Of a DNA stretch of 64,000 bases, positions 1-64,000 are shown piece by piece. The stretch's first letter is position 1. Each line of letters begins with the position of its first letter. The position numbers were made by a program, and so were the translations under genes. The stretch covers positions 51,794,758-51,858,757 of the forward strand of contig OX485805.1 of the NCBI GenBank assembly GCA_950295325.1, in the 5' to 3' direction. The notes under the pieces were generated by a model that saw only the letters and a list, made by a program, of their open reading frames with translations, had not been told where the DNA came from and did no database searches. The stretch is from Polytrichum commune (lineage: Eukaryota > Streptophyta > Polytrichopsida > Polytrichales > Polytrichaceae).

Positions 1-959
1 CATACCGCAAAGAGTTATTCAATTTGAAAGCAATGTTGTTGTGGACTATGACGGATTTTTAAGGTATGTTATTTGTTGATTTGTTTATCTTTGAGTATTT
101 CAACGACCATACAATAGGAATACGTTTGTTGATCTGTAAATCATCGAAGATGAAGATGGTGAATTGCAGGTTTACGTGTTGTGTTTGGTTTCGTTACTTG
201 GGGCAAAAACGCATGCAATGTGTGTGCAAACAATCTAATGTTTATAGTGGATTTGCACTTGAAAAAACAATTTATTCATCATTTAGACAATTCTTGTCAC
301 TTGCACACAAATCAAGGAAACAAATTTTAAGAGGAAGTGTGAAGGTCGTTTGAATAACAATCCAATCCATGTGAGACTCGATGGACGATATAGGATACAA
401 CGTTGAAAACATATTCGACAAACAAACATGCCAAAGGATAAAATAGGGATAAAACGATTGTCAACCTTGTTCATTCTACCTTATTGGAAGGTATTTACCC
501 AAACCATGCACTCAAAATCTATAGAATTTGCGTATAATAATGTATAAATTAATGATACATATTCCTAAAAAAATTACGATATTTTCAATATATGGAAACA
601 TAAGTTTGTGGGTGCATGTGCAAAAAAATTTCATACGTCACTTGCATGATTGTATGCACATAAAATAAAACGTTGTGGAAACAATGATGAAGATAATCTC
701 CAATGCAAAGGGGACAAAGGCTGATCGATTGGTGGTAAAAAAAAAATTACGATCTCAAAATAAATTAGTGGATTATCATCCTCGGGATGATGAATCATTC
801 CATAAAGCCTATTGGGTGTGGAGCTGTGAGGACATGAATTTCTTTTTCAAATGATTTAATTTGATTAAAACACCCACTCGTTTTGTATTAAATCTTATGA
901 ACTAACAGACTTCGGATTACAAGTTATGAGGCATAAAGTTTCACGACTATCATGTCCTC
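1..959. other. Left edge, no recognisable gene
   Basis: AT-rich sequence with no recognisable protein. It lies upstream of the CACTA remnant on the same strand. By family architecture it would be where the TNP2 transposase body sits, but I see no TNP2 motif, so it is too decayed or replaced. Confidence 0.4.
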
Positions 960-2190
960 CTATAATTCATTTTACATATCGCCATTTGGGGTATGTTGTC
1001 CAGGAAAATCAAAGAAGTTATTTATAGGCTTGCTAGGTTTTTAAGATAAATTTGTGGATAAACATACTTACCGAGGAGATTCCATTTTAGAAGGTAAAAA
1101 TTGCAGAGATTATGTGTTTGTTTGAGACATGTATCCCACCACATTTTTTTGATATTATGCCTCACTTATTGATATACCTTCCCAAAGAGGTGGAGTTGGT
1201 AGGTCTAGTGCACAACAAATGGTTGTATTTCTTTGAGATGTACATGAAAACTTTAAAATCAATGGTCCGTCAAAAACCTCATTCAAATGGTAGCATGAAG
1301 AAGGGATACTTGGCCCATTGTTTTACTTTGGAGAAATGCTCACGAGGTTGAATCCCACTGGAAGAAAAATTTGGATAGAAGACATGATGCCAAACCCAAA
1401 CAAAGTGATTTTGTCCAAAACACGCATGAAGAATAAGTTGGATTGCGACACTCACAAACATGTAAATAAACCATCATGACAACTTTGTTAATACAATTGT
1501 AAGTGATGTAGTTTATTATGATGTTATCATATGTCACGGCTTATGCAACTGTTAAAGAATCACAATGAAAGTTTCCATTATGATTATTTGATTTGGATAC
1601 ATTGTTGGTCTGTAGATTCATGAGTACCTTTTGTTCAATGAGTTGTACATGGGTGTATGAGAGATTAAATACCAAAAGGAGAGAGCAAGATGGGCAAAGG
1701 ATAAGGTGAAACCTTTGAAATCATTTTTGGAGTGGGTACAAAGACGAGTACTTTTGGGAATAGTTGGAAATGAACGGCCCTAGCCAAGACGCCTACTCCT
1801 ATAAATCTTGCATAATCAATGAATGACATTACATTATAGATCAGTAGATGAAAATACAACTGCTACAACAAATTGTATAGCAAGGAAAAGTGATTCCCGT
1901 AGCCAACGAGCTAAATTCTAGTATTATGGAGTTTTGAAATAGTAGTGGAGGTTCAATTGTCATCTCAACAGAAAGAGGTTTTGTTTATGGGAAAGTGGTA
2001 CAATACTATTGTTGGACCATATAACCGTGTTACCCAAGTACATGATGAGTGTGGGTTCATGAAAATCAAAACAACTTCAAATTTAGGTAATCGGGAGCTT
2101 TGGGTTAGCGTAGATACAATCACACAAGTGTTATAGCACCAGGATAGTGAGGACAAGGATTGGAGCTATGTTGTGGATGTGGAAGGATGA
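960..2190 (+). pseudogene. CACTA (En/Spm) transposon ORF remnant: DUF4218 and DUF4216 segments
   Basis: This is the 3' part of a TNP2-type CACTA transposon coding region. The first segment (about 1000-1355) reads like DUF4218: an R-K-I-K-E-V-I-Y-R-L lead-in near 1005, then CIPPHFFDIMPHLLIYLP from about 1130, then a V-H-N-K-W-L-Y-F-F-E stretch and a G-S-M-K-K-G-Y segment. The second (about 1900-2190) reads like DUF4216: VEVQLSSQQKEVLF, then GKWYNT, H-D-E-C-G-F, and after an in-frame TAG near 2134 the tail DKDWSYVVDVEG. Both domains normally follow the TNP2 transposase in autonomous CACTA elements, in this order and strand. Frame changes and stops at several points show it is dead. The assignment rests on recalled family motifs, not a search. 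Confidence 0.75.
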
Positions 2191-2985
2191 GGCTACATGG
2201 AGGCAACAACAAATTTTGGTTTGGTTTAAATGAGCCATTAGTGGAAAGCCAAATTAGGGAGTTGGCGGGAGTCTCTAAATGAATGGGAGAGAAGAAGATA
2301 TATGTCCATACTTTTGACTAAATGTAAACTAATTCATGCATAATGAGTGAAGTGTCACTACGGAATGGCAGGATTTAGTTCAATATGCATCTCTATAAGT
2401 TCTTATTTCCTTAAGACAAGAATGCCCTTGACTATGACAAGTATGTGATATTCAATATTCTTTTGCAATCTATCATCCTCACAAGAGTGAAGCAACATAT
2501 AATTTTCACTCATCCCTTTCTAGTAAGTATTGTTTCTTGTACTAATTGTTTGATGGGCTATTGGGTGATGTTCTCATTGATGAGCAATTTTTTTTTTAAA
2601 AAAATTTAGCTGATACCTAGTAATTAACATAAAACTTTTGTTTGTAAGGTCTTTGTAAAACGTGGTGCTACGGAGATCATTTAATTTCACTAATTACTGA
2701 ATTGTCAGCTTCATTGCGGATACACCTTGCTACACTTTCTAAATGAAGCACCTTTTCCCTCTCTAAATAAAGTTGCTCCCCACCTTATTGCTCCTTGCTC
2801 TCTAATATACCTGAGTAGTGAAAAGAAGGGAGGTAGGGTGGAAGATTAGGTTGGCCCTTCCGGAATTTGCTTTTCGTTTCCACTAGCAACAGTAAAGGCA
2901 TTGAGTGAACTACTTTTTGACTCCTCCTAAGACATTTTTGGAGTGACATTGCTAAGACATTGTTTGATACATTAAATCTTGAATA

Positions 2986-2996
2986 TTCTAGTAGTG
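2986..2996. repeat. Possible right terminus of the CACTA element
   Basis: TTCTAGTAGTG is the reverse complement of CACTACTAGAA, a common CACTA terminus in plants. It lies about 800 bp downstream of the DUF4216 segment on the correct side. The left terminus is outside the window, so the 3-bp TSD cannot be tested. Confidence 0.35.
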
Positions 2997-3635
2997 TTAT
3001 GTAATGTAACTCCAACATAAACCAACCTCTCTTATTTCACTGGAACATGGATACAGACTCAAAACCAAGACTATGTAAGTGAATGCAGACACCATAACTA
3101 TCACTTTTGGTTCCTTTCGCGCGGTCTATAGAGAACTCTAGCAATACTTGGAGGAAGCTATGTCTTCTACACAACTCTGAAAAGTACGGTCAAAAGACCA
3201 AACACTAAAGCATCACAAACTTCAAGAGGCCATAAAGACTGATAAAAATGTGGAAATTAAATCATAAAAAAATCAATTCATGTCACAATATTTACAGTAC
3301 TTGGTGTGTTATATTAAAATATTGTGAAGTAAATTGTTACATAAGATTTAGACGTACATTACATTATACACCACTTAGTAGGTGTAATAATAATCTATAC
3401 TGCATCAACACCCTTTCGAAGATTGTGATGATAGAGCACTGTAATTCTTCATCAAAAAACTGGAATAGCCACGGATCGATCTTATGAAGGCCAATGCATC
3501 TACATCATATAAGTTCATGCCTGCTCTTATTTAGTTGGAAAGAAAGTAGAATCAGACATCTCTTCATACAATCCCACCAGGTCCTGTTTTTTTTAAAGTC
3601 TACTGTTTCGACCTGTGTGTATATTTCCATGTAGT
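2997..3635. other. Non-coding stretch
   Basis: AT-rich sequence without recognisable coding motifs, tandem repeats or inverted repeats. Confidence 0.4.
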
Positions 3636-4022
3636 GCACATTGAGACTGTCCATAATGCGTAATTATTTTTTGAATTGAACATGTCTATGTATCATAATA
3701 CATCAATAATTTGAAAATAATGTGGGCTTTCTCTTGGACAGGGGGGTTCGTCCATAATCTGGTCTCCATCAGACCTTATTAGAATTTAGGTAATCTACAA
3801 ACATTTGAAGATAATCTAGATTATTTTGGCTTGTGAGCCCTAATCCTAACTCTCTTCCTGACTTCTCTCGGTGACTTCTCTCCTGCTTCTCTTTTGAAAC
3901 TCTTGAATCCAAATAATTTGAAATATAATCTAGGTTATATGTACGATCATGTGTACATAATCTATGCCTTTGTGATGTTTTTGGACAAGCCCTCTGTAAT
4001 TATTTGTTTGAGTTGCCACCCC
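3636..4022 (-). repeat. Dispersed repeat family G, copy 1
   Basis: Reverse-orientation copy of the repeat at 29542-29950. Shared landmarks include the terminal AGTTGCCACCCC (4011-4022), the GGACAGGGGGGTTCGTCC segment near 3740, and a TTGGCTTGTGAGCCCTAATC block near 3830. The inner motif AGGGGGNTCGTCC is itself repeated inverted near 3980, so the repeat contains an internal hairpin. Probably a non-autonomous DNA transposon. Confidence 0.6.
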
Positions 4023-4026
4023 GGGA

Positions 4027-4300
4027 CTCTTTGATGATGTTTGTTCTGTTTCTAAACCCTTCTCAATGTGATCTTCTCCATCTGAGAAATTATGGAGATG
4101 CTTTTACAGCTGACGTGCCTGAAAACTGTATTTGTTTTGCAATCTGCTCGAGTTTTACAAAAAGTGGCTTCCTCCAAGTGTTGCTGAAGTTCGAGGTTAG
4201 AACTTAGAGCAACCTTCATTTTGGTGTCTGAATTCAACATGTAGTTCTTGAAAAGCACGCTGATGAAGATTATTCTTGCTTTTGCTTATCTGTCTCCATG
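4027..4300 (+). repeat. Direct repeat of 5362-5570
   Basis: Shares ordered blocks with 5362-5570: a G-A-T-G-C-T-T-T-T-A-C-A-G-C-T start, CTTCCTCCAAGT, GCTGAAG, and GTTCTTGAAAAGCAC. The two copies lie about 1.3 kb apart in the same orientation, with a G-tract element and a family E copy between them. No credible protein. Confidence 0.5.
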
Positions 4301-4578
4301 TTCCAGTGCAGAAGGGATTTCTGTCAATAATGTGTAAATTTTCCTGCTTGTCGATTCCCTTGATAAGAGTAGGAACTTTCAGGTTGTCAAGGCATCAGTA
4401 AGTGTGTAAGATTTGTTTCTCTGGCAATCAATGTCACAGTAAACGCATTAAGTCTTGTTGAATTTCCCATCCTCAATACAACCCGCTTACATGACATGAA
4501 GAGATGTGTAATTGTACTTTGTTTCTAATTGAAGATGCGCAGACATAATGAACTTAGTATACGATCATGTGGTCATCC

Positions 4579-4917
4579 CTGGGGGGGGGCAGTGTGTTCA
4601 AAAGTTAAGGATATAGGTGCGAACAACCACTATTTTATAGGGGGGTATTACTTTTAATTCTCTTCTTTTTTTCACATGCTATCATTATGTAAATTTCTAC
4701 TTTGGGTTAATAGGAAAATGGCTTGCATTACTTATAATTCCAAATTACCTATTATTCCATACCCTATAGTACTTTAAAGATGTCTAGTGTCATTTTTGAT
4801 ACCCTATATTACTCTTAAGTCCATTTATAATTTTTTGCCCCCATGTTTTTAAAATACCCTATCATTTGTTCGCACGTATATTGCTACTCCAACCAATGAC
4901 TACCCCCCCCCCCCGAG
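4579..4917. mobile_element. Non-autonomous DNA element with G-tract ends and 8-bp TSD
   Basis: The element begins CTGGGGGGGGGC and ends with a C tract plus GAG. It is flanked on both sides by the perfect 8-bp direct repeat GGTCATCC (4571-4578 and 4918-4925). The ends are inverted repeats: after the G tract both contain ATATA-x-GTGCGAACAA. An 8-bp TSD fits hAT (or some Mutator-like) elements. No coding capacity is visible, and the interior is A+T-rich with several CCCTAT-type motifs. Confidence 0.75.
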
Positions 4918-5034
4918 GGTCATCCACAACTAAGGTATGCGGGTACTATTTCTGCCTAGCCCGCTTCTCCTCAGCTTAGGATATGAAGCACGCGATTAGT
5001 ACAAGATGATAGCGCAAGAACTAGCACCCAAAAG

Positions 5035-5255
5035 AGATTGGTCTATGTGCTCAAAATATGCTAAGCATTCTAGGTTCAATAGCTGACATGATCAGGGGCA
5101 GTCTATATGACCGCTTAACGAGAAGGAGAATTCTTACTCTGAAAAAGATATTCATATGAGCTCCAGAATGGCTACGGGCACAATTTGGATTTGCTGATTA
5201 TCATGCAACAATTGCGTATTCTATATCCTATGAGAAGTGGGTGCAGAGGGAAAAG
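5035..5255 (+). repeat. Dispersed repeat family E, copy
   Basis: Shares ordered landmarks with copies at 14760-15066, 26490-26765, 38185-38440 and 53925-54160: an ATGTGCTCAAAAT block, a TTCTAGGTTCA block, TATATGACC, ATATTCATATGAGCTCC, TTGGATTTGCT and a terminal TATGAGAAGTGG. Typical spacing is 220-310 bp. Non-coding; class unknown. Confidence 0.55.
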
Positions 5256-5361
5256 TATCGATCTAAGGCACATTGCGGTTGAGCCACTCGAGCAGAGGGC
5301 ACTTGCGGTCGTCGTGAACATAAATTAACACTCAGAGGTCTATTGGATTCTAAGTCATGAC

Positions 5362-5570
5362 CAATATGGACATGCTTTCACAGCTAGCCTGCCTGGAATT
5401 CTTACTTGTTTGTTGAACCTATCGAGTCTTCCAGAAACTAGGCCCTGCTTCCTCCAAGTATAATTGCTGAAGCTCCTTATTGATTGAGCATCCTTTATTT
5501 TCGTGTGCTCTGCATCAACTTTTTGTTCTTGAAAAGCACATTGATCATTGCTCTAATCGCTTTCCAAATC
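5362..5570 (+). repeat. Direct repeat of 4027-4300
   Basis: Second copy of the block at 4027-4300, diverged and with small indels. Confidence 0.5.
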
Positions 5571-6205
5571 AGAGGCCTGGGACGGCAACTATCTGTAGCG
5601 CATGCAAGGGTCATCATCTTTAGAACTCGGTTTGGACATGCTAAATTGTTTCTAGGCATATTAGGCATTATTTGGGAGCTATTTTCGTGTGATAAGCATT
5701 TTTAAGATTGAATTGTTTTCCAGTTTACAAGTTAAATACAACACCTAGGGGGTTTGGATGGTGACCCCTATTTTAGAAAAAAAAATTCTAACTAGTTCTA
5801 CATATGACATTTGAAAGTGCCAACACTTTTAATTCAAACACAAATCATATCAATGGACTCGAAGTTCCCAATGCCCTTTTTTCAAGCATGTTTATCCTCT
5901 TTGTGAAAGAACAAATCATCAATCCAATAGAAGTACTAGAAGTGACATAGAAAGAACTGTTTCTTGACTAAAAGGAAGGGTTGCCATCCTGGGATCAAAA
6001 GATTTTTGTCAAAGTAAGTAGTGGGCCCTTCCCTAGAACAAAAAAACCTGGTTAAATTTTATAAAGATGCATTTAATTATGCTTTCTCAATAACCCAAGA
6101 AGATCCACACGCATGAACTAGGATTGATCCTTCACTTGGGATATGCACCCTAGGATTGAACTCTCAATCATAACAATCTTTGTTGTGAAGATGATGTACT
6201 TTAAA

Positions 6206-6437
6206 CACTAGAAGAGAACTTGTCTACTACAACCATCCATTGCGACTCGTGACAAGAGAATGCATATACAAATCATTTTGGTTGTCAACCAAAGGGTTTA
6301 GGGTTGCAATTTTTGGATAATCGGCAACTAAAAACTTCCGGTTGACAACCAAAATTACTTCGTATGCATTATCTCGCCACGAGTCGCAATGGCCAAGTCA
6401 CAACAAATGATGGAAATGAACAAGTTTTCTTCTAATG
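6206..6437. mobile_element. CACTA-type MITE, copy 1
   Basis: A 232-bp inverted-repeat element starting CACTAGAAGAGAACTTGT and ending in the inverse, ...TTCTTCTAATG. It is flanked by AAA on both sides (6203-6205, 6438-6440), the 3-bp TSD expected for CACTA elements. The arms continue with TTGCGACTCGTG and TTGGTTGTCAACC. Copies lie at 41158-41390 (TSD ACT) and, truncated, at 15112-15275. No ORF. Confidence 0.8.
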
Positions 6438-6440
6438 AAA

Positions 6441-7125
6441 GAAAAGAACTTATTAATTCTCACGAAAATGTCATGATTCCAATTGAAAGTATATATACAC
6501 ATGCACATGTGACATTACTCCAAATGTCTTCGAATGATCTAACTAGGGCATTTTGACTGAGATGATGTCACCTTATTGCGCACTATAATGTCACAAAGTG
6601 GACATTGATCTATAGTAGTGGACATATGTGCAGGTCGCTGGGCATCACCAAATGTTTGATTCCGAGGCCCGTCCCTTATGCTTGTTCTCTTGGCAATCTC
6701 TTGCTTTTGCATGTGTGTTGAAGGTCACCCCGGGACAAGACCTAATTGTCGTGAACATCCTCCTCCTCCCAACCATTCAGCATCATGCGAGGCACTCTTC
6801 TGGAGAAGTTCGGACCACAAGCGTGCAAAACTCCCTATGTAAACTTCTTATATACAACAATATAACAAAACAAACAAAAAATGTGACCAAACAGAAGAGT
6901 ATGCATTCAATTCATAGATAAGATAACAATTCCATGTCAACAAGGTCTGAAGTGCCGAGAGGATTCTCAACCCCCAAAGTGTCCAACATTTGTTTAGGAG
7001 GATGTCTGAATACTATATATAGCATGAGCCCTTCAAATTTCTTCTTGCAAGAGAACATCTGCAAGCATGAAACAAGTGTTGTGAAATGTGGATCTATGTT
7101 AATGAGAACTTCGGCATTGTGAAAC
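6441..7125. other. Non-coding stretch
   Basis: No recognisable protein or repeat. Short open frames here resemble no family I know. Confidence 0.35.
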
Positions 7126-7440
7126 ACAGTACCACACCATTTATGGTAATTATTGTCGCATGCGTATAGTGAAACTTACCCTATTTAAGGCGTATGCTAG
7201 GTTACACTAATGATCAACAACCCTACCATTAGTGTCAGCTCATGACACTTGGCGTTCTAGCATACTTAGTAATATGTTGGCATGAGTATGTTCAATGGTG
7301 TTTTGAGGTGTATCCTTATGTTACACAATGATCTACAAATTAATTGTGTGCACAAATGACACTTGACATTAGCATGCTTAAGAGTATCTTCCTCTAACAT
7401 ATTAAATCATTAACACATGACACTTAACATTAGTATGCTC
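7126..7440 (+). repeat. Dispersed repeat family F, copy 1
   Basis: Collinear with 26765-27060. Shared blocks include ACCATTTATGGTA/ACCATCTATGGTA, GGTTACACTAATGA, CATTAGTGTCA, TTGGCATGAGTATGTTCAA and CAAATGACACTTGACATTA. Non-coding, two copies in this window. Confidence 0.65.
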
Positions 7441-7772
7441 ACTTCAAATCTAGTCCAAGCCCTTCTCAAATACTGTATGTGACACTAACCATAAACAGTG
7501 AACTGCCTGAGATCCTTGTAATTATCAAATTCAAACTTTTCTGATCTATCTTACATGAGTTGATCGTCTGTATCTTTGTGTGAACTGTATTAGGTTTTCT
7601 AAAACATGTGGTCTTATATCATCTTTAGTATTCATAAAGCGCATCACCAAAGGGTGAGGAATGCCAACCTCACCACAAGTCTGCAGGTTTCTTTTTGTTT
7701 CAGCCCCTTAATTATTGAAGGGAAAGGGAATTTGGGCAATGACTGGGTGAGATTCTAGCACTCACTTGAGTC

Positions 7773-8437
7773 CTATGTTCGGGGAAAACCGACGGCTAGT
7801 TCATTATCAACCGATGGATTTCGCCTCATGGCCGGTCCAAATTTCCAACCATCGGATGGCAATCCGACTGTAATTTCAATCCTCCGGCAATTAGCCGATG
7901 GACCAGAAAATGTCCCGGAAATGTAGCCGATTCTTCTTGTGAGTTATTGGATTTCAGCCGGAAGCATCCAAAGCGCTATTTGTTTGGGCCGGGGCATCTG
8001 ATGATGCACTTGAGGAAGTACCCTAAACCTTAAACTTTTTGAATTATGCAACCTTTCCATGACCAAATCCAATTGCTTCTATGAAGAATTGGGGGACCCT
8101 TGGCCTTCAAGCGGTGAAGGCATTGCTAGGTTCAATCCCTGCCAAGGATATTAAATCTTCAAATTTAAAGTTTTGAACATGCCTTTCTTTTCACTTATTC
8201 AAGATTTTATACTTAGAAATGATTTCTAATAACTTTTCATACATTTTTAAAACAATTAGTGCCGATATGAATTCCATTTAATCAGATATTGGCCAATGAA
8301 AATATGAAAATATAGGCAATTGGCCAATTGGTTTTACAAAAGACTGGCTCTTGCCGATGTAAATTGGAAAAAATCCGACCCTTCATAGCAACTACCGGCA
8401 ATTAGCCACTAAGGCTTCAAAAACTTCCCGAACTCTG
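7773..8437. mobile_element. Non-autonomous hAT element with 8-bp TSD
   Basis: A 665-bp element. The right end is CTTCCCGAACTCTG (hAT-like CAGAGTTCGGGAAG read inward) and the left end is the diverged CTATGTTCGGGGAA. It is flanked by the perfect 8-bp direct repeat CTTGAGTC (7765-7772 and 8438-8445). The interior is rich in CCGGC/GCCGA motifs such as GGCAATTAGCC. The ends match those of the gene-carrying hAT element at 17050-18737. No ORF. Confidence 0.85.
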
Positions 8438-8499
8438 CTTGAGTCTTTACCAGATTGGTCTGATAAGTATCAAAATATATATATATCGAATATCCAAAC

Positions 8500-8720
8500 C
8501 AGGGCTCGGGAAGAACTGGCGGTTAGTTACAGATGAATCAGTTGAGTTTGAGAAATAACCAGTTGAAGTTGGAGACTTCAGGAGAATTACCCATCATTTA
8601 AGAGGAATCTACAGAATGTACCTCAGATGAAGAAAGCAAAACCGGAAGATGTCAACATGTAACCGGCCGGATTTAGAATCACTAGGATCTTGACTATGCC
8701 CAAAAACTTCCTGGGCACTG
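8500..8720. mobile_element. hAT MITE with 8-bp TSD
   Basis: A 221-bp element with ends CAGGGCTCGGGAAG and CTTCCTGGGCACTG. It is flanked by the perfect 8-bp duplication ATCCAAAC (8492-8499, 8721-8728). It belongs to the same terminal-repeat family as 7773-8437 and 17050-18737. Its interior contains GTTGAGTTTGAGAAATAACC, the sequence multiplied in the unrelated-looking element at 12452-13360. Confidence 0.85.
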
Positions 8721-8728
8721 ATCCAAAC

Positions 8729-9424
8729 AACAGATGTGTGTAAAAACACTTAACAATGTTTTGTGATTGGAAAGCCCTTCAATTGCATCAAGCAAGTCTT
8801 TGCAGCTTGTAAGTTAGGGCAAGTGAAGCAAATATCAGCTATATACATACATAGTCCAAAAATCACTTTGAAAAGAAGTTGATCAAGTCACTAAGTGACG
8901 TTCTTATCAAGCTACACTGATATGTGCAATTAGATTTCCCCATGCAAATTTGTCGACATTTCACAATATTTTGACTATTTATGACCACGGTAACAAAATA
9001 CAAGAATGTAGTTTTACTATGGTTGCTATACGGATGAATAAACAAAGTTTTCATATTTTGATTTTGACCAAAGGTAATTATCATGTTCTTCTTTTACACA
9101 AGAATAATACAAATCATGAATGCACATGAGACACTAGTATTGAGAACTTTCAAATTCGTACATTACAAAAGCTTTACAAATTAAACACAATATTGTCATT
9201 GCTATGCGCTCGAACCACCCAACCTTAGGAGGGAAACAATAAGATGATCCTCTCTCCTCCCCAAAGCTCTCTCCTTACCCAAAAGCACTCCTAGTCTTAT
9301 CCATCTTGAACCCTAGTATCTAAGAGATACTTTTAGAAGTCTCAAGTCCTCGTATATGTAGGCTGAACTCTCCTTATCTACATCCATAGATCATTTCACT
9401 ATATGTTATTTTCATATCTTTTGG
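8729..9424. other. Non-coding stretch beside palindrome array
   Basis: No protein recognised. The part from about 9200 is C/T-rich (CTCTCTCCTCCCCAAAGCTCTC) and could be a leader or long-terminal-repeat segment leading into the palindrome array, but no second copy or primer-binding site was found. Confidence 0.3.
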
Positions 9425-9870
9425 CTCAATCACAATTCTTTAGTTGGAACTGTCTAATTCCAACTTGATGCACTCATCTATTCTTCTAGTTGGAACTATC
9501 TGATTCCAACTTGATCCAATCATCCATTCTTCTAATTGGAGCTTTCTGATTCCAACTTGAGTCGTTCATCCTTTCTTCTAGTTGAAATTGTCGAATTCAA
9601 ACTACATTCATATATTCATTGAGAGTTGCCTAGCCCCAATGAATAACATCCATCTGCTACGAGTTGTCTAACTCCCAATTTATATCTTCTAGTTGGAGTT
9701 GTCTATCTCCAACACAAATTTCTTCTAAAGGGATGTGTCGGATTCCCAGTTGAAGTTGTCTAACTCTCGTGCACAATTCCTTCATGGGTTGTCTAGCCCT
9801 TGTGCACCATTATTTCTTGGGTTGTCTGACTCAATTCTTTCTTTGGAGATATCCGACTCCAAACACCATG
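9425..9870. repeat. Degenerate tandem array of short palindromes (GTTGGAG-TTGTCTAA-CTCCAAC type)
   Basis: About eleven imperfect units, spaced roughly 30-55 bp. Each has a small inverted repeat such as GTTGGAACTGTCTAATTCCAAC around a TTGTC(T/G)(A/G)A centre. Later units are shorter (GGGTTGTCTAGCCC). Arm changes are often matched on the other side (GGAACT/ATTCC, GGAGTT/CTCC, GGGTT/GCCC), so the palindrome rather than the exact sequence is preserved. Confidence 0.7.
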
Positions 9871-10089
9871 TGCTCACATGCTAAGTACAACAAAGTATGG
9901 TTAGTTATTATTTCTTACATAATCCAACATTAATTTTTTCAATTCATGTATATCACAATAATATGCATGGGTAACAAGGGAACCTATTTGCAAAGGCAAC
10001 CGGGTTGCACATACCCGTGTAGTTGTTATGGACAAGAAGTAAGCTCTCCTTGTCAATGTGGTGTAGAGATATGGTTTTACTAATACATT

Positions 10090-10424
10090 AAGGTATGTGG
10101 CCCTATTGTGGGCACTTCCAACTCCACACACATTTCTAGTCGCGGGATTTGCCCATGAAATGTCTCATCTAGTTAGAAATTGTAAATACAATTGAAGGTT
10201 GTCTTTTTAAGTTATCAAATCACAACATAGATGTAAAAATTGTAAGAGTTCAACTTTTCATATTCTCTTACTCTTTAAGTGGTCACATAGGCCCTCCCAG
10301 TTGTGCTCACTATTAAGCTAAGAATGGCTAATATATTTTGAGCATACACTCCAAACGCATTGCAACACATTGTCTTCTTAGGGTTCATTCTTGACTACAA
10401 GCTTGCCATATCACGCTTAAATAT
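10090..10424 (+). repeat. Dispersed repeat family C, copy 1
   Basis: Starts AAGGTATGTGGCCCTATTGTGGGCACTTCCAACTCC (pieces) and ends with GTTCATTCTTGACTA...CTTGCCATA. Copies are at 11695-12078, 31942-32325 and, truncated, 42211-42339. It abuts family A copy 1 directly. The ends resemble each other inverted (TATGTGG-CCTTATGT), suggesting a MITE. Confidence 0.6.
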
Positions 10425-10799
10425 AAGGTATGTGAGTGTTACTTGGCTCATTTTTCATGTTCTCCAACTTCTACCAATTAGATTTACACAATAAAATGTG
10501 TGTTGCATTAGCAATCTACGATGAAACATCTGCAAAAATTGGATTGAAAATGAAACCTCCCCTTATGTAGTAATGGTTATTGGAAGTGTATGTTTGTTGA
10601 TTTCTTACTTGAATACACAGGTCCTCTCAATCGTGTTCATTATTGAGTGTAGAGCAATGATTAATATTTGAAGACGTAGTCCACTTTGTTTTGAACATGT
10701 GTCTTTACGATGTTTGCTTTTTGATCCTCACCGAACCACATACCAATTAATTATAAAGGTTCGATTAAGAAAACAAGCCACTCAAGACCTATCTACCTT
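10425..10799 (+). mobile_element. Dispersed element family A, copy 1 (AAGGTA ends)
   Basis: About 375 bp. The left end is AAGGTATGTGAGTGTTACTTGG; the right end, read inward, is AAGGTAGATAGGTCTTGAGTGG, a weak terminal inverted repeat. Internal landmarks shared by all copies are TTCTCCAACTTCTAC, GGTTATTGGAAGTG, TATGTTTGTTGATTTCTT, GTGTTCA-TATTGAGTG and AACATGTGTCTTTA. No TSD could be fixed. Non-coding. Confidence 0.65.
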
Positions 10800-11694
10800 G
10801 GGCATCCAACTAAGAGTGAGCACATAAGTGTCACATATTGTAGTCTTGGTTTCGGACCTCATTGTTCTTGATCAATTCCTACAATTCTTTTATTGCTATG
10901 TCTCATCATCAATTCTACTAAGAGCATCCCCACACGTTCCCATTAGAGACACCTACATGTTGTCAATTTAATTCAAGGCTAACTCTTCCAGAGTACACCT
11001 TCTACACCTAATATTATGTCACACTATAATTTTTTTTAATACCACATAATTTTTTTATCAATGTAAATCCTCTTGACCCATGCCATTTTTCAGCCCATAA
11101 TATAATAAGTTCAAAATCAAGTCTAATATGGAGTCATTATTTCTTACACAAACATAGATTACTATGGATTATAAAAAAAACAATAGAAATATTACACCAA
11201 ACACCATTATTGTGTTAATTGTTTATGGTTTTATTAATCTATTCGTCACCTTAATTTTCAACCCACACATAAAATACAATGGGCCAAGATATTCTATTGA
11301 TGTCTCAACAACCTATTGAATTTTTGTTAGTAGAAATTGAACTCATGAGTAAGATGTTATCGCATTGTGTAACTCCAAATAGTAACACGTAATAATTGGG
11401 ATAAATAGTTAGACAAATGCCATCCTAGTCCATTGCACATGTGCTCCCCCTCAACATTTTGGATTTGTGGGCAACAGTGAAGAACAATGGGCCAACGAGT
11501 TCAAAACCATGGTCACCATATTGTTCATTATATTTGAACATTGTTGTTAGATTGATTTTTGAGCATGAGAACCATAACTTGAAAAGACTCATGTAGAATG
11601 ATTGTGTTAAATATATATAGGGGCCACTCTCCTCTAAACCAAAGTCATATGATTTAACACCCCTTAATGTTAGTACTTGGTTGGGGTTTGGTCT

Positions 11695-12078
11695 AAAGTA
11701 CATGGCCCTATTGAGGGCACTTCCAACTCCACAAACAATTTTGAGCGTTGGATCCAATTGGAAATCACATCATATGGTTTGCAATTGCAAATTGCGCACA
11801 TTTTCATTCAATGTTTCAGAATCAAAGTTGAGATACAAAATGTACTAGAAGTCAAAGCACAATTTCAATTTCTCTTCAAGCAATCACATGGGCCCCTCCA
11901 ATTGTGCAAAGGATTGAACCTAAAATGATTTAACATGTTTAGTGATTGCACACAATCTAATCTCATAGTAACACATGTAATTTTGGTGTCCAACCTTAAC
12001 TGCAAGCCTTGCCATGTACCACTCAAATATTGAGTGTCTGATCAAGAAAAGTCACTGCATAAGGCCTACACATAAGGT
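11695..12078 (+). repeat. Dispersed repeat family C, copy 2
   Basis: Same start (GGCCCTATTGAGGGCACTTCC) and tail (TTAACTGCAAGCCTTGCCAT ... GATCAAGAAAAGTCACTGCA) as the copies at 10090 and 31942. A short open frame across it is not protein-like. Confidence 0.6.
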
Positions 12079-12451
12079 AAGCATGTATAATTCACCTATA
12101 TACCCAAAATCGACACACGTATTTGGACGGTGCGTGTTTAGGTGTCGATCTAAGAAGGGACATCAATAAGACATTTGAGTAAAAGAGATTGAGGTACATG
12201 TTCAAAATTTCTTTAACCATTCTACACTCAATAATGAACATAATCAAGAGGGTCTACGTGACCAAGTTATGGCTCCTTGACAATCACTTTCAAAAATTCA
12301 TATGGATTCAAGTCAAGTTCTGAATTTCTCTACCATTGAACATGGCTTCTCCATCCACATTCGTGGAACAACCAAAACTCAATGTTTGTGAATCAGAGTT
12401 GTAATTCACAGTGAACAGGAAAAACTTACCATTGAAGACCCATCTACCTTA

Positions 12452-13360
12452 GAGCAAGCCTAGTCATTCCTGGATTTGCATCTGCATCCGAGAACAAAAG
12501 TGGCCTTCATCCAGGATACAAATCTAGGAAAAAGTGCTACTCATCCTGCATTGCAACCACATGATTGTGAATTTGAAAAATCACCAGTTGAGGTTCAGGG
12601 GTTCAGGAAAATTTCCCATCGCAGATGAACCGGTTGAGTTTGAGAAATAACCTGTTGAAGATGAAGACTCCAGGAAAATTTCCCATCATAGATAAATTGG
12701 TTGAGTTTGAAATATAACCGGTTGAAGATCAAGGCTTCGGGAAAATCACCCATCACAGATGAACCGGTTGAGTTTGAGAAATAATTGGTTGAAAGACTTC
12801 GGAAAAATTCATCAACCAGTTCATCTGTGATGCATAATTTTCCCAGTTATTTCTCAAACTCAACCGCTTCATCTGCAATGGGTAATTTTCTCTCAAGTCT
12901 CAAACCTCAATTGGTTATTTCTCAAACTCAACCGCTTCATCTGCAATGGGTAATTTTCTCTCAAGTCTCAAACCTCAACTGGTTATTTCTCAAACTCAAC
13001 CGCTTCATCTGCAATGGGTAACTTTCTCTCAAGTCTCAAACCTCAACTGGTTATTTCTCAAACTCAACCGCTTCATCTGCAATGGGTAATTTTCTCTCAA
13101 GTCTCAAACCTCAACTGGTTATTTCTCAAACTCAACTGCTTCATGTGTAACTATGTGGCTGGTAACTAGCCAAAAAAAGTGGGGAAGTGGTTAAAAAACA
13201 TCTTGTCTCATTATCCACAACCCTCCATGCATATCTGCAAATAAAAACATCCCGGATGACATTTACAGGCACGGTTAACCTCACTATCCCACATCTGCAT
13301 TTGCATTGCGGATGCAAAAATGCAATTGCAAACACAAACGCGGGATGAGTGGGCTTGCTC
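12452..13360. mobile_element. Non-autonomous element with GAGCAAGCC terminal repeats and an internal convergent tandem array
   Basis: Left end GAGCAAGCCTAGTCATTCC; right end read inward GAGCAAGCCCACTCATCCC. Both are followed by a region rich in TGCATCTGCATCCG-type motifs. GAG-type ends and fold-back structure suggest a Mutator-like element, but the 9-bp flanks (TCTACCTTA versus TCTCCTAAC) do not match cleanly. About 12570-12805 holds units reading GGTTGAGTTTGAGAAATAAC; 12843-13145 holds the same unit on the opposite strand, so the element can fold on itself. Confidence 0.6.
12843..13145 (+). repeat. 68-bp tandem repeat, about 4.5 copies
   Basis: The anchor GCTTCATCTGCAATGGG recurs at 12866, 12934, 13002, 13070 and (diverged) 13138, an exact 68-bp period. 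Units are nearly identical, so expansion was recent. More diverged inverse copies fill 12570-12805. Confidence 0.9.
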
Positions 13361-13361
13361 T

Positions 13362-13820
13362 CTCCTAACCCCCTACTAATAAATGCTTCCAGGATTTGAG
13401 CAATTCCAAAATCTACTCTTTATCTAATCAATGAACGAGAAATAAAGTGTGTTTCTCTCAATGGAAGACAAAGTTGTGACCACTTTATTAAGACCCATCT
13501 ACCTTACAGGCTTTCCGTACATGACTCGACAGCGGGCATTGTGGGAAGAACAGCCTCCCTCTTCAAAGCCACAACCTCCAAACGCAAACTCCCTGGCTGC
13601 ACATGCAGGCAAGCTTTGCTCATTGGCCTGACACCGATGAGTGTTCAAGAAATATTTCAAATATTCGGATGCCAAGGGGGAGCTTCGATTCCCTGTCCAC
13701 CTCCTTCATTATCAAGCTGTGCAGACAGACAAACGAGGGCTTTCTAACTTTTTTAATATGCCTACAGATACAGTGACAAGTAGATGTCGTCTTCAGGTTG
13801 TTTGTTTTCTCAGCAACTAT
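13362..13820. other. Non-coding stretch
   Basis: Contains an isolated family A-type right end (AAGACCCATCTACCTT near 13490). No supportable gene; overlapping open frames at 13450-13950 do not resemble known proteins. Confidence 0.35.
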
Positions 13821-14198
13821 AACGTATGTGGGTGTTACTTGGTTCGATCCTCATGTTCTCCAACTTCTACTGATCAGATTTACATAACAAAAAGGGTGTG
13901 TTGCAATAGCATGTCTCGAATGAAACATATGCAAAACTTGGATTGAGAATCAGACCTCCCTGATTTAGTTATGGTTATCGGAAGTGCATGTTTGTTGATT
14001 TCTTGACTGGATACATAAGTCCTCCCAATTGTCTTCACCATTGAGTGTAGAGTAGTTATTGATATTTGAAGACGTAGTCCACTTTGTTTTAAACATGTGT
14101 CTTTGCGATGTTTTCTCTTTGACCCTCACAGAACCACATACCAATCAACTTATAGGGGTCCAATGAGGAAAATGAGCCACTTAAGATCCGTCTACGTT
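13821..14198 (+). mobile_element. Dispersed element family A, copy 2
   Basis: A 378-bp copy with ends AACGTATGTGGGTGTTACTTGG and (inward) AACGTAGACGGATCTTAAGTGG. Collinear with 10425-10799 throughout. Here the two termini form a clearer inverted repeat (AACGTA...TACGTT). Confidence 0.7.
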
Positions 14199-14759
14199 AA
14201 GTAATAACTATGTGATAGCATGCCCACACCAATGCTTGTTGTTGCTCCTTGCCAGTAGGAGTCCCTCTTGATAGGGGAAGTCCATCGCTTTCCAAATTTT
14301 ACTACTAATAGTGGGGATTTTTTGTCCTACCCACAATAACCTCGCTAGATGCATTGTACTACAATTTCGCCTATTCACTTCACGGCATACAAGACATAAA
14401 ACTACCATAAAGACGGAAAGTCTCACGCTATTTTGAGCCAGTCATTGGTCCTAGTGTGGGCATCCTATGATCCACATGACTCCGGAGTTCACCAAATGTG
14501 CACAATAGGTGATCTTGTCAATAAAATCTTTAACATGCTCATTTGTCATCTCCGTGTCATGTTTACCACATTGAATGACTCTTGAAACTCGTCTCATTCA
14601 TGTGAGTTACCAAGCGGTTGTTTTGCTAGTCAGGAATTAGGGTAAGGGAGTCCATGACTCCACTCCAAATGCAGATTTTACTGGGAGAATTGCACATTGC
14701 ACAAGAATCTTGGCGGTCTTAAGGGTAGACATGTCTAATTCCAACACAACAAAAATTTG
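14199..14759. other. Possible gene or retroelement fragment, minus strand, unidentified
   Basis: A minus-strand open frame around 14208-14426 and the adjacent 14430-14700 give patchy protein-like segments (for example V-I-Q-C-G-K-H-D-T-E-M-T-N-E-H-V) interrupted by stops. This faintly recalls the zinc-binding tail of plant LINEs, but not strongly enough to name it. Confidence 0.2.
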
Positions 14760-15066
14760 GACACCTATATTTGAGTGTTATTTGGCTAGGTGCAAATCTA
14801 AGAACGAACACCAAAAGATATGTGTTTATCAAAGATTGGACTATGTGCTCAAAATAAGCTATCAATTCTAGGTCCCACGGTCAGCATGATTGGGAGGGGG
14901 ACCTATATGACCACTTAATGAACATGAGAATCTTCCCTTTGGTGTTAAATAAGATATCCATATGAGCTCCAAAAAATTTGAAGCAATGACTACATGCACA
15001 ATTTCGATTTGCTAATCATCTCGCACTACTTGCATGTTTCATATCCTTTATGAAGTGGGTGCAACG
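14760..15066 (+). repeat. Dispersed repeat family E, copy
   Basis: Long copy of family E, ending TTTATGAAGTGGGTGCAA like the copy near 5250. Shares TGGACTATGTGCTCAAAAT, TTCTAGGTCC, TATATGACCACTTAATGA and CATATGAGCTCCAAAA. Confidence 0.55.
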
Positions 15067-15111
15067 AAAATTATTATAAAATTTTAAAAAATAAAAGAAG
15101 AAGAAGAAGAA

Positions 15112-15275
15112 GTCCATTTTTTTTGCTTATGAACTGGAGGATTTTGGTTACCCATTGTACAAAAACCACAGTCGAAAACCTCCAGATGACAACCAAGATG
15201 ATTGCATTTTCTTGCCATGAGTTGCAATGACCAAGTTGCAATAGATTGTTGTAATATACAAGTTTTCTTCTAGTA
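15112..15275. mobile_element. CACTA-type MITE, 5'-truncated copy
   Basis: The right arm AAGTTTTCTTCTAGT and inner segments (TTTCTTGCCATGAGTTGCAATG, GGTTACCCATTGT) match the intact elements at 6206 and 41158. The left terminus is missing, replaced by an AGA-rich run near 15100. Confidence 0.6.
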
Positions 15276-17041
15276 TTACATAGCCTTACTTCTCCAGAAA
15301 CGGCCATGCACTTTTCTCTGTGCAAATGGGTGGTTCGTGTGTTGCTCCATAGCCACTCAAATCTGCATTTTATGCTTTCACTTTTGTCCTCCATACACGG
15401 TTGGTGGTGCTTCTCAGTCTTTGTGGATTTGCTGCTGAAGCAGTTTGAAGACGTGGAATCTCGTTCTCTTCTCTTGGAAGACCATGCTTCGGTTCTATTG
15501 GGATTGAAATCCTAGATCTTGCAAGTGCAATAAAATTATCAAGTTTTGGAATCTCGTGACTGAAAAAGCAGACTTCAATGAGTTCGATTCATCAGTTGAG
15601 CTCATAAAGGATTCAATTTGTTAGTTGAGCTCAAAAGGATATCAAATCATTTTCAATGGTGAATTCAAGTTTGCTCAACAATAAAGCCTGAGGGGCCTCC
15701 TCATGTAATTAAATGTTCACATGAACCAACGACCTATAGAGTATTCTATTACTTTTCTCCATTTCTAGTGCCACCCACCTTCTTTTTCTTTTCAAACACT
15801 CATCTCTTATTGGGACACCCTTAAAAACTACATTGGTTTATGTTGTATAATGGATTTGTATAGCTCAAATTCATTGCTCGAGTTCCATTTAGAAGTTTTG
15901 TGGGCAAGTGTTTGAAGGTTTCGAGAAGTGATAGAGTCGAGCTTAGCCAATTCACCGTTTTTTCTTACGGAGGCCCCCAAGACCATCTTTTCCTAAGAAA
16001 ACCCACCTCATGACGACTAAGGAGGCGCCCCTCTCAATATATACATTCCTTTGAGTTCCAACAATAATTTCATGAAACTTTCATGTAATTTGACGTATAA
16101 TCATAACGATCATCCGGAGTGTGGTTGGAACTAGTACGAGGTCATTGAGCTTGAAGCACGCCTTGAAGGTGGAAGCAACATGCCGAACCAAATATGCCCC
16201 AAAATAACACTCAAGCTCAATATGAGAGACACTCGCCAATAGGTCAATTAACTTTGACCCTTCTAAAATAAGCATATAGAATACAAAATGAAAATCACAA
16301 ATTCTCGCATTATGCTTGTCTATCTCCAAACTTTATCTATTTTCAAACTAGAGGATGTTCCATGGCTTCATCTAAATTGAATCAAACCCTATTCTCACAT
16401 TTTTTTTCTTCTCCATGACAATGTGTACTTTGCAGCCGTTCGTTTTTCTCGTATTTATAAATTTTGTTTTCTTTTAGATGTGTACTTAAGTTGTCTACAA
16501 TGTGTGAGTGGCTGATCCAAAAACCAATGGTGGCAAGTGGGATGAAAGGCATTGGTCTATGGTGGTCTAAATTCCTTATTCTATGAAATGTACCCCTATG
16601 AGAAAGAGGTCCAATATTAATGTATTTGGGTTACAATTAGGCCCAAACAATAACATTAGGTCTACAATACAACTTGGCATGTGGCCACATTATTATGTGT
16701 GACAACACATGATATAAACATTGACTTATAAATGTTATTATGTATACATACATATCCAAGTCTAAAATGTACATATTTGAAAGAAAACCCATTATAAGCT
16801 ATATATGAGTTTCACTTTGAGAATCCATGAGAATCACATGGATATTGGTTATATATCAAGCTCAACGTTCATGTTCCTTGCTTGGATATGCTAATGTGCT
16901 TGTGTTATTTTGTCGTGTATTTCTCAAACCCCTAGATATTGTAAAGTGCTCAAAGTTGTTTCCATGGTAGGTGCATTCACCTTATAGAATTTCCAAAATA
17001 TAATACTTTCAAATATAGTTCAAGAATCCATTGGCATGACA
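15276..17041. other. Stretch with two unidentified short ORFs
   Basis: An ATG-initiated 69-codon frame at 15306-15515 (+) and an 82-codon frame at 16081-16329 (-) are the most protein-like, with mixed hydrophobic and charged residues. Neither resembles a family I recognise. The rest, including AT-rich 16400-17040, shows nothing clear. Confidence 0.25.
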
Positions 17042-17570
17042 TTGTGGACCAGAGTCCGGGAAGTTTTGGGAGGCAACCGGTAGATTTCCTGCAAATTTTC
17101 ATTCATCCCGGTTTTTTTAAAATTTGCCCGGAAGTGGCAGTGAGGTGGTAAGAGTAGTCGGAAAATTTCCTAGAATTTCAATTTCTTCCGGTGGCATTGC
17201 CTCCATTGGCCAATTTCAATTGGCAAATTTCCTACACTTAGAAAATATAGCCGGTTTTTTTATTTTCATGTATTCTTTGATTTTTTTGTACTTCTAAAGT
17301 ATTGTTTTGTTCCATATCTCTGTCAGGATTTGAACCTGGCTTTGCCCCTACCAAATTAGGGCCAGAGATTCAGCCTCCCAAAAATGCACAAACCTAGAAT
17401 AAGATTCATGCATTTTTGGGAAGCTGGTTAGTACGACATGCCCACACATATGCAAAAATCAAAGCATGTGTTAAAAAACATAGAGGAAAGAACATACAAT
17501 CCACCACTAATAACAATCAAAACATGTGGGAAGAGAATGGAAAGCATAAGATGCAACCAAATGCAAGGTA

Positions 17571-17865
17571 TCAAGACAAATCATCATATACTAAAGTGGA
17601 AGTGCTAGCTGTAGGACCCGTGGCTGCACCAGACAGATAAGTAGTTGGGTTAGCATAAAGAAACTTGTATTTTGTTTCATTCTTCCACATGGGTATGGCA
17701 TCCATCAAAATAGCATCATACTCCTCTTCAGGCCCTTCTAAAGCAACTCTGAGTAAAGCTTCCAAGTTTTTGCTTCCCAATCTATTCCTTACCCGTGTTT
17801 TAATCAAATTTTGAATGCTAAAGGTCAAATTAGGGATTTCGTATAGAATTAGACCGGCTTGAAAA
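17571..17865 (-). pseudogene. hAT transposase C-terminal (dimerisation) fragment
   Basis: An open segment of about 95 codons with no start ATG. It reads LTFSIQNLIKTRVRNRLG, then LEALLRVALEGPEEEYDAIL, then IPMWKNETKYKF. The R-x-R-N-R-L-G, E-A-L-L-R and E-G-P blocks match the C-terminal dimerisation region of plant hAT transposases as I know them. It ends with a stop shortly after a Thr/Ser/Ala-rich tail. The zinc finger and RNase-H-like catalytic domains are absent. Its place inside a TSD-flanked hAT element supports the family call. Confidence 0.65.
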
Positions 17866-18063
17866 GATGAAGCAACATTTTGGGCTTACAAATAGACTAT
17901 AACAAGCTCAAAGATGAAGCATTCACAACATAATTCACAACCGAGGCAACATGGAGTCGTCACTTCTTCTTTTCAATTCTGTCATCTCAAAATTGCCAGT
18001 GCCACAAATTTCCCTGTTGCACACAATGCAGTCACTTGAATGCACACAAGAATTCGCACACAT

Positions 18064-18525
18064 TCAAACACAGAAGCAATCCAGGAGAGAATCGTCCAGA
18101 ATGACATACGGGCAGTAAGATTTGGACCACACAACCATAGGCTCCGACGAATTGGTCTTCTTGATCTGAGTGAGTTGCGGGCACCAGCCAAGCCCAGTAG
18201 GGATAGCGCCGGTGAAGTCGTTGAAAGAGAGGCTCAGCACCTGCAAGCTGCTGCAATTGATCTCAGTTGGGAGGGTCCCAGTGAGAGAATTGTGAGAAAG
18301 GTCGATCACTTTGATGGACGGCATTTGTGTGTACATCCCCGCAGGTATGCTACGGTTGCTACCCACAAGCTCATTGCTTGTTAGGTTTAGGGTTTGCAGC
18401 CCCTTGCAGACACCGAACCCATTTTCTGTGAAATTCCCTTGGAGGATATTGTAGGAGAGATCCAGTTTGCTGGTTTGAGATCCAGTATGAAAATTAATTC
18501 CTATAAAGTATGAGATTGGCCGGCT
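18064..18525 (-). pseudogene. LRR receptor-like kinase fragment (ectodomain only)
   Basis: A minus-strand open segment reads as four consecutive plant-type leucine-rich repeats: KLDLSYNILQGNF, LNLTSNELVGSN with SIPAGMY, VIDLSHNSLTGTLPTEI, and LSLSFNDFTGAIPTGLG. These fit LxxLxLxxNxLxGxIPxxL of receptor-like kinases and proteins. There is no signal peptide, membrane segment or kinase domain, and no convincing start codon; the frame runs on about 34 codons past the last repeat and stops. It lies wholly within the hAT element and on the same strand as the transposase tail, so it looks like transposon cargo. The source subfamily cannot be determined. Confidence 0.85.
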
Positions 18526-18745
18526 ACTAGCCTACAAAAATTATTTACAGTAGGTAAATTTCCCCCTTACACTAAAGGTAAAAGGCAAAATTCCTACACA
18601 TAATTTTCTAGACCGGTCCATTTCCTACAAAAAAAAAATTCATCCGGAAGCTCATCCTACACTTTGCTATTTCATTCGGAAATTCTCAATTTCAACCGGC
18701 TAGGTCGTAACTAAATGCCGGTACTCCCCGTTCATAGTTGTGGAC

Positions 18746-20233
18746 CCAAACTCAAAACCCTCTTCCATCCAAAATATCTCTATACAATGGAAGGCATAGT
18801 GGTGGGCATCCTAAAAATGTGAGGTCAAACTACATAAAATCTTGACTTCCCAATTTGTCAATTAAGGATTGGTGGGCCAAGCTAAGCTTGCATATCCTGA
18901 TCCAAGTTTAGGGTGGTGGGTCATGTATGTGGACATAACCTATTTTAGACCATAGAGTAGCTCCCTCAAAGTTATTGGGATTGGAAGATGAGGTCAAAGG
19001 ATTTCCACCCAACTTTCAAAATCATGCTTTGGCACACTACAAGACAAGCTAATGAGTTCTTGATGTAGGAAAACACCTCGAAAAAAGTGACGGAGTAAAG
19101 TCGTAGTTTGGTTCCTCACTTTGTGGATACCCCTAGTGCTACAATTTTGTTTGCAAATATATATTTGGTAGATTACTATTGAGCCACACAAAGTGATCAT
19201 ATCATTGTTCACAATAGCATGGACCACAATTCCCAATACCGTATCCATAATTGGCATGGATACTTGTATTTTATGCTACCATAAATATCCAACATACAAA
19301 AATCAAGATTTCGCAAATACTGCACATGGCTCTCTATCTCATCTTTTTACTATGTTGGAATGTGGTCTCCATGTGGGATGCAAGTGGATCTTAGCGAATT
19401 TGAGTATGACATGTGGCAAAATCTAAGGGGAAAGTTTGTGTCGGAATAGAGAGCCCTCTATGGTGATGTCGGGCCATGTGCCACACTAATAATGCTCCCT
19501 AATGGTTATATACATATATCCGGTTGTAGTACAATGTTTATGATACTTACTGTCATGCACCCCATGTGCAAAGGGCCTAAACTAGATGCCCAGAGGTCTC
19601 AAAGTGCCATGCCTACTCAATGCCAACACGATTCCAATCATCGATGTACATAACTCCTTCAAGTGAAATAAATCTAAATTATGATAGTCAAAGTAGCACA
19701 TTTAGATACTTTAGACAATAGTCTTGCGTTTTAGTATGCAAGGGGAAGATATTTTTGAGCGGCCTAATCACAAGTATCATGTGTTTACATTTTAGTATCC
19801 AAGAGGAAGATACATACAATGGCCAGTGTCATTTGTGCACACATTAGTTAACTTGTAGACCATCACGTAGCATAAACATGCACCTCATTACGCTATGAAA
19901 CATACGCATGCCAAGATATTCGTCAGTGCAGTTGGATGCCAAGTTTCACGAGGTGAACTTATGGTGAAGTTGTTGATGATTAGTGTAACCTAGAAAGCGC
20001 CTCCAAATAGGGTGAGTGACACTCTTACGCATGTGGCAGTAAATATATCATAAACGGTGAAGTATTGGTCCTCATGCAACAAAATCTGGTGGAGCAACTT
20101 AGTACCATTTCCGACAGCGTTGTTTTTGTTTTTATTTTATACACGGTTATTTTGAACCACCATGAAATAATGCCACGGACAAATCCCTCACAACCCAATT
20201 GGCTGGGGTGGGGCCAGATCACGGTAGAGTAAG
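18746..20233. other. Non-coding stretch
   Basis: AT-rich, with no recognisable protein, tandem repeat or clear inverted repeat. Short frames around 19000-19430 are not convincing. Confidence 0.35.
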
Positions 20234-20468
20234 TTAAATCCTGTCCCTGATGTATAATCGACTCACCAAGGGAAAGGGACCCAAAATAACCTTGAAGTTA
20301 CTTAGCATTTGGGCCCAAGAGTGGCAACTGATGAAGCCGAGATCTTTCGAGCCTCCTTGCATGACTGCATGCATGGCATCAACGCGGTCACCCACTAGCC
20401 TTGATCCCACAAAAGAAACCACGAGGACTCCCTTCCTTATCCATGGCCCCATGAATATAGTCGACATT
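20234..20468 (-). CDS. Unidentified short ORF
   Basis: From an ATG at 20468 to a stop at 20234 the minus strand encodes about 77 residues with a protein-like mix: MGPWIRKGVLVVSFVGSRLV, then a M-H-A-V-M-Q-G-G-S-K segment. The open frame continues upstream into the family B repeat at 20488, which is unlikely to be coding. I do not recognise the family. It could be a captured exon or chance. Confidence 0.25.
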
Positions 20469-20487
20469 ACGTTTATGGGCGTCAATG

Positions 20488-20933
20488 TAGAAGCACGGAA
20501 AACGGTGTGAGAAATAAGTGTCGATTCGGGTAGCAAGAAAGAGTGGCTTGACATTTGTGGCGATATTTTACGTTGAATAGAGTAGAGTAGAGGAAGTGAT
20601 GAGGAATGCAAGTTCTTTCGTGATTTCCTTATTTGCAACTAATTACTTGCATTTTTTCCAAGTAGGCGAGTAATCAAAACCCCCTACTTGTTTAGTAGAG
20701 TCTCCCTAATTTGAGCATCAGGTCATCGTACGAATGCATACAAAAACGGTTAACTCGATTGCACCCAAAAGTGATCTCAAGTGGTTTGAAACGAGACTTA
20801 TTTGGTCTACCACTGCATCCTTTTCGGGCCACCACTTTAATACTTAGCCGTTTCGGGCCTACATAAGAATCGTTCTACTCCTAGTCTCGTGCACAAATAG
20901 TGGTCATTCACCGTCTTCCGTTTTTTCTACCTT
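20488..20933 (+). mobile_element. Dispersed element family B, copy 1
   Basis: About 446 bp with inverted ends GTAGAAGCACGGAAAACGG and (inward) AAGGTAGAAAAAACGGAAGA. Internal landmarks shared by five copies are AAGAGTGGCTTGA, GAGTCTCCCTAATT, CACCCAAAAGTGA, CATCCTTTTCGGGCCACCAC and a terminal GTGGTCATTCACCG. Non-coding. Confidence 0.65.
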
Positions 20934-21310
20934 ATTCGGTTCCATTTTTGTGTTCTCTGACTTCTACTGATTATACTTAACACAACGAAACCAGTGTCAA
21001 TAGGAAACTCTACGATAGAACATCAACATAAAAATCATGGTTGTTGAGTGCATGTTTGTTGTTAACCTCCCTTGATCTAGTCATGGTTATTGGAAGCGCA
21101 TGTTTGTTGGTTCCTTCAGTGAGTACATAGGTCCTTCTGATCGTGTTCACTATCGAGTGCGGAGTAGTTGATCAAATCTGAAGATGTAGTCCAATCTCCT
21201 TTAAACATACGTCTTCACAATGTTTGTACTTTGATCCAAACCAAACCGAACACCAATCCAATATAGGTGTCTAAAATAGAAAAAATAACCAAATAACACC
21301 CACATACCTT
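20934..21310 (+). mobile_element. Dispersed element family A, copy 3
   Basis: Collinear with the other family A copies (TTCTACTGATTATACTTAACAC, GGTTATTGGAAGCGCATG, GTGTTCACTATCGAGTG). It ends in ACACCCACATACCTT, so the right terminus here carries the AAGGTATGTGGGTGT version. It directly follows family B copy 1. Confidence 0.55.
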
Positions 21311-21767
21311 AACATATTGACAAATTTGACCCACGTTAAGTTGGTCCAAGTTGCATCTTAAGTCAATAGAGTTTGGATTCTTCCAAACGGACCAAACATG
21401 CATTCGTGTTAAAATAGGCAGACCACAAATTTGTGACATTCATGTACACTACTAAGTTGAATGTGGAATCCCGAAAAGGAAGTGGTTTTAGACCACATAT
21501 GAAAGATGTGAAGAGTCGTATTCATACTACGTATGTCTCTATATGGTTGGAATTATTCTCATTAAAAGCTTAGAATGTTTCTCTTCCCAATATTGATACT
21601 TTTTCTATTATTTTGTGATTATCACTTGAATTTTTTTTTGATTGGATTAAAAAATGGGGCACTTTAATGCGAAGGAGAGTTGGAAGTGACAAACATGTAA
21701 TTATAGTTTCTCAAAGTAGGTTTCTGAGAAATATATTGATAGAGGTGGTGTGGAACTTTCAAAGCTA

Positions 21768-21964
21768 CACTAAATAGTCCGATTAATGTGGGCCACAATA
21801 AATTTTCAATGCATTAAAATTCCTAAATTTTAGACGTTTTGATGATTATTTTTCTTTCATTAAAGCCACTTGGCCCAATAATTTTCAAAAAAAAAAGATA
21901 TAATTGTTTTGAGTTATTTTCTGCCCAACCTACTAGCAACCTACAGTAATAGGACTATTTAGTG
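21768..21964. mobile_element. Short inverted-repeat element with CACTAAATAGTCC ends
   Basis: A 197-bp element with left end CACTAAATAGTCCGATTAATGTGGG and right end read inward CACTAAATAGTCCTATTACTGT (in pieces). It is flanked by TA on both sides (21766-21767, 21965-21966). A diverged relative lies at 52050-52392. The TA duplication would suit a Tc1/mariner-type MITE; 2 bp alone is weak evidence. Confidence 0.6.
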
Positions 21965-22287
21965 TACCAATGGGGGAAAAGCTCACAAATCCGAACTACA
22001 TATTCATATCAACTTTTTATATGTTGCAGGGATTTCCAATTGGTTGGCACTTACGATTTGAATTGTTGTTTGACATCAAAATCATGACGGGTGTTTGGAA
22101 CTGGTGAGAGGGAATTGGTAGGAGCATACTTCTCCATACATCCAACATCAAAACTTGCTTGCCTATTTAGGTTCGTGGCTGATTCATGGATTCATTTCAA
22201 ATGATATGCACTAGAATAAGGGCCACTTTGCCCTGGAGCTAGAGGGCCCTTGACCCATGATATACAAATTATGTGATTGGTTGAGAA

Positions 22288-22450
22288 GTTGGAGACGGTC
22301 CAACTTCACTTTACACTAGACCACGAGGGCATGAGGGATCAAAAAAATGGAGTGGGTGAAAATTCTACATGGCGTCATGTATGACACCAAATGCTTCATG
22401 GTCTACCATATATTGCTTTAGGCACATCAAAGAGGTGGGTCTCACACAAA
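22288..22450 (+). repeat. Diverged dispersed repeat (pair with 62525-62710)
   Basis: Shares an ordered set of short blocks with 62525-62710: TTCACACTA/TTTACACTA, AAAATCTACATGG, a TATG-x-CA(C/T)CAAATG block, TCATGGTC and a terminal ACACAAAAC. Low identity; function unknown. Confidence 0.35.
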
Positions 22451-22740
22451 ACTAGGGGTTAGGACAAGCAATTAAATTGTCATAGGCTCCCAACCATTTT
22501 GGGAACAATGGACATAAATGCCGAGGTGGTAGGTGGTAGGGGATAGGTTGAACCACCAAGGACCACATTACAGCGATTCATAATTCACATGCATGGATGC
22601 AACATGGCCCAACGGTCCGGGTCCAAACTAATCACTTAAAAACTCGATTTCTATTCTTAACAGTATGGCATTTGGATGGTTTTCATGGTCACAGCTCTTT
22701 GTCCGACTGTAGGGCGGCCCTAAGTTATGTGTCAAATTAA

Positions 22741-23155
22741 TTGTAATGGTGAATGACTATTATCGGTGCACTAAACTAGGAGTATAATGATTAAATTGTG
22801 GACCCGAAATAACTAATTGCAAGAAATGGTGGCCCAAAAAGGATGCAGTGATTGGCCAAATAGGTATTGTTTCACACCACTTGGGATCACTTTTGGGTGC
22901 ATCGAGTTAATCATTTCACATGCAAAGTAGGATATTTTGATGCTCAAATTAAGGAGACTCTATTATACAAGTAGGGGATTGGACTTACTTGCCTCTTTGG
23001 GAAATATAACTAGTTATTTTACAAGGAATCAAATCACAAAACAACTTGCATTCCTTGTAATTTCTTCTACTATATCTCTACAAAATATTGCACAAATGTG
23101 AAGCCACTCTTTCTCACCCAATCAGCTTATTTTCTCCATATTCCGTTTTTTCTAA
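22741..23155 (-). mobile_element. Dispersed element family B, copy 2
   Basis: Reverse-orientation copy. GGTGAATGACTATTATCGGTGCAC begins it and TATTCCGTTTTTTCTA ends it. Shares TGGATGCAGTGAT-type, ACCACTTGGGATCACTTTTGGG and AGGAGACTCTA blocks with the other copies. Confidence 0.6.
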
Positions 23156-24920
23156 TTTATGCTCATATGTGATAATTCCCTCAAGACCAAGTATTTTCAA
23201 TAGCCTCGCGGTTTTTCCTCCACACTCAAGACCTTTTGTATTACTACAAAATTATCATAATTTGTGCTATGTAAAATCCAAATTTGTTCTTTGCATTTTT
23301 TTTTTGGGGTAAGCAATGACATCTATACACCTTAATAAACAACACTTGACAATACAACACCTTCATTGTACGATGCATTTCCCGTCAACCAAACATTCTA
23401 GTGTTAATTTACCCTCATATTATGACTAAAGCGTTCATATTACAACATTTTTAGGCATGATTTGTGATATAACAAAGGATAATAATTTGCACACACGATT
23501 GGACCCACACTAAGGATATGCCTTGGAATCGGGGAGTACATGGTTTGACTTAACTTAACTCAAGATTAATTGTTTTGAACCTCGGTTTCAAACAAAGCTT
23601 GCACTTGAATCTTTGAGTTTGGGTGGAGTTAGAAGGGTTTAGGGATTGCAATTGCTAACATCGATCTCCAAATTTGCAAGCTAGAATTATGAAATTAATG
23701 ATTTCTCGTCTTGATTCAAAATTTGTCCTCAAATATGAATCTTGTATCTCTATAGATTCGAAATTTCAGCCCTTGCTAACTTATTCTCTTAGATTTGCCT
23801 ATGCCACTCTTCAATTTTTTTGCTCCAAAGGTGGCGACAATTTTTACTGGCAAATGGTTTTCATTTTGGCTATTATTTCAATATTTTCGTGGTTGATGAC
23901 CACATTTGCACACAAAACAACTTGCACACACTTTGGTAAGTGTTGACCTCTTCCGCACTAGTAATGGTCATCGTGCTCACTTCGTTAAGCTTCCGTTGCC
24001 CAACCTCCTTCCATTTATAGTTTCTATGTGTTGTCTTCAAGGTTTTTTTTTTTTACATTGTACTATTTGGGCTTTCTTTTGAAGTGAGTAAGACTTAATG
24101 ATGTCCATGAAGGTGAATTCCAATTAGATAACATGCAATTGTGTGTGAAATTTTCAAGAAATAGTTGGATGATGAGCATCAAAGGCAAGATTCTAACATC
24201 ATGCTCGTAACGTAATGCATCGAGTGCATTGAATCATGTAAATGTGATGAACATGTAATCTTTTATGAATAAATCGAACAAGATATCAATTCTAATATTA
24301 ACAAACATCATCAAAAGACAATAGATTCTTACTTCCATAAAGTGTGATATGGTGAAGACATTATCATGGGACTTTATATTTTCTTTAACTTCATATTGTA
24401 TGACGTTGTGAACATATCTCTTCAATAAAAAAAATGTTCTTTCATACTTATGTATCTTCATTTGTGTGTACCAAATGACATTTTACATTGACATATAGTA
24501 GGCCATTTTCTTGAAAAACCTTGATAAAACGACATTTGAAGCCAAAATGTCATATTATCGAGAATACGACATTCGGATGATACGACACTTTCTTACGCAA
24601 CCAAACATGTTACATAAAAAGATGGAGAACAAGAATAGAATTTGTATTAAAAAAGATTAAAATTAAAATTAAAACCACCTCATGGAATCTAGGGATAACT
24701 ATCATAGACCAACGTTTTGGAGAATCACATGTGAGGTGAGTGCACTTACTAAAAACACTGTTTGAACATTATAATATGCAAAGGGTTGATAATGACATCA
24801 AACAAAACTATGTGAACATATTCGCAAGTCCAAGCGAGGGCAACGGAGATTTGAGCTTGCTATTTTTGGGACCAAGGCAAGGTCTTCTAAGTTCTTGAAG
24901 TGAAAGACATGCATGACCTA
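23156..24920. other. Non-coding stretch
   Basis: AT-rich sequence without recognisable genes. A 90-codon plus-strand frame at 23674-23946 has a hydrophobic middle but no recognisable motif. Confidence 0.35.
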
Positions 24921-25356
24921 ATGTAGAAAAACGAAAATAGTGAAAATAAGTTGATTTGGCCACAAAGAGTGGCTTGAAATTTGTGCAATATTTTGCAAAG
25001 ATGGAGTAGAGGAAACAACGAGGAATGCAAGTTCTTTTGTAATTTTATTATCTATAAATTATAACTTACATTTTTGCAAAGAGGCAAGTAAGTCAAACCA
25101 TGTACTTGTACAGTAGAGTCTCCCTAATTCGAGCATCTAAATATCCTACTTTGCATTCAAATGCACACAAAATGGTTAACTTTATGCCACCCAAAAGTGA
25201 CCCCCAAGTGATATGAAACATTGCATCCAATCTAGCACTACATCTTTTTCGGGCCACCACTTTTACATTTAACCATTTTGGGTCCACACAAGATCATTCT
25301 ACTCTTAGACTAGTGCACTGATAGTGGTCAGTCACCGGTTTCCATTGTTCTACCAT
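24921..25356 (+). mobile_element. Dispersed element family B, copy 3
   Basis: Full-length copy with left end GTAGAAAAACGAAAATAGTG and right end read inward GGTAGAACAATGGAAACCGG. Carries all family landmarks. Confidence 0.65.
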
Positions 25357-25765
25357 AAAGCAATATCCTTTCTAGTATGTACATTGCAATACTGGAAAGG
25401 CACCTATACATTAGAATCCATTATAAGTCACCTCTCACAATTGGTGTACTTGCCTCATGCACATAATGGAATTGCTTGGTGGCAAGAGCTAGTGTGACCC
25501 ATTTTGAACAAAGTGATGCTCCCAACTTCCAATAACAATGAAGTTGCATGCGAGGAAAGGACTCGGTAAGTTGCATACAAGCACAACTCTTGTCTATATA
25601 TCCATATCAAAAATAATATGGGCGTTGTAAGTTTGTGGTCAAATCATCTCCATTGTGTCCCCCCAAGAGTAATTTAATATCCTTCAAGTTGAACCAATTT
25701 TTCCTATTAACACGAGTACCATTTGGAGCCACATGTTGTTTAGTTGTTCTTGCTTTCCATTCATG

Positions 25766-25919
25766 CATAACATTATTCAAATCTATAGCAGTGTTTTGTG
25801 GGACGACAGTATTCCCTGATATTCCCTGCATTTAATCTAAATGTGGGAAATATCTGGAAATACTATGTGGAATATTGTCAGTCCCACAAAACACTATTAT
25901 GGATATGAATAATGTTATG
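25766..25919. mobile_element. Two-bp-TSD MITE family, copy a (long form)
   Basis: A 154-bp hairpin element, CATAACATTATTC ... GAATAATGTTATG, flanked by TG on both sides. The interior holds AATGTGGGAAATAT and GTCAGTCCCACA, as in the other copies. Confidence 0.8.
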
Positions 25920-26489
25920 TGATACCCTTCTTTACCAATCAAGTTAACTACTAATCCTTGGCATAGAGACTACACTAAATATTTGATTGAGTGTGAAATT
26001 TTTGTTTTATTGTTTTTGTTTGCTTAAAGACAAAAGGTCAACCAATCAATGCCAAATAAGACACAAAGACACCAAATTTTAGTTTTGACATTAAACTTGG
26101 TGTATCATGTTAATCAAAGTAGTCTTCATGACTTGTCATATGACACATGCTTTAATTATCCCCCGATGATTACAAGACAATTAATGTGGATCAACGATTA
26201 ACAATGTGTGTGCGAAACTAAATCAAATGTGTAGCATGATAGTTGACGTTATGTTTGTATGAGTCTAAAATGATAGTCAATAAAATTGGTTTATAGCAAT
26301 GTGTAACTCCAATTGATTACTCACGTTAACATGACAAATTGGTATATTTTTGGTGTCTCAAGTTTTTATTTAAATGAAGTAACGAAGAACTACATTCTAT
26401 TTCACATTCATTGGGTGAGTAAGAGGTGCATAAGTTTCACTCATAAGGTAGATAACCCTCATTCGCTTTTTTAAAATTTTATTTTTATA

Positions 26490-26765
26490 AAGACACCTAT
26501 ATGTTGAGTGGTATGTGATTTGATGTGGCTCCAAGAACATATAGTTGAAAGACACGTGTCTAAAAAAAGATTGGGACACATTTTTTTAAATATGTTAACC
26601 ATTCTAGATTCAAGAATCAACATAATTTGGGGCGGGGGATGTATATAAAAAACATTATGAGCAAAACAAATCTTCACTTTGATATTGAACAACATATTCA
26701 TTGATTTACAAAAACCATGAATAAAGTGGCTACAACCTTGATTTGGATTTGTTAACCATTGTATA
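26490..26765 (+). repeat. Dispersed repeat family E, copy
   Basis: Shares ACCATTCTAGATTCA, CAAATCTTCACTTTGA, TTGATTTGGATTTG and neighbouring blocks with other family E copies. It abuts family F copy 2. Confidence 0.5.
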
Positions 26766-27060
26766 CTACACCATCTATGGTATTTAGTGGCACATGCATA
26801 ATAGTGTCACTTACCCTATTTTGAGGCATATGGAAGGTTACACTAATGACCAACAACTCCATCATTAGTGTCACTTCATGACACTCGGCGTTCAAACGCA
26901 CTTACTAATATCTTGGCATGAGTATGTTCAACAATGTTATGAGGTGTATGCCTATGCTATATGACAATGATCTACAAGTTGACTAAAGTGTACACAAATG
27001 ACACTTGACATTATTATGCTCAAGAAAATCTTCCCCTTGCATGCTAAAATGTAGACCTAT
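26765..27060 (+). repeat. Dispersed repeat family F, copy 2
   Basis: Collinear with 7126-7440, about 19 kb away. Leads directly into the 270-bp tandem array. Confidence 0.65.
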
Positions 27061-28440
27061 CATCTCAAGTATCCCAACGTGCTATGCTAAATGCCATAAT
27101 GCAAACGAATTATGACATTGAAAATGTTACTTATGTTGATGAATAACACCAAATCCGCAATTAGCAAATATGACACTTTGAAACCTCTGGGGATCTAGCT
27201 TCACAAGTAGTGTACATGACACCTGAAACACCCATAAATGGCGGAATCATGTGTTTCTTCACATCCTAGGAGAAGAAGCGGGGTAGTTGGAGAAAGTAAC
27301 CAATTAAAGACTCATCTAACCTTATGCAACAATTCCCCCCCCCCCCCACCCCACCCCCTTGCCCCAACCATAATGCACATGAATTACGACATTGAAAATG
27401 TCACTTACGTGGATGAATCGTATCAAATCTGCAACTAGCGAATATGACACTTTGAAAACCACTAGGGATCTAGCTTCACAAGTAGTGTACATGAAACCAT
27501 CAACACCCATAAACGGCGTTAATCGTGTGTTTCTTCACATCCTAGGAGAAGAAGTGGGGTAGTTGGAGAAAGTAACCACTTAAAGATCCATCTAACCTTA
27601 TGCAACAATCCCCCCCCCCCTCCCCTTCCCCTCGTGCCCCGACCATAATGCAAACGAATTACGACATTGCAAATGTCACTTATGTCGATGAATCATGTCA
27701 AATCCGCAACTAGTGAACATGACACTTTGAAAACCTCTAGGGATCTAGCTTCACAAGTAGTGTACATGACACTAGAAACACCCATAAACAACGTGAATCG
27801 TGTGTTTCTTCACATCGCATCCTAGGAGAAGAAGTGGGGTAGTTGGAGAAAGTAACCATTTAAAACCCATCTAACCTTACACAATAATTTCCCCCCTCTC
27901 CCCAACCATAACGCAAACGAATTACGACATTGAGAATGTTACTTATGTTGATGACTAGCATCAAAAGTGCAATTAGTTAGCGTGACACTTTGAAAACCTC
28001 TAGGGATCTAGCTTCACAAGTAGTGTACGTGACACTAGAAACACCCATAAACGGCGTGAATCGCGTGTTTCTTCACATCCTAGGAGAAGAAGTGGTGTAG
28101 TTGGAAAAAGTAACCATTTAAAACCCATCTAACCTTACGCAATAATTTCCCCCCTCGCCCCAACCATGACGCAAACGAATTACGACATTGAAAATGTTAC
28201 TTATGTTGATGACTAGCATCAAAAGTGCAATTAGTTAGCGTGACACTTTGAAACCTCTAGGGATCTAGCTTCACAAGTAGTGTACGTGACACTAGAAACA
28301 CCCATAAACCATAAACGGCGTGAATCGTGTGTTTCTTCGCATCACATCCTAGGAGAAAAAGTGGGGTAGTTGGAGAAAGTAACCATTTAAGGACCCATGT
28401 AACGTCATCATGCAATAATAATAATTTCCCCCTCTTGCCC
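27060..28440 (+). repeat. Tandem array of five units of about 270 bp with poly-C junctions
   Basis: The anchor (t/c)ACGACATTG recurs at 27112, 27386, 27661, 27924 and 28182, giving periods of 274, 275, 263 and 258 bp. Each unit carries GGATCTAGCTTCACAAGTAG, CATCCTAGGAGAAGAAG, GGGGTAGTTGGAGAAAGTAA and ends in CCATCTAACCTTA, then a variable C tract (up to about 16) before the next unit. The last unit is truncated near 28440. Frames across it are disrupted, so it is not a protein repeat. Confidence 0.9.
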
Positions 28441-28641
28441 AAGTTGTGTGCCAGCTGGGGGGGAAATGCGTGGTGTTGTGTTTTGTTGACTTGGCTCATG
28501 AAGAGGCCAGGCTGGGCTGCCCACATTGCAAGTTGACCGACCAAAAGAGTTGAGGGGGGCAGCAGCAGTAGCTAGTCGGGCCTTTGGCTTCCCTCCAGAC
28601 TGGCCATAAGTCCACTTGTGTTGTACAGGAACTCATTTTGT

Positions 28642-28648
28642 AGCTATA
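28642..28648 (+). promoter_or_regulatory. Possible TATA box
   Basis: TATAAAT sits in GTAGCTATAAATGTAGC, followed by CT-rich sequence (CCTCCGCCCTTTTCCCTCACCCTCC) typical of plant leaders. No ORF of note follows: the first ATG near 28713 opens only seven codons. It could be a decayed or element-borne promoter. Confidence 0.3.
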
Positions 28649-28975
28649 AATGTAGCACATTGGCCTCCGCCCTTTTCCCTCACCCTCCAACATCCTTTCC
28701 ATTTCGGTCCACAATGTCCACCCAACTCGTGTGCTAGAGCAAGCTAGAGACCCCCCTCTACTCTTTCTTTGACCCGGCCCCCACCACTATTACCGAGGTA
28801 AAAGGGAGATCGGTAGAAACGCGGCCGTGACCCCTCTCACGCCCCCTCCCGTGGATTTGTGGTTTATTCATCTCGAGTGGTTTTTGTTGTTGTTGTTGTT
28901 GCTGCTGTCCTCTATAGGGTCGAATCGTTCGAGAAAGAATTGTATGGGTTGTCATACAATTCGTTGTGTTTGCAC

Positions 28976-29283
28976 CTTGGGTAATGCTGGCAGGGGCCCA
29001 ACTCAAAGAGATGGGTGTCTACGCCTTTTTGGGTGTTACACGTTGTGGTAACGTTTTACCAAGAGTGTTATTTTTTACTCAGATAACATAAGTCGTTGGT
29101 ATGCACACCGAAGAATATGATACAGCTGACTTGGTGTGAAGTGATCGTGTTGGTCAAAGGTCGTACCAACGCTTTACTCTGAATGGGAACCCCACACTAA
29201 TTAGACAAAAAGATGTCTCCTTGGACTAGGGTTAGAGATTTGTCTCTTTGAGTTGGGCCCCCGTCACTATTACCCAAGGTGGA
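28976..29283. mobile_element. Inverted-repeat element with ACCTTGGGTAAT ends
   Basis: Left end ACCTTGGGTAATGCTGGCAGGGGCCCAACTCAAAGAG and right end read inward ACCTTGGGTAATAGTGACGGGGGCCCAACTCAAAGAG match over about 36 bp (in pieces). Further single copies of this end occur inverted near 28765-28800 (TATTACCGAGGTAAAAG) and 53065-53095 (TGTTACCAAGGTAAAGG), so the family is dispersed. No TSD was resolved. The (TTG)n run at 28884-28907 lies just upstream. Confidence 0.65.
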
Positions 29284-29541
29284 ACATAATACAAAGTAAC
29301 TTGGTTAAAAATGAGATTCTTGGGAGAAGAAGAAAAGAAGGTAAAGCAACTTGGAAATCCAAATAGAGTACCATAGTAGAAGGTGCGAAAGATGCTAAAT
29401 CTAGAAGAGTAAGATGATCCGACCCCATCTAAGTTATGTACATGGCAACATGGCTAAGAGGGAGAAAATGTGGGGAGGGGTTAGAAGATGATAGCCGCAT
29501 GTAGAGGGACGCCACTTTTAAAAAAGGTCCGAAATATTTTT

Positions 29542-30047
29542 GGGGTGGCAACTCAAACAAATAATTACAGGGGGCTCGTCCAAAAACTTCACAAAGGCAT
29601 AGATTATGTTTCAAATAATTTGGATTATGTTCTGAATAATCTAGATTATGTTTTAAATTATTTGGATTCAAGAGTTACAAAAGAGAAGTGGGAGAGAAGT
29701 CATTGAGAGAAGTTGGGAAGAGAGTTAGGATTAGGGCTCACAAGCCAAAATAATCCAAATTATCTTCAAACTTTTGTAGATTATTTAAATCATAATTAGA
29801 TTTGATGGAGACCAAATTATGGACGAGCCCCCCTGTCCAAGAGAAAGTGCACATTATTTTCAAATTATTGATGTATTATAATACATAGACATATTCAAAT
29901 CAAAAAATTACCACGTATTATGGACGGTCTCAATGTGCAATACATCACTTCATTCTAAATTTTGTAAAATTATTCTTTGGTATGAATGTACAAGGATAAT
30001 ATGGATGGATTATCTGTTATAAATTATTTTGCACTAGTTGCCACCCC
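29542..30047 (+). mobile_element. Dispersed element family G, copy 2
   Basis: A 506-bp copy with 12-bp perfect inverted ends, GGGGTGGCAACT and AGTTGCCACCCC. Inside, AGGGGGCTCGTCC (near 29570) and GGACGAGCCCCCCT (near 29823) form a second inverted pair, so hairpins are nested. Collinear with the reverse copy at 3636-4022. Confidence 0.65.
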
Positions 30048-31941
30048 GGGGAAATATCTTGACCAAAGGGCTCAACCCCAACCCCATGTTTGCTCGAGGG
30101 GTTGAGGTGTTTTGTGGGGTTGGCAGATCTGGGCACAATATTCTCTAACAATGTGTTGCGATGCCATTATGTTACATGCATCATACAAAGCTTGGGGCCC
30201 AAGCCCAGGCCCTCCCCCAACGCACTAGCAATTGTTGCTCTGCGCTGCATATTTGACATGTAGTGGCATGGAAACCGTGGGTGCATCGTCAATCCAACTC
30301 ATTAGTTTAAGCATGGCAGTACAAGCATCCAAGGGCTCGGCTAGGTTGGGATCCAGGGTGGCCTCAACTACTCTTGTGCAAGTCCACTTCCTCCAATGAT
30401 GTCCATCTATCCTACCCTCCCACTCATGTGGGACCAATGCTCCCTAAACATTGCTTGGAACCAACAACTTGTACGCTGGAGATAGATTGTCCCAATGCTA
30501 AGTTGAGGGGTATTTAACCTTGTATAGTCATTCAAATGTGATCAACATGACTAGTGGTAGGGGTTTCAGCCAAAAAAACGAAGTTCATCCATGCATGGTA
30601 TTTTACTGTGTCAATCTTTGCCCTCCATCTTATAGGTGTTTCAATCACGTCCAACAAATATGAGAACCCCGGCCAACATTGGTCAACACAACCTCTAACT
30701 GCAAGTGGCTAGTACTCAAATTTTAAGAACATAAGACTATGTAAATGATCTTATGTTTTGGTCTTTTATTCTTATTGGGTTGTTGTTTGAGTGATTTGTG
30801 TAGACAGTATACATAATCCCATGGTATTACTTTCACGAGTGTGTATTTTTAATGATGCTATTAGTAATTACAAAGTAAAGGTAGATGTTAAAAAGAGGGC
30901 CACCATGTTTAGATCAATTTAATGATTAGTAGATGTCATAGTTTTATCCATTTTATATTATCACCAATTGTAATCATTGCCTTAGCTTCAAGGACGTGTT
31001 CTTTAGGTCAAATTAATATGAGTTACATCCTAAGGATGAAAAATGAACCAACAACTTTCTCATTGGTAATTGAAAGTAGATTGTAAATGTAAGAAAGGGT
31101 TTATTTATTTATTTAATGTTTGATGTTTTGTATTTGTATTTTGTGTTTTTTGTTTAATGAGATTGTGCTTATGGTTTTCTCATTGTATATCAATTGCTTT
31201 GAAGGAATACGGGCAACATGCGTCGCTTTGTTTTGATTGCTTCACGCCGTTTGTTCACATCTAGTCAGCCCATGCATGCCGCATGTCATTGAGGTTGCTA
31301 AAGTTCATTTTCATATGGAGGTTTTAATCATAAGGTGGTTGAATGTAAACACTGCAAGGCAAAGATTTTGCAAATGCTCAAGGTGCCAAAACAGGCGGGC
31401 CCATGATGGATGTGAGGGGCGTAAGAAGACCAACCCAACACGTGCTTTGGAGATAATACTTGATGTCCATGGTTTATCTTTGATGTTTTCTTGTGCGTAT
31501 AGGGAAACCATATATGGATTGTGATGATTTTTTCTTTATGGGTTTACGGACTGCACAATGGGATTGCAAAGCCTCATGAGAGAGTTTTTTCCATAGTACA
31601 TGCATTTGCTCATGGCCTATGAGGACATGGTTCCGGGTGACACCAACTACTTGATTTACTTTGATTCTTAAAAAAAACAATATTTGTTTTTTTTTTTTGA
31701 AATCCTAGATAAGTTCAACTAATCCCCCCCCCCCTCCTGCCCCCAACACACACATTACTTATGTTATGGTGTGTGGTGAATTGTAGAAGCAAAATTCATG
31801 AAAACATGCTAGGACACCCACACATGCCATTTGAGCCCCGTTTTTTTTTGGTATGGGGTGCAAGATGCTGGCTATGGACGTTGCCGTCATGTTGGCAGCA
31901 ATTGAGAGTTATAGAATATGCTTATACCACTTTATAGTAGT
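30048..31941. other. Stretch without a supportable gene
   Basis: Open frames at 30225-30437 (-) and 31237-31524 (+) are somewhat protein-like. The latter has C-K-C-S-R-C-Q-N-R-R, a Cys-rich motif, and continues in patches to about 31670. I recognise neither. C tracts occur near 31725. Confidence 0.25.
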
Positions 31942-32325
31942 TAATGTAGGCGGTTGTATTATGGACACCTCCAACTACACATAACATTTTGGTCATTGGA
32001 TTAAGTTAGGAATTATCTTGTATTTTCTAACAACTATGATGAGTCACAAAAATTATTATTTATAGAATTAGAGTTTCATATGTAATAAATTATAAGAAAT
32101 TGTGTTTCTTTTGAATCGGATCACTAGACCCCCCCCCCTCCATTGTGTTTAGTATTAAACCTAACAACATGTTTGTATTCTGCGCACACACCTGATTGGG
32201 CCATTTCATCTTAGTAACACTTTTCTCTTTGGTGTTCATTCTTAACTATAAGCTTAGCCATAACACACCGCTCAAATCAAGGTGTTCAATCAAGAAGAGT
32301 GGCAACATAAGGCCCACATATAATT
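31942..32325 (+). repeat. Dispersed repeat family C, copy 3
   Basis: Diverged copy: GTAGGCGGTTGTATTATGGACACCTCC at the start and TGTTCATTCTTAACTATAAGC plus CAATCAAGAAGAGTGGCAAC at the end (in pieces). A C tract of nine lies inside near 32132. Confidence 0.55.
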
Positions 32326-32619
32326 GTCGCCCACAAAAGGGAGGATATACCCTAGCTAATATCATACAATAATTTCCCGCTTAAGTTTGCACCCGTTTAG
32401 GTACACATTCTGATTAAGTGTGCAATGTTTTTGACAAAAAAAACAAGGTTCATACTTTATTGTTTGAACATGTCATGGAGAGTCATTTGCTGTGAATGCA
32501 TGAATTTTTTTACGCTTGACATTCAATGTCAGTTTGTTAACATTTATCTCAAACATCTCAAACAATCATTGCAGTTCATCATAAATGTGTCTAACTTATG
32601 TTTAGGGGTTTTGGCATCA

Positions 32620-32811
32620 TTAGTCATTAGTGTCGTTCGTTGCAGTATGTTCTCCCGATTGTCCCAGACTTTCCGGTGGCGCCTTCACTGACTTCATATT
32701 CCCGCCCCATTCCCGCCCCAATGCCCGCTTGCTTGGCACGTTCAGCTTGCTCAACTTTGCAATGATTTCACATTGTTGGGCTTCGGTCAAGTGGATTGCC
32801 TCAATTTTCAT
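32620..32811 (-). pseudogene. CENP-B/Psq-type HTH fragment of a Tigger/pogo-like transposase
   Basis: From an ATG at 32811 the minus strand reads LTEAQQCEIIAKLSKLNVPS then K-R-A-L-G-R-E, the first helices of a CENP-B N-terminal HTH. The domain then breaks but continues in other frames as YEVSEGA and KVWDNRENILQRT. Two lesions explain this: an 11-bp tandem duplication (ATTCCCGCCCC at 32698-32708 and 32709-32719 on the plus strand) and a 1-bp deletion about 20 bp on. These domains normally lead a DDE transposase; no catalytic part is visible. The family call is from motif memory. Confidence 0.6.
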
Positions 32812-33086
32812 ATGTTTCGTGTTGCGTAATACATTGCATTAGAGGGTCTAGAAGGAGATATGAGTAAAGTACGCACCTACCAACTAAGTGCGCACCAACG
32901 GCTCCGGTTCAAAGTGCGTACTTAAGCAAGAGATTATTGTACTTCATCATCTAAGTGATTCGATCTAGTTTGATGCGTGGATCTGAACATATAATTACTT
33001 AGGGGACATGCCCTATTGTGTGGGGCCGGTAGATCCCAAGAGATTATTTGAGAATAATGTTATGGGATGTTGGGAGCTTAGTCTAA

Positions 33087-33378
33087 GAGCCAGTTTACAT
33101 GGAGTCCCAAGTATGACATGGATGCCTACATGGCAACACTTTTTGGAGGTGAGGCTTGGGACTTGTGTTGAGAGTTTGGTGGAGCAAAAAACTAGACTCA
33201 ACTCTCAACCCAAGTCCCCCAAATATTTTTGCATCAAATAATCAACATCCTACTTTAATGATATTTAAACATAATTTGATGGTTTCTTGAGGCTCAAAAG
33301 TTGGGACTTTGCCTCTCTGTTGGGACTTGCTAACAAGAGTGTGGCTTGGAACTTGGGACCCCATGTGAACCGGTCCTC
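33087..33378. mobile_element. Inverted-repeat element, first of an adjacent pair
   Basis: Left end GAGCCAGTTTACATGGAGTC; right end read inward GAGGACCGGTTCACATGGGGTC. It carries GACATGGATGCCTACATG, TTGGGACTTGTGTTGAGAG and GAGGCTCAAAAG, all repeated in the next element. Confidence 0.6.
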
Positions 33379-33646
33379 ATGGCCCGTTCGCATGGGGCCC
33401 CAAGTCCTATGTCCCAAGTATGACATGGATGCCTACATACATGACACTACTTTTTGGAGTTGAGACTTGGGACTTGTGTTGAGAGCTTAGGTTTGAACAC
33501 AAGTCTCGTGGATATTTCATCATTGAATAATGAAGATGTGACGTTAATGATATTTTGAGGCTCAAAAGCTGGGAGTTTTGCCTCCATGTTGGAACTTGTT
33601 AACATGCGTGGGACTTGGAGTTGGGGCTCCATGTGAACCCGCCCTC
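33379..33646. mobile_element. Inverted-repeat element, second of an adjacent pair
   Basis: Left end GGCCCGTTCGCATGGGGCCCC; right end read inward GAGGGCGGGTTCACATGGAGCC (pieces). Same family and orientation as 33087-33378 and almost touching it. A G-A-G-G-G-T-C-G-G-T-T-T-A-C-A-C end near 48490-48515 may be a relic of the same family. Confidence 0.6.
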
Positions 33647-35295
33647 AATATAAGTCTCCACGAACCGTTGATCATAAATAAAATGACAACACAAAGAGGG
33701 CTACGAGTACACCCTAACCTCTGTAATGTCGTTTTCTCTCTTATATCCTGAAACCCTAGGAAACAAATGTTCTCACTTTTAGTCTCCCTCGTTGTTGTCA
33801 CATTCCTCTCCCATACATCATAGATTTCGACACTAAATGAATCTGCCATATCATTTGAATGACACACTCGCATGCATCACGTTGTCATCATTGTCATTAT
33901 TGCAATGTTGACTTTGTGGTAATCCACAATGTCACATGCTACACTATTCTCCATTATCAAGCATCCATGTTAACACTATAGACCTCCGTGATACCATGCG
34001 CACTTTAGTTGCCACAAGTGTGATATTAGGGAGGTTAGAGTGTAAGGTTATGAATGTTTGGTTTTTGGCCCACGTAGTGACGCATTAAACAAGCGCTTAT
34101 ACTTTCCTACGAGCAGCCTTACTTGAAGCATTGGTGTCTTGGGAATGTTATTAATTTTGGACAAGCCATGTGAGACATGTGAGGGGCATGGGCCCAACTT
34201 GGGGGGGTCCACACAATCCGTTTGAGGGGGGAGGAGGGTGTCATAAAGTTAACATAAGAGTAACTTTCCGGGACAGAAGAAGATTCTCGACAAGGACCCA
34301 GAAGGAGATGAGAATGGGACTCCCATTTTCTGGGAAGACTTCATGTGGGTCCCTGGCCCTTTATGTTCTCACCGTTCAAATATAAAGATATGTAAGGGCT
34401 TTTGTGTTTGGTGAATGTTTTGTACCACGGGGCGCTCTATTTCATCTTTACTACACTAAATATTGTGTGTAGGGCTCGTTTACAGTCATGTGGACTTCTA
34501 ACATCCCTCAAACTCAGTCGAGGCAGTCATGCAATTTGGGTAATATGAATTCGAATTTCTTTGCAGGCATTCATGCAATTTTGATCTTACTAGGCAAGCA
34601 TGCATGTACTTAGCGATTTATGATGCAGCTATTGTTTAAATGTTTCCCCATGAATGTTGGAACAATGGAAAACTATCATATCAGAGCCAAAAATGTGAGC
34701 TACGGTGCAAGAACTTTGGCTCAAAGTTAGGAATTACCTAGACGTGTTCTTTGTGGTGGAGTGATTCCCACAACAAGTGCAAGAGCTCGCTCGACATGAA
34801 GAGTCCCTCTCAACGATTAAGCCAAAGCAATCGCAGTTGTAGCTTGGCGAGTGTCTTTCCTCAAAGATCATGCTACACGATAACTTTGAGCTTCTCCTCT
34901 CATGCTGCATGTTTTGAGCAATGTCTTCAATATGGAACAACACAATTCCTTTGTCTTGAGCCCAAAGTGGGAGGAAATTAAAGGGTGGGTGTGCATCTTT
35001 ACCACTGCTAAAGCCATTTGGCTTTGGGAACTTTGTCTCGTTGACGACCCTTTGATCATCGCTGCTAATTAAAGCCACCTTCGGAATCACTAATAAGAGC
35101 TTCAATTTGTGCACACTTTCAGGGCAATAACCTCAACAACACATATGAATCCACGTACTCGTGGTGTCATGATCTCGTGACTTTCAGTATCGCGGGTCTA
35201 ATTCAATTGTTGGACACTCAGTTGTGTGAGTGACCCTGATCAAATGTGTTGGTTGAGGGTTTTTGTCATATTTTGGCTGCATCTTTAAATGGGTT
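33647..35295. other. Stretch with one longer unidentified open frame
   Basis: A minus-strand frame at 34734-35114 is open for 126 codons but lacks an ATG at its start and has no motif I recognise (contains W-A-Q-D-K-G-I-V-L-F and a Cys-rich end). Otherwise nothing clear. Confidence 0.25.
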
Positions 35296-35781
35296 ACTAT
35301 ATTCGTTAATTTGGGATTTTTTCGGCATTTTGAGATAGTTACAAATATAAGAACATGGATAAAATCACACAGATATTGGAGAATGTTGTAAGATGCAAAT
35401 ATTTTGAAGCGGGTGTTTATATCAAGAACCCAATTAAGAACTCATATCAAGATGGTTTAGGTAGGACGACACAAACATTAGACCATGTTGTTGTGGTCCA
35501 TATATTAATATGAGACAAGAGAAAGTCACAACTATATTCGTTAATTTGAGACTTTCTCTTGTCTCAAATTAATATATGGACCACAACAACATGGTCTAAT
35601 GTTTGGGTCGTCCTACCTAAACCATCTTGATATGAGTTCTTAATTGGGTTCTTGATATGAACACCCGCTTCAAAGTATTTGCATCTTACAACATTCTCCA
35701 ATGTTTGTGTGATTTTATCCATGTTCTTATATTTGTAACTGTCTCAAAATGCCGAAAAAGTCCTAAATTAACGAATATAGT
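35296..35781. mobile_element. Near-perfect hairpin, 231-bp arms with a 24-bp spacer
   Basis: The arms 35296-35526 and 35551-35781 are inverted copies differing at only about nine positions (roughly 96% identity). Ends are ACTATATTCG ... CGAATATAGT. Flanks show GGTT on both sides, a possible 4-bp TSD. The spacer (35527-35550) repeats the terminal sequence ACTATATTCGTTAATTTGAG. There is no ORF. Probably a fold-back MITE; a transcript would form a long double-stranded RNA. Confidence 0.8.
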
Positions 35782-36237
35782 GGTTTGAGCGCTCTCAATG
35801 GCAGTGCCTCCACCTTATTGTATTATCGCTCAACCCTAAAACTCATGCAACCGTGTTGCATGACCTCGACCTTCATTTGACACCGATTTGAAATTCATTG
35901 TGCCCCCATTTCATCGCGAGCAATTTGATTGTAGATTGTGGGTGAAGTGGGTGCAAATTGCCCCTTCAGTGCAATAATAATAAAGTGGTTTGTGCACCAT
36001 CGATCCAACGACATACTGCAACAACACTACTTGGCACCTCATCGCCCTCCTACCCATTTCACTATCTGTTGGGTTCATTTATCACCCATAAAGAGGTGCC
36101 CGTTTTAAGGGAATTGTTCGAATTAGGCACAACTACGTTACCGATATGCTCTTTTCTGTCTTCAAGACGCGACCCCCACCGCCCACCACCCACCCCACTT
36201 GTGCCTCGGTTGTGTACCCAAACAACCAATGAATGAA

Positions 36238-37494
36238 GGGGGACGTTAAGTACCCCCCCACGAACTAATAGGGATTCCATATTCGGGCGGGGGCAGCCCT
36301 CCCACGAAATTTCTGGCCCCGCCCGGATTTTTTCCAAACCCGCCCGAAAATAGCTGCCCGCCCCGCCCGAAAACGAAAAAAACATTGCTCTTCCATTCTT
36401 GAAGGCCGCTTGACTACAAATCCCATATTGAGTGCACTTCACCTTCAAGGTCTCAAATCCAATATATATGTGCACTTCCACCTAGTAAATAAGGCATTAA
36501 ATGGGATTACATTCCGGAAGTGAAACCATCAACCAAGAATGTAATTAACTTGGAAGTCAAAAAATTAGAAAATCCTCATCAACATTGAGGTTATAATTTT
36601 TATGACTTACCATTTGAAATTGTCTTCGTCATTCTTAAATGACACTTAAATTTAGTGCGCTGATGTGGTATGTATATTTTATAATATTTTAGATAATTCT
36701 GGCTACTTTCAAGAATATTCATACGCACTTATTTATAAAATATACTTAATGGAACTAATTAATCAATTATTTTAATTACCGGATTTAATTGGAGTTAATT
36801 CCATTAATTAAATTTTAGGGTTAATTAGGCTTACTGGATATAAAAATTGAGTATTGTAATTACTGAAATTGATTGGACTTAATTGGAGTTAATTCCAGTA
36901 ATTAAATTTTAGGATTAATTAGTCTTACTTAATTTGGAAATAATACTTTCTGATTTATTTGGGATTAATTAGGATTAATCAGAATTAATTAGACATAATT
37001 ACATTAAATCACACTTAATTAGAATAAGTGCGTATGATTATTCTTGAAAGTAGCCAGAATTATCTAAAATATTATAAAATATACATACCACATCAGCGCA
37101 CTAAATTTAAGTGTCATTTTAGAATGACGAAGACAATTTCAAATGGTATGTCATAAAAATTATAACCTCAATGTTGATGAGGATTTTCTAATTTTTTGAC
37201 TTCCAAGTTAATAACATTCTTGGTTGATGGTTTCACTTCCGGAATGTAATCCCATTTAATGCCTTATTTACTAGGTGGAAGTGCACATATATATTGGATT
37301 TGAGACCTTGAAGGTGAAGTGCACTCAATATGGGATTTGTAGTCAAGCGGCCTTCAAGAATGGAAGAGCAATGTTTTTTTCGTTTTCGGGCGGGTTTGGA
37401 AAAAATCCGGGCGGGGCCAGAAATTTCGTGGGAGGGCTGCTCCGCCCGAATATGGAATCCCTATTAGTTCGTGGGGGGGTACTTAACATCCCCC
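36238..37494. mobile_element. Fold-back Mutator-like element with 9-bp TSD
   Basis: The 1257-bp element has terminal inverted repeats at 36238-36733 (496 bp) and 37023-37494 (472 bp), about 98% identical apart from one 24-bp indel near 36350. Ends are GGGGGACGTTAAGTACC and (inward) GGGGGATGTTAAGTACC. A perfect 9-bp TSD, ATGAATGAA, flanks it (36229-36237, 37495-37503). The arms begin with a GC-rich block of GCCCG repeats. The 290-bp AT-rich centre holds two about 93-bp direct repeats (GGAGTTAATTCCA at 36791 and 36884). Long terminal repeats plus a 9-bp TSD are typical of Mutator-like elements. The frames readable in both arms are the same sequence mirrored, not genes. Confidence 0.9.
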
Positions 37495-37503
37495 ATGAAT
37501 GAA

Positions 37504-38184
37504 TGGCTAGGCCTTCCATCGACCTGGAAATGCCTAGGGCTCATCACCTTTGGATGCGTGTGTCATATAATATCCACTTCGCATGATACCACAATTGTCG
37601 CAACAACAGCCAAGGGAAATTTATATATATAATATCGATGCCACCATTCTTTAATGTCATTCTAACAAGTAGATCATGAAGTATGGAAATGGTCTTGAAC
37701 ACATATTCCTATGTGTATACAAAGTGCAGCAAACATTGGAAATACCATTGTCATAGATACCACTAGATGATTTCAACATATGAGAAAGTGGGTTTAGAAT
37801 CTATTGCCTTCCTATATACCATAAAACCAACCATGTAGTGATGAAGACCATGTGATCCATTTCGTGGTCCCTATGTATTTGAACTTTGCAAGGTGGTGTG
37901 GTCTTTCTAGAAAGTCATTTTCAAACTCTATGGTGGAGATCTATTTAGAACATGGACTTCTTGGTTACACGTCTTAATTCTATGGGCAAATCCGCATGTA
38001 GACTTTTCAGTTTCGTGAAACAAGGGTAAATCTCATATTCACGATTTTCACTAGATTTTACTAATAGATAGTATACATACTACAAATTGTTAAATAGTGT
38101 CTATTATATCATGGATAATTTGTAAATCTTATTATGCTAAAATAAGCTAGATGCACCTAACCAAGTTTTTGATCTAAACAGACA
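37504..38184. other. Non-coding stretch
   Basis: No gene or repeat recognised between the Mutator-like element and family E. Confidence 0.35.
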
Positions 38185-38440
38185 CATGTATTTGAGTGGT
38201 ATATGCTTGGGTGCAAATCGAAGAATGGATTTTATAAAGACATGTGTTGAAAAGAGATTGGACCACATGCTCAATTTTTGTTAATCACTCTAAACATCAT
38301 GGTCAACATAATTCGGGGGGAGGGGACCCTATACGATCATTTATCAACTCAAAGAATCTTCACTTTGACAATGAATAGGATAGTTACACGAGCTTCGGAA
38401 ATCACGAGGAAAGTGAGTGCATGCACGATTTGGACTTTCT
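38185..38440 (+). repeat. Dispersed repeat family E, copy
   Basis: Shares GTATATGCTTGGGTGCAAATC, GATTGGACCACATGCTCAA, AATCTTCACTTTGACAATGAA with other family E copies (pieces). It abuts family B copy 4. Confidence 0.5.
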
Positions 38441-38442
38441 AC

Positions 38443-38907
38443 AGTAAGGATGGAGAATGGAAACTCGCGAACGACTACTATTGGTGCACCAAACTAGGAA
38501 TAGAACAATTATTATGTGGACCCAAAATGGCTAAATATAAAAACGGTGGCCTAAAAGGGATGCAGTGATGAACCGACCAGATGTAGTGATTGGGTGGATA
38601 TGTCTAGTTTCACACCACTTGGGATTGTTTTCGCGTGCCATCGAGTTAATTATTTTGTGTGCATTCATACATATAATATGAATATTACGGTGCTCAGATT
38701 AGGGAGATTCTACTACTACATGTGGGGGGTTGACTTTCTTGCATGTTTAGGATGATGTAACCGATTGTTCAGAAGGGACTAAAATTACGAAACAACTTGC
38801 ATTCCGCATCATTTCATCTACTCCATCTCTAAAAAAAATCACACAAATTTCATGCCACTCTTTCTTGCCAAATCAACTTGTTCTCGCCATTTCCCGTGTT
38901 CCTACCT
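38443..38907 (-). mobile_element. Dispersed element family B, copy 4
   Basis: Reverse copy; the right terminus CCATTTCCCGTGTTCCTACCTT preserves the AAGGTAGGAAC end. Carries GGGATGCAGTGAT, CACCACTTGGGATTG and AGGGAGATTCTACT. Confidence 0.6.
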
Positions 38908-39250
38908 TAATCATCTTACACTAATTTCGTCTTTCATATCCTACAAGACGAGCGTGTGGAGAGAAAAAAAAGTGTCCCTTTAACACCCACTTACTTTCTA
39001 CGCAATTGTGTATTCCGGCACTCATATACACTTTCCGAGCTCATGCACTTTTGAGGGTCACACTCTATGTGGCGCCGTACCAAAAGTATAAGAGAAGAAA
39101 TATTGGAACCATATCCAACATCGTGGGCCTAGACGAGGTTCTCAAGTTACTCTTGACTCTTGAGAGAGTGGACCACCACATTCCAAGTGCATAAATATTT
39201 GTTCTCGATATGATCCCGTGCTCGTAATTGTTGATGGTCTTCTTTTCTTT

Positions 39251-39624
39251 AAGGCATGCGCATGTTATTTGGTTCCTCTTTTTAATGGGATCCCTATATT
39301 TGATTGGTGGTATGTGGTTTGCGAGGATCAAAAAGAGCAACCACCATAAAGACACATGTTTAAAAGGGATTGGACTACGTCTTCAAAAATTTAATGACTA
39401 TTACAGTACACACTCAATAGTGAACACAATTGGGAGAATCCGTGTATTCAATCGAGAAGTCAACAAACGTGCACTTTCAATAGCCATAGCTAAATCATGG
39501 GAGGTCCGATTTTTGTCAATCCTTCATCGCGTATTTGCTGGTGCAACACAAGTTATGTTGTGTAAATATGATCGGTAGAAGTTGGAGAACATGGAAAATG
39601 AACCAAATAACACCCACATATCGT
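39251..39624 (-). mobile_element. Dispersed element family A, reverse copy
   Basis: A 374-bp copy in reverse orientation. It begins AAGGCATGCGCATGTTATTTGGTTCC and ends GAACCAAATAACACCCACATATCGT, so both termini share the GTTATTTGGTTC motif. Interior landmarks (CACTCAATAGTGAACAC, GTAGAAGTTGGAGAACATG) match inverted. Confidence 0.6.
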
Positions 39625-40062
39625 ATACATTCTACAATATATGTACGTAGTGGTAGGTTCTAAAATCCATGTATATAAATTAGGCCTTTGAGGTTGAAGA
39701 GTTCATTACGGGCCTTGAGATATCAAATGGAGATATATGAGGCTAGTGATTTTTTTGAGTTGTCATTGTAAATAAACTTTCCCATGTTTAATGTCAACCT
39801 TATATTAATTGCATAGATCAATTCAGTTGGAGCATAATTATATGATAAGATGTCACGTGGTTTGGACTTGCATATTGAATGGCGTTGATATGAATACATT
39901 TATTGCATACTATCATTGTTATCACATATAATTTTTTTTTTCACATATTCTTTGTGTAATGGACTTATATTGGGAAGAACCAACAACTGACTTATAGGGA
40001 TTAAGTTTTTATTATTACCCTTGGGTGAGCATATGAAACCAAATCATAATAAAACCACTCAA

Positions 40063-40151
40063 CATAACATTATTCAGACTGAATGTGGGAAATATTCCGC
40101 AAAATATTGTCAGTCCCACAGAACATTGTTATGGATCTGAATAATTGTATG
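40063..40151. mobile_element. Two-bp-TSD MITE family, copy b (short form)
   Basis: An 89-bp element CATAACATTATTCAGACTG ... TGAATAATTGTATG flanked by AA on both sides. Compared with copy d the left arm is collapsed at the short direct repeat ATTCAGA, giving the short subfamily shared with copy e. Confidence 0.75.
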
Positions 40152-40474
40152 AACGTCCAGACTCCATAGTATTTCCTCCTATTAAAATTTATGTGTATCT
40201 AATGCCAATCTTTGGCATGACAAAGAACACCAACTTTAGTAATTCTCACGTTGTATGTTGGCGGAAGGAGAGATGCAGCTCTTCATTGATACAACCAATG
40301 TTCACTTTCTATACGGCCTTCGCATGCGGTATTTATTAAAGGGTTTGACCGGGACACGGGCTTGATTGTAGACTACCTAGCTCTTCGCCTTGGCTTCCAT
40401 TGAAGGCTTTAAAAGAACGGCCACCTCAAGGTTCACACGAGCTAAAGATACGGACGATTATTAGACAAGCAAGC

Positions 40475-40498
40475 AATGTGAATGTGAATGTGAATGTC
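40475..40498 (+). repeat. (AATGTG)4 short tandem repeat
   Basis: Four hexamer copies, the last with one change. Confidence 0.9.
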
Positions 40499-41157
40499 CT
40501 AAAGTGGCCTCGTCAAAAGTGCCAACTAGGACAACTACAAGCATGATGAATGCAATCCCTTGTTTCTTGGGGTTTTCTTTGTCTTGAAAACTGCGAAAAC
40601 ATGTTTCAAGTGTAGAAGAGTACCATACTAGAAGCCTTAACATATGTATTTGGGCTTAAGGTATAGGTGTTCATAAGATATGGGACATTTATACTTGAGT
40701 AATATATGGCAATGATTCATATTTAAGGACAAACACCCAAAAAATAAGTGTCACTTGACGAGTGTATTGGAATCTTCGTTCAAAATATAGATATTGTATT
40801 CAGTTTCATATTGAATATAATTAACATGGCCTCTTTGTATATGATCACTTAAAGAGGAAGGGAATCTTCTTGCAAACATGATATAAAATTTTCCTCTCAA
40901 ATTTAATTTTGTATTTGAGATATTAAATTGTGTGATTTGCATTTGCTAATTGAATGAGGCAGTTTGCGATCAATCAAACAATCGAGTTTGTGATTGAAAT
41001 TGGAGGCCCATAATAGGCACACATACCTTATGTTACGAAACATCTTTGCAATGACATAGGGAAATTAAGATCTCGTATAAAATGGAGGCAAATCTAGCAC
41101 TTCAAAAATTGTAATACATTAGTCTTCTTGACGTGTTAAGGCCTATAGGTAGAGACT

Positions 41158-41390
41158 CACTAGAAGAAAACTTGTCCATTACAATCACATGTTGCGACTT
41201 GTGACGAGAAAATGCACAATTAAATGAAAGTGGCTGTCAATTGGAGGGTTTTGGTTGGCAATTGTCTAGAGACTTCAACCAAAAACCATTGATTGACAAC
41301 CACAATACTTTATTTATGCATTTTCTCGCCATGAGTCACTATGTCCAAAGTCGCAACGGATGGTTGTAATGGACGAGTTTCCTTCTAGTG
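41158..41390. mobile_element. CACTA-type MITE, copy 2
   Basis: A 233-bp element CACTAGAAGAAAACTTGTCC ... TTCCTTCTAGTG, flanked by ACT (41155-41157, 41391-41393), a perfect 3-bp TSD. The arms read TTACAA-C-A, GTTGCGACTTGTGACGAGAAAATGCA on one side and the inverse on the other (pieces). Confidence 0.85.
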
Positions 41391-42210
41391 ACTAGGTATC
41401 TAACATTTGTAAGTGCCCATAGCAACTACCATAGAGTGCTTCATGCACTGGGCTTTTAACCAATGACCTTTCCCTTCAATAATGCCACATGACAATCTTA
41501 CATTGTGCTTGCAACTCACGCAAATCCTACATGGAAATTACAGTCCGGCAGCCAAAGAAGATGAACCATGAAGCACCTTTTGGTGTAGCGACATCAACCT
41601 TTTTGTTGTTCTCATAGTAATAAGAAGACTACATAACCGATAAGAGGGGAGTGGATGAGGAGTTGTGGTACATGAAATTTCGTTCATGGGACATAATTCT
41701 TCTATTAATATTAGCAACTAGATGTTATAAATGAAATGTTCTACGTATTGGTAGAAGAAAGAGAAGAAGGAAAAGGAAAAGGAAAAGAGAACACACACAC
41801 ATGGAGATGCTAGAAACGCTCCCCATATGGATGAGCGGCCAACCAAATGTTATTAGACAATATCGGGAGAATACGGTCTTATCATTGGTTCTATTCCAAT
41901 GAATGTAAAGTTTTAAGATGCCTTCAACAATGGACTACCAATGCAAATTCATAGATTTCATAAGAATGTAATGGAAGAAAGACAATGGTAATACCCTCCA
42001 ATTCCTCTACAATAGGGAGATTTGCACACTTACGGATAGACGTCTTGCAAACAAACATGAGCCCCAATTACTTATTAGCTTGAAGCTTGTAGCTTTTAGC
42101 TTCCAAGTGAATTTACAGTATAATCCAACTTGTTCAAATCAAATTTTATTTATTGAGTGTTGAAAAAAAGTTTGATCACAACTTTTCCCATATCAAAAGC
42201 CAAAATGTCT

Positions 42211-42339
42211 AAGGTATTGTGGTCTTATTGTGGGCACTTCCAACTCCACATACAACTTTCATTGTTGGAGATGATCATGAATTATATTGTCCAAATAGCA
42301 TTTGAGAATCACAAAGATCGTGGTTTAAAATTTGTATCG
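42211..42339 (+). repeat. Dispersed repeat family C, truncated copy
   Basis: Starts AAGGTATTGTGGTCTTATTGTGGGCACTTCCAACTCCACA (pieces) and stops where MITE copy c begins. Confidence 0.5.
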
Positions 42340-42409
42340 AATGTATGGAATATTCCATGGAATATTGTTAGTTCCACATAACGTTATTATGGATTTGGGT
42401 AATGTTATG
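42340..42409. mobile_element. Two-bp-TSD MITE family, copy c (right half only)
   Basis: AATGTATGGAATATTCCATGG then TATTGTTAGTTCCACATAACG and the terminal TAATGTTATG. The left arm is missing. Confidence 0.6.
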
Positions 42410-42730
42410 AAATGCATGTTGCTTTGTATTTTATTTCTTATAGATAACTAGTTACATTTTCTTAAAGAGACTAGTAGGTCAAACCCCCTAATTGTATGGT
42501 AGAGTCTCCCCTAGTTCAAACATAAAAACATCATACTTTGCATATGAATGCACACAAAACGATTAACTCAATGGCATCCAAAAATGATCCCAAGTGGTTT
42601 GAAACAAGACCTATCATGCTTATCATTGCATCCTTTTTAGGTCACCGCTGTTACAATTAGTCATTTTGGGTCCGCACAAGAATATAGTGCACCAATAGTG
42701 GCCATTCATTGTTTTCCGTTTTTCAACATT
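42410..42730 (+). mobile_element. Dispersed element family B, copy 5 (left-truncated)
   Basis: Carries AGAGTCTCCCCTAGTTC, CATCCAAAAATGATCCCAAGTGG and the terminal GCCATTCATTGTTTTCCG. The left quarter is absent; the MITE half-copy lies at the break. Confidence 0.55.
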
Positions 42731-42949
42731 ACACTATACGGGGAAAGTACTAGTGTTCTCAACTTTATGATTTTTGTCAATTGCAAGCATGTTATGCAAG
42801 AAATAATTTTGGTCAACGACAATATTTGAAGTTCATACCAACACCAAAAACAAACAAGCAAACAAACCAAAACAATACAAAAGAAAGAAAGCAACAAAAA
42901 AGAAAGCAAGAAGTAGGAAGAAGAAGATTCCAACCAATGTTGGAGTGGT

Positions 42950-43875
42950 ATCGCCTTTTTTTGACATCGTTTGGGTATTTGCAATTTCATGTTTCTTGAT
43001 ACCATATGGGTATGAGTATTTGACCCAAAAAATATTATACCATTTGGGTCTATATACCATACAAGAACCTTTCTACATGGATAAAATCGCCCTAGTGTCA
43101 ATATGGTTTAAAATGATATTGACTTATTAACAACTCATGTATACAAGGATTCTCTCACCTTCACATACCCATCAAATACCAATATTTGATTGATATCATA
43201 AACATTGATACCCACAGGTAGGTTCTTTGATACCATTATTAATGTTGATTGTTAATGCCATGCAATCACCTATATATTGGCGCAACGTTGGTTCATACCA
43301 TATATATGCACTTCCGAATTCATCCTTCACAATTTCGCTTCATAAGCCAATTGCGTAACAAGTGCTTGGATAATACTTTAAGATACATCTTTGATTTGAA
43401 GTGATTACAATGTTAGTGAGAGGAACACATGAGGATATAAAATGTGCATGATAGCGGTGTTTTATGTAAAATAACGTGTATGACTTTTGAGGTCAACGCA
43501 CTTAGGGGTTAACATGAATGTCGGACCGACTTGCTTTTTTTACAATACCATTTGGATGTCTATAAAGAGGGTTTCACATATTTTGACACCAATAGAGTAT
43601 GGGCATTTAATAGTGTTGTTTTGTTTTCAGTACCATTTGGGTCTATAGACTATACAATAATATTCGTATCTAGGTAAAACCATCCTAGTATCATCAAGGT
43701 TTGAATAATCTTGACCTAAATAATAGATTGGGTGTACAAAGATTCTCTCACCTTGAGATACTCACCAATAATAACAATATTGGACTGGTATTGCAATTTT
43801 GATACCCATGGGTAGGTACTTTAATACCATGATTGACATTGGTTATTGATACCATACATTCACTTATACACCATA
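42950..43875 (+). repeat. Diverged tandem duplication (42950-43280 and 43545-43875)
   Basis: Two collinear blocks about 590 bp apart. Shared strings include ACCATTTGGGTCTATA, GATTCTCTCACCTT, GATACCCA(C/T)(A/G)GGTAGGT and TTGATACCAT. The TATACC/GATACC motif recurs many times, giving a low-complexity feel. Non-coding. Confidence 0.55.
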
Positions 43876-44104
43876 CTAACAATGATCACCACATGTGAGA
43901 ACATGCATCCATATAAACATATGAACATTTGTCAATACTTGAGAGCAACCCAAATATAAAAATACGACAAACACTTCTTTGGACCATGTACAAGCTAAGT
44001 ACCACAAATGGTCCATAACATGCTCAATAAACCCATTCTAGGTTCACAAACGAAAAGGTGAAGTGTCCCTTGTTCACACCAACAACAATGTTCGGCGTTG
44101 TGTC

Positions 44105-44125
44105 CCTCTCTCTCTCTCTCTCTCT
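44105..44125 (+). repeat. (CT)n microsatellite
   Basis: About ten uninterrupted CT repeats in non-coding DNA. Confidence 0.95.
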
Positions 44126-44723
44126 AGTAGCACAAAGGGTTTTAAACCTTTGAAATGGGGCATGATAAGAACGATGGCTTCATTCCAACTAAGTTTTGAT
44201 ATGAGGACTCAAAGCTTGCAAGCACTTTGGCCAATCTTGACTTCTTGGGGGTGAGCAACCCCGGGACAAAAACTTCCCAAAGTTCAAAACAACATCCCCT
44301 CCAATGGATGTTTCATATTATTTCCTAGCCAAAAGTCTTGCTCAAATGTGAGGCCATAATGTAAAGTACCTCAATAGGCCAAATCGTAGTGGATGCTTTC
44401 CACTCATTCCATGGGCCCACTAGCGTAATCAGCCACTAGTTTGGAATGATAGTTTCCAAGGTTTTGTAAAAGGATTTTGACAACCACATGTACCAAACCT
44501 TGGGGAGTTTTGTCTTAAGGTTAGACTCCTTTTGTGTTGTGCAATTCCTCGAGTTCGACCTATTCACCTATTCACCTTTCACCCACCTATTCGCCTTTGT
44601 TTTCCAATAGCATCCCCCCACCCCACCTATAAACAATGAACATATTTGTTTTTGATTTCTAAACTTATTTAGAATCTTAGGTTTTAGGTTGAAAAATGCA
44701 AATTTATCGAAGAGAGTTGTAGA

Positions 44724-44870
44724 CATAACATTATTCAGATCCATAACAATGTTGTGTGGGATTGATAATATTCCACGGAATATTTTCCACATTCAGATTG
44801 AATGTGGGAAATATTCCGTGGAATATTGTCGGTCCCACACAACATTGTTATGGATATGAATAATGTCATG
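44724..44870. mobile_element. Two-bp-TSD MITE family, copy d (long form)
   Basis: A 147-bp nearly complete hairpin CATAACATTATTCAGATCC ... ATGAATAATGTCATG, flanked by GA on both sides. The arms pair through ACAATGTTGTGTGGGA/TCCCACACAACATTGT and AATATTCCACGGAATATT. Confidence 0.85.
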
Positions 44871-44908
44871 GAGGTTGGAATTCAGATTTGAAGTTGAGAA
44901 AACGTTAG

Positions 44909-45178
44909 CAACATGTTTGGGATGCTCTCCTTGACTATGGTAGGATTGGGTGGCAAAGGATCCTTAAGGCTTTGGAGAAAGCACGTGATGTTGCGTACAG
45001 TGATGTTCTGAAAGGTATTGATAAGGTGTGTTGTATAAAAGCCTTGTCCCCACTAGAAATAACTCAATGGTTTTTTGGAAGATTCGACCCAAGATGGGTA
45101 TCATAACATGATGCCCTGTGGGTTCCTGGTTGGGTTCTTCCCCACGGTGGTTTGTTTCTAGTTACCTTGTGCAATTGA
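44909..45178 (+). pseudogene. Unidentified coding-like fragment with an internal stop
   Basis: One frame stays open for 65 codons: VWDALLDYGRIGWQRILKAL, then E-K-A-R-D-V-A-Y-S-D-V-L-K, then SPLEITQWFFGRFDPRWVS. After TAA (45104-45106) the same frame continues W-V-P-G-W-V-L-P-H-G-G-L-F to TGA at 45176. The regular helical pattern and Trp content look like real protein, but I do not recognise the family. It follows MITE copy d by under 40 bp and has no start codon. Confidence 0.35.
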
Positions 45179-45179
45179 A

Positions 45180-47095
45180 TTTGTTAATTGTACCAAGAAA
45201 AGAAAAGAAAATAATGTTTTTTAATTACATGGTTAGTGAAGTGATTAAACTTCATACAAATAATGTAATTGTTCAAAGAAAATAAATTCATCAATTAAAA
45301 AAGATTGTTAATTGTTTGTAGGCTTTGTTCCAAACATTCACATCTTAACATTCTTACAAAGAGTCATGGAAAAATAGAATGAAATGACTTAGACTAGTAG
45401 AGTTTTCATGTTTGCTTTACATAACATGGCGCTATTTGATTGAATTCACATAAATGTTGACTCCTTTACAAAATTGTTGTGGATTTTGCATGTCTGCAAT
45501 TTAAAATTTCATTTCAATAGATTTATATTCATAACATCACTCAACTTAGACATAGTGTTTTGTGAGCCATGGCTAAGATTCTAGAATATTATGTGAATTT
45601 AGTTTGAACTCATCAAACATTGATTTCTTAAATGTTGCATGGTCATAATCTACTCTCCTTCCCTTCTAGTACATTTTGCCCTCCTCTAATTGCGCCCATG
45701 TTCAATTTTTTGCAAGGAAGACAATTATAGAATCCGCATAAAGTTGGAATGTTGCAAGGAAAAGAAGAAGTGAAAAATAACAAATAAACAACATGCTAAA
45801 TAAATGACCAACAATAAAATGAGCAAAAAAAAATCAAGAAAACCGATAAGATGGATGTGATTGAGGTTGGTGAATTTGATGAAAAAGAAAAAGACATGAT
45901 AATAATCCAGTGAAGATATTTTGAAGCGCATCACTTTATTAATATACAAGGAGTAACGGACAAATTTTTTACAAAAATGAATAATATAATTTTAAAAAAC
46001 GTTAGTTAATTATTTTTAACAAAAGTAAGGTTGCATTAGGATGTATGAAGTTGAATGAGGATGAATGAAGTTGAATGCGGTTGTATATGTATGTTGAACC
46101 CATAGAATGCTTTGGCCTCATTTGTTACCCCTTGCTATATTTAAAATTTTCAACACGCGAGAAGGTTTGAACCCTCCTCACTAACCCATCTCATAGTCTC
46201 TATCTCTATCTATTCAATTTTTTTTCATGTACAACATGCTCTAAATTTTTTTATGTTGATTTATCTTTATATTCATAGATTTAAGTTTTTTTTTTGTTTT
46301 CATTCTATTTTCTATGTGTGTTAACTCTTGGATCAAATTACAAATTTAATTAATGGCTACAATAAAAGGTTTTAATCATTCTTAGTCATCATGCAAAAAT
46401 AATTCTAATTTATTTTTCATAACATATGATTGACAAAAAGACTAGTAAGGTTTCAAGAACTAATAGAAAACAAAGATATAGATGGTTTCATGAAATATTT
46501 GAATGGCATGGCAACATGGCAAGCGTGCATAACGATATCCATATAAGTTCTATAGAATCATGGGAAAAATATATCATTCCATCTATACCTACTTCATATC
46601 GAGCAACTACTACTATACCGCCAATTGTTACACTATCAATTGCTGCAATATAAAAAAAACAAAACAATAAAGTAAGCAAAATCAATAGAAGATTGAAGTT
46701 TTGCTAGAATATGTTGTTGGTAATTATAAACTCTTCTTACATCATTCCAAGAATCCACAAATTTTGTAAGGAACATGGATAAATTCATTGTTACTCATCT
46801 ACATAAATTATAGTTGTTATTTTATTGAATATACTGCACTACCACTCTTTGTTTTTGAGATGTTGGATTTTTTTCATATATTCTACTACCACAAGCTTTC
46901 ATCCAATAATTCATGCATCATTATAGCTTCACGGAAAAGGTCATCTGTTTTCTCATATTTTCTCACTAAAAGTAAATTTGTTTATACATCAATTACTTCA
47001 TATGCAATTGGAGCATTTTTCCTAGCTAGAAGTTTTATTTTCACTTCAAAAAATATAAATTTTTATTCCCATAATTCTCTGCCTTCTCGTATTTT
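45180..47095. other. AT-rich stretch
   Basis: Very AT-rich with long A and T runs. A plus-strand frame at 46426-46653 is mildly protein-like (R-W-F-H-E-I-F-E-W-H) but not identified. Part of this may be the flank of the PIF/Harbinger element. Confidence 0.3.
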
Positions 47096-47099
47096 TTTT

Positions 47100-47930
47100 C
47101 ATTAATTCTTCTAACCAATCTCTTTTTTTGTTTCAATACTCCATTCATCCTCGATCCCTTCATTGTTTACAATGCATAAGTTGCACAATATTATACAATT
47201 TGTTATAATATGGGCCATGTTTCTCAAATATACTTCATAACGTTTTATTATATGCCTTTATCTACCCTTTTAAGTTCCAAATGCCCTTTCTATTCACATT
47301 CTAGTTGAAGAATTAATAGAAATCTAATTTGCTTGCTTCCCAAATAATGCAACATTTCTATTTTTAAATGGATGGTACATCCAAGGCCTTACCATATATG
47401 CAATGTCTCTTATAAATTTATATGGTTGAAAAATAACCCAATCGTGAAGATTTCCTACCCAACCAAACCCATAATCCCGTGGTTCGACAATTTCTTATAA
47501 AAATGTTGAATGAAAAGACTTTCTACAGTAGTAGTCTTGTCTGCCAACTACCGGAGCTAAAACAATAATATATGACCCATCTATTGTCCCTATGATGTAA
47601 AGTACATCATTCAAATGCTTATACCTTGAAGCTAAAACATACTTGCAGTTCATTTGGAGTTTGTATAAAAATTGGTTGAAAATGTTCCTAACAACTATAC
47701 AAAACTCTCTTATTATTTTTGATAATGTACTATTGTGAACTCCATACAAGTCTCTTATGTTTTGCAACCATCATCACTATCCAACATATGCAATGATATT
47801 GCTACCTCTTTTGTACAAACATAGTAATCCTTAAAACATGTATCTCCTTTCTTCAAATAAGGACCCAACCTCTCGCACAAAATTTTGAATGTAATGTATT
47901 TCACTCGAGTTCGTTTCCTTTTTTTTTCCC
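47100..47930 (-). pseudogene. PIF/Harbinger transposase (DDE_Tnp_4 type) pseudogene
   Basis: Reading leftwards on the minus strand, with frame changes: LGPYLKKGDTCFKDYYVCTK (near 47850), then RDLYGVHNSTLSKIIREFC (an HTH typical of HARBI1-like proteins), then GTIDGSYIIVLAPVVGRQDYY (first catalytic Asp near 47580), then DYGFGWVGNLHDWVIF (second Asp, near 47440), RPWMYHPFKN, and S-T-R-M-x-I-E-R-A-F-G (catalytic Glu near 47300). All three DDE residues can be placed, but at least one frameshift (near 47770) and several stops kill it. The C-terminus fades near 47100. No Myb/SANT partner ORF was found. Confidence 0.8.
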
Positions 47931-50900
47931 TCCATCCACGAATCCAACACCAAGCGGCCTACAAATCCATACATCTGTACATCTATTCTCGACTCATTAT
48001 GCTCCTCTCCCAATGCCCCATGCTCTCATAAAACCAAGCTGAAAATTATAAGTTTCTTTCATTCTTTTTGCAAAAACAATGCTTGAATGTCCTATACATG
48101 CTTCACAAGCATGTATAAAAACATGTCTAATTCTAAAAGAAAAATAAGTCTCCTCCTCCTCTCCTCCATTGCAACTATGTTTGCTGAAATTCAAGGTAAA
48201 AACAAGCGGAAAAAAAAGATAATTGAAGGGAAGAGAAATGAAGCCAAAAGAAGACAAGAGAATGGTCAAACTTGATTTTTTTTGTTTTTTTCAAAACTGT
48301 CATTTTTGGGCACATATTAAAATAATGAGCACATTCATTTTTTGATACATGGGTCATTCCTCTTGGTCCACATTGGGCTTGCACCTAGCGAAGGGCCCAA
48401 AGACTTTGTAAATTGGTTTTTTAAGAAATCAGACCATGGAAGTTGGACCATGGAAAAATGCCATCTCCCACGATCCGACTTCATGGTCCATGGTGTAAAC
48501 CGACCCTCACTTGGCACTACACTAAATATGATGTTTAGTGTTGTATAGTATTTTATATCATTATGGTGATTTTTTGGATGACACTTGTAATGAATAAATG
48601 AAAAAATATTGTCTTGGATGATGGATGAATTCATCCATTGGCCAAAACCCTACCTTCTCTTGTCAACAATTTGTGATGAAATATTGTCAGGGAAGATTGG
48701 AATTTGGATGATAAATCACTTGGGAAGAGACAATAAATGCAAATGTGTAAATCTTTAATCCCCGAAAAATATTACAAAGAATGACAAATAAAGTTGGGCT
48801 AACATTTAGTGTTGGTGACACTATTCGAAAGTTTACAATTAGTATTGAGCAAGAGAATTAGAATTGGTGACATTGAATATCATATTTAATGTACTTATTT
48901 ATGTATCAGTCTTATTCAAGGTATGTGGTTTGTGTAGGTTGCAAGGATAGTTTATTATCATTGCCATTACTTTATTGCGCATGTGATGTTCGTAGGGGAT
49001 AACGGGTACGAGTCACCATGTTGGTTAAGGAGAATTGTAGTTAAATTCTGGATATGGCAAAAAAAAATCCATTGGAAACATTCAAGGAAGATTTTAAAGG
49101 TGATTTGTATATCATTCTAGGTATTTCAAATACATTTTATTAGGTCAATCACATTATCATTTCGGGGTAGTTCAAGATTTGGAGTTATGAGTTATTTCTT
49201 TTGACATAATTTTTTTCTTTTCAAAATCACTCAATCACAACACATGTAATTTGTGACAATCACTCAACCTCATATTATTTTCCTAGGCAATAGTTTGGCA
49301 GTGAGTTCGTTTTAAATGAACCCAGTGTGGTGCATAAGCATAGGCGCAATCATTGGTAATAGTTTTGCATCAATATCCCATTTGAGTCGTGTTACCAAAG
49401 CCTATGGCACATTGGTGTAGTCAATAGTCCAGTTTTAGTTAAGACCTTTTTGTTATAACTTGAATAAGTAGTACATTCATCCTTCCAAGCTTCTCCATTT
49501 TTCTTCATTAGTTCTTAAATAATTATACAATCATGCAATGGTCTTTACCAAGTCTCAGTCATTTTATTTCTCTTGGATACATTTTTCTTTGTCTATTGAG
49601 TTCATTAGTGACTTTTTGTAGTCCAAGGCCTTTACAAGTTAACCTTTTAAATATCATAGATTATTGACCTTCCAACTTTCTTCTTCTTCAAACAATCTCA
49701 TGGTTACAATCAAGTTAGAATATGTTAATAGTATAATGACATACATTGTCATTTATAACCGAGTCCTCTCAATCTTATCCAATATATAATTATTGCAAAG
49801 AATAGTCTCCTTTAGGGCTACTTCATGTTTCATTGAATATTTTTCTTTCATATTTTTTACGAATGACCCAAGTTTAATTCTTTAATCAATCATTCCTATG
49901 AGATCATTCACAAATGGATACTCAAGACAATCTTGTCTTCATAAGCGATTGCTTACAATAGTATTAGACACATGGTTTGGATTAATTCTTCCTAATTCAT
50001 TATAGTCATTACATATTTTATATGTTCCAACAAAATATTTCTCTTTGGGTAATTGGTCTTGTTGTAGAAACTCTCATACCCTAGCCTCCCAAGCAATGGC
50101 CTTCACCATCTATTTTTTATAATATGTACTTTGATATTAGTTGCAATAGTCATGTTGCTATACTTAATAATATTTATCCAACACATGAGTTGGGTTGATT
50201 GGGCTCTCTTCTAGTTGGACAAATTAATAACATAAGGTTTCAATTTTGACAAATTCTACTTTACTTATGTGAAACACTCACATCCTTTAAGGCAATAGCT
50301 TCGCCCTTACAACCTCGTTGGTTGTTAATATAGACGTGCAATTACTCATAGAGCATCGATTGTGTGACTATGATTGTACACATGCAATCTTATCAGCAGA
50401 TAGACATAAATATTAGGAGATCTCCGTATCAAAATTTTAAACATGTTTATTCATGAGCTACTACTCAAACTACAGGTTCAATCATGTGATGTCATTAGCA
50501 ACAATCTATCTCAAATTTTACTTCATCGAATGATGCAAAGATAGTTTGTGCGTAAGATGGATCAAGGAATCACTCCTTCTCACATTATACATATAGTCAC
50601 TAGTTCACTCAACTAGGGTAGATAGAAAAATAAACAAAGAACAATCCTTGATCCTTGATGTTCTACAAGATGATGGCCTTATCAGCCAAAAAACACACAA
50701 TCTTTTCTCCATAATAAAATGCTTTGAGTTACTCTCCAAAATAGTCATCCTACTCAATGTTTTTCAATTCCTTTGTGTATGTTTCTTTTTAAAGTGATAA
50801 CCCCTCCTATCATACCATAGGCTTATGGGAACTCTCTCTCTCTCTCTCTAAGCTATGGCCCAAATTCGGCACATGTAAATGAAATGTTGATTTAAAAACA

Positions 50901-52049
50901 AAACCTAATTTCACATTATTTTCTCATTGGAGCAAGAAATGTTTTTTTTTTACTCCACATGAACCAAGTCCAATTGCCTGAATATTGTGATCTTTCAAGC
51001 TTTTTGTGTCCATTTTGGTTACACTCCACATATTTGTCTACATTGATCGTTGAAGTGTTGAACATCAACCGGTTACTTCTCAAACTTAAATGGATCATGA
51101 GTAACTAGTGGTCGGTTCCTATGGTTCATTTTTAACCTTGATTGTGAAACATACTGCACTTCCAATTTGCTACAAAGAGTACAATGTAAGGTGTAACATT
51201 CTTCACTTACACCTTCCTAAAAAGATATGCTAATGTGAAGCATACCTTATGTTACACTTCACAACATAAGCTTACGTGAAAACTAAGATACATGCTCATC
51301 TCAAGTGTCATAGACATAAAACGTGTGTTTGGCGTTTGGTCATGGTGATGTTGTTTGCTTTGTTTCTCAAGATGAGGTGGAAGGGACTTTTTGGAAAAAA
51401 GTGGAGGATTCTTTCTGAGCCTTTTTTGTTTGTTTTCTTTTTTTCCTTTTTTCTTTAGTAAGTAAAGTATGTGGTTATGTAAAAGATGACATGTAATTTC
51501 TTGGTTTTGGGTGGGAAGCAGCTCAAAATTATTGCATCTCCCAATGATAAATAAATAACAGTTGTATCAACAGTAAATTGGCCTAGGAACCCAAATAGTT
51601 GGCACTTTTGGAAGCTCTAGGAACCCAAAAAGGTTGGTGGGCGTGCCTTGACTTTTTAACCACACAAAGTGGGAGGTGGGATGGTTTATTAGAAGAATTA
51701 CGTGGCCATGTGCCTACCTATCCATTTGAAATCTACGAAGGTATGTAACTTTGGTGAGGGAGAGAGGAAATTCTTGTATATGGGCATACCTCTCATCCAT
51801 CCAACATAAAAACTTGACCCACTATAGGTTTGTTGTCGATTCATCTCAAATGACTGTAAGTAAACTAATTCAAGGTCTTTAATTTATGTGTCAAATAACC
51901 TAAATTAAGTGATCTTTGAGTTGCATATTATTAATGGATTTTATGTTGAATGAATGAGAGGTACGCTCATATATGACGATTCCCTCTATCCCTTTGGTGA
52001 GCAACCCATCTAATGGATACCTCTTTACTTGATGCAAAGTGAGAAACAA
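47931..52049. other. Long AT-rich stretch without genes
   Basis: No recognisable protein, RNA or structured repeat, apart from a (CT)9 microsatellite at 50832-50849, a possible GAGGGTCGGTTTACAC element end near 48490-48515, and a solitary ATCAACCGGTTACTTCTCAAAC near 51064 related to the 68-bp repeat at 12843. Confidence 0.35.
50832..50849 (+). repeat. (CT)9 microsatellite
   Basis: Nine CT repeats within an AT-rich stretch. Confidence 0.95.
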
Positions 52050-52392
52050 CACTAATGAGTCCTAAAATTGTGGGCCCCTATAAATTCTTAGAGCCATGTT
52101 GATTTTCATAATGAAACTTTTCAACCCACTCCATATTTCTAGTCAAATATTAGTGTGGGCCACAGTCATATTGTTCTTCTAGAAACTTAACGTGGGTGAT
52201 TATTTCAATTTGTGCTATTTTTATCCTATAACTATTACTCAATATGTTGGTTGGAAGTCTTCATGAAGACTTAGGGGAAGACTCAAGATCTTGGACCCAC
52301 ATTATGTCCACCTTGACTAGAAAATTAGTGTGATCCACATTAATTTTTTCTAAGCTAATTTTCCACCCACACTAATAGGATTATTTAGTGTA
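52050..52392. mobile_element. Diverged relative of the 21768 element
   Basis: Left end CACTAATGAGTCCTAAAATTGTGGGCC and right end ...ACACTAATAGGATTATTTAGTG correspond to the ends at 21768-21964, with a longer interior that repeats GTGTGGGCCACA-type motifs. No TSD seen. Confidence 0.45.
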
Positions 52393-53290
52393 ATTGGCAA
52401 TAATTAGAAGCACTTAGAATATTATTTTAAGGACCATGTACTTACACAACATGTTGGCTAATTTGAAGGAAAACAAATCAATCCTTAACACTATCCACTT
52501 TGTAGGCCCTACCATAATATTATCTATCACCCTTGGATAGTTGAGTGGGCCTTGGACCCTACCCACAAGATGTCATGAGTATAATAATAAAAACCAAAGT
52601 GTTGTGAACAATGTTAGCCTTATCTCATGCTTATCTAAAGCGAGCGGACCTAAAACTGTGGTTACAGTGGCACACAACAACCAAGATTCCCACCTCATTC
52701 CCAGTCAACATAGTAATAAAACACTAGTAGCAACGCAAGTGATAGAGTTAACAAATTTGTGGGTATATTTAAGCTCATAAGTGAGCTCTTATCCTAATTA
52801 ATGTCTATGCCTTATATGTTATGACTACGTTATGTCACCGAGCATTTGATCTCACTGTTATACTATAAAATATGTTTTGGTGACCTTATTGGCAAAAAGT
52901 CATGAAACTCAATTGCAACATGCTTCCTTGTACAATGGAATTGGATGGCTTGTTGTTAAACCCTTGAAAGACCAAATGAAGTCCTATATTTCTGCCATAG
53001 GTATCAATGTGATTCGTTTTATAAAAATTCAGGTAAGCATGTTAGATGTCTACCTCTTCGAATTGCACCCCCACCAATGTTACCAAGGTAAAGGAAGTTC
53101 AATGAAATCTTGGCTCTCAAAAGGAACCGATAGGTATATTTATCCAAATTAGGTCATGCTAGACTAATTTGGGATGCTTGATGCTACCAAATTATGGCAT
53201 TTCAACTATATAAGCAAACACCCTATGACAATGTAGTTGAATGTGTTTTAAACCTAGTTGAGTGTGTGGGACTTAGCTCAAAACAACACA
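52393..53290. other. Non-coding stretch
   Basis: No gene recognised. Near 53065-53095 lies an isolated CCCCCACCAATGTTACCAAGG, an end of the 28976-29283 family. Confidence 0.35.
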
Positions 53291-53295
53291 TTTGC

Positions 53296-53484
53296 TCATT
53301 GTCTAAATGTCAAGTTAAGATGGCTGGATATGGACAATGTCTTATAATATTTTTTCGCGTATAGATACATTTGCAAGTCATAATGAACATTGTTATGGGT
53401 CATGTGCACTTGCATTACTTCAAGAATCCATAAAAGTTTCACATGTGTTCCATCAATAGCAAGCATAGTCTTCATGTTCCTCAT
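53296..53484 (-). pseudogene. Possible transposase fragment (IDGTH motif)
   Basis: Starting at an in-frame ATG, the minus strand reads MKTMLAIDGTHVKLLWILEV and ends with a stop about 40 codons on. I-D-G-T-H is the first catalytic-Asp context of PIF/Harbinger and some other DDE transposases, but the rest does not match strongly and no second Asp or Glu is visible. Could be coincidence. Confidence 0.25.
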
Positions 53485-53924
53485 TTGAATTTGCTAATGT
53501 GCCCGTGTAACTCAAGGTGAGTGCGCAAAGTGTCAACAATAGGTGCGCTAATCTAAAGCCTTAAAGCTTTGAGAGGCCATTACATGCCTCAAGATGTCAT
53601 ACAATGGGGATTGAGAAATCTTATTGATAGTTTTATGTAAGCACGTGTCATAAATGATCATATCTAAAATTAGCCCAATTACTATATGCATTGTTTGGAT
53701 TGGATCATACGTATATGTAGAATGAAATGTAAAAAGAAAGAATTGAGCTCGTATAAATGACCCAGAGTAAATGAAATACCAATATATAAAATTACAATTA
53801 TGACACATGATTGTATTTCCATTTTCATTTTTTGAAATGTTGTGGTTAGCATCATAGTTCAATACCATACAACTAACATCATATTATCGGATACTTTTGG
53901 GAGGGTTATATAAATTGTCATGTA

Positions 53925-54160
53925 TCTTGTACAAATACACAACCGGTCTTTTAAGGATGAGTTAAGGTCGATCATTCCAAGCTCAACAACCAACATAACT
54001 AGGACTTGGGATAACCTATATGACAATTTAGCGAGCTCAAGAAATTCCACTTTGAAAATAAGGAACATATTCATACGAACTCCAAAAATAATGAGAAAAA
54101 TGGCTATGATCTTGATTTGGATTTGCTAACCATCTCATATCTAAACTATGAGAAGTGGGC
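53925..54160 (+). repeat. Dispersed repeat family E, copy
   Basis: Shares TTGATTTGGATTTGCTAACC, CTATATGACAATTTAGCGAG, CATATTCATACGAACTCC and a terminal TATGAGAAGTGGG with other copies. Confidence 0.5.
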
Positions 54161-54887
54161 TAGTTATTGATTTTTTTTAAAGAAAAAAACCTCATTTAAG
54201 ATATGTCTACTATATGTTAGTAAATGCAAAAGAACAAAACATAACATCACTCTTGGCTATTGTTCGTTGTTACCCAAACACATGTGGCTTGCCCACATGG
54301 ACCTTGCACAACAACCTCATCCATTTCTTTATAATTTATGGGAACATTCCGGATATAAACAAACCGTCAATATGGATATAAACAAACCGTCGGTTTAACA
54401 TGTCGGAAGAAACAACTCTCAAGGAGAATATTGTTCATTCTACAAGAAGGCCTCGACATAAAAGGAGCCATATACTCTCAAAATCCCAACTTCATGATGG
54501 AACACCCTAGTGTTGAGTGATGTTTTGGACTTGAAAACCTACGACATGGAGTGCTCACATAAACTTCTCTTTCTATCTCCTTTTGATTCTAAGCCAAACA
54601 AAGGTGGAGTTCATCCAATATAACCAAGTGAGAGGATGCTAAGGGCCAAGTTAGACTACAGTGAAGAAGTGTAGTGGTTGGTCAAGAATTTCCGCTCAAG
54701 ACAATGCTATTTGAGGCAACGGTTGGTATAACGGACAAGATGGAAAAAAACCAAAACCAGTAAAGGAAAAAAAATAAAAAATAAAAAATCTCAAGTTGTA
54801 GTTCTCCAAAGGTCAAGTTTCTTGTCTGAGGGTTTGAGACGGCCCAGTAAACTTGACCTCTCAAGAACTTCCATGGCAAAAAGCATG

Positions 54888-55090
54888 TTGCCATGTTGGA
54901 CAACCATGTCATTTCCTCACCCATGCTTGAAGTTCTCCACAAGAAAAGTCTCGACTGCCATGTTGGACAACCATGCCATTCCTTCATCCATGCTTGAAGT
55001 TCTGCACAAGAAAAGTCTCGGCTGCCATGTTGGACAGCCATGTCATTCCTTCATCCATGCTTGAAGTTCTCCACAAGAAAAGTCTCGGCC
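54888..55090 (+). repeat. 67-bp tandem repeat, three copies
   Basis: The anchor GCCATGTTGGA occurs at 54890, 54957 and 55024, an exact 67-bp period. Each unit reads on through CCATGTCATT, TTCATCCATGCTTGAAGTTC and CACAAGAAAAGTCTCG. The period is not a multiple of three, so it is not a protein repeat. It lies just upstream of a promoter-like region. Confidence 0.9.
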
Positions 55091-55125
55091 GTAGTGCAAA
55101 ACCCGGACAATGAGAAGCCCGTTTC

Positions 55126-55330
55126 GTAGCCAATCGGGGGGCTTGATTCCCCTAAAATTCTCTTCCGGTGTACTTCTTTTACCCTAGTCCAAACTGGGCC
55201 GTAAGTTAAAGGGGCAGCTTGAGGCAGGGAAGCGCTGGCCACACATTGAAGGTGCAGGGAGGGAGGGCTGGGCTAGTTCTCATCTGAGCCAAGTATAAAA
55301 GGGGAGGTGGTGGGACGGCTATACTACTAT
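55126..55330 (+). promoter_or_regulatory. Promoter-like region with CCAAT and TATA boxes
   Basis: GC-richer DNA with AGCCAATCGG (near 55129), then AAGTATAAAAGGGGAGG (TATA near 55292). A start site about 30 bp on would fall near 55322, in CTATACTACT. The following 250 bp is leader-like (CA-rich, CTGCAGTGCTGCTGCAGCC). No long ORF follows; the product could be noncoding, a spliced gene whose coding exons I cannot see, or a transposon leader. Confidence 0.4.
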
Positions 55331-55586
55331 TCTACCACAGTACAAATAACAATAATAATAACCACAATAATAACTGCAGTGCTGCTGCAGCCGCTGGTAC
55401 TAGTACACACTACTACACCCACAATCCAGGAAGACGGGGTCCACCGTCAATAAAAGACCCCAAAAAGAAGCCCACCGTAACAAGTCCTTCACCCCGCTAA
55501 TAAGTTATGGTACCATACTTAAGGAACCTAGCTTCGGTCGGTCCCGGTCCGCTCCAAAGCACCACTCTTTGTGCACTTTCCGTGTC

Positions 55587-55730
55587 ATGGTTATGTTTGT
55601 TTTTATTGGCTCTGTCTGTAGGACAGAGGCTATGCATCAACTTCTTCGTTTAAAGGGAAAATTTCCTTACCACTTTGCGTTCACACTTGGACGTTACTTG
55701 TTCTTGTTATTTTTGGTCCACTTTATTTAA
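55587..55730 (+). CDS. Hypothetical small ORF
   Basis: First ATG frame of note downstream of the TATA region: 47 codons from ATG at 55587 to TAA at 55728. Begins MVMFVFIGSVC and ends with a hydrophobic segment (YLFLLFLVHFI), so it might be a small membrane peptide. No family recognised; it may simply be leader sequence. A short hairpin, CTCTGTCTGTAGGACAGAG, lies inside it. Confidence 0.2.
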   Translation: MVMFVFIGSVCRTEAMHQLLRLKGKFPYHFAFTLGRYLFLLFLVHFI

Positions 55731-55750
55731 TGTGGATGTTAACTATAATT

Positions 55751-55794
55751 ATGTATGTGTATGTGTATGTGTATGTATATATGTATGTATGTAT
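55751..55794 (+). repeat. (TGTATG)n short tandem repeat
   Basis: Imperfect ATGTGT/ATGTAT hexamers over about 44 bp, downstream of the promoter-like region. Confidence 0.85.
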
Positions 55795-56055
55795 AGAACT
55801 ATAATTGCTCCCTAAAATGCATTGAAAGAAATCTAGTTAACTATAGTTATTTCGGCAATTCTTGATTATTTATTCTAAAAATTTCGAGTGATATCAAAAT
55901 CCTTGACCTGCATTTGAGAAGAAGGTGCACAAAATCCAAGAAAGGTTTGATATAGTAAATAGCCATGGATTGGCATGAGCAAAGTGGACAACTATAATTG
56001 TAGTCTTTCTCATAATAAAGGACAGAGCCTCACGGTTCTACCGTTTTCTTGTGTT

Positions 56056-56144
56056 CATAACATTATTCAGTATGAATGTGGGGAATGTTCTTTGGAGTAT
56101 TGTGAGTCACACGGATCACTGTTATGGATATGAGTGATGTTATG
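56056..56144. mobile_element. Two-bp-TSD MITE family, copy e (short form)
   Basis: An 89-bp element CATAACATTATTCAGTATG ... GAGTGATGTTATG flanked by TT on both sides. Same collapsed left arm as copy b. Confidence 0.75.
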
Positions 56145-56759
56145 TTCGCCGATTAATTGTAAACATGCTTATGTTTAAGGAATGGAATGAAGAAGAATAT
56201 GAATCGAGATTTAAGGCATGATAGATGTTGACGTGTAGTTAGATGAGTAGATACAGTAGGTGGAACTGCCGACTTTGGATTTCGTTTCACGACACATGTC
56301 GATGGGGACGTAGTCACAACTTGCCCCTGTAGGTTTGTAACTTGTCAATCTTGTCCCCAACTTAAGGTCATTGGATTGACCTTGCCTTGTTTAAGGGGTT
56401 ATCCTGGCTATAAGAAGCAATCTCCGTGATCTATAATAGTTCCACCTTCCCCTTGGTAGGTGTTGTAAACTTTTCATCTCCACTTCCCAGGGAAGAAGAC
56501 ATGAAAGAAGATTGTTGTTTCCCACAAGTTATTGCCACCTTACCATGGTGGACTCTATCATGTGTGTTTGTGTGTGTATTGCATTTTCAAAGGATGTTTC
56601 ATACACCTTACTTGTTAAAGGATCCCCCCCCCCCATTGTCTCCATGTCTCGGACTCTCAAATTACTCACACTCTCAAACGCAAAGTTGCACAATACATGT
56701 GTATTGTTGCAAAAACATGTTTAGGGTCGCCTTGTCTTTGCCCTTTTTGCCATAAATTG

Positions 56760-57655
56760 TCGCAACCCAAATTCACACATAGATCAAAGGCATCCCATTG
56801 TGTACCAATGGCGGCAACCTAATGGGGCTTAATGGATTCACAATGTTGAGTTGGATGTTTAGGATACACCCTTACCGGTGTGGGTAGCTAAGGAGGTCAA
56901 ATGCCTTCGTTGAGATTAACCACGCTAGTTCTGGGAGTGGGGGAAGTTCCAAGACACCGCCCACTCATACCGACATCTAGTCTTTTATGCAAGGTCCCCA
57001 CATCACCGTCAAAGAATGGAATGTCCACCTAAAGTGAGGCCAATTAGCTATTTTGGGGTTAACTACCCCAATATACTTTGATGGGCTCTATGGACCCCTC
57101 CCCTAGTCCAATCAACACAAATCCTACACCATTAGTACACTCTTAAGTACATATTTCCAACGGCATCTCATTCATCCAACTCATATAGGACCTCAAATTT
57201 ATGCACTAAAAGGAAGTTGATAACCTTATGAGGCAACATGCAGCTCCTTTCGGGACATCACCCACACTTAGGCTCCATGAGGCTTCTTATGGTCCTTTAG
57301 CACCACTTTCAGTGCCATTTAAGCACCTAGCCACCCTTGTGTTTGCAAGGCCATCTCCATTGCTTAAGGACACTCCCCTTGGATGGCCCTCACTCACCAC
57401 CTTGCAAGACCTAGGCATCACCCCCCCAAGGTCCACTCTTGCAAGCGGTGTGCCATGCCACTCCAATCATAGTTGTCATATATGTTCCACACAAACATCC
57501 TCCAAAATGACACATGGCCACACATCCTCACTCATTGCAAACACCCACCCATTCACTGTCTCCACAATGACTTCATGTTTGTTAATGAGCTCGAGAACCC
57601 ATCGCTTCAATGAATTGTTCGTCTCATTAACAATTGTGAATTGTGTAGATTGAAA
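56760..57655 (+). pseudogene. LINE-like fragment with CCHC-type zinc motif
   Basis: Plus-strand pieces in changing frames. From an ATG at 57228 one frame is open for 141 codons, Pro/Ser/Thr-rich, passing through L-Q-D-L-G-I-T-P-P-R-S-T-L and CHSNHSCHIC. A one-frame shift then continues it as NDTWPHILTHCKHPPIHCL. C-x2-C followed by D-T-W-x-H-x-L-x(2)-C-x-H resembles the zinc motif of certain RNase-H-containing LINEs, and a comparable motif is in the next LINE fragment. Upstream (56760-57200) there are scattered protein-like bits (DTPLPVWVAKEVKCLR) with stops. It may be a diverged second copy or an upstream part of the same element. Confidence 0.4.
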
Positions 57656-58089
57656 TTTTTAGATTTAGAATTGGAGTCGAGGTGCATAAATTAAAAGAGG
57701 TAAAACTAAAGAATGTATTTCTATTCAATTGACCACATGCAAGCCTTCCCAATTGTGTTAATAATTGAACCTAAAATTATCAATGTATTTCAAGCAATAT
57801 TTTCAATCCTTCAAGGAATTGCTTGGCATTCTATTTAAGTTATATAGGGCCCACACTTGTTTTTGTTTATGATATGGATTAGGCTACAAAACAAGTAAGA
57901 CATACATGTTTATTTAAGAACATGAGTTGGCCTTGAGGCTTATTATATGTTTCCTAACTACCACCCTCAAACTCCACTCGCCCCCTCTTGAGTTCCCACC
58001 TCAACAAAGCATACATACAAACATATCCATCTTTAAAGGAAAGAAACATACCAAAGCGGGATATGGAGTATACGTTTTAGGCAACATCA

Positions 58090-59440
58090 CCTAGCTTGCC
58101 CTCTGCTTACCAAAATGCCAAAATATCCTTCATGCGAATCTTATGGCCTTACACAAAGCACCACGTTACTCCACCCCCACCTTACAACCTACATTTGCAT
58201 TGACAACCTTGTCTTAATATACCTCCTAATGAATTACAAACACTCCGCCACTGCCCACATACATCACCCCGACAAATTTCTTCTATGTGACATCCTTAGA
58301 CAAATACGTTCTCATTCCCACCTAGTACATATCCTTAAAGTCTAATCGCACATTGGCATCCAAGGTGACCATGGGGTCGACAACCTCACCAAGTTCGGCG
58401 CCGAGCTCCCTTTGACACGCCCCACTACTTACATAGTGAAAACTTTTGGAAAGGCCCCATCCGGAACCTTTGTAGATAACTTCCCTCCTTCTACAAACAA
58501 CACGTCACGCAATAAATCACCCCCACCACTCAACCCTTCATAAATGAACCAACAATACCTCAATAGACCACAATTTTTCCAATACTTTTGGGAACAACCC
58601 TATCCATCCCAAATTCTTACATCGCTCAAAACACTCAAATTCAACAATGCTTAATGCATGGGTAAGTATGCAAACACCTTTTCTAGCCCATAAAATTCCC
58701 CTCTCCATTATGTCCCCCCCCCCCCCCCCCAAAGAGGAGTGTCCCACCTCGACACATGGCCCCATGTTACACCCACCCTATCCTCAAGGGCATGTAAGGG
58801 TCTCAAACATATTCAACAACGCTTATTCTCCCACAACCATACTCTTTGTACATGCCTAATTAATGGTAAATCTTCCTCTACTACCCCCAACAACAACACC
58901 GTCCTACATTGGCTATTCTTATGCATCCGCCTTTCCAGCCCATGCCTCTACCCATCCCGCCTTCTACCACACATTCTTCTCGTAAAAGGCCTCCAAACCC
59001 ACACCTTTTCCTTAGAGAACCCACTACCAATATCAAACTCCACTACATATAAATTCACCTACCACCATGATTGTTTTCATAAACAACCACACAACGGAAA
59101 TTGAACAAATACACCCCACTTAGTGTTGTCATCCCCGCTAACAATTGACAAATTCAATCAATTATCAACCTAATCGTCGGCTAACGAGGAGGAAATCATA
59201 CTTTCACTTTCAAAACCCTTATTGATCACTTCAAACTTCCACATATACACATAACAAAACAATGCAAACCCAACTACACACCATTGCCATCCGCTTCCGT
59301 TCTACCATCATCCTCAACAAACACAAACTTGAAACCAAGCCTCGCAATCCTCCCTAAAAATGCTCCTCCCACTATACCCCCTACTCCTCTCATCCTCAAT
59401 TGGGGAAGTTCCTACTTACGTCTTGCATGGTCCATTACAT
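58090..59440 (+). pseudogene. LINE 3' end: RNase H domain, zinc motif and C-terminal nuclease-like tail
   Basis: About 58115-58420 reads as an RNase H domain: TYICIDNLVLIYLLMNYKHS, then A-H-I-H-H-P-D-K-F-L-L, then HLVHILKV-stop-SHIGIQGDHGVDNLTKFGAE, the S-H-x-G and V-D-N-L-T-K-F motifs of the RNase H C-terminal half. After a broken linker (with a 17-C run at 58714-58730) a 121-codon open frame (58739-59104) carries DTWPHV, CKGLKHI, WLFLCIRL, R-L-L-P-H-I-L-L-V-K-G-L and TTYKFTYHHDCF. Pieces to about 59440 (HTIAIRFRSTIILNKHKLET) match the end of such proteins. Frame changes and stops show it is dead. A reverse transcriptase was not found. Family call by motif memory. Confidence 0.6.
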
Positions 59441-60562
59441 AGAGTCCACTACTGACAGGTTGCAATAGCCCACAAGTGAAGTGACTTGTCATTCACACTT
59501 GACTTCAATCGAGGCCAACAATTATAGCTATCTATCTTTCCTAACTACAATCCTTGCCATATCAGTCATACTAAACAATGTGCATTGCGATTCTTTTATG
59601 AAAAATTCTTAGTCCACCCTCCAAAATAAATTTCATTTTTCTCCCTCGAAACCCCAACATCATATTTGGATCTAGAAAACTCTATTATCTAGAAGAAAAA
59701 TCCTTACAATCGTGCATGTAGTAGGTTGATGTAGAGTTGTGTAAAGTCTTGGGATCAAACTTATGGTGAATCAATTTAAATGTGAGTTTGAGAGCGAATC
59801 CGTAAGGCCACCCAAGTTTTCTTAAGGCTGAATTGACATGCTCAAAAAGTGGTGTCGAGCTCTTACAAACCACCTTTCTAGCTTGTAGTTTGTCATGCTA
59901 AAATGAGTGTACCAAGCTAATTTGCACAAGTTGATCCAAAATTAAAGGTGATGGGTCACATGGGCAAACGGGGGACAAACCTTGTTTTAGATCCTTAAAT
60001 TATTGAGATTGAAAGAGAGGTCAAAAGGATCTTAGTCAGTATTCAAATTAAGGCTCCAACTCATGACATGCTAACAAATTCTTAATAGGAATTTCTGTCA
60101 CTAAGGTACTTTGCACGTCGCTTGTTCAATTCTTGGGGTATTTGGCCACCACTTATTGTAGTATTGTAGCATGTTCAACATTTTTACATGAACAATTTTG
60201 TGACCATGATATTACAACAGCTCTAATACATTATTTACTTTATCAAAGTCACCTTTGTAGAAAACCTCAAGTCAATTTTGGAATTTAGGCCGATGCCATC
60301 GTGTATTTACTTGAAGAACTGATTGGTAAGGGGTTTTGGCTCTTTCATTTTTCAGCCCAAGAACCTACCGGACAAAAGAGACTCATGACCCAAAAAACCT
60401 AAAACAAAATATCACACACAACAAAAACCTAAGGAGAGGAAATGTAAACAGAGATTGCATGCAAGGAATATCCGGGAATACTACGTTGAATAATGTCAGT
60501 CCCACATAACAAGCGTGTGTATCTGAATCATGTGAGGACCCAACAAAAACCGTATTCAATAC
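59441..60562. other. Non-coding stretch with a decayed MITE
   Basis: No gene. About 60470-60530 (GGGAATACTACGTTGAATAATGTCAGTCCCACATAAC, in pieces) is a degraded member of the two-bp-TSD MITE family. Confidence 0.4.
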
Positions 60563-61263
60563 AAGGTATGTGGGTGCTATTTGGTTCGTTTTTCATGTTC
60601 TCCAACATCTACCAATTAGACATAGGGTTGCTTTACATAAGGAGTCAAGGGCATTTGGGGTTCTGATATGTGTAAACATTTTTGTGTGATTTGTCTAATC
60701 CACTAAATCAAACCCAAAGCCTGTATACGATGGAGTCAAGGCCACTCCCTCAAATTCATATCCTAATGAGGTAGAATAATATTGTAATGCATTAAAGGCA
60801 AAAATTGACATAGCCCAAGGGAAGGGAATTGGGTTGGACCAAAATGAAAAGCAAATTTTCTTCCTTTGGGTCATGTTAGAGCTTCCTCCTTTTTTGGCCC
60901 AAGTCAATGTTTCATGTGAATTGGCTTATGCCTCGACCTCATGCAAAGCGGCCCTTACACAACAAAATTCATGTTGCATTAGCATATCTATAACGAAACA
61001 TTTGCAAAAACTAGATTGAAAATCAAACCTCTCCTGGTTCAATTATAGAAATGCATGTTTGTTGATTTCTTGCTTGGATACATAGGTCCTCTCAATTATG
61101 TTCATTGTTGAGTATAGAGTATTGTTAATATTTGAAGACGTAGTCCAATCTCTTTTAAACATGTGTCTTTATGATGTTTGTTCTCTGATCCTCACTGAAC
61201 CACATACTAATCAAATATAGGGGTCCAATCAAGAAAATGAGCCACTTAAGACCAATCTATCTT
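60563..61263 (+). mobile_element. Dispersed element family A, copy with internal insertion
   Basis: Starts AAGGTATGTGGGTGCTATTTGG and ends CACTTAAGACCAATCTATCTT. It is 701 bp, about 326 bp longer than uninterrupted copies. The extra DNA lies between CCAATTAGA (near 60620) and CTTACACAACAAAATTCATG (near 60955), where the other copies read straight on. The inserted segment has no recognised ends or gene. Confidence 0.65.
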
Positions 61264-61641
61264 GCAACCCGAGTTTTGCCAACTCGAGTTCTAACTTTGA
61301 ACCCCTTTATCAATTGAAAAACTACATATGAATTGAATAGATTGAGGGATTGGACTATGTGCTCAAAGATCGTCAACTTCTAGGTTTAGTTATCAACAAA
61401 TGTGGGACTCGTGATCTATATATAGAATCATCTACAAAGGACAAGGATCTTTAGCTAAGGGGTGTTTTGGACTTTAAGTTTTTTGGACATGGACCCTAAT
61501 GTAATTCACCCACCATAAAACAAAATCTAAGTGTGATCATCTTGTACTACAATATTTGTGTGTTTCATGCTATCCTAGAAGTTGAAGTGGACCAACCTAA
61601 GTTCAAGATTCATCACCCTTGCCGGGTTTACCTCAATATGT

Positions 61642-62400
61642 AAGGCATGTGGATGTTATTTGGTTGGCATTCTTTTAAATGTTTTCCAACTTCTACGGAT
61701 TAGATTTATACAATAGAACTTGTGTTACAACAAATCTACAATGATATATTAGCAAAAATTGGATTGAAAATTAGATTGATCATGATTTACTTATGCTTAT
61801 CAAAAGTGTAGGTTTGTTGGTTTTATAATTGAATACACATGTCCTTTCAATCGTGTTCACTATTGAGTGTGAAGTAGTTAACAAAGGGAAAGTGGCTTTG
61901 CCATGAGAAGGTTATGTTCTAAAATGACATATTTAAAGTGATTAATTTTAATCACTATTTTTCCTCATATTAAATTTGAAATTTCAATGAGCTTCCACTA
62001 AGCTTCCACTGAGCTTCACCAAACCTAATCTATCAAGTTCTAACATGCATAACCCATAATTTATTACCACTAAAAGGTAGTATCCACAATGCCTTTATCC
62101 CATGATATAAGACAAAGCCAATAAAATCCAAAGACACAATCCAACAATCTCTTTTAAACATGTGTCTTTATGGTTGATCCTCACCTAATCATGCACTAAT
62201 CAAATATACCCAACATTACTCAATGACGTGGGCCCTGATAATATAACAATGAGATGTTGGGAGTTCAATATGAATCTGAGTCTCCCTATGCAACTTTTCG
62301 AGCATCTCATTGTTATATATTGAGGACCCACAAAATGAGAGTTGTACGACGAGGAATGTTACATAGGGGTCCGATTGAGAAAAATAACCAAACATAATTC
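61642..62400 (+). mobile_element. Dispersed element family A, copy with two insertions
   Basis: Starts AAGGCATGTGGATGTTATTTGG. The family sequence is interrupted once around 61880-62140 (between GAGTGTGAAGTAGTTAA and AACAATCTCTTTTAAACATG) and again at 62209-62362 by a hairpin MITE, then resumes GGGGTCCGATTGAG. Confidence 0.6.
62209..62362. mobile_element. Nested hairpin MITE in a family A copy
   Basis: A 154-bp element with roughly 60-bp inverted arms, CAACATTACTC ... ATAACAATGAGATG versus CATCTCATTGTTATATATTGAGGACCCA ... GAATGTTAC (pieces). ATA flanks both sides (62206-62208, 62363-62365). The paralogous copy near 61212-61225 reads AATATAGGGGTCC without the insert, giving an in-window empty site. 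Confidence 0.8.
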
Positions 62401-63050
62401 CATTTTGGGAAGAAGTTGCCATTTGGGCTGTGGGGCGTGCAAACCAAATGTAATCGAGGGCCACTTCACACACAAGACTGAGGGTCCGTGACATGTGCAC
62501 TTCAAACACTCTCATTGGTGGAAAAGGTGGAGCTGGTTCAAGTTTGCTTCACACTATGCTTGAGGGACGAACAAAGTAAGTGAATGCAAGATGGATGTAA
62601 AATCTACATGGATTTCTATGTGGTATCAAATGGATCATATTTCATGGTCACTTGGTTTATTTTCAAAAACCACCTCTTGAAGATTGGCCTAACACAAAAC
62701 CGGAAGACCATGGCACTCCAAAATCTCACAACCAATGGTTTATTCTATTTCATCATGTGTGAGGACCCCGCATAAATGAAAATTCACTAAAATAACATTT
62801 GGTTGAGGGCCGGTCACAAATGAGTTCACACTACACTTGAGGGCCCGTGACCACCCTACATGATTCTGGAAGTGTCTTGGGACGGCCTTTGGATACTTCT
62901 TTTTGGGCTCTCACAATTTCACGGTCACGGCTCTTGGCTCGTGTGTGAAGTGGCCCTGAAAATAGGAGGAGAGGTTAAACTAAACCCAACCGAAGGAACC
63001 CCAAAGAAAATGCGAAAAACCGAAAAGAAAAAATCCAACTGACACAAAGC
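62401..63050. other. Stretch with one dispersed repeat
   Basis: 62525-62710 is a diverged copy of 22288-22450. GAGGGCC(G/C)GT-type motifs recur near 62470, 62810 and 62840. No gene recognised. Confidence 0.35.
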
Positions 63051-63504
63051 GGAAAGAAACGTAGAAGGAGCCCAAAAGAAAGCGGAAAGATGAGGAATTG
63101 GAAAGAAATGGGAGAGAGCGGAGGAGCTTGGTCGCAGTGGGAGGAAGGGCGGCAGAAGAATCAATCCCCACAAATCCTTGGCACACTCAGCAGCTCGCTG
63201 CTTCTTCCAGTCACTCATCAATTCTCTCTTTCTCTTCTCTTCGCGCCCCACCTCGCACTTGTTCTCTAAACCTTCTCAGATCATTCATTCCATCATCTTC
63301 AATCCAAAGGTATTTCGAAGGTTTCTGGAAAGGTTGACTCACGGAAATCTTGCGAAACCCACAACTTGGACCTTTACCTTCCCATCACCCAAGCCTAAGA
63401 AGTTGGAGTGTCGTGTGAGCTCGACAGCCAAAAGCTTGGTTCTGTCGTCTTGTGCAAATCTCAAAAGCTTTTGGTTGCGAGTTTTGGGTAAGTTAGTATA
63501 CTTC

Positions 63505-63516
63505 GGGGGGGGGGGG

Positions 63517-63553
<37 letters not shown>
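63505..63553 (+). repeat. G-run followed by (GA)n microsatellite
   Basis: Fifteen G residues run straight into about 17 GA repeats, inside the possible first intron. Confidence 0.95.
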
Positions 63554-63554
<1 letters not shown>

Positions 63555-63642
63555 AAAGCTTGCCTTTAACTTACTTCCTTATTGGTGTTGAGGAAGTAGT
63601 AGTGTTTGCGAAGTTTCATCACGAAAGGGTCCTGAAAGGAAG

Positions 63643-63724
63643 GAAGGTGAAGGGGTTGTTGTGAAGACGGAAGGCGAAGGGGTTGTTGTGAAGACGGAAG
63701 GTGAAAGGGTTGTTGTGAAGAAGG
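63643..63724 (+). repeat. 27-bp minisatellite, three copies
   Basis: GGTTGTTGTGAAGA recurs at 63654, 63681 and 63708. The period is a multiple of three and one frame reads as E-G-E-G-V-V-V-K-T repeats, but that frame has no ATG and is bounded by TGA codons. Confidence 0.85.
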
Positions 63725-64000
63725 AAGGAAAGCTTCAAGGAAGGCGATTAGATTGATTACTTCCAACTGTGTTGTTGACAGGGTTAAGCTTACTACCGAG
63801 GTTTGTTGATGTTTTGCCATGGGTAGGTAGCATCACCATCACCATCGTCATCATCAACATCTTCATGTGGCCTTCCTGAGCTCTGACCGGACCTGACCTT
63901 AGATTATCTTAAGCTGGAGCGGCGGATGTGAGTTATGTTATGTTGTGTTATGATATGATATGACCTCAGGGTTAAGCGTCAACTGGGTTGCCATGGGAAG

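Follow-up and report, generated by a model that had tools for sequence, protein, structure and literature searches.

Gene capture by hAT elements is already known from other plants, animals and fungi. In the animal survey of PMC8277862, 208 of 370 Pack-TIR elements are hAT, and such capture is thus less rare than the earlier note on this DNA had held when it called hAT examples fewer. The Pack-hAT elements of maize and rice, as described in PMC8903248, are like the element studied here in being non-autonomous hAT elements with gene pieces and an 8-bp duplication. In the grapevine family Hatvine-6, as presented in PMC2528002, the transposase and the ends are constant and the remainder is variable, as was found here; the variable part is reported there often to match host introns, exons and non-genic sequence. 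A complete hAT that amplifies host gene sequence, again as in the present case, is the histone H3 hAT reported for Pseudocercospora fijiensis and relatives (PMC6710886).

The window analysed is a stretch of 64,000 nucleotides from Polytrichum commune (C3:51794758-51858757 of genome G000, 407.8 Mb in 64 contigs). It contains a 1688-bp element that is very probably a non-autonomous Pack-hAT, trimmed from a parent with a cargo from six loci that was probably acquired by template switching, and then presumably mobilised by the transposase of relatives. Contig C8 of the genome yielded an rbcL of land-plant type and an accD of 315 aa, a short length that hints at a non-seed plant. None of the titles and abstract openings listed in a literature search limited to open-licence texts described this element.

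The element at 17050-18737 and its copies

The element and its parts are listed below (related elements carry E numbers, loci L numbers).

17042..17049, no strand: left copy of the 8-bp target-site duplication TTGTGGAC, directly adjoining the unit
17050..18737, minus strand (transposase sense): non-autonomous hAT element with captured gene pieces, 1688 bp
17050..17824, minus strand: left hAT end, made up of the terminus CAGAGTCCGGGAAG, a noncoding region and the 3' part of the transposase gene; 98.97% identity to E010 1-775 and 96.0% to the cargo-free E015
17571..17824, minus strand: C-terminal transposase tail, which takes in the final portion of the hAT dimerisation domain and corresponds to residues 399 onward of the L010 ORF
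17821..17824, no strand: internal-deletion joint, AAGG microhomology at element 772-775; the parent has about 3.9 kb more at this point
17826..18166, minus strand: glutaredoxin gene piece captured in sense orientation; the final 57 bp of exon 1 lie at 18110-18166, followed by a portion of intron 1
18104..18109, minus strand: GTATGT, putative native splice donor of glutaredoxin intron 1
18163..18464, minus strand: captured exon piece of an LRR receptor kinase in sense, 302 bp, about four repeats by eye
18064..18531, minus strand: 155-aa open frame running through hAT end, filler and the LRR and glutaredoxin pieces, each of which is read in its native frame
18465..18485, no strand: filler of 21 bp that separates the LRR piece from the right end, straddled by a 13-bp direct repeat
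18486..18737, minus strand: right hAT end (5' end in transposase sense) with terminus ...CCCCGTTCATAG; 98.8% identity to the cargo-free E015 and 99.2% to L016
18738..18745, no strand: right copy of the target-site duplication TTGTGGAC, directly adjoining the unit

In the transposase sense, the order is right end, filler, LRR piece, glutaredoxin piece (341 bp), transposase tail and left end. The direct repeat around the filler lies at 18457-18469 and 18477-18489 (repeat family D6).

The 1688-bp unit between perfect 8-bp repeats TTGTGGAC, to which the earlier note had drawn attention, was borne out. The octamer is not rare (5 matches in the window versus a mean of 2.87 in shuffles) and would alone be insufficient; mobility is concluded from the perfect and mutually different 8-bp duplications of the genome copies. 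Among the best 40 of 388 candidates, at least six full-length copies of the 1688-bp form (98.99-100% identity, window copy included) were found genome-wide, each with its own, different, perfect 8-bp duplication. All 13 related elements in which both ends could be located have the duplication length of hAT elements, each duplication being perfect (8/8) and different from the others; in a fourteenth relative, L016, the left end was looked for and not found. Copy counts are lower bounds, with only the best-ranking candidates scored.

Terminal inverted repeats of hAT elements are short and often start with CA(G). Those of the window element (left terminus CAGAGTCCGGGAAG on the 17050 side, right terminus ...CCCCGTTCATAG on the 18737 side) are weak, with 9 of the first 15 positions agreeing by hand count between left CAGAGTCCGGGAAGT and reversed right CTATGAACGGGGAGT. 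The element ends are nearly invariant across 13 elements, and the genome search that the earlier note had proposed found the termini to be common to the genome-wide copies. For the right end (18486-18737), the best 40 of 263 candidates included at least 14 close genome copies at 99-100%, 12 of which carry the LRR piece. A further 26 of these 40 scored matches are related hAT ends at 79-86%, which suggests that the genome harbours additional hAT subfamilies.

The ends had also been said to match two other hAT elements in the window. This holds at both ends for 7773-8437, a hAT-like element of 665 bp that is flanked by the perfect 8-bp duplication CTTGAGTC and whose ends, CAGAGTTCGGGAAG.../...CCCCGAACATAG, are like those of the main element; no internal similarity between the two was found beyond the 18-bp end match. 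The second, a 221-bp miniature hAT-like element at 8500-8720 (duplication ATCCAAAC, inverted ends CAGGGCTCGGGAAG / CAGTGCCCAGGAAG), shares only a left-type end. Other repeats in the window comprise five tandem copies of a unit of approximately 258-280 bp (27094-28447), tandem repeats of 67-68 bp (12555-13185, plus one copy at 8530), and two large inverted repeats at 36362-37394 and 35296-35781, their arms measuring 372 bp (99%) and 236 bp (96%).

Captured pieces, donors and parental forms

Pfam confirms the leucine-rich repeats on the minus strand (LRR_1, E=1.1e-11; LRR_8, E=6.7e-11), and their number of four is a count by eye. PDB matches of the piece were GSO1, FLS2 and BRI1-like 2. With all 13 candidates scored, a single match outside the elements was obtained at 93% (L017, C1:70.077 Mb); this 8-kb donor locus has an LRRNT_2 N-terminal domain, many LRRs and a kinase domain. 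The presence of the LRR piece in 12 copies reveals that the cargo was amplified to several loci, as in Pack-TYPE elements.

The cargo described as an LRR fragment in the earlier note was indeed captured, but a second captured piece at 17826-18166 had been overlooked. Its sole further match over the full length among the best 40 of 45 candidates is L018 (C1:9.130 Mb), at 87% identity. Exon 1 of L018 ends in ...VVVWSKSYCP and exon 2, after CTTTGCAG, is YCMRVKKLLGSLGADVKVIELDESG; the joint restores the CPYC motif. Exons 2 and 3 match consecutive stretches of the Glutaredoxin profile (8-34 and 32-56; E=0.0033 and 0.031) without reaching the curated cut-off, and the glutaredoxin identity is assigned from the exon joint together with these two consecutive weak matches. 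The element appears to have kept the native splice donor of intron 1. The part of the intron at 17876-17981 has at least 29 short genome matches at 74-85%, indicating that the donor intron holds a repeat. The cargo is thus gene-derived DNA in the Pack-TYPE sense, the LRR and glutaredoxin pieces each having one full-length match outside the elements (for glutaredoxin, among the best 40 of 45).

The tail next to the cargo had been assigned to the hAT dimerisation domain, which is correct in identity but partial in extent. In the 481-aa ORF of the long relative L010, Pfam places Dimer_Tnp_hAT at residues 362-422 (E=3.2e-7); the window retains this protein from residue 399 on and hence 24 of the 61 matched residues, and Pfam did not find the dimerisation domain in the window's 104-aa ORF. 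The dimerisation region of hAT elements is therefore present in L010 and the window holds its tail alone, so that the element, with no more than a transposase-frame tail, is non-autonomous as Pack-TYPE elements are. The transcript envisaged in the earlier note, reading LRR and then transposase tail, is consistent with their common strand, but the LRR-glutaredoxin frame (18064-18531) and the tail frame (17571-17885) are separate. A continuous frame from one into the other is absent, and a single protein of this kind would need splicing.

Two cargo-bearing parents, E010 (5614 bp) and E009 (7230 bp), have the window element's ends, the LRR and glutaredoxin pieces and a long transposase frame. In E010 this frame contains a zf-C17orf113 zinc finger and Dimer_Tnp_hAT (Pfam). 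At L009, a nested 1606-bp element with ends CACGGGGGGG... and the 8-bp duplication AGTATTGT occupies element positions ~259-1864. The cargo-free form is known from two relatives, E015 (3813 bp, transposase gene with a frameshifted stretch) and L016 (incomplete in the data). The transposase frames of E009 and E010 (loci L009 and L010) have one stop each, in different places; with these stops and the frameshift of E015, no working transposase helper was identified among the three frames.

The parent also extended the source of the cargo beyond the LRR locus proposed earlier, since it holds pieces of five further loci. In E010, an array of 2.57 kb from six loci on five chromosomes takes the place of 772 bp (S, position in transposase sense).

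S1-252: right end, as in E015
S274-575: LRR receptor exon, donor C1:70.08 Mb
S572-913: glutaredoxin exon and intron, donor C1:9.13 Mb
S931-1135: 3' side of a galactosyltransferase gene, donor C2:38.30 Mb, starting ~330 bp past the stop of the frame
S1139-1904: intron of an LSM14/FDF-domain gene, donor C4:25.35 Mb
S1900-2714: C5 stretch, donor C5:27.74 Mb
S2719-2809: C7 stretch in two bits with 477 bp skipped, donor C7:39.185 Mb
S2826-5614: transposase and left end, as in E015

Homology to E015 resumes 12 bp before the transposase start codon (ATG at S2838). No annotation was found for the C5 and C7 pieces themselves; the nearest recognised domain at the C5 donor is GH17, on the other strand and ~1.6 kb away, and the C7 donor has a weak plastocyanin-like match, below cut-off, ~1.4 kb away. 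A genome search with the array gave ten matches: the two parents, three main donors and five weaker ones, two of which are the C7 bits of the sixth donor. The remaining weaker matches were not counted as donors (part of the C4 piece, 71% at C6:42.318 Mb; parts of the C2 piece, 68% at C2:38.322 Mb and 78% at C4:18.622 Mb).

The 772-bp segment between right end and transposase start in E015 and L016 matched, at the sensitivity of the genome search, only these two loci (L015 and L016; 2 of 2 candidates) and is accordingly absent from the 12 cargo-bearing copies. The ancestral segment was thus lost at the capture site, as in gap filling. Since E015 and L016 hold it where the array sits in E010, capture replaced the 5' region of the element and did not add to it. 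The capture claimed in the earlier note is real, but it happened in a transposase-bearing parent and not in the short element.

The window form equals E010 without positions 776-4700 (or 772-4696, AAGG being shared), and is a deletion derivative, with this 4-bp microhomology, of the transposase-bearing parents. A second deletion form of ~1.9 kb, E010 without 1100-4812, is present in four copies (E011-E014) with the LRR piece; its joint has no clear microhomology, and one copy is enlarged to 2.9 kb by an insertion. At L014, element-oriented positions 972-1991 are a CACTA-like 1020-bp insertion with CACTACAAGAAA ends and the 3-bp duplication AGA. Both trimmed forms have perfect 8-bp duplications throughout.

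Mode, time and place of capture

The exact overlaps at the joints are GATC (4 bp, LRR/glutaredoxin), GAACC (5 bp, C7 skip) and AAGG (4 bp, window deletion). The C4/C5 joint has an imperfect 5-bp overlap, and the other array joints have fillers of 3-21 bp. After the glutaredoxin piece, S913-934 matches the LRR donor at 18 of 22 positions from the exact contiguous base, 3919; no other position on either strand of the 8-kb donor locus scores as high, the next best having 16. Judged from this resumption, either the glutaredoxin piece entered an already captured LRR piece, or synthesis would have left the LRR template and returned to it.

Capture by gap repair with template switching, followed by mobilisation in trans, is the likely course: the overlaps and fillers at the joints, the lost original segment and the resumption of LRR copying at the base where it had stopped suggest template switching. 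A double-strand break or an aborted excision inside a hAT may have started the process, and repair synthesis would then have switched between unrelated templates with loss of the original 5' segment. Two internal deletions gave rise to the 1688-bp and ~1.9-kb forms, and the trimmed copies presumably moved with transposase from relatives.

The 12 cargo copies differ from the per-column majority by 0.13-0.65% in the left end, 0-0.95% in the cargo and 0-1.19% in the right end. In noncoding sequence, the cargo-bearing E010 differs from the cargo-free E015 at 25 of 772 positions (3.2%); in the ancestral segment, E015 and L016 differ at 20 of 772. Between the five non-LRR pieces and their donors, 153 of 2122 positions differ (7.2%), significantly more than the 25/772 between elements (Fisher p=4.9e-5); these pieces are mostly noncoding or without an assigned gene, with 57 bp of exon in the glutaredoxin piece. 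Transversions (73/2122 in non-LRR cargo versus 8/772 for E010/E015, p=2.9e-4) and gap events (36/2122 versus 3/772, p=0.0054) gave the same direction. The LRR exon alone was without excess (10/293, p=0.85), as was C7a (2/38, p=0.36), and C5 was marginal (43/805, p=0.047, uncorrected). A quick tree of 13 elements with 18 informative sites was too weak for use.

The divergence of cargo from donors (7.2%) exceeds that between E010 and E015 (3.2%) and contradicts a simple capture after the two forms had parted. Capture seems either to predate the split of the element forms, with later exchange, or to have used donors of a diverged lineage. In the latter case, the array would have been built in a related lineage, out of genes native to it, and both forms of the subfamily would then have entered by introgression or horizontal transfer. 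This course, which differs from the preferred one only in the place of capture, is rather unlikely. It would explain why the non-LRR pieces are each 5.3-9.0% from their only good genomic donors (C7 bits, 5.3 and 11.9%), without significant heterogeneity among pieces (chi-square 8.2, 4 d.f., p=0.085), when the elements are 3.2% apart. It also agrees with the isolation of the transposase, which has three long matches at 97-100% and next long ones at ≤69% among the best 40 of 129 candidates, an isolation that is no proof of foreign origin. However, an older capture with exchange between cargo-bearing and cargo-free elements fits the same numbers, and the LRR piece alone has no excess. If transfer did occur, captured DNA in a hAT would act as a 'passport' naming the source of horizontal or introgressive transfer.

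A host function of the LRR-glutaredoxin frame or its small RNA, as a chimeric exon or in silencing of the donor LRR receptor kinase, is improbable and has no support. The two pieces are fused in sense and in their native frames with the native splice donor, and transcription from the 5' end of the hAT may include the frame as a fused exon. Of the 12 copies, 9 keep this frame open and three do not (a frameshift in E003, a single stop in E005, two in E009), but with pairwise differences between copies of only 0.3-1.2% open frames carry little meaning. The copies are separated by 19 distinct codon changes, of which 8 are silent, 8 replace the amino acid and 3 create stops (expected without selection, 26%, 71% and 3%, respectively). 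These revealed no selection on the protein; they are too few for proof, and the stops are above expectation.

Insertion of reverse-transcribed transcripts into the element is very improbable. Of the six donor pieces, four could be oriented and all four are in sense, which is not a significant bias (p=0.0625, one-sided). The glutaredoxin piece spans exon 1 into intron 1, the LSM14-gene piece sits between the two halves of the LSM14 domain and so lies in an intron, and the 477-bp C7 skip is bounded by repeated GAACC and not by GT...AG. Capture via spliced RNA is disfavoured by this intron content, the template being DNA or unspliced RNA.

The reading of the LRR stretch as what is left of a local host gene, an objection the earlier note had itself raised, with the 8-bp repeat as a chance occurrence, for which the five matches of the octamer in the window could be cited, has virtually no probability, at least five further full-length copies with the same ends and different 8-bp duplications lying elsewhere and the sole non-element match, the donor locus, being on another chromosome.

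Comparison with described hAT captures

Particular to the present case are six donors in one element, a replaced 5' region, a resumed template and a preserved series of forms. One genome keeps all stages, namely the cargo-free form, the cargo-bearing form with transposase and two trimmed forms, and the order of capture, trimming and spread can therefore be read base by base. The series suggests a hAT whose 5' part was rewritten by template switching, and the unequal divergence of cargo and element offers a testable lead on the place and time of capture.

Compared with Hatvine-6 as given in PMC2528002, the donors, the replaced segment, the order of pieces and two deletion forms are resolved here. 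Pack-TYPE elements are defined as non-autonomous in PMC8903248, whereas transposase-bearing parents with the same cargo exist here; the same account favours acquisition by mobilisation of neighbouring insertions, and the joints described above suggest template switching. The histone H3 hAT, as reported in PMC6710886, differs in being fungal, in amplifying one gene in hundreds of copies and in its inactivation by RIP. Animal Pack-TIRs as treated in PMC8277862, such as a three-copy Pack-hAT of the western clawed frog, have hAT ends and distinct duplications as found here, and short microhomologies comparable to the overlaps at some of the present joints. They are mostly single-copy, with breakpoints a median of 4.6% of element length apart; in contrast, the array in Polytrichum commune combines six donors and replaces the entire 5' region.
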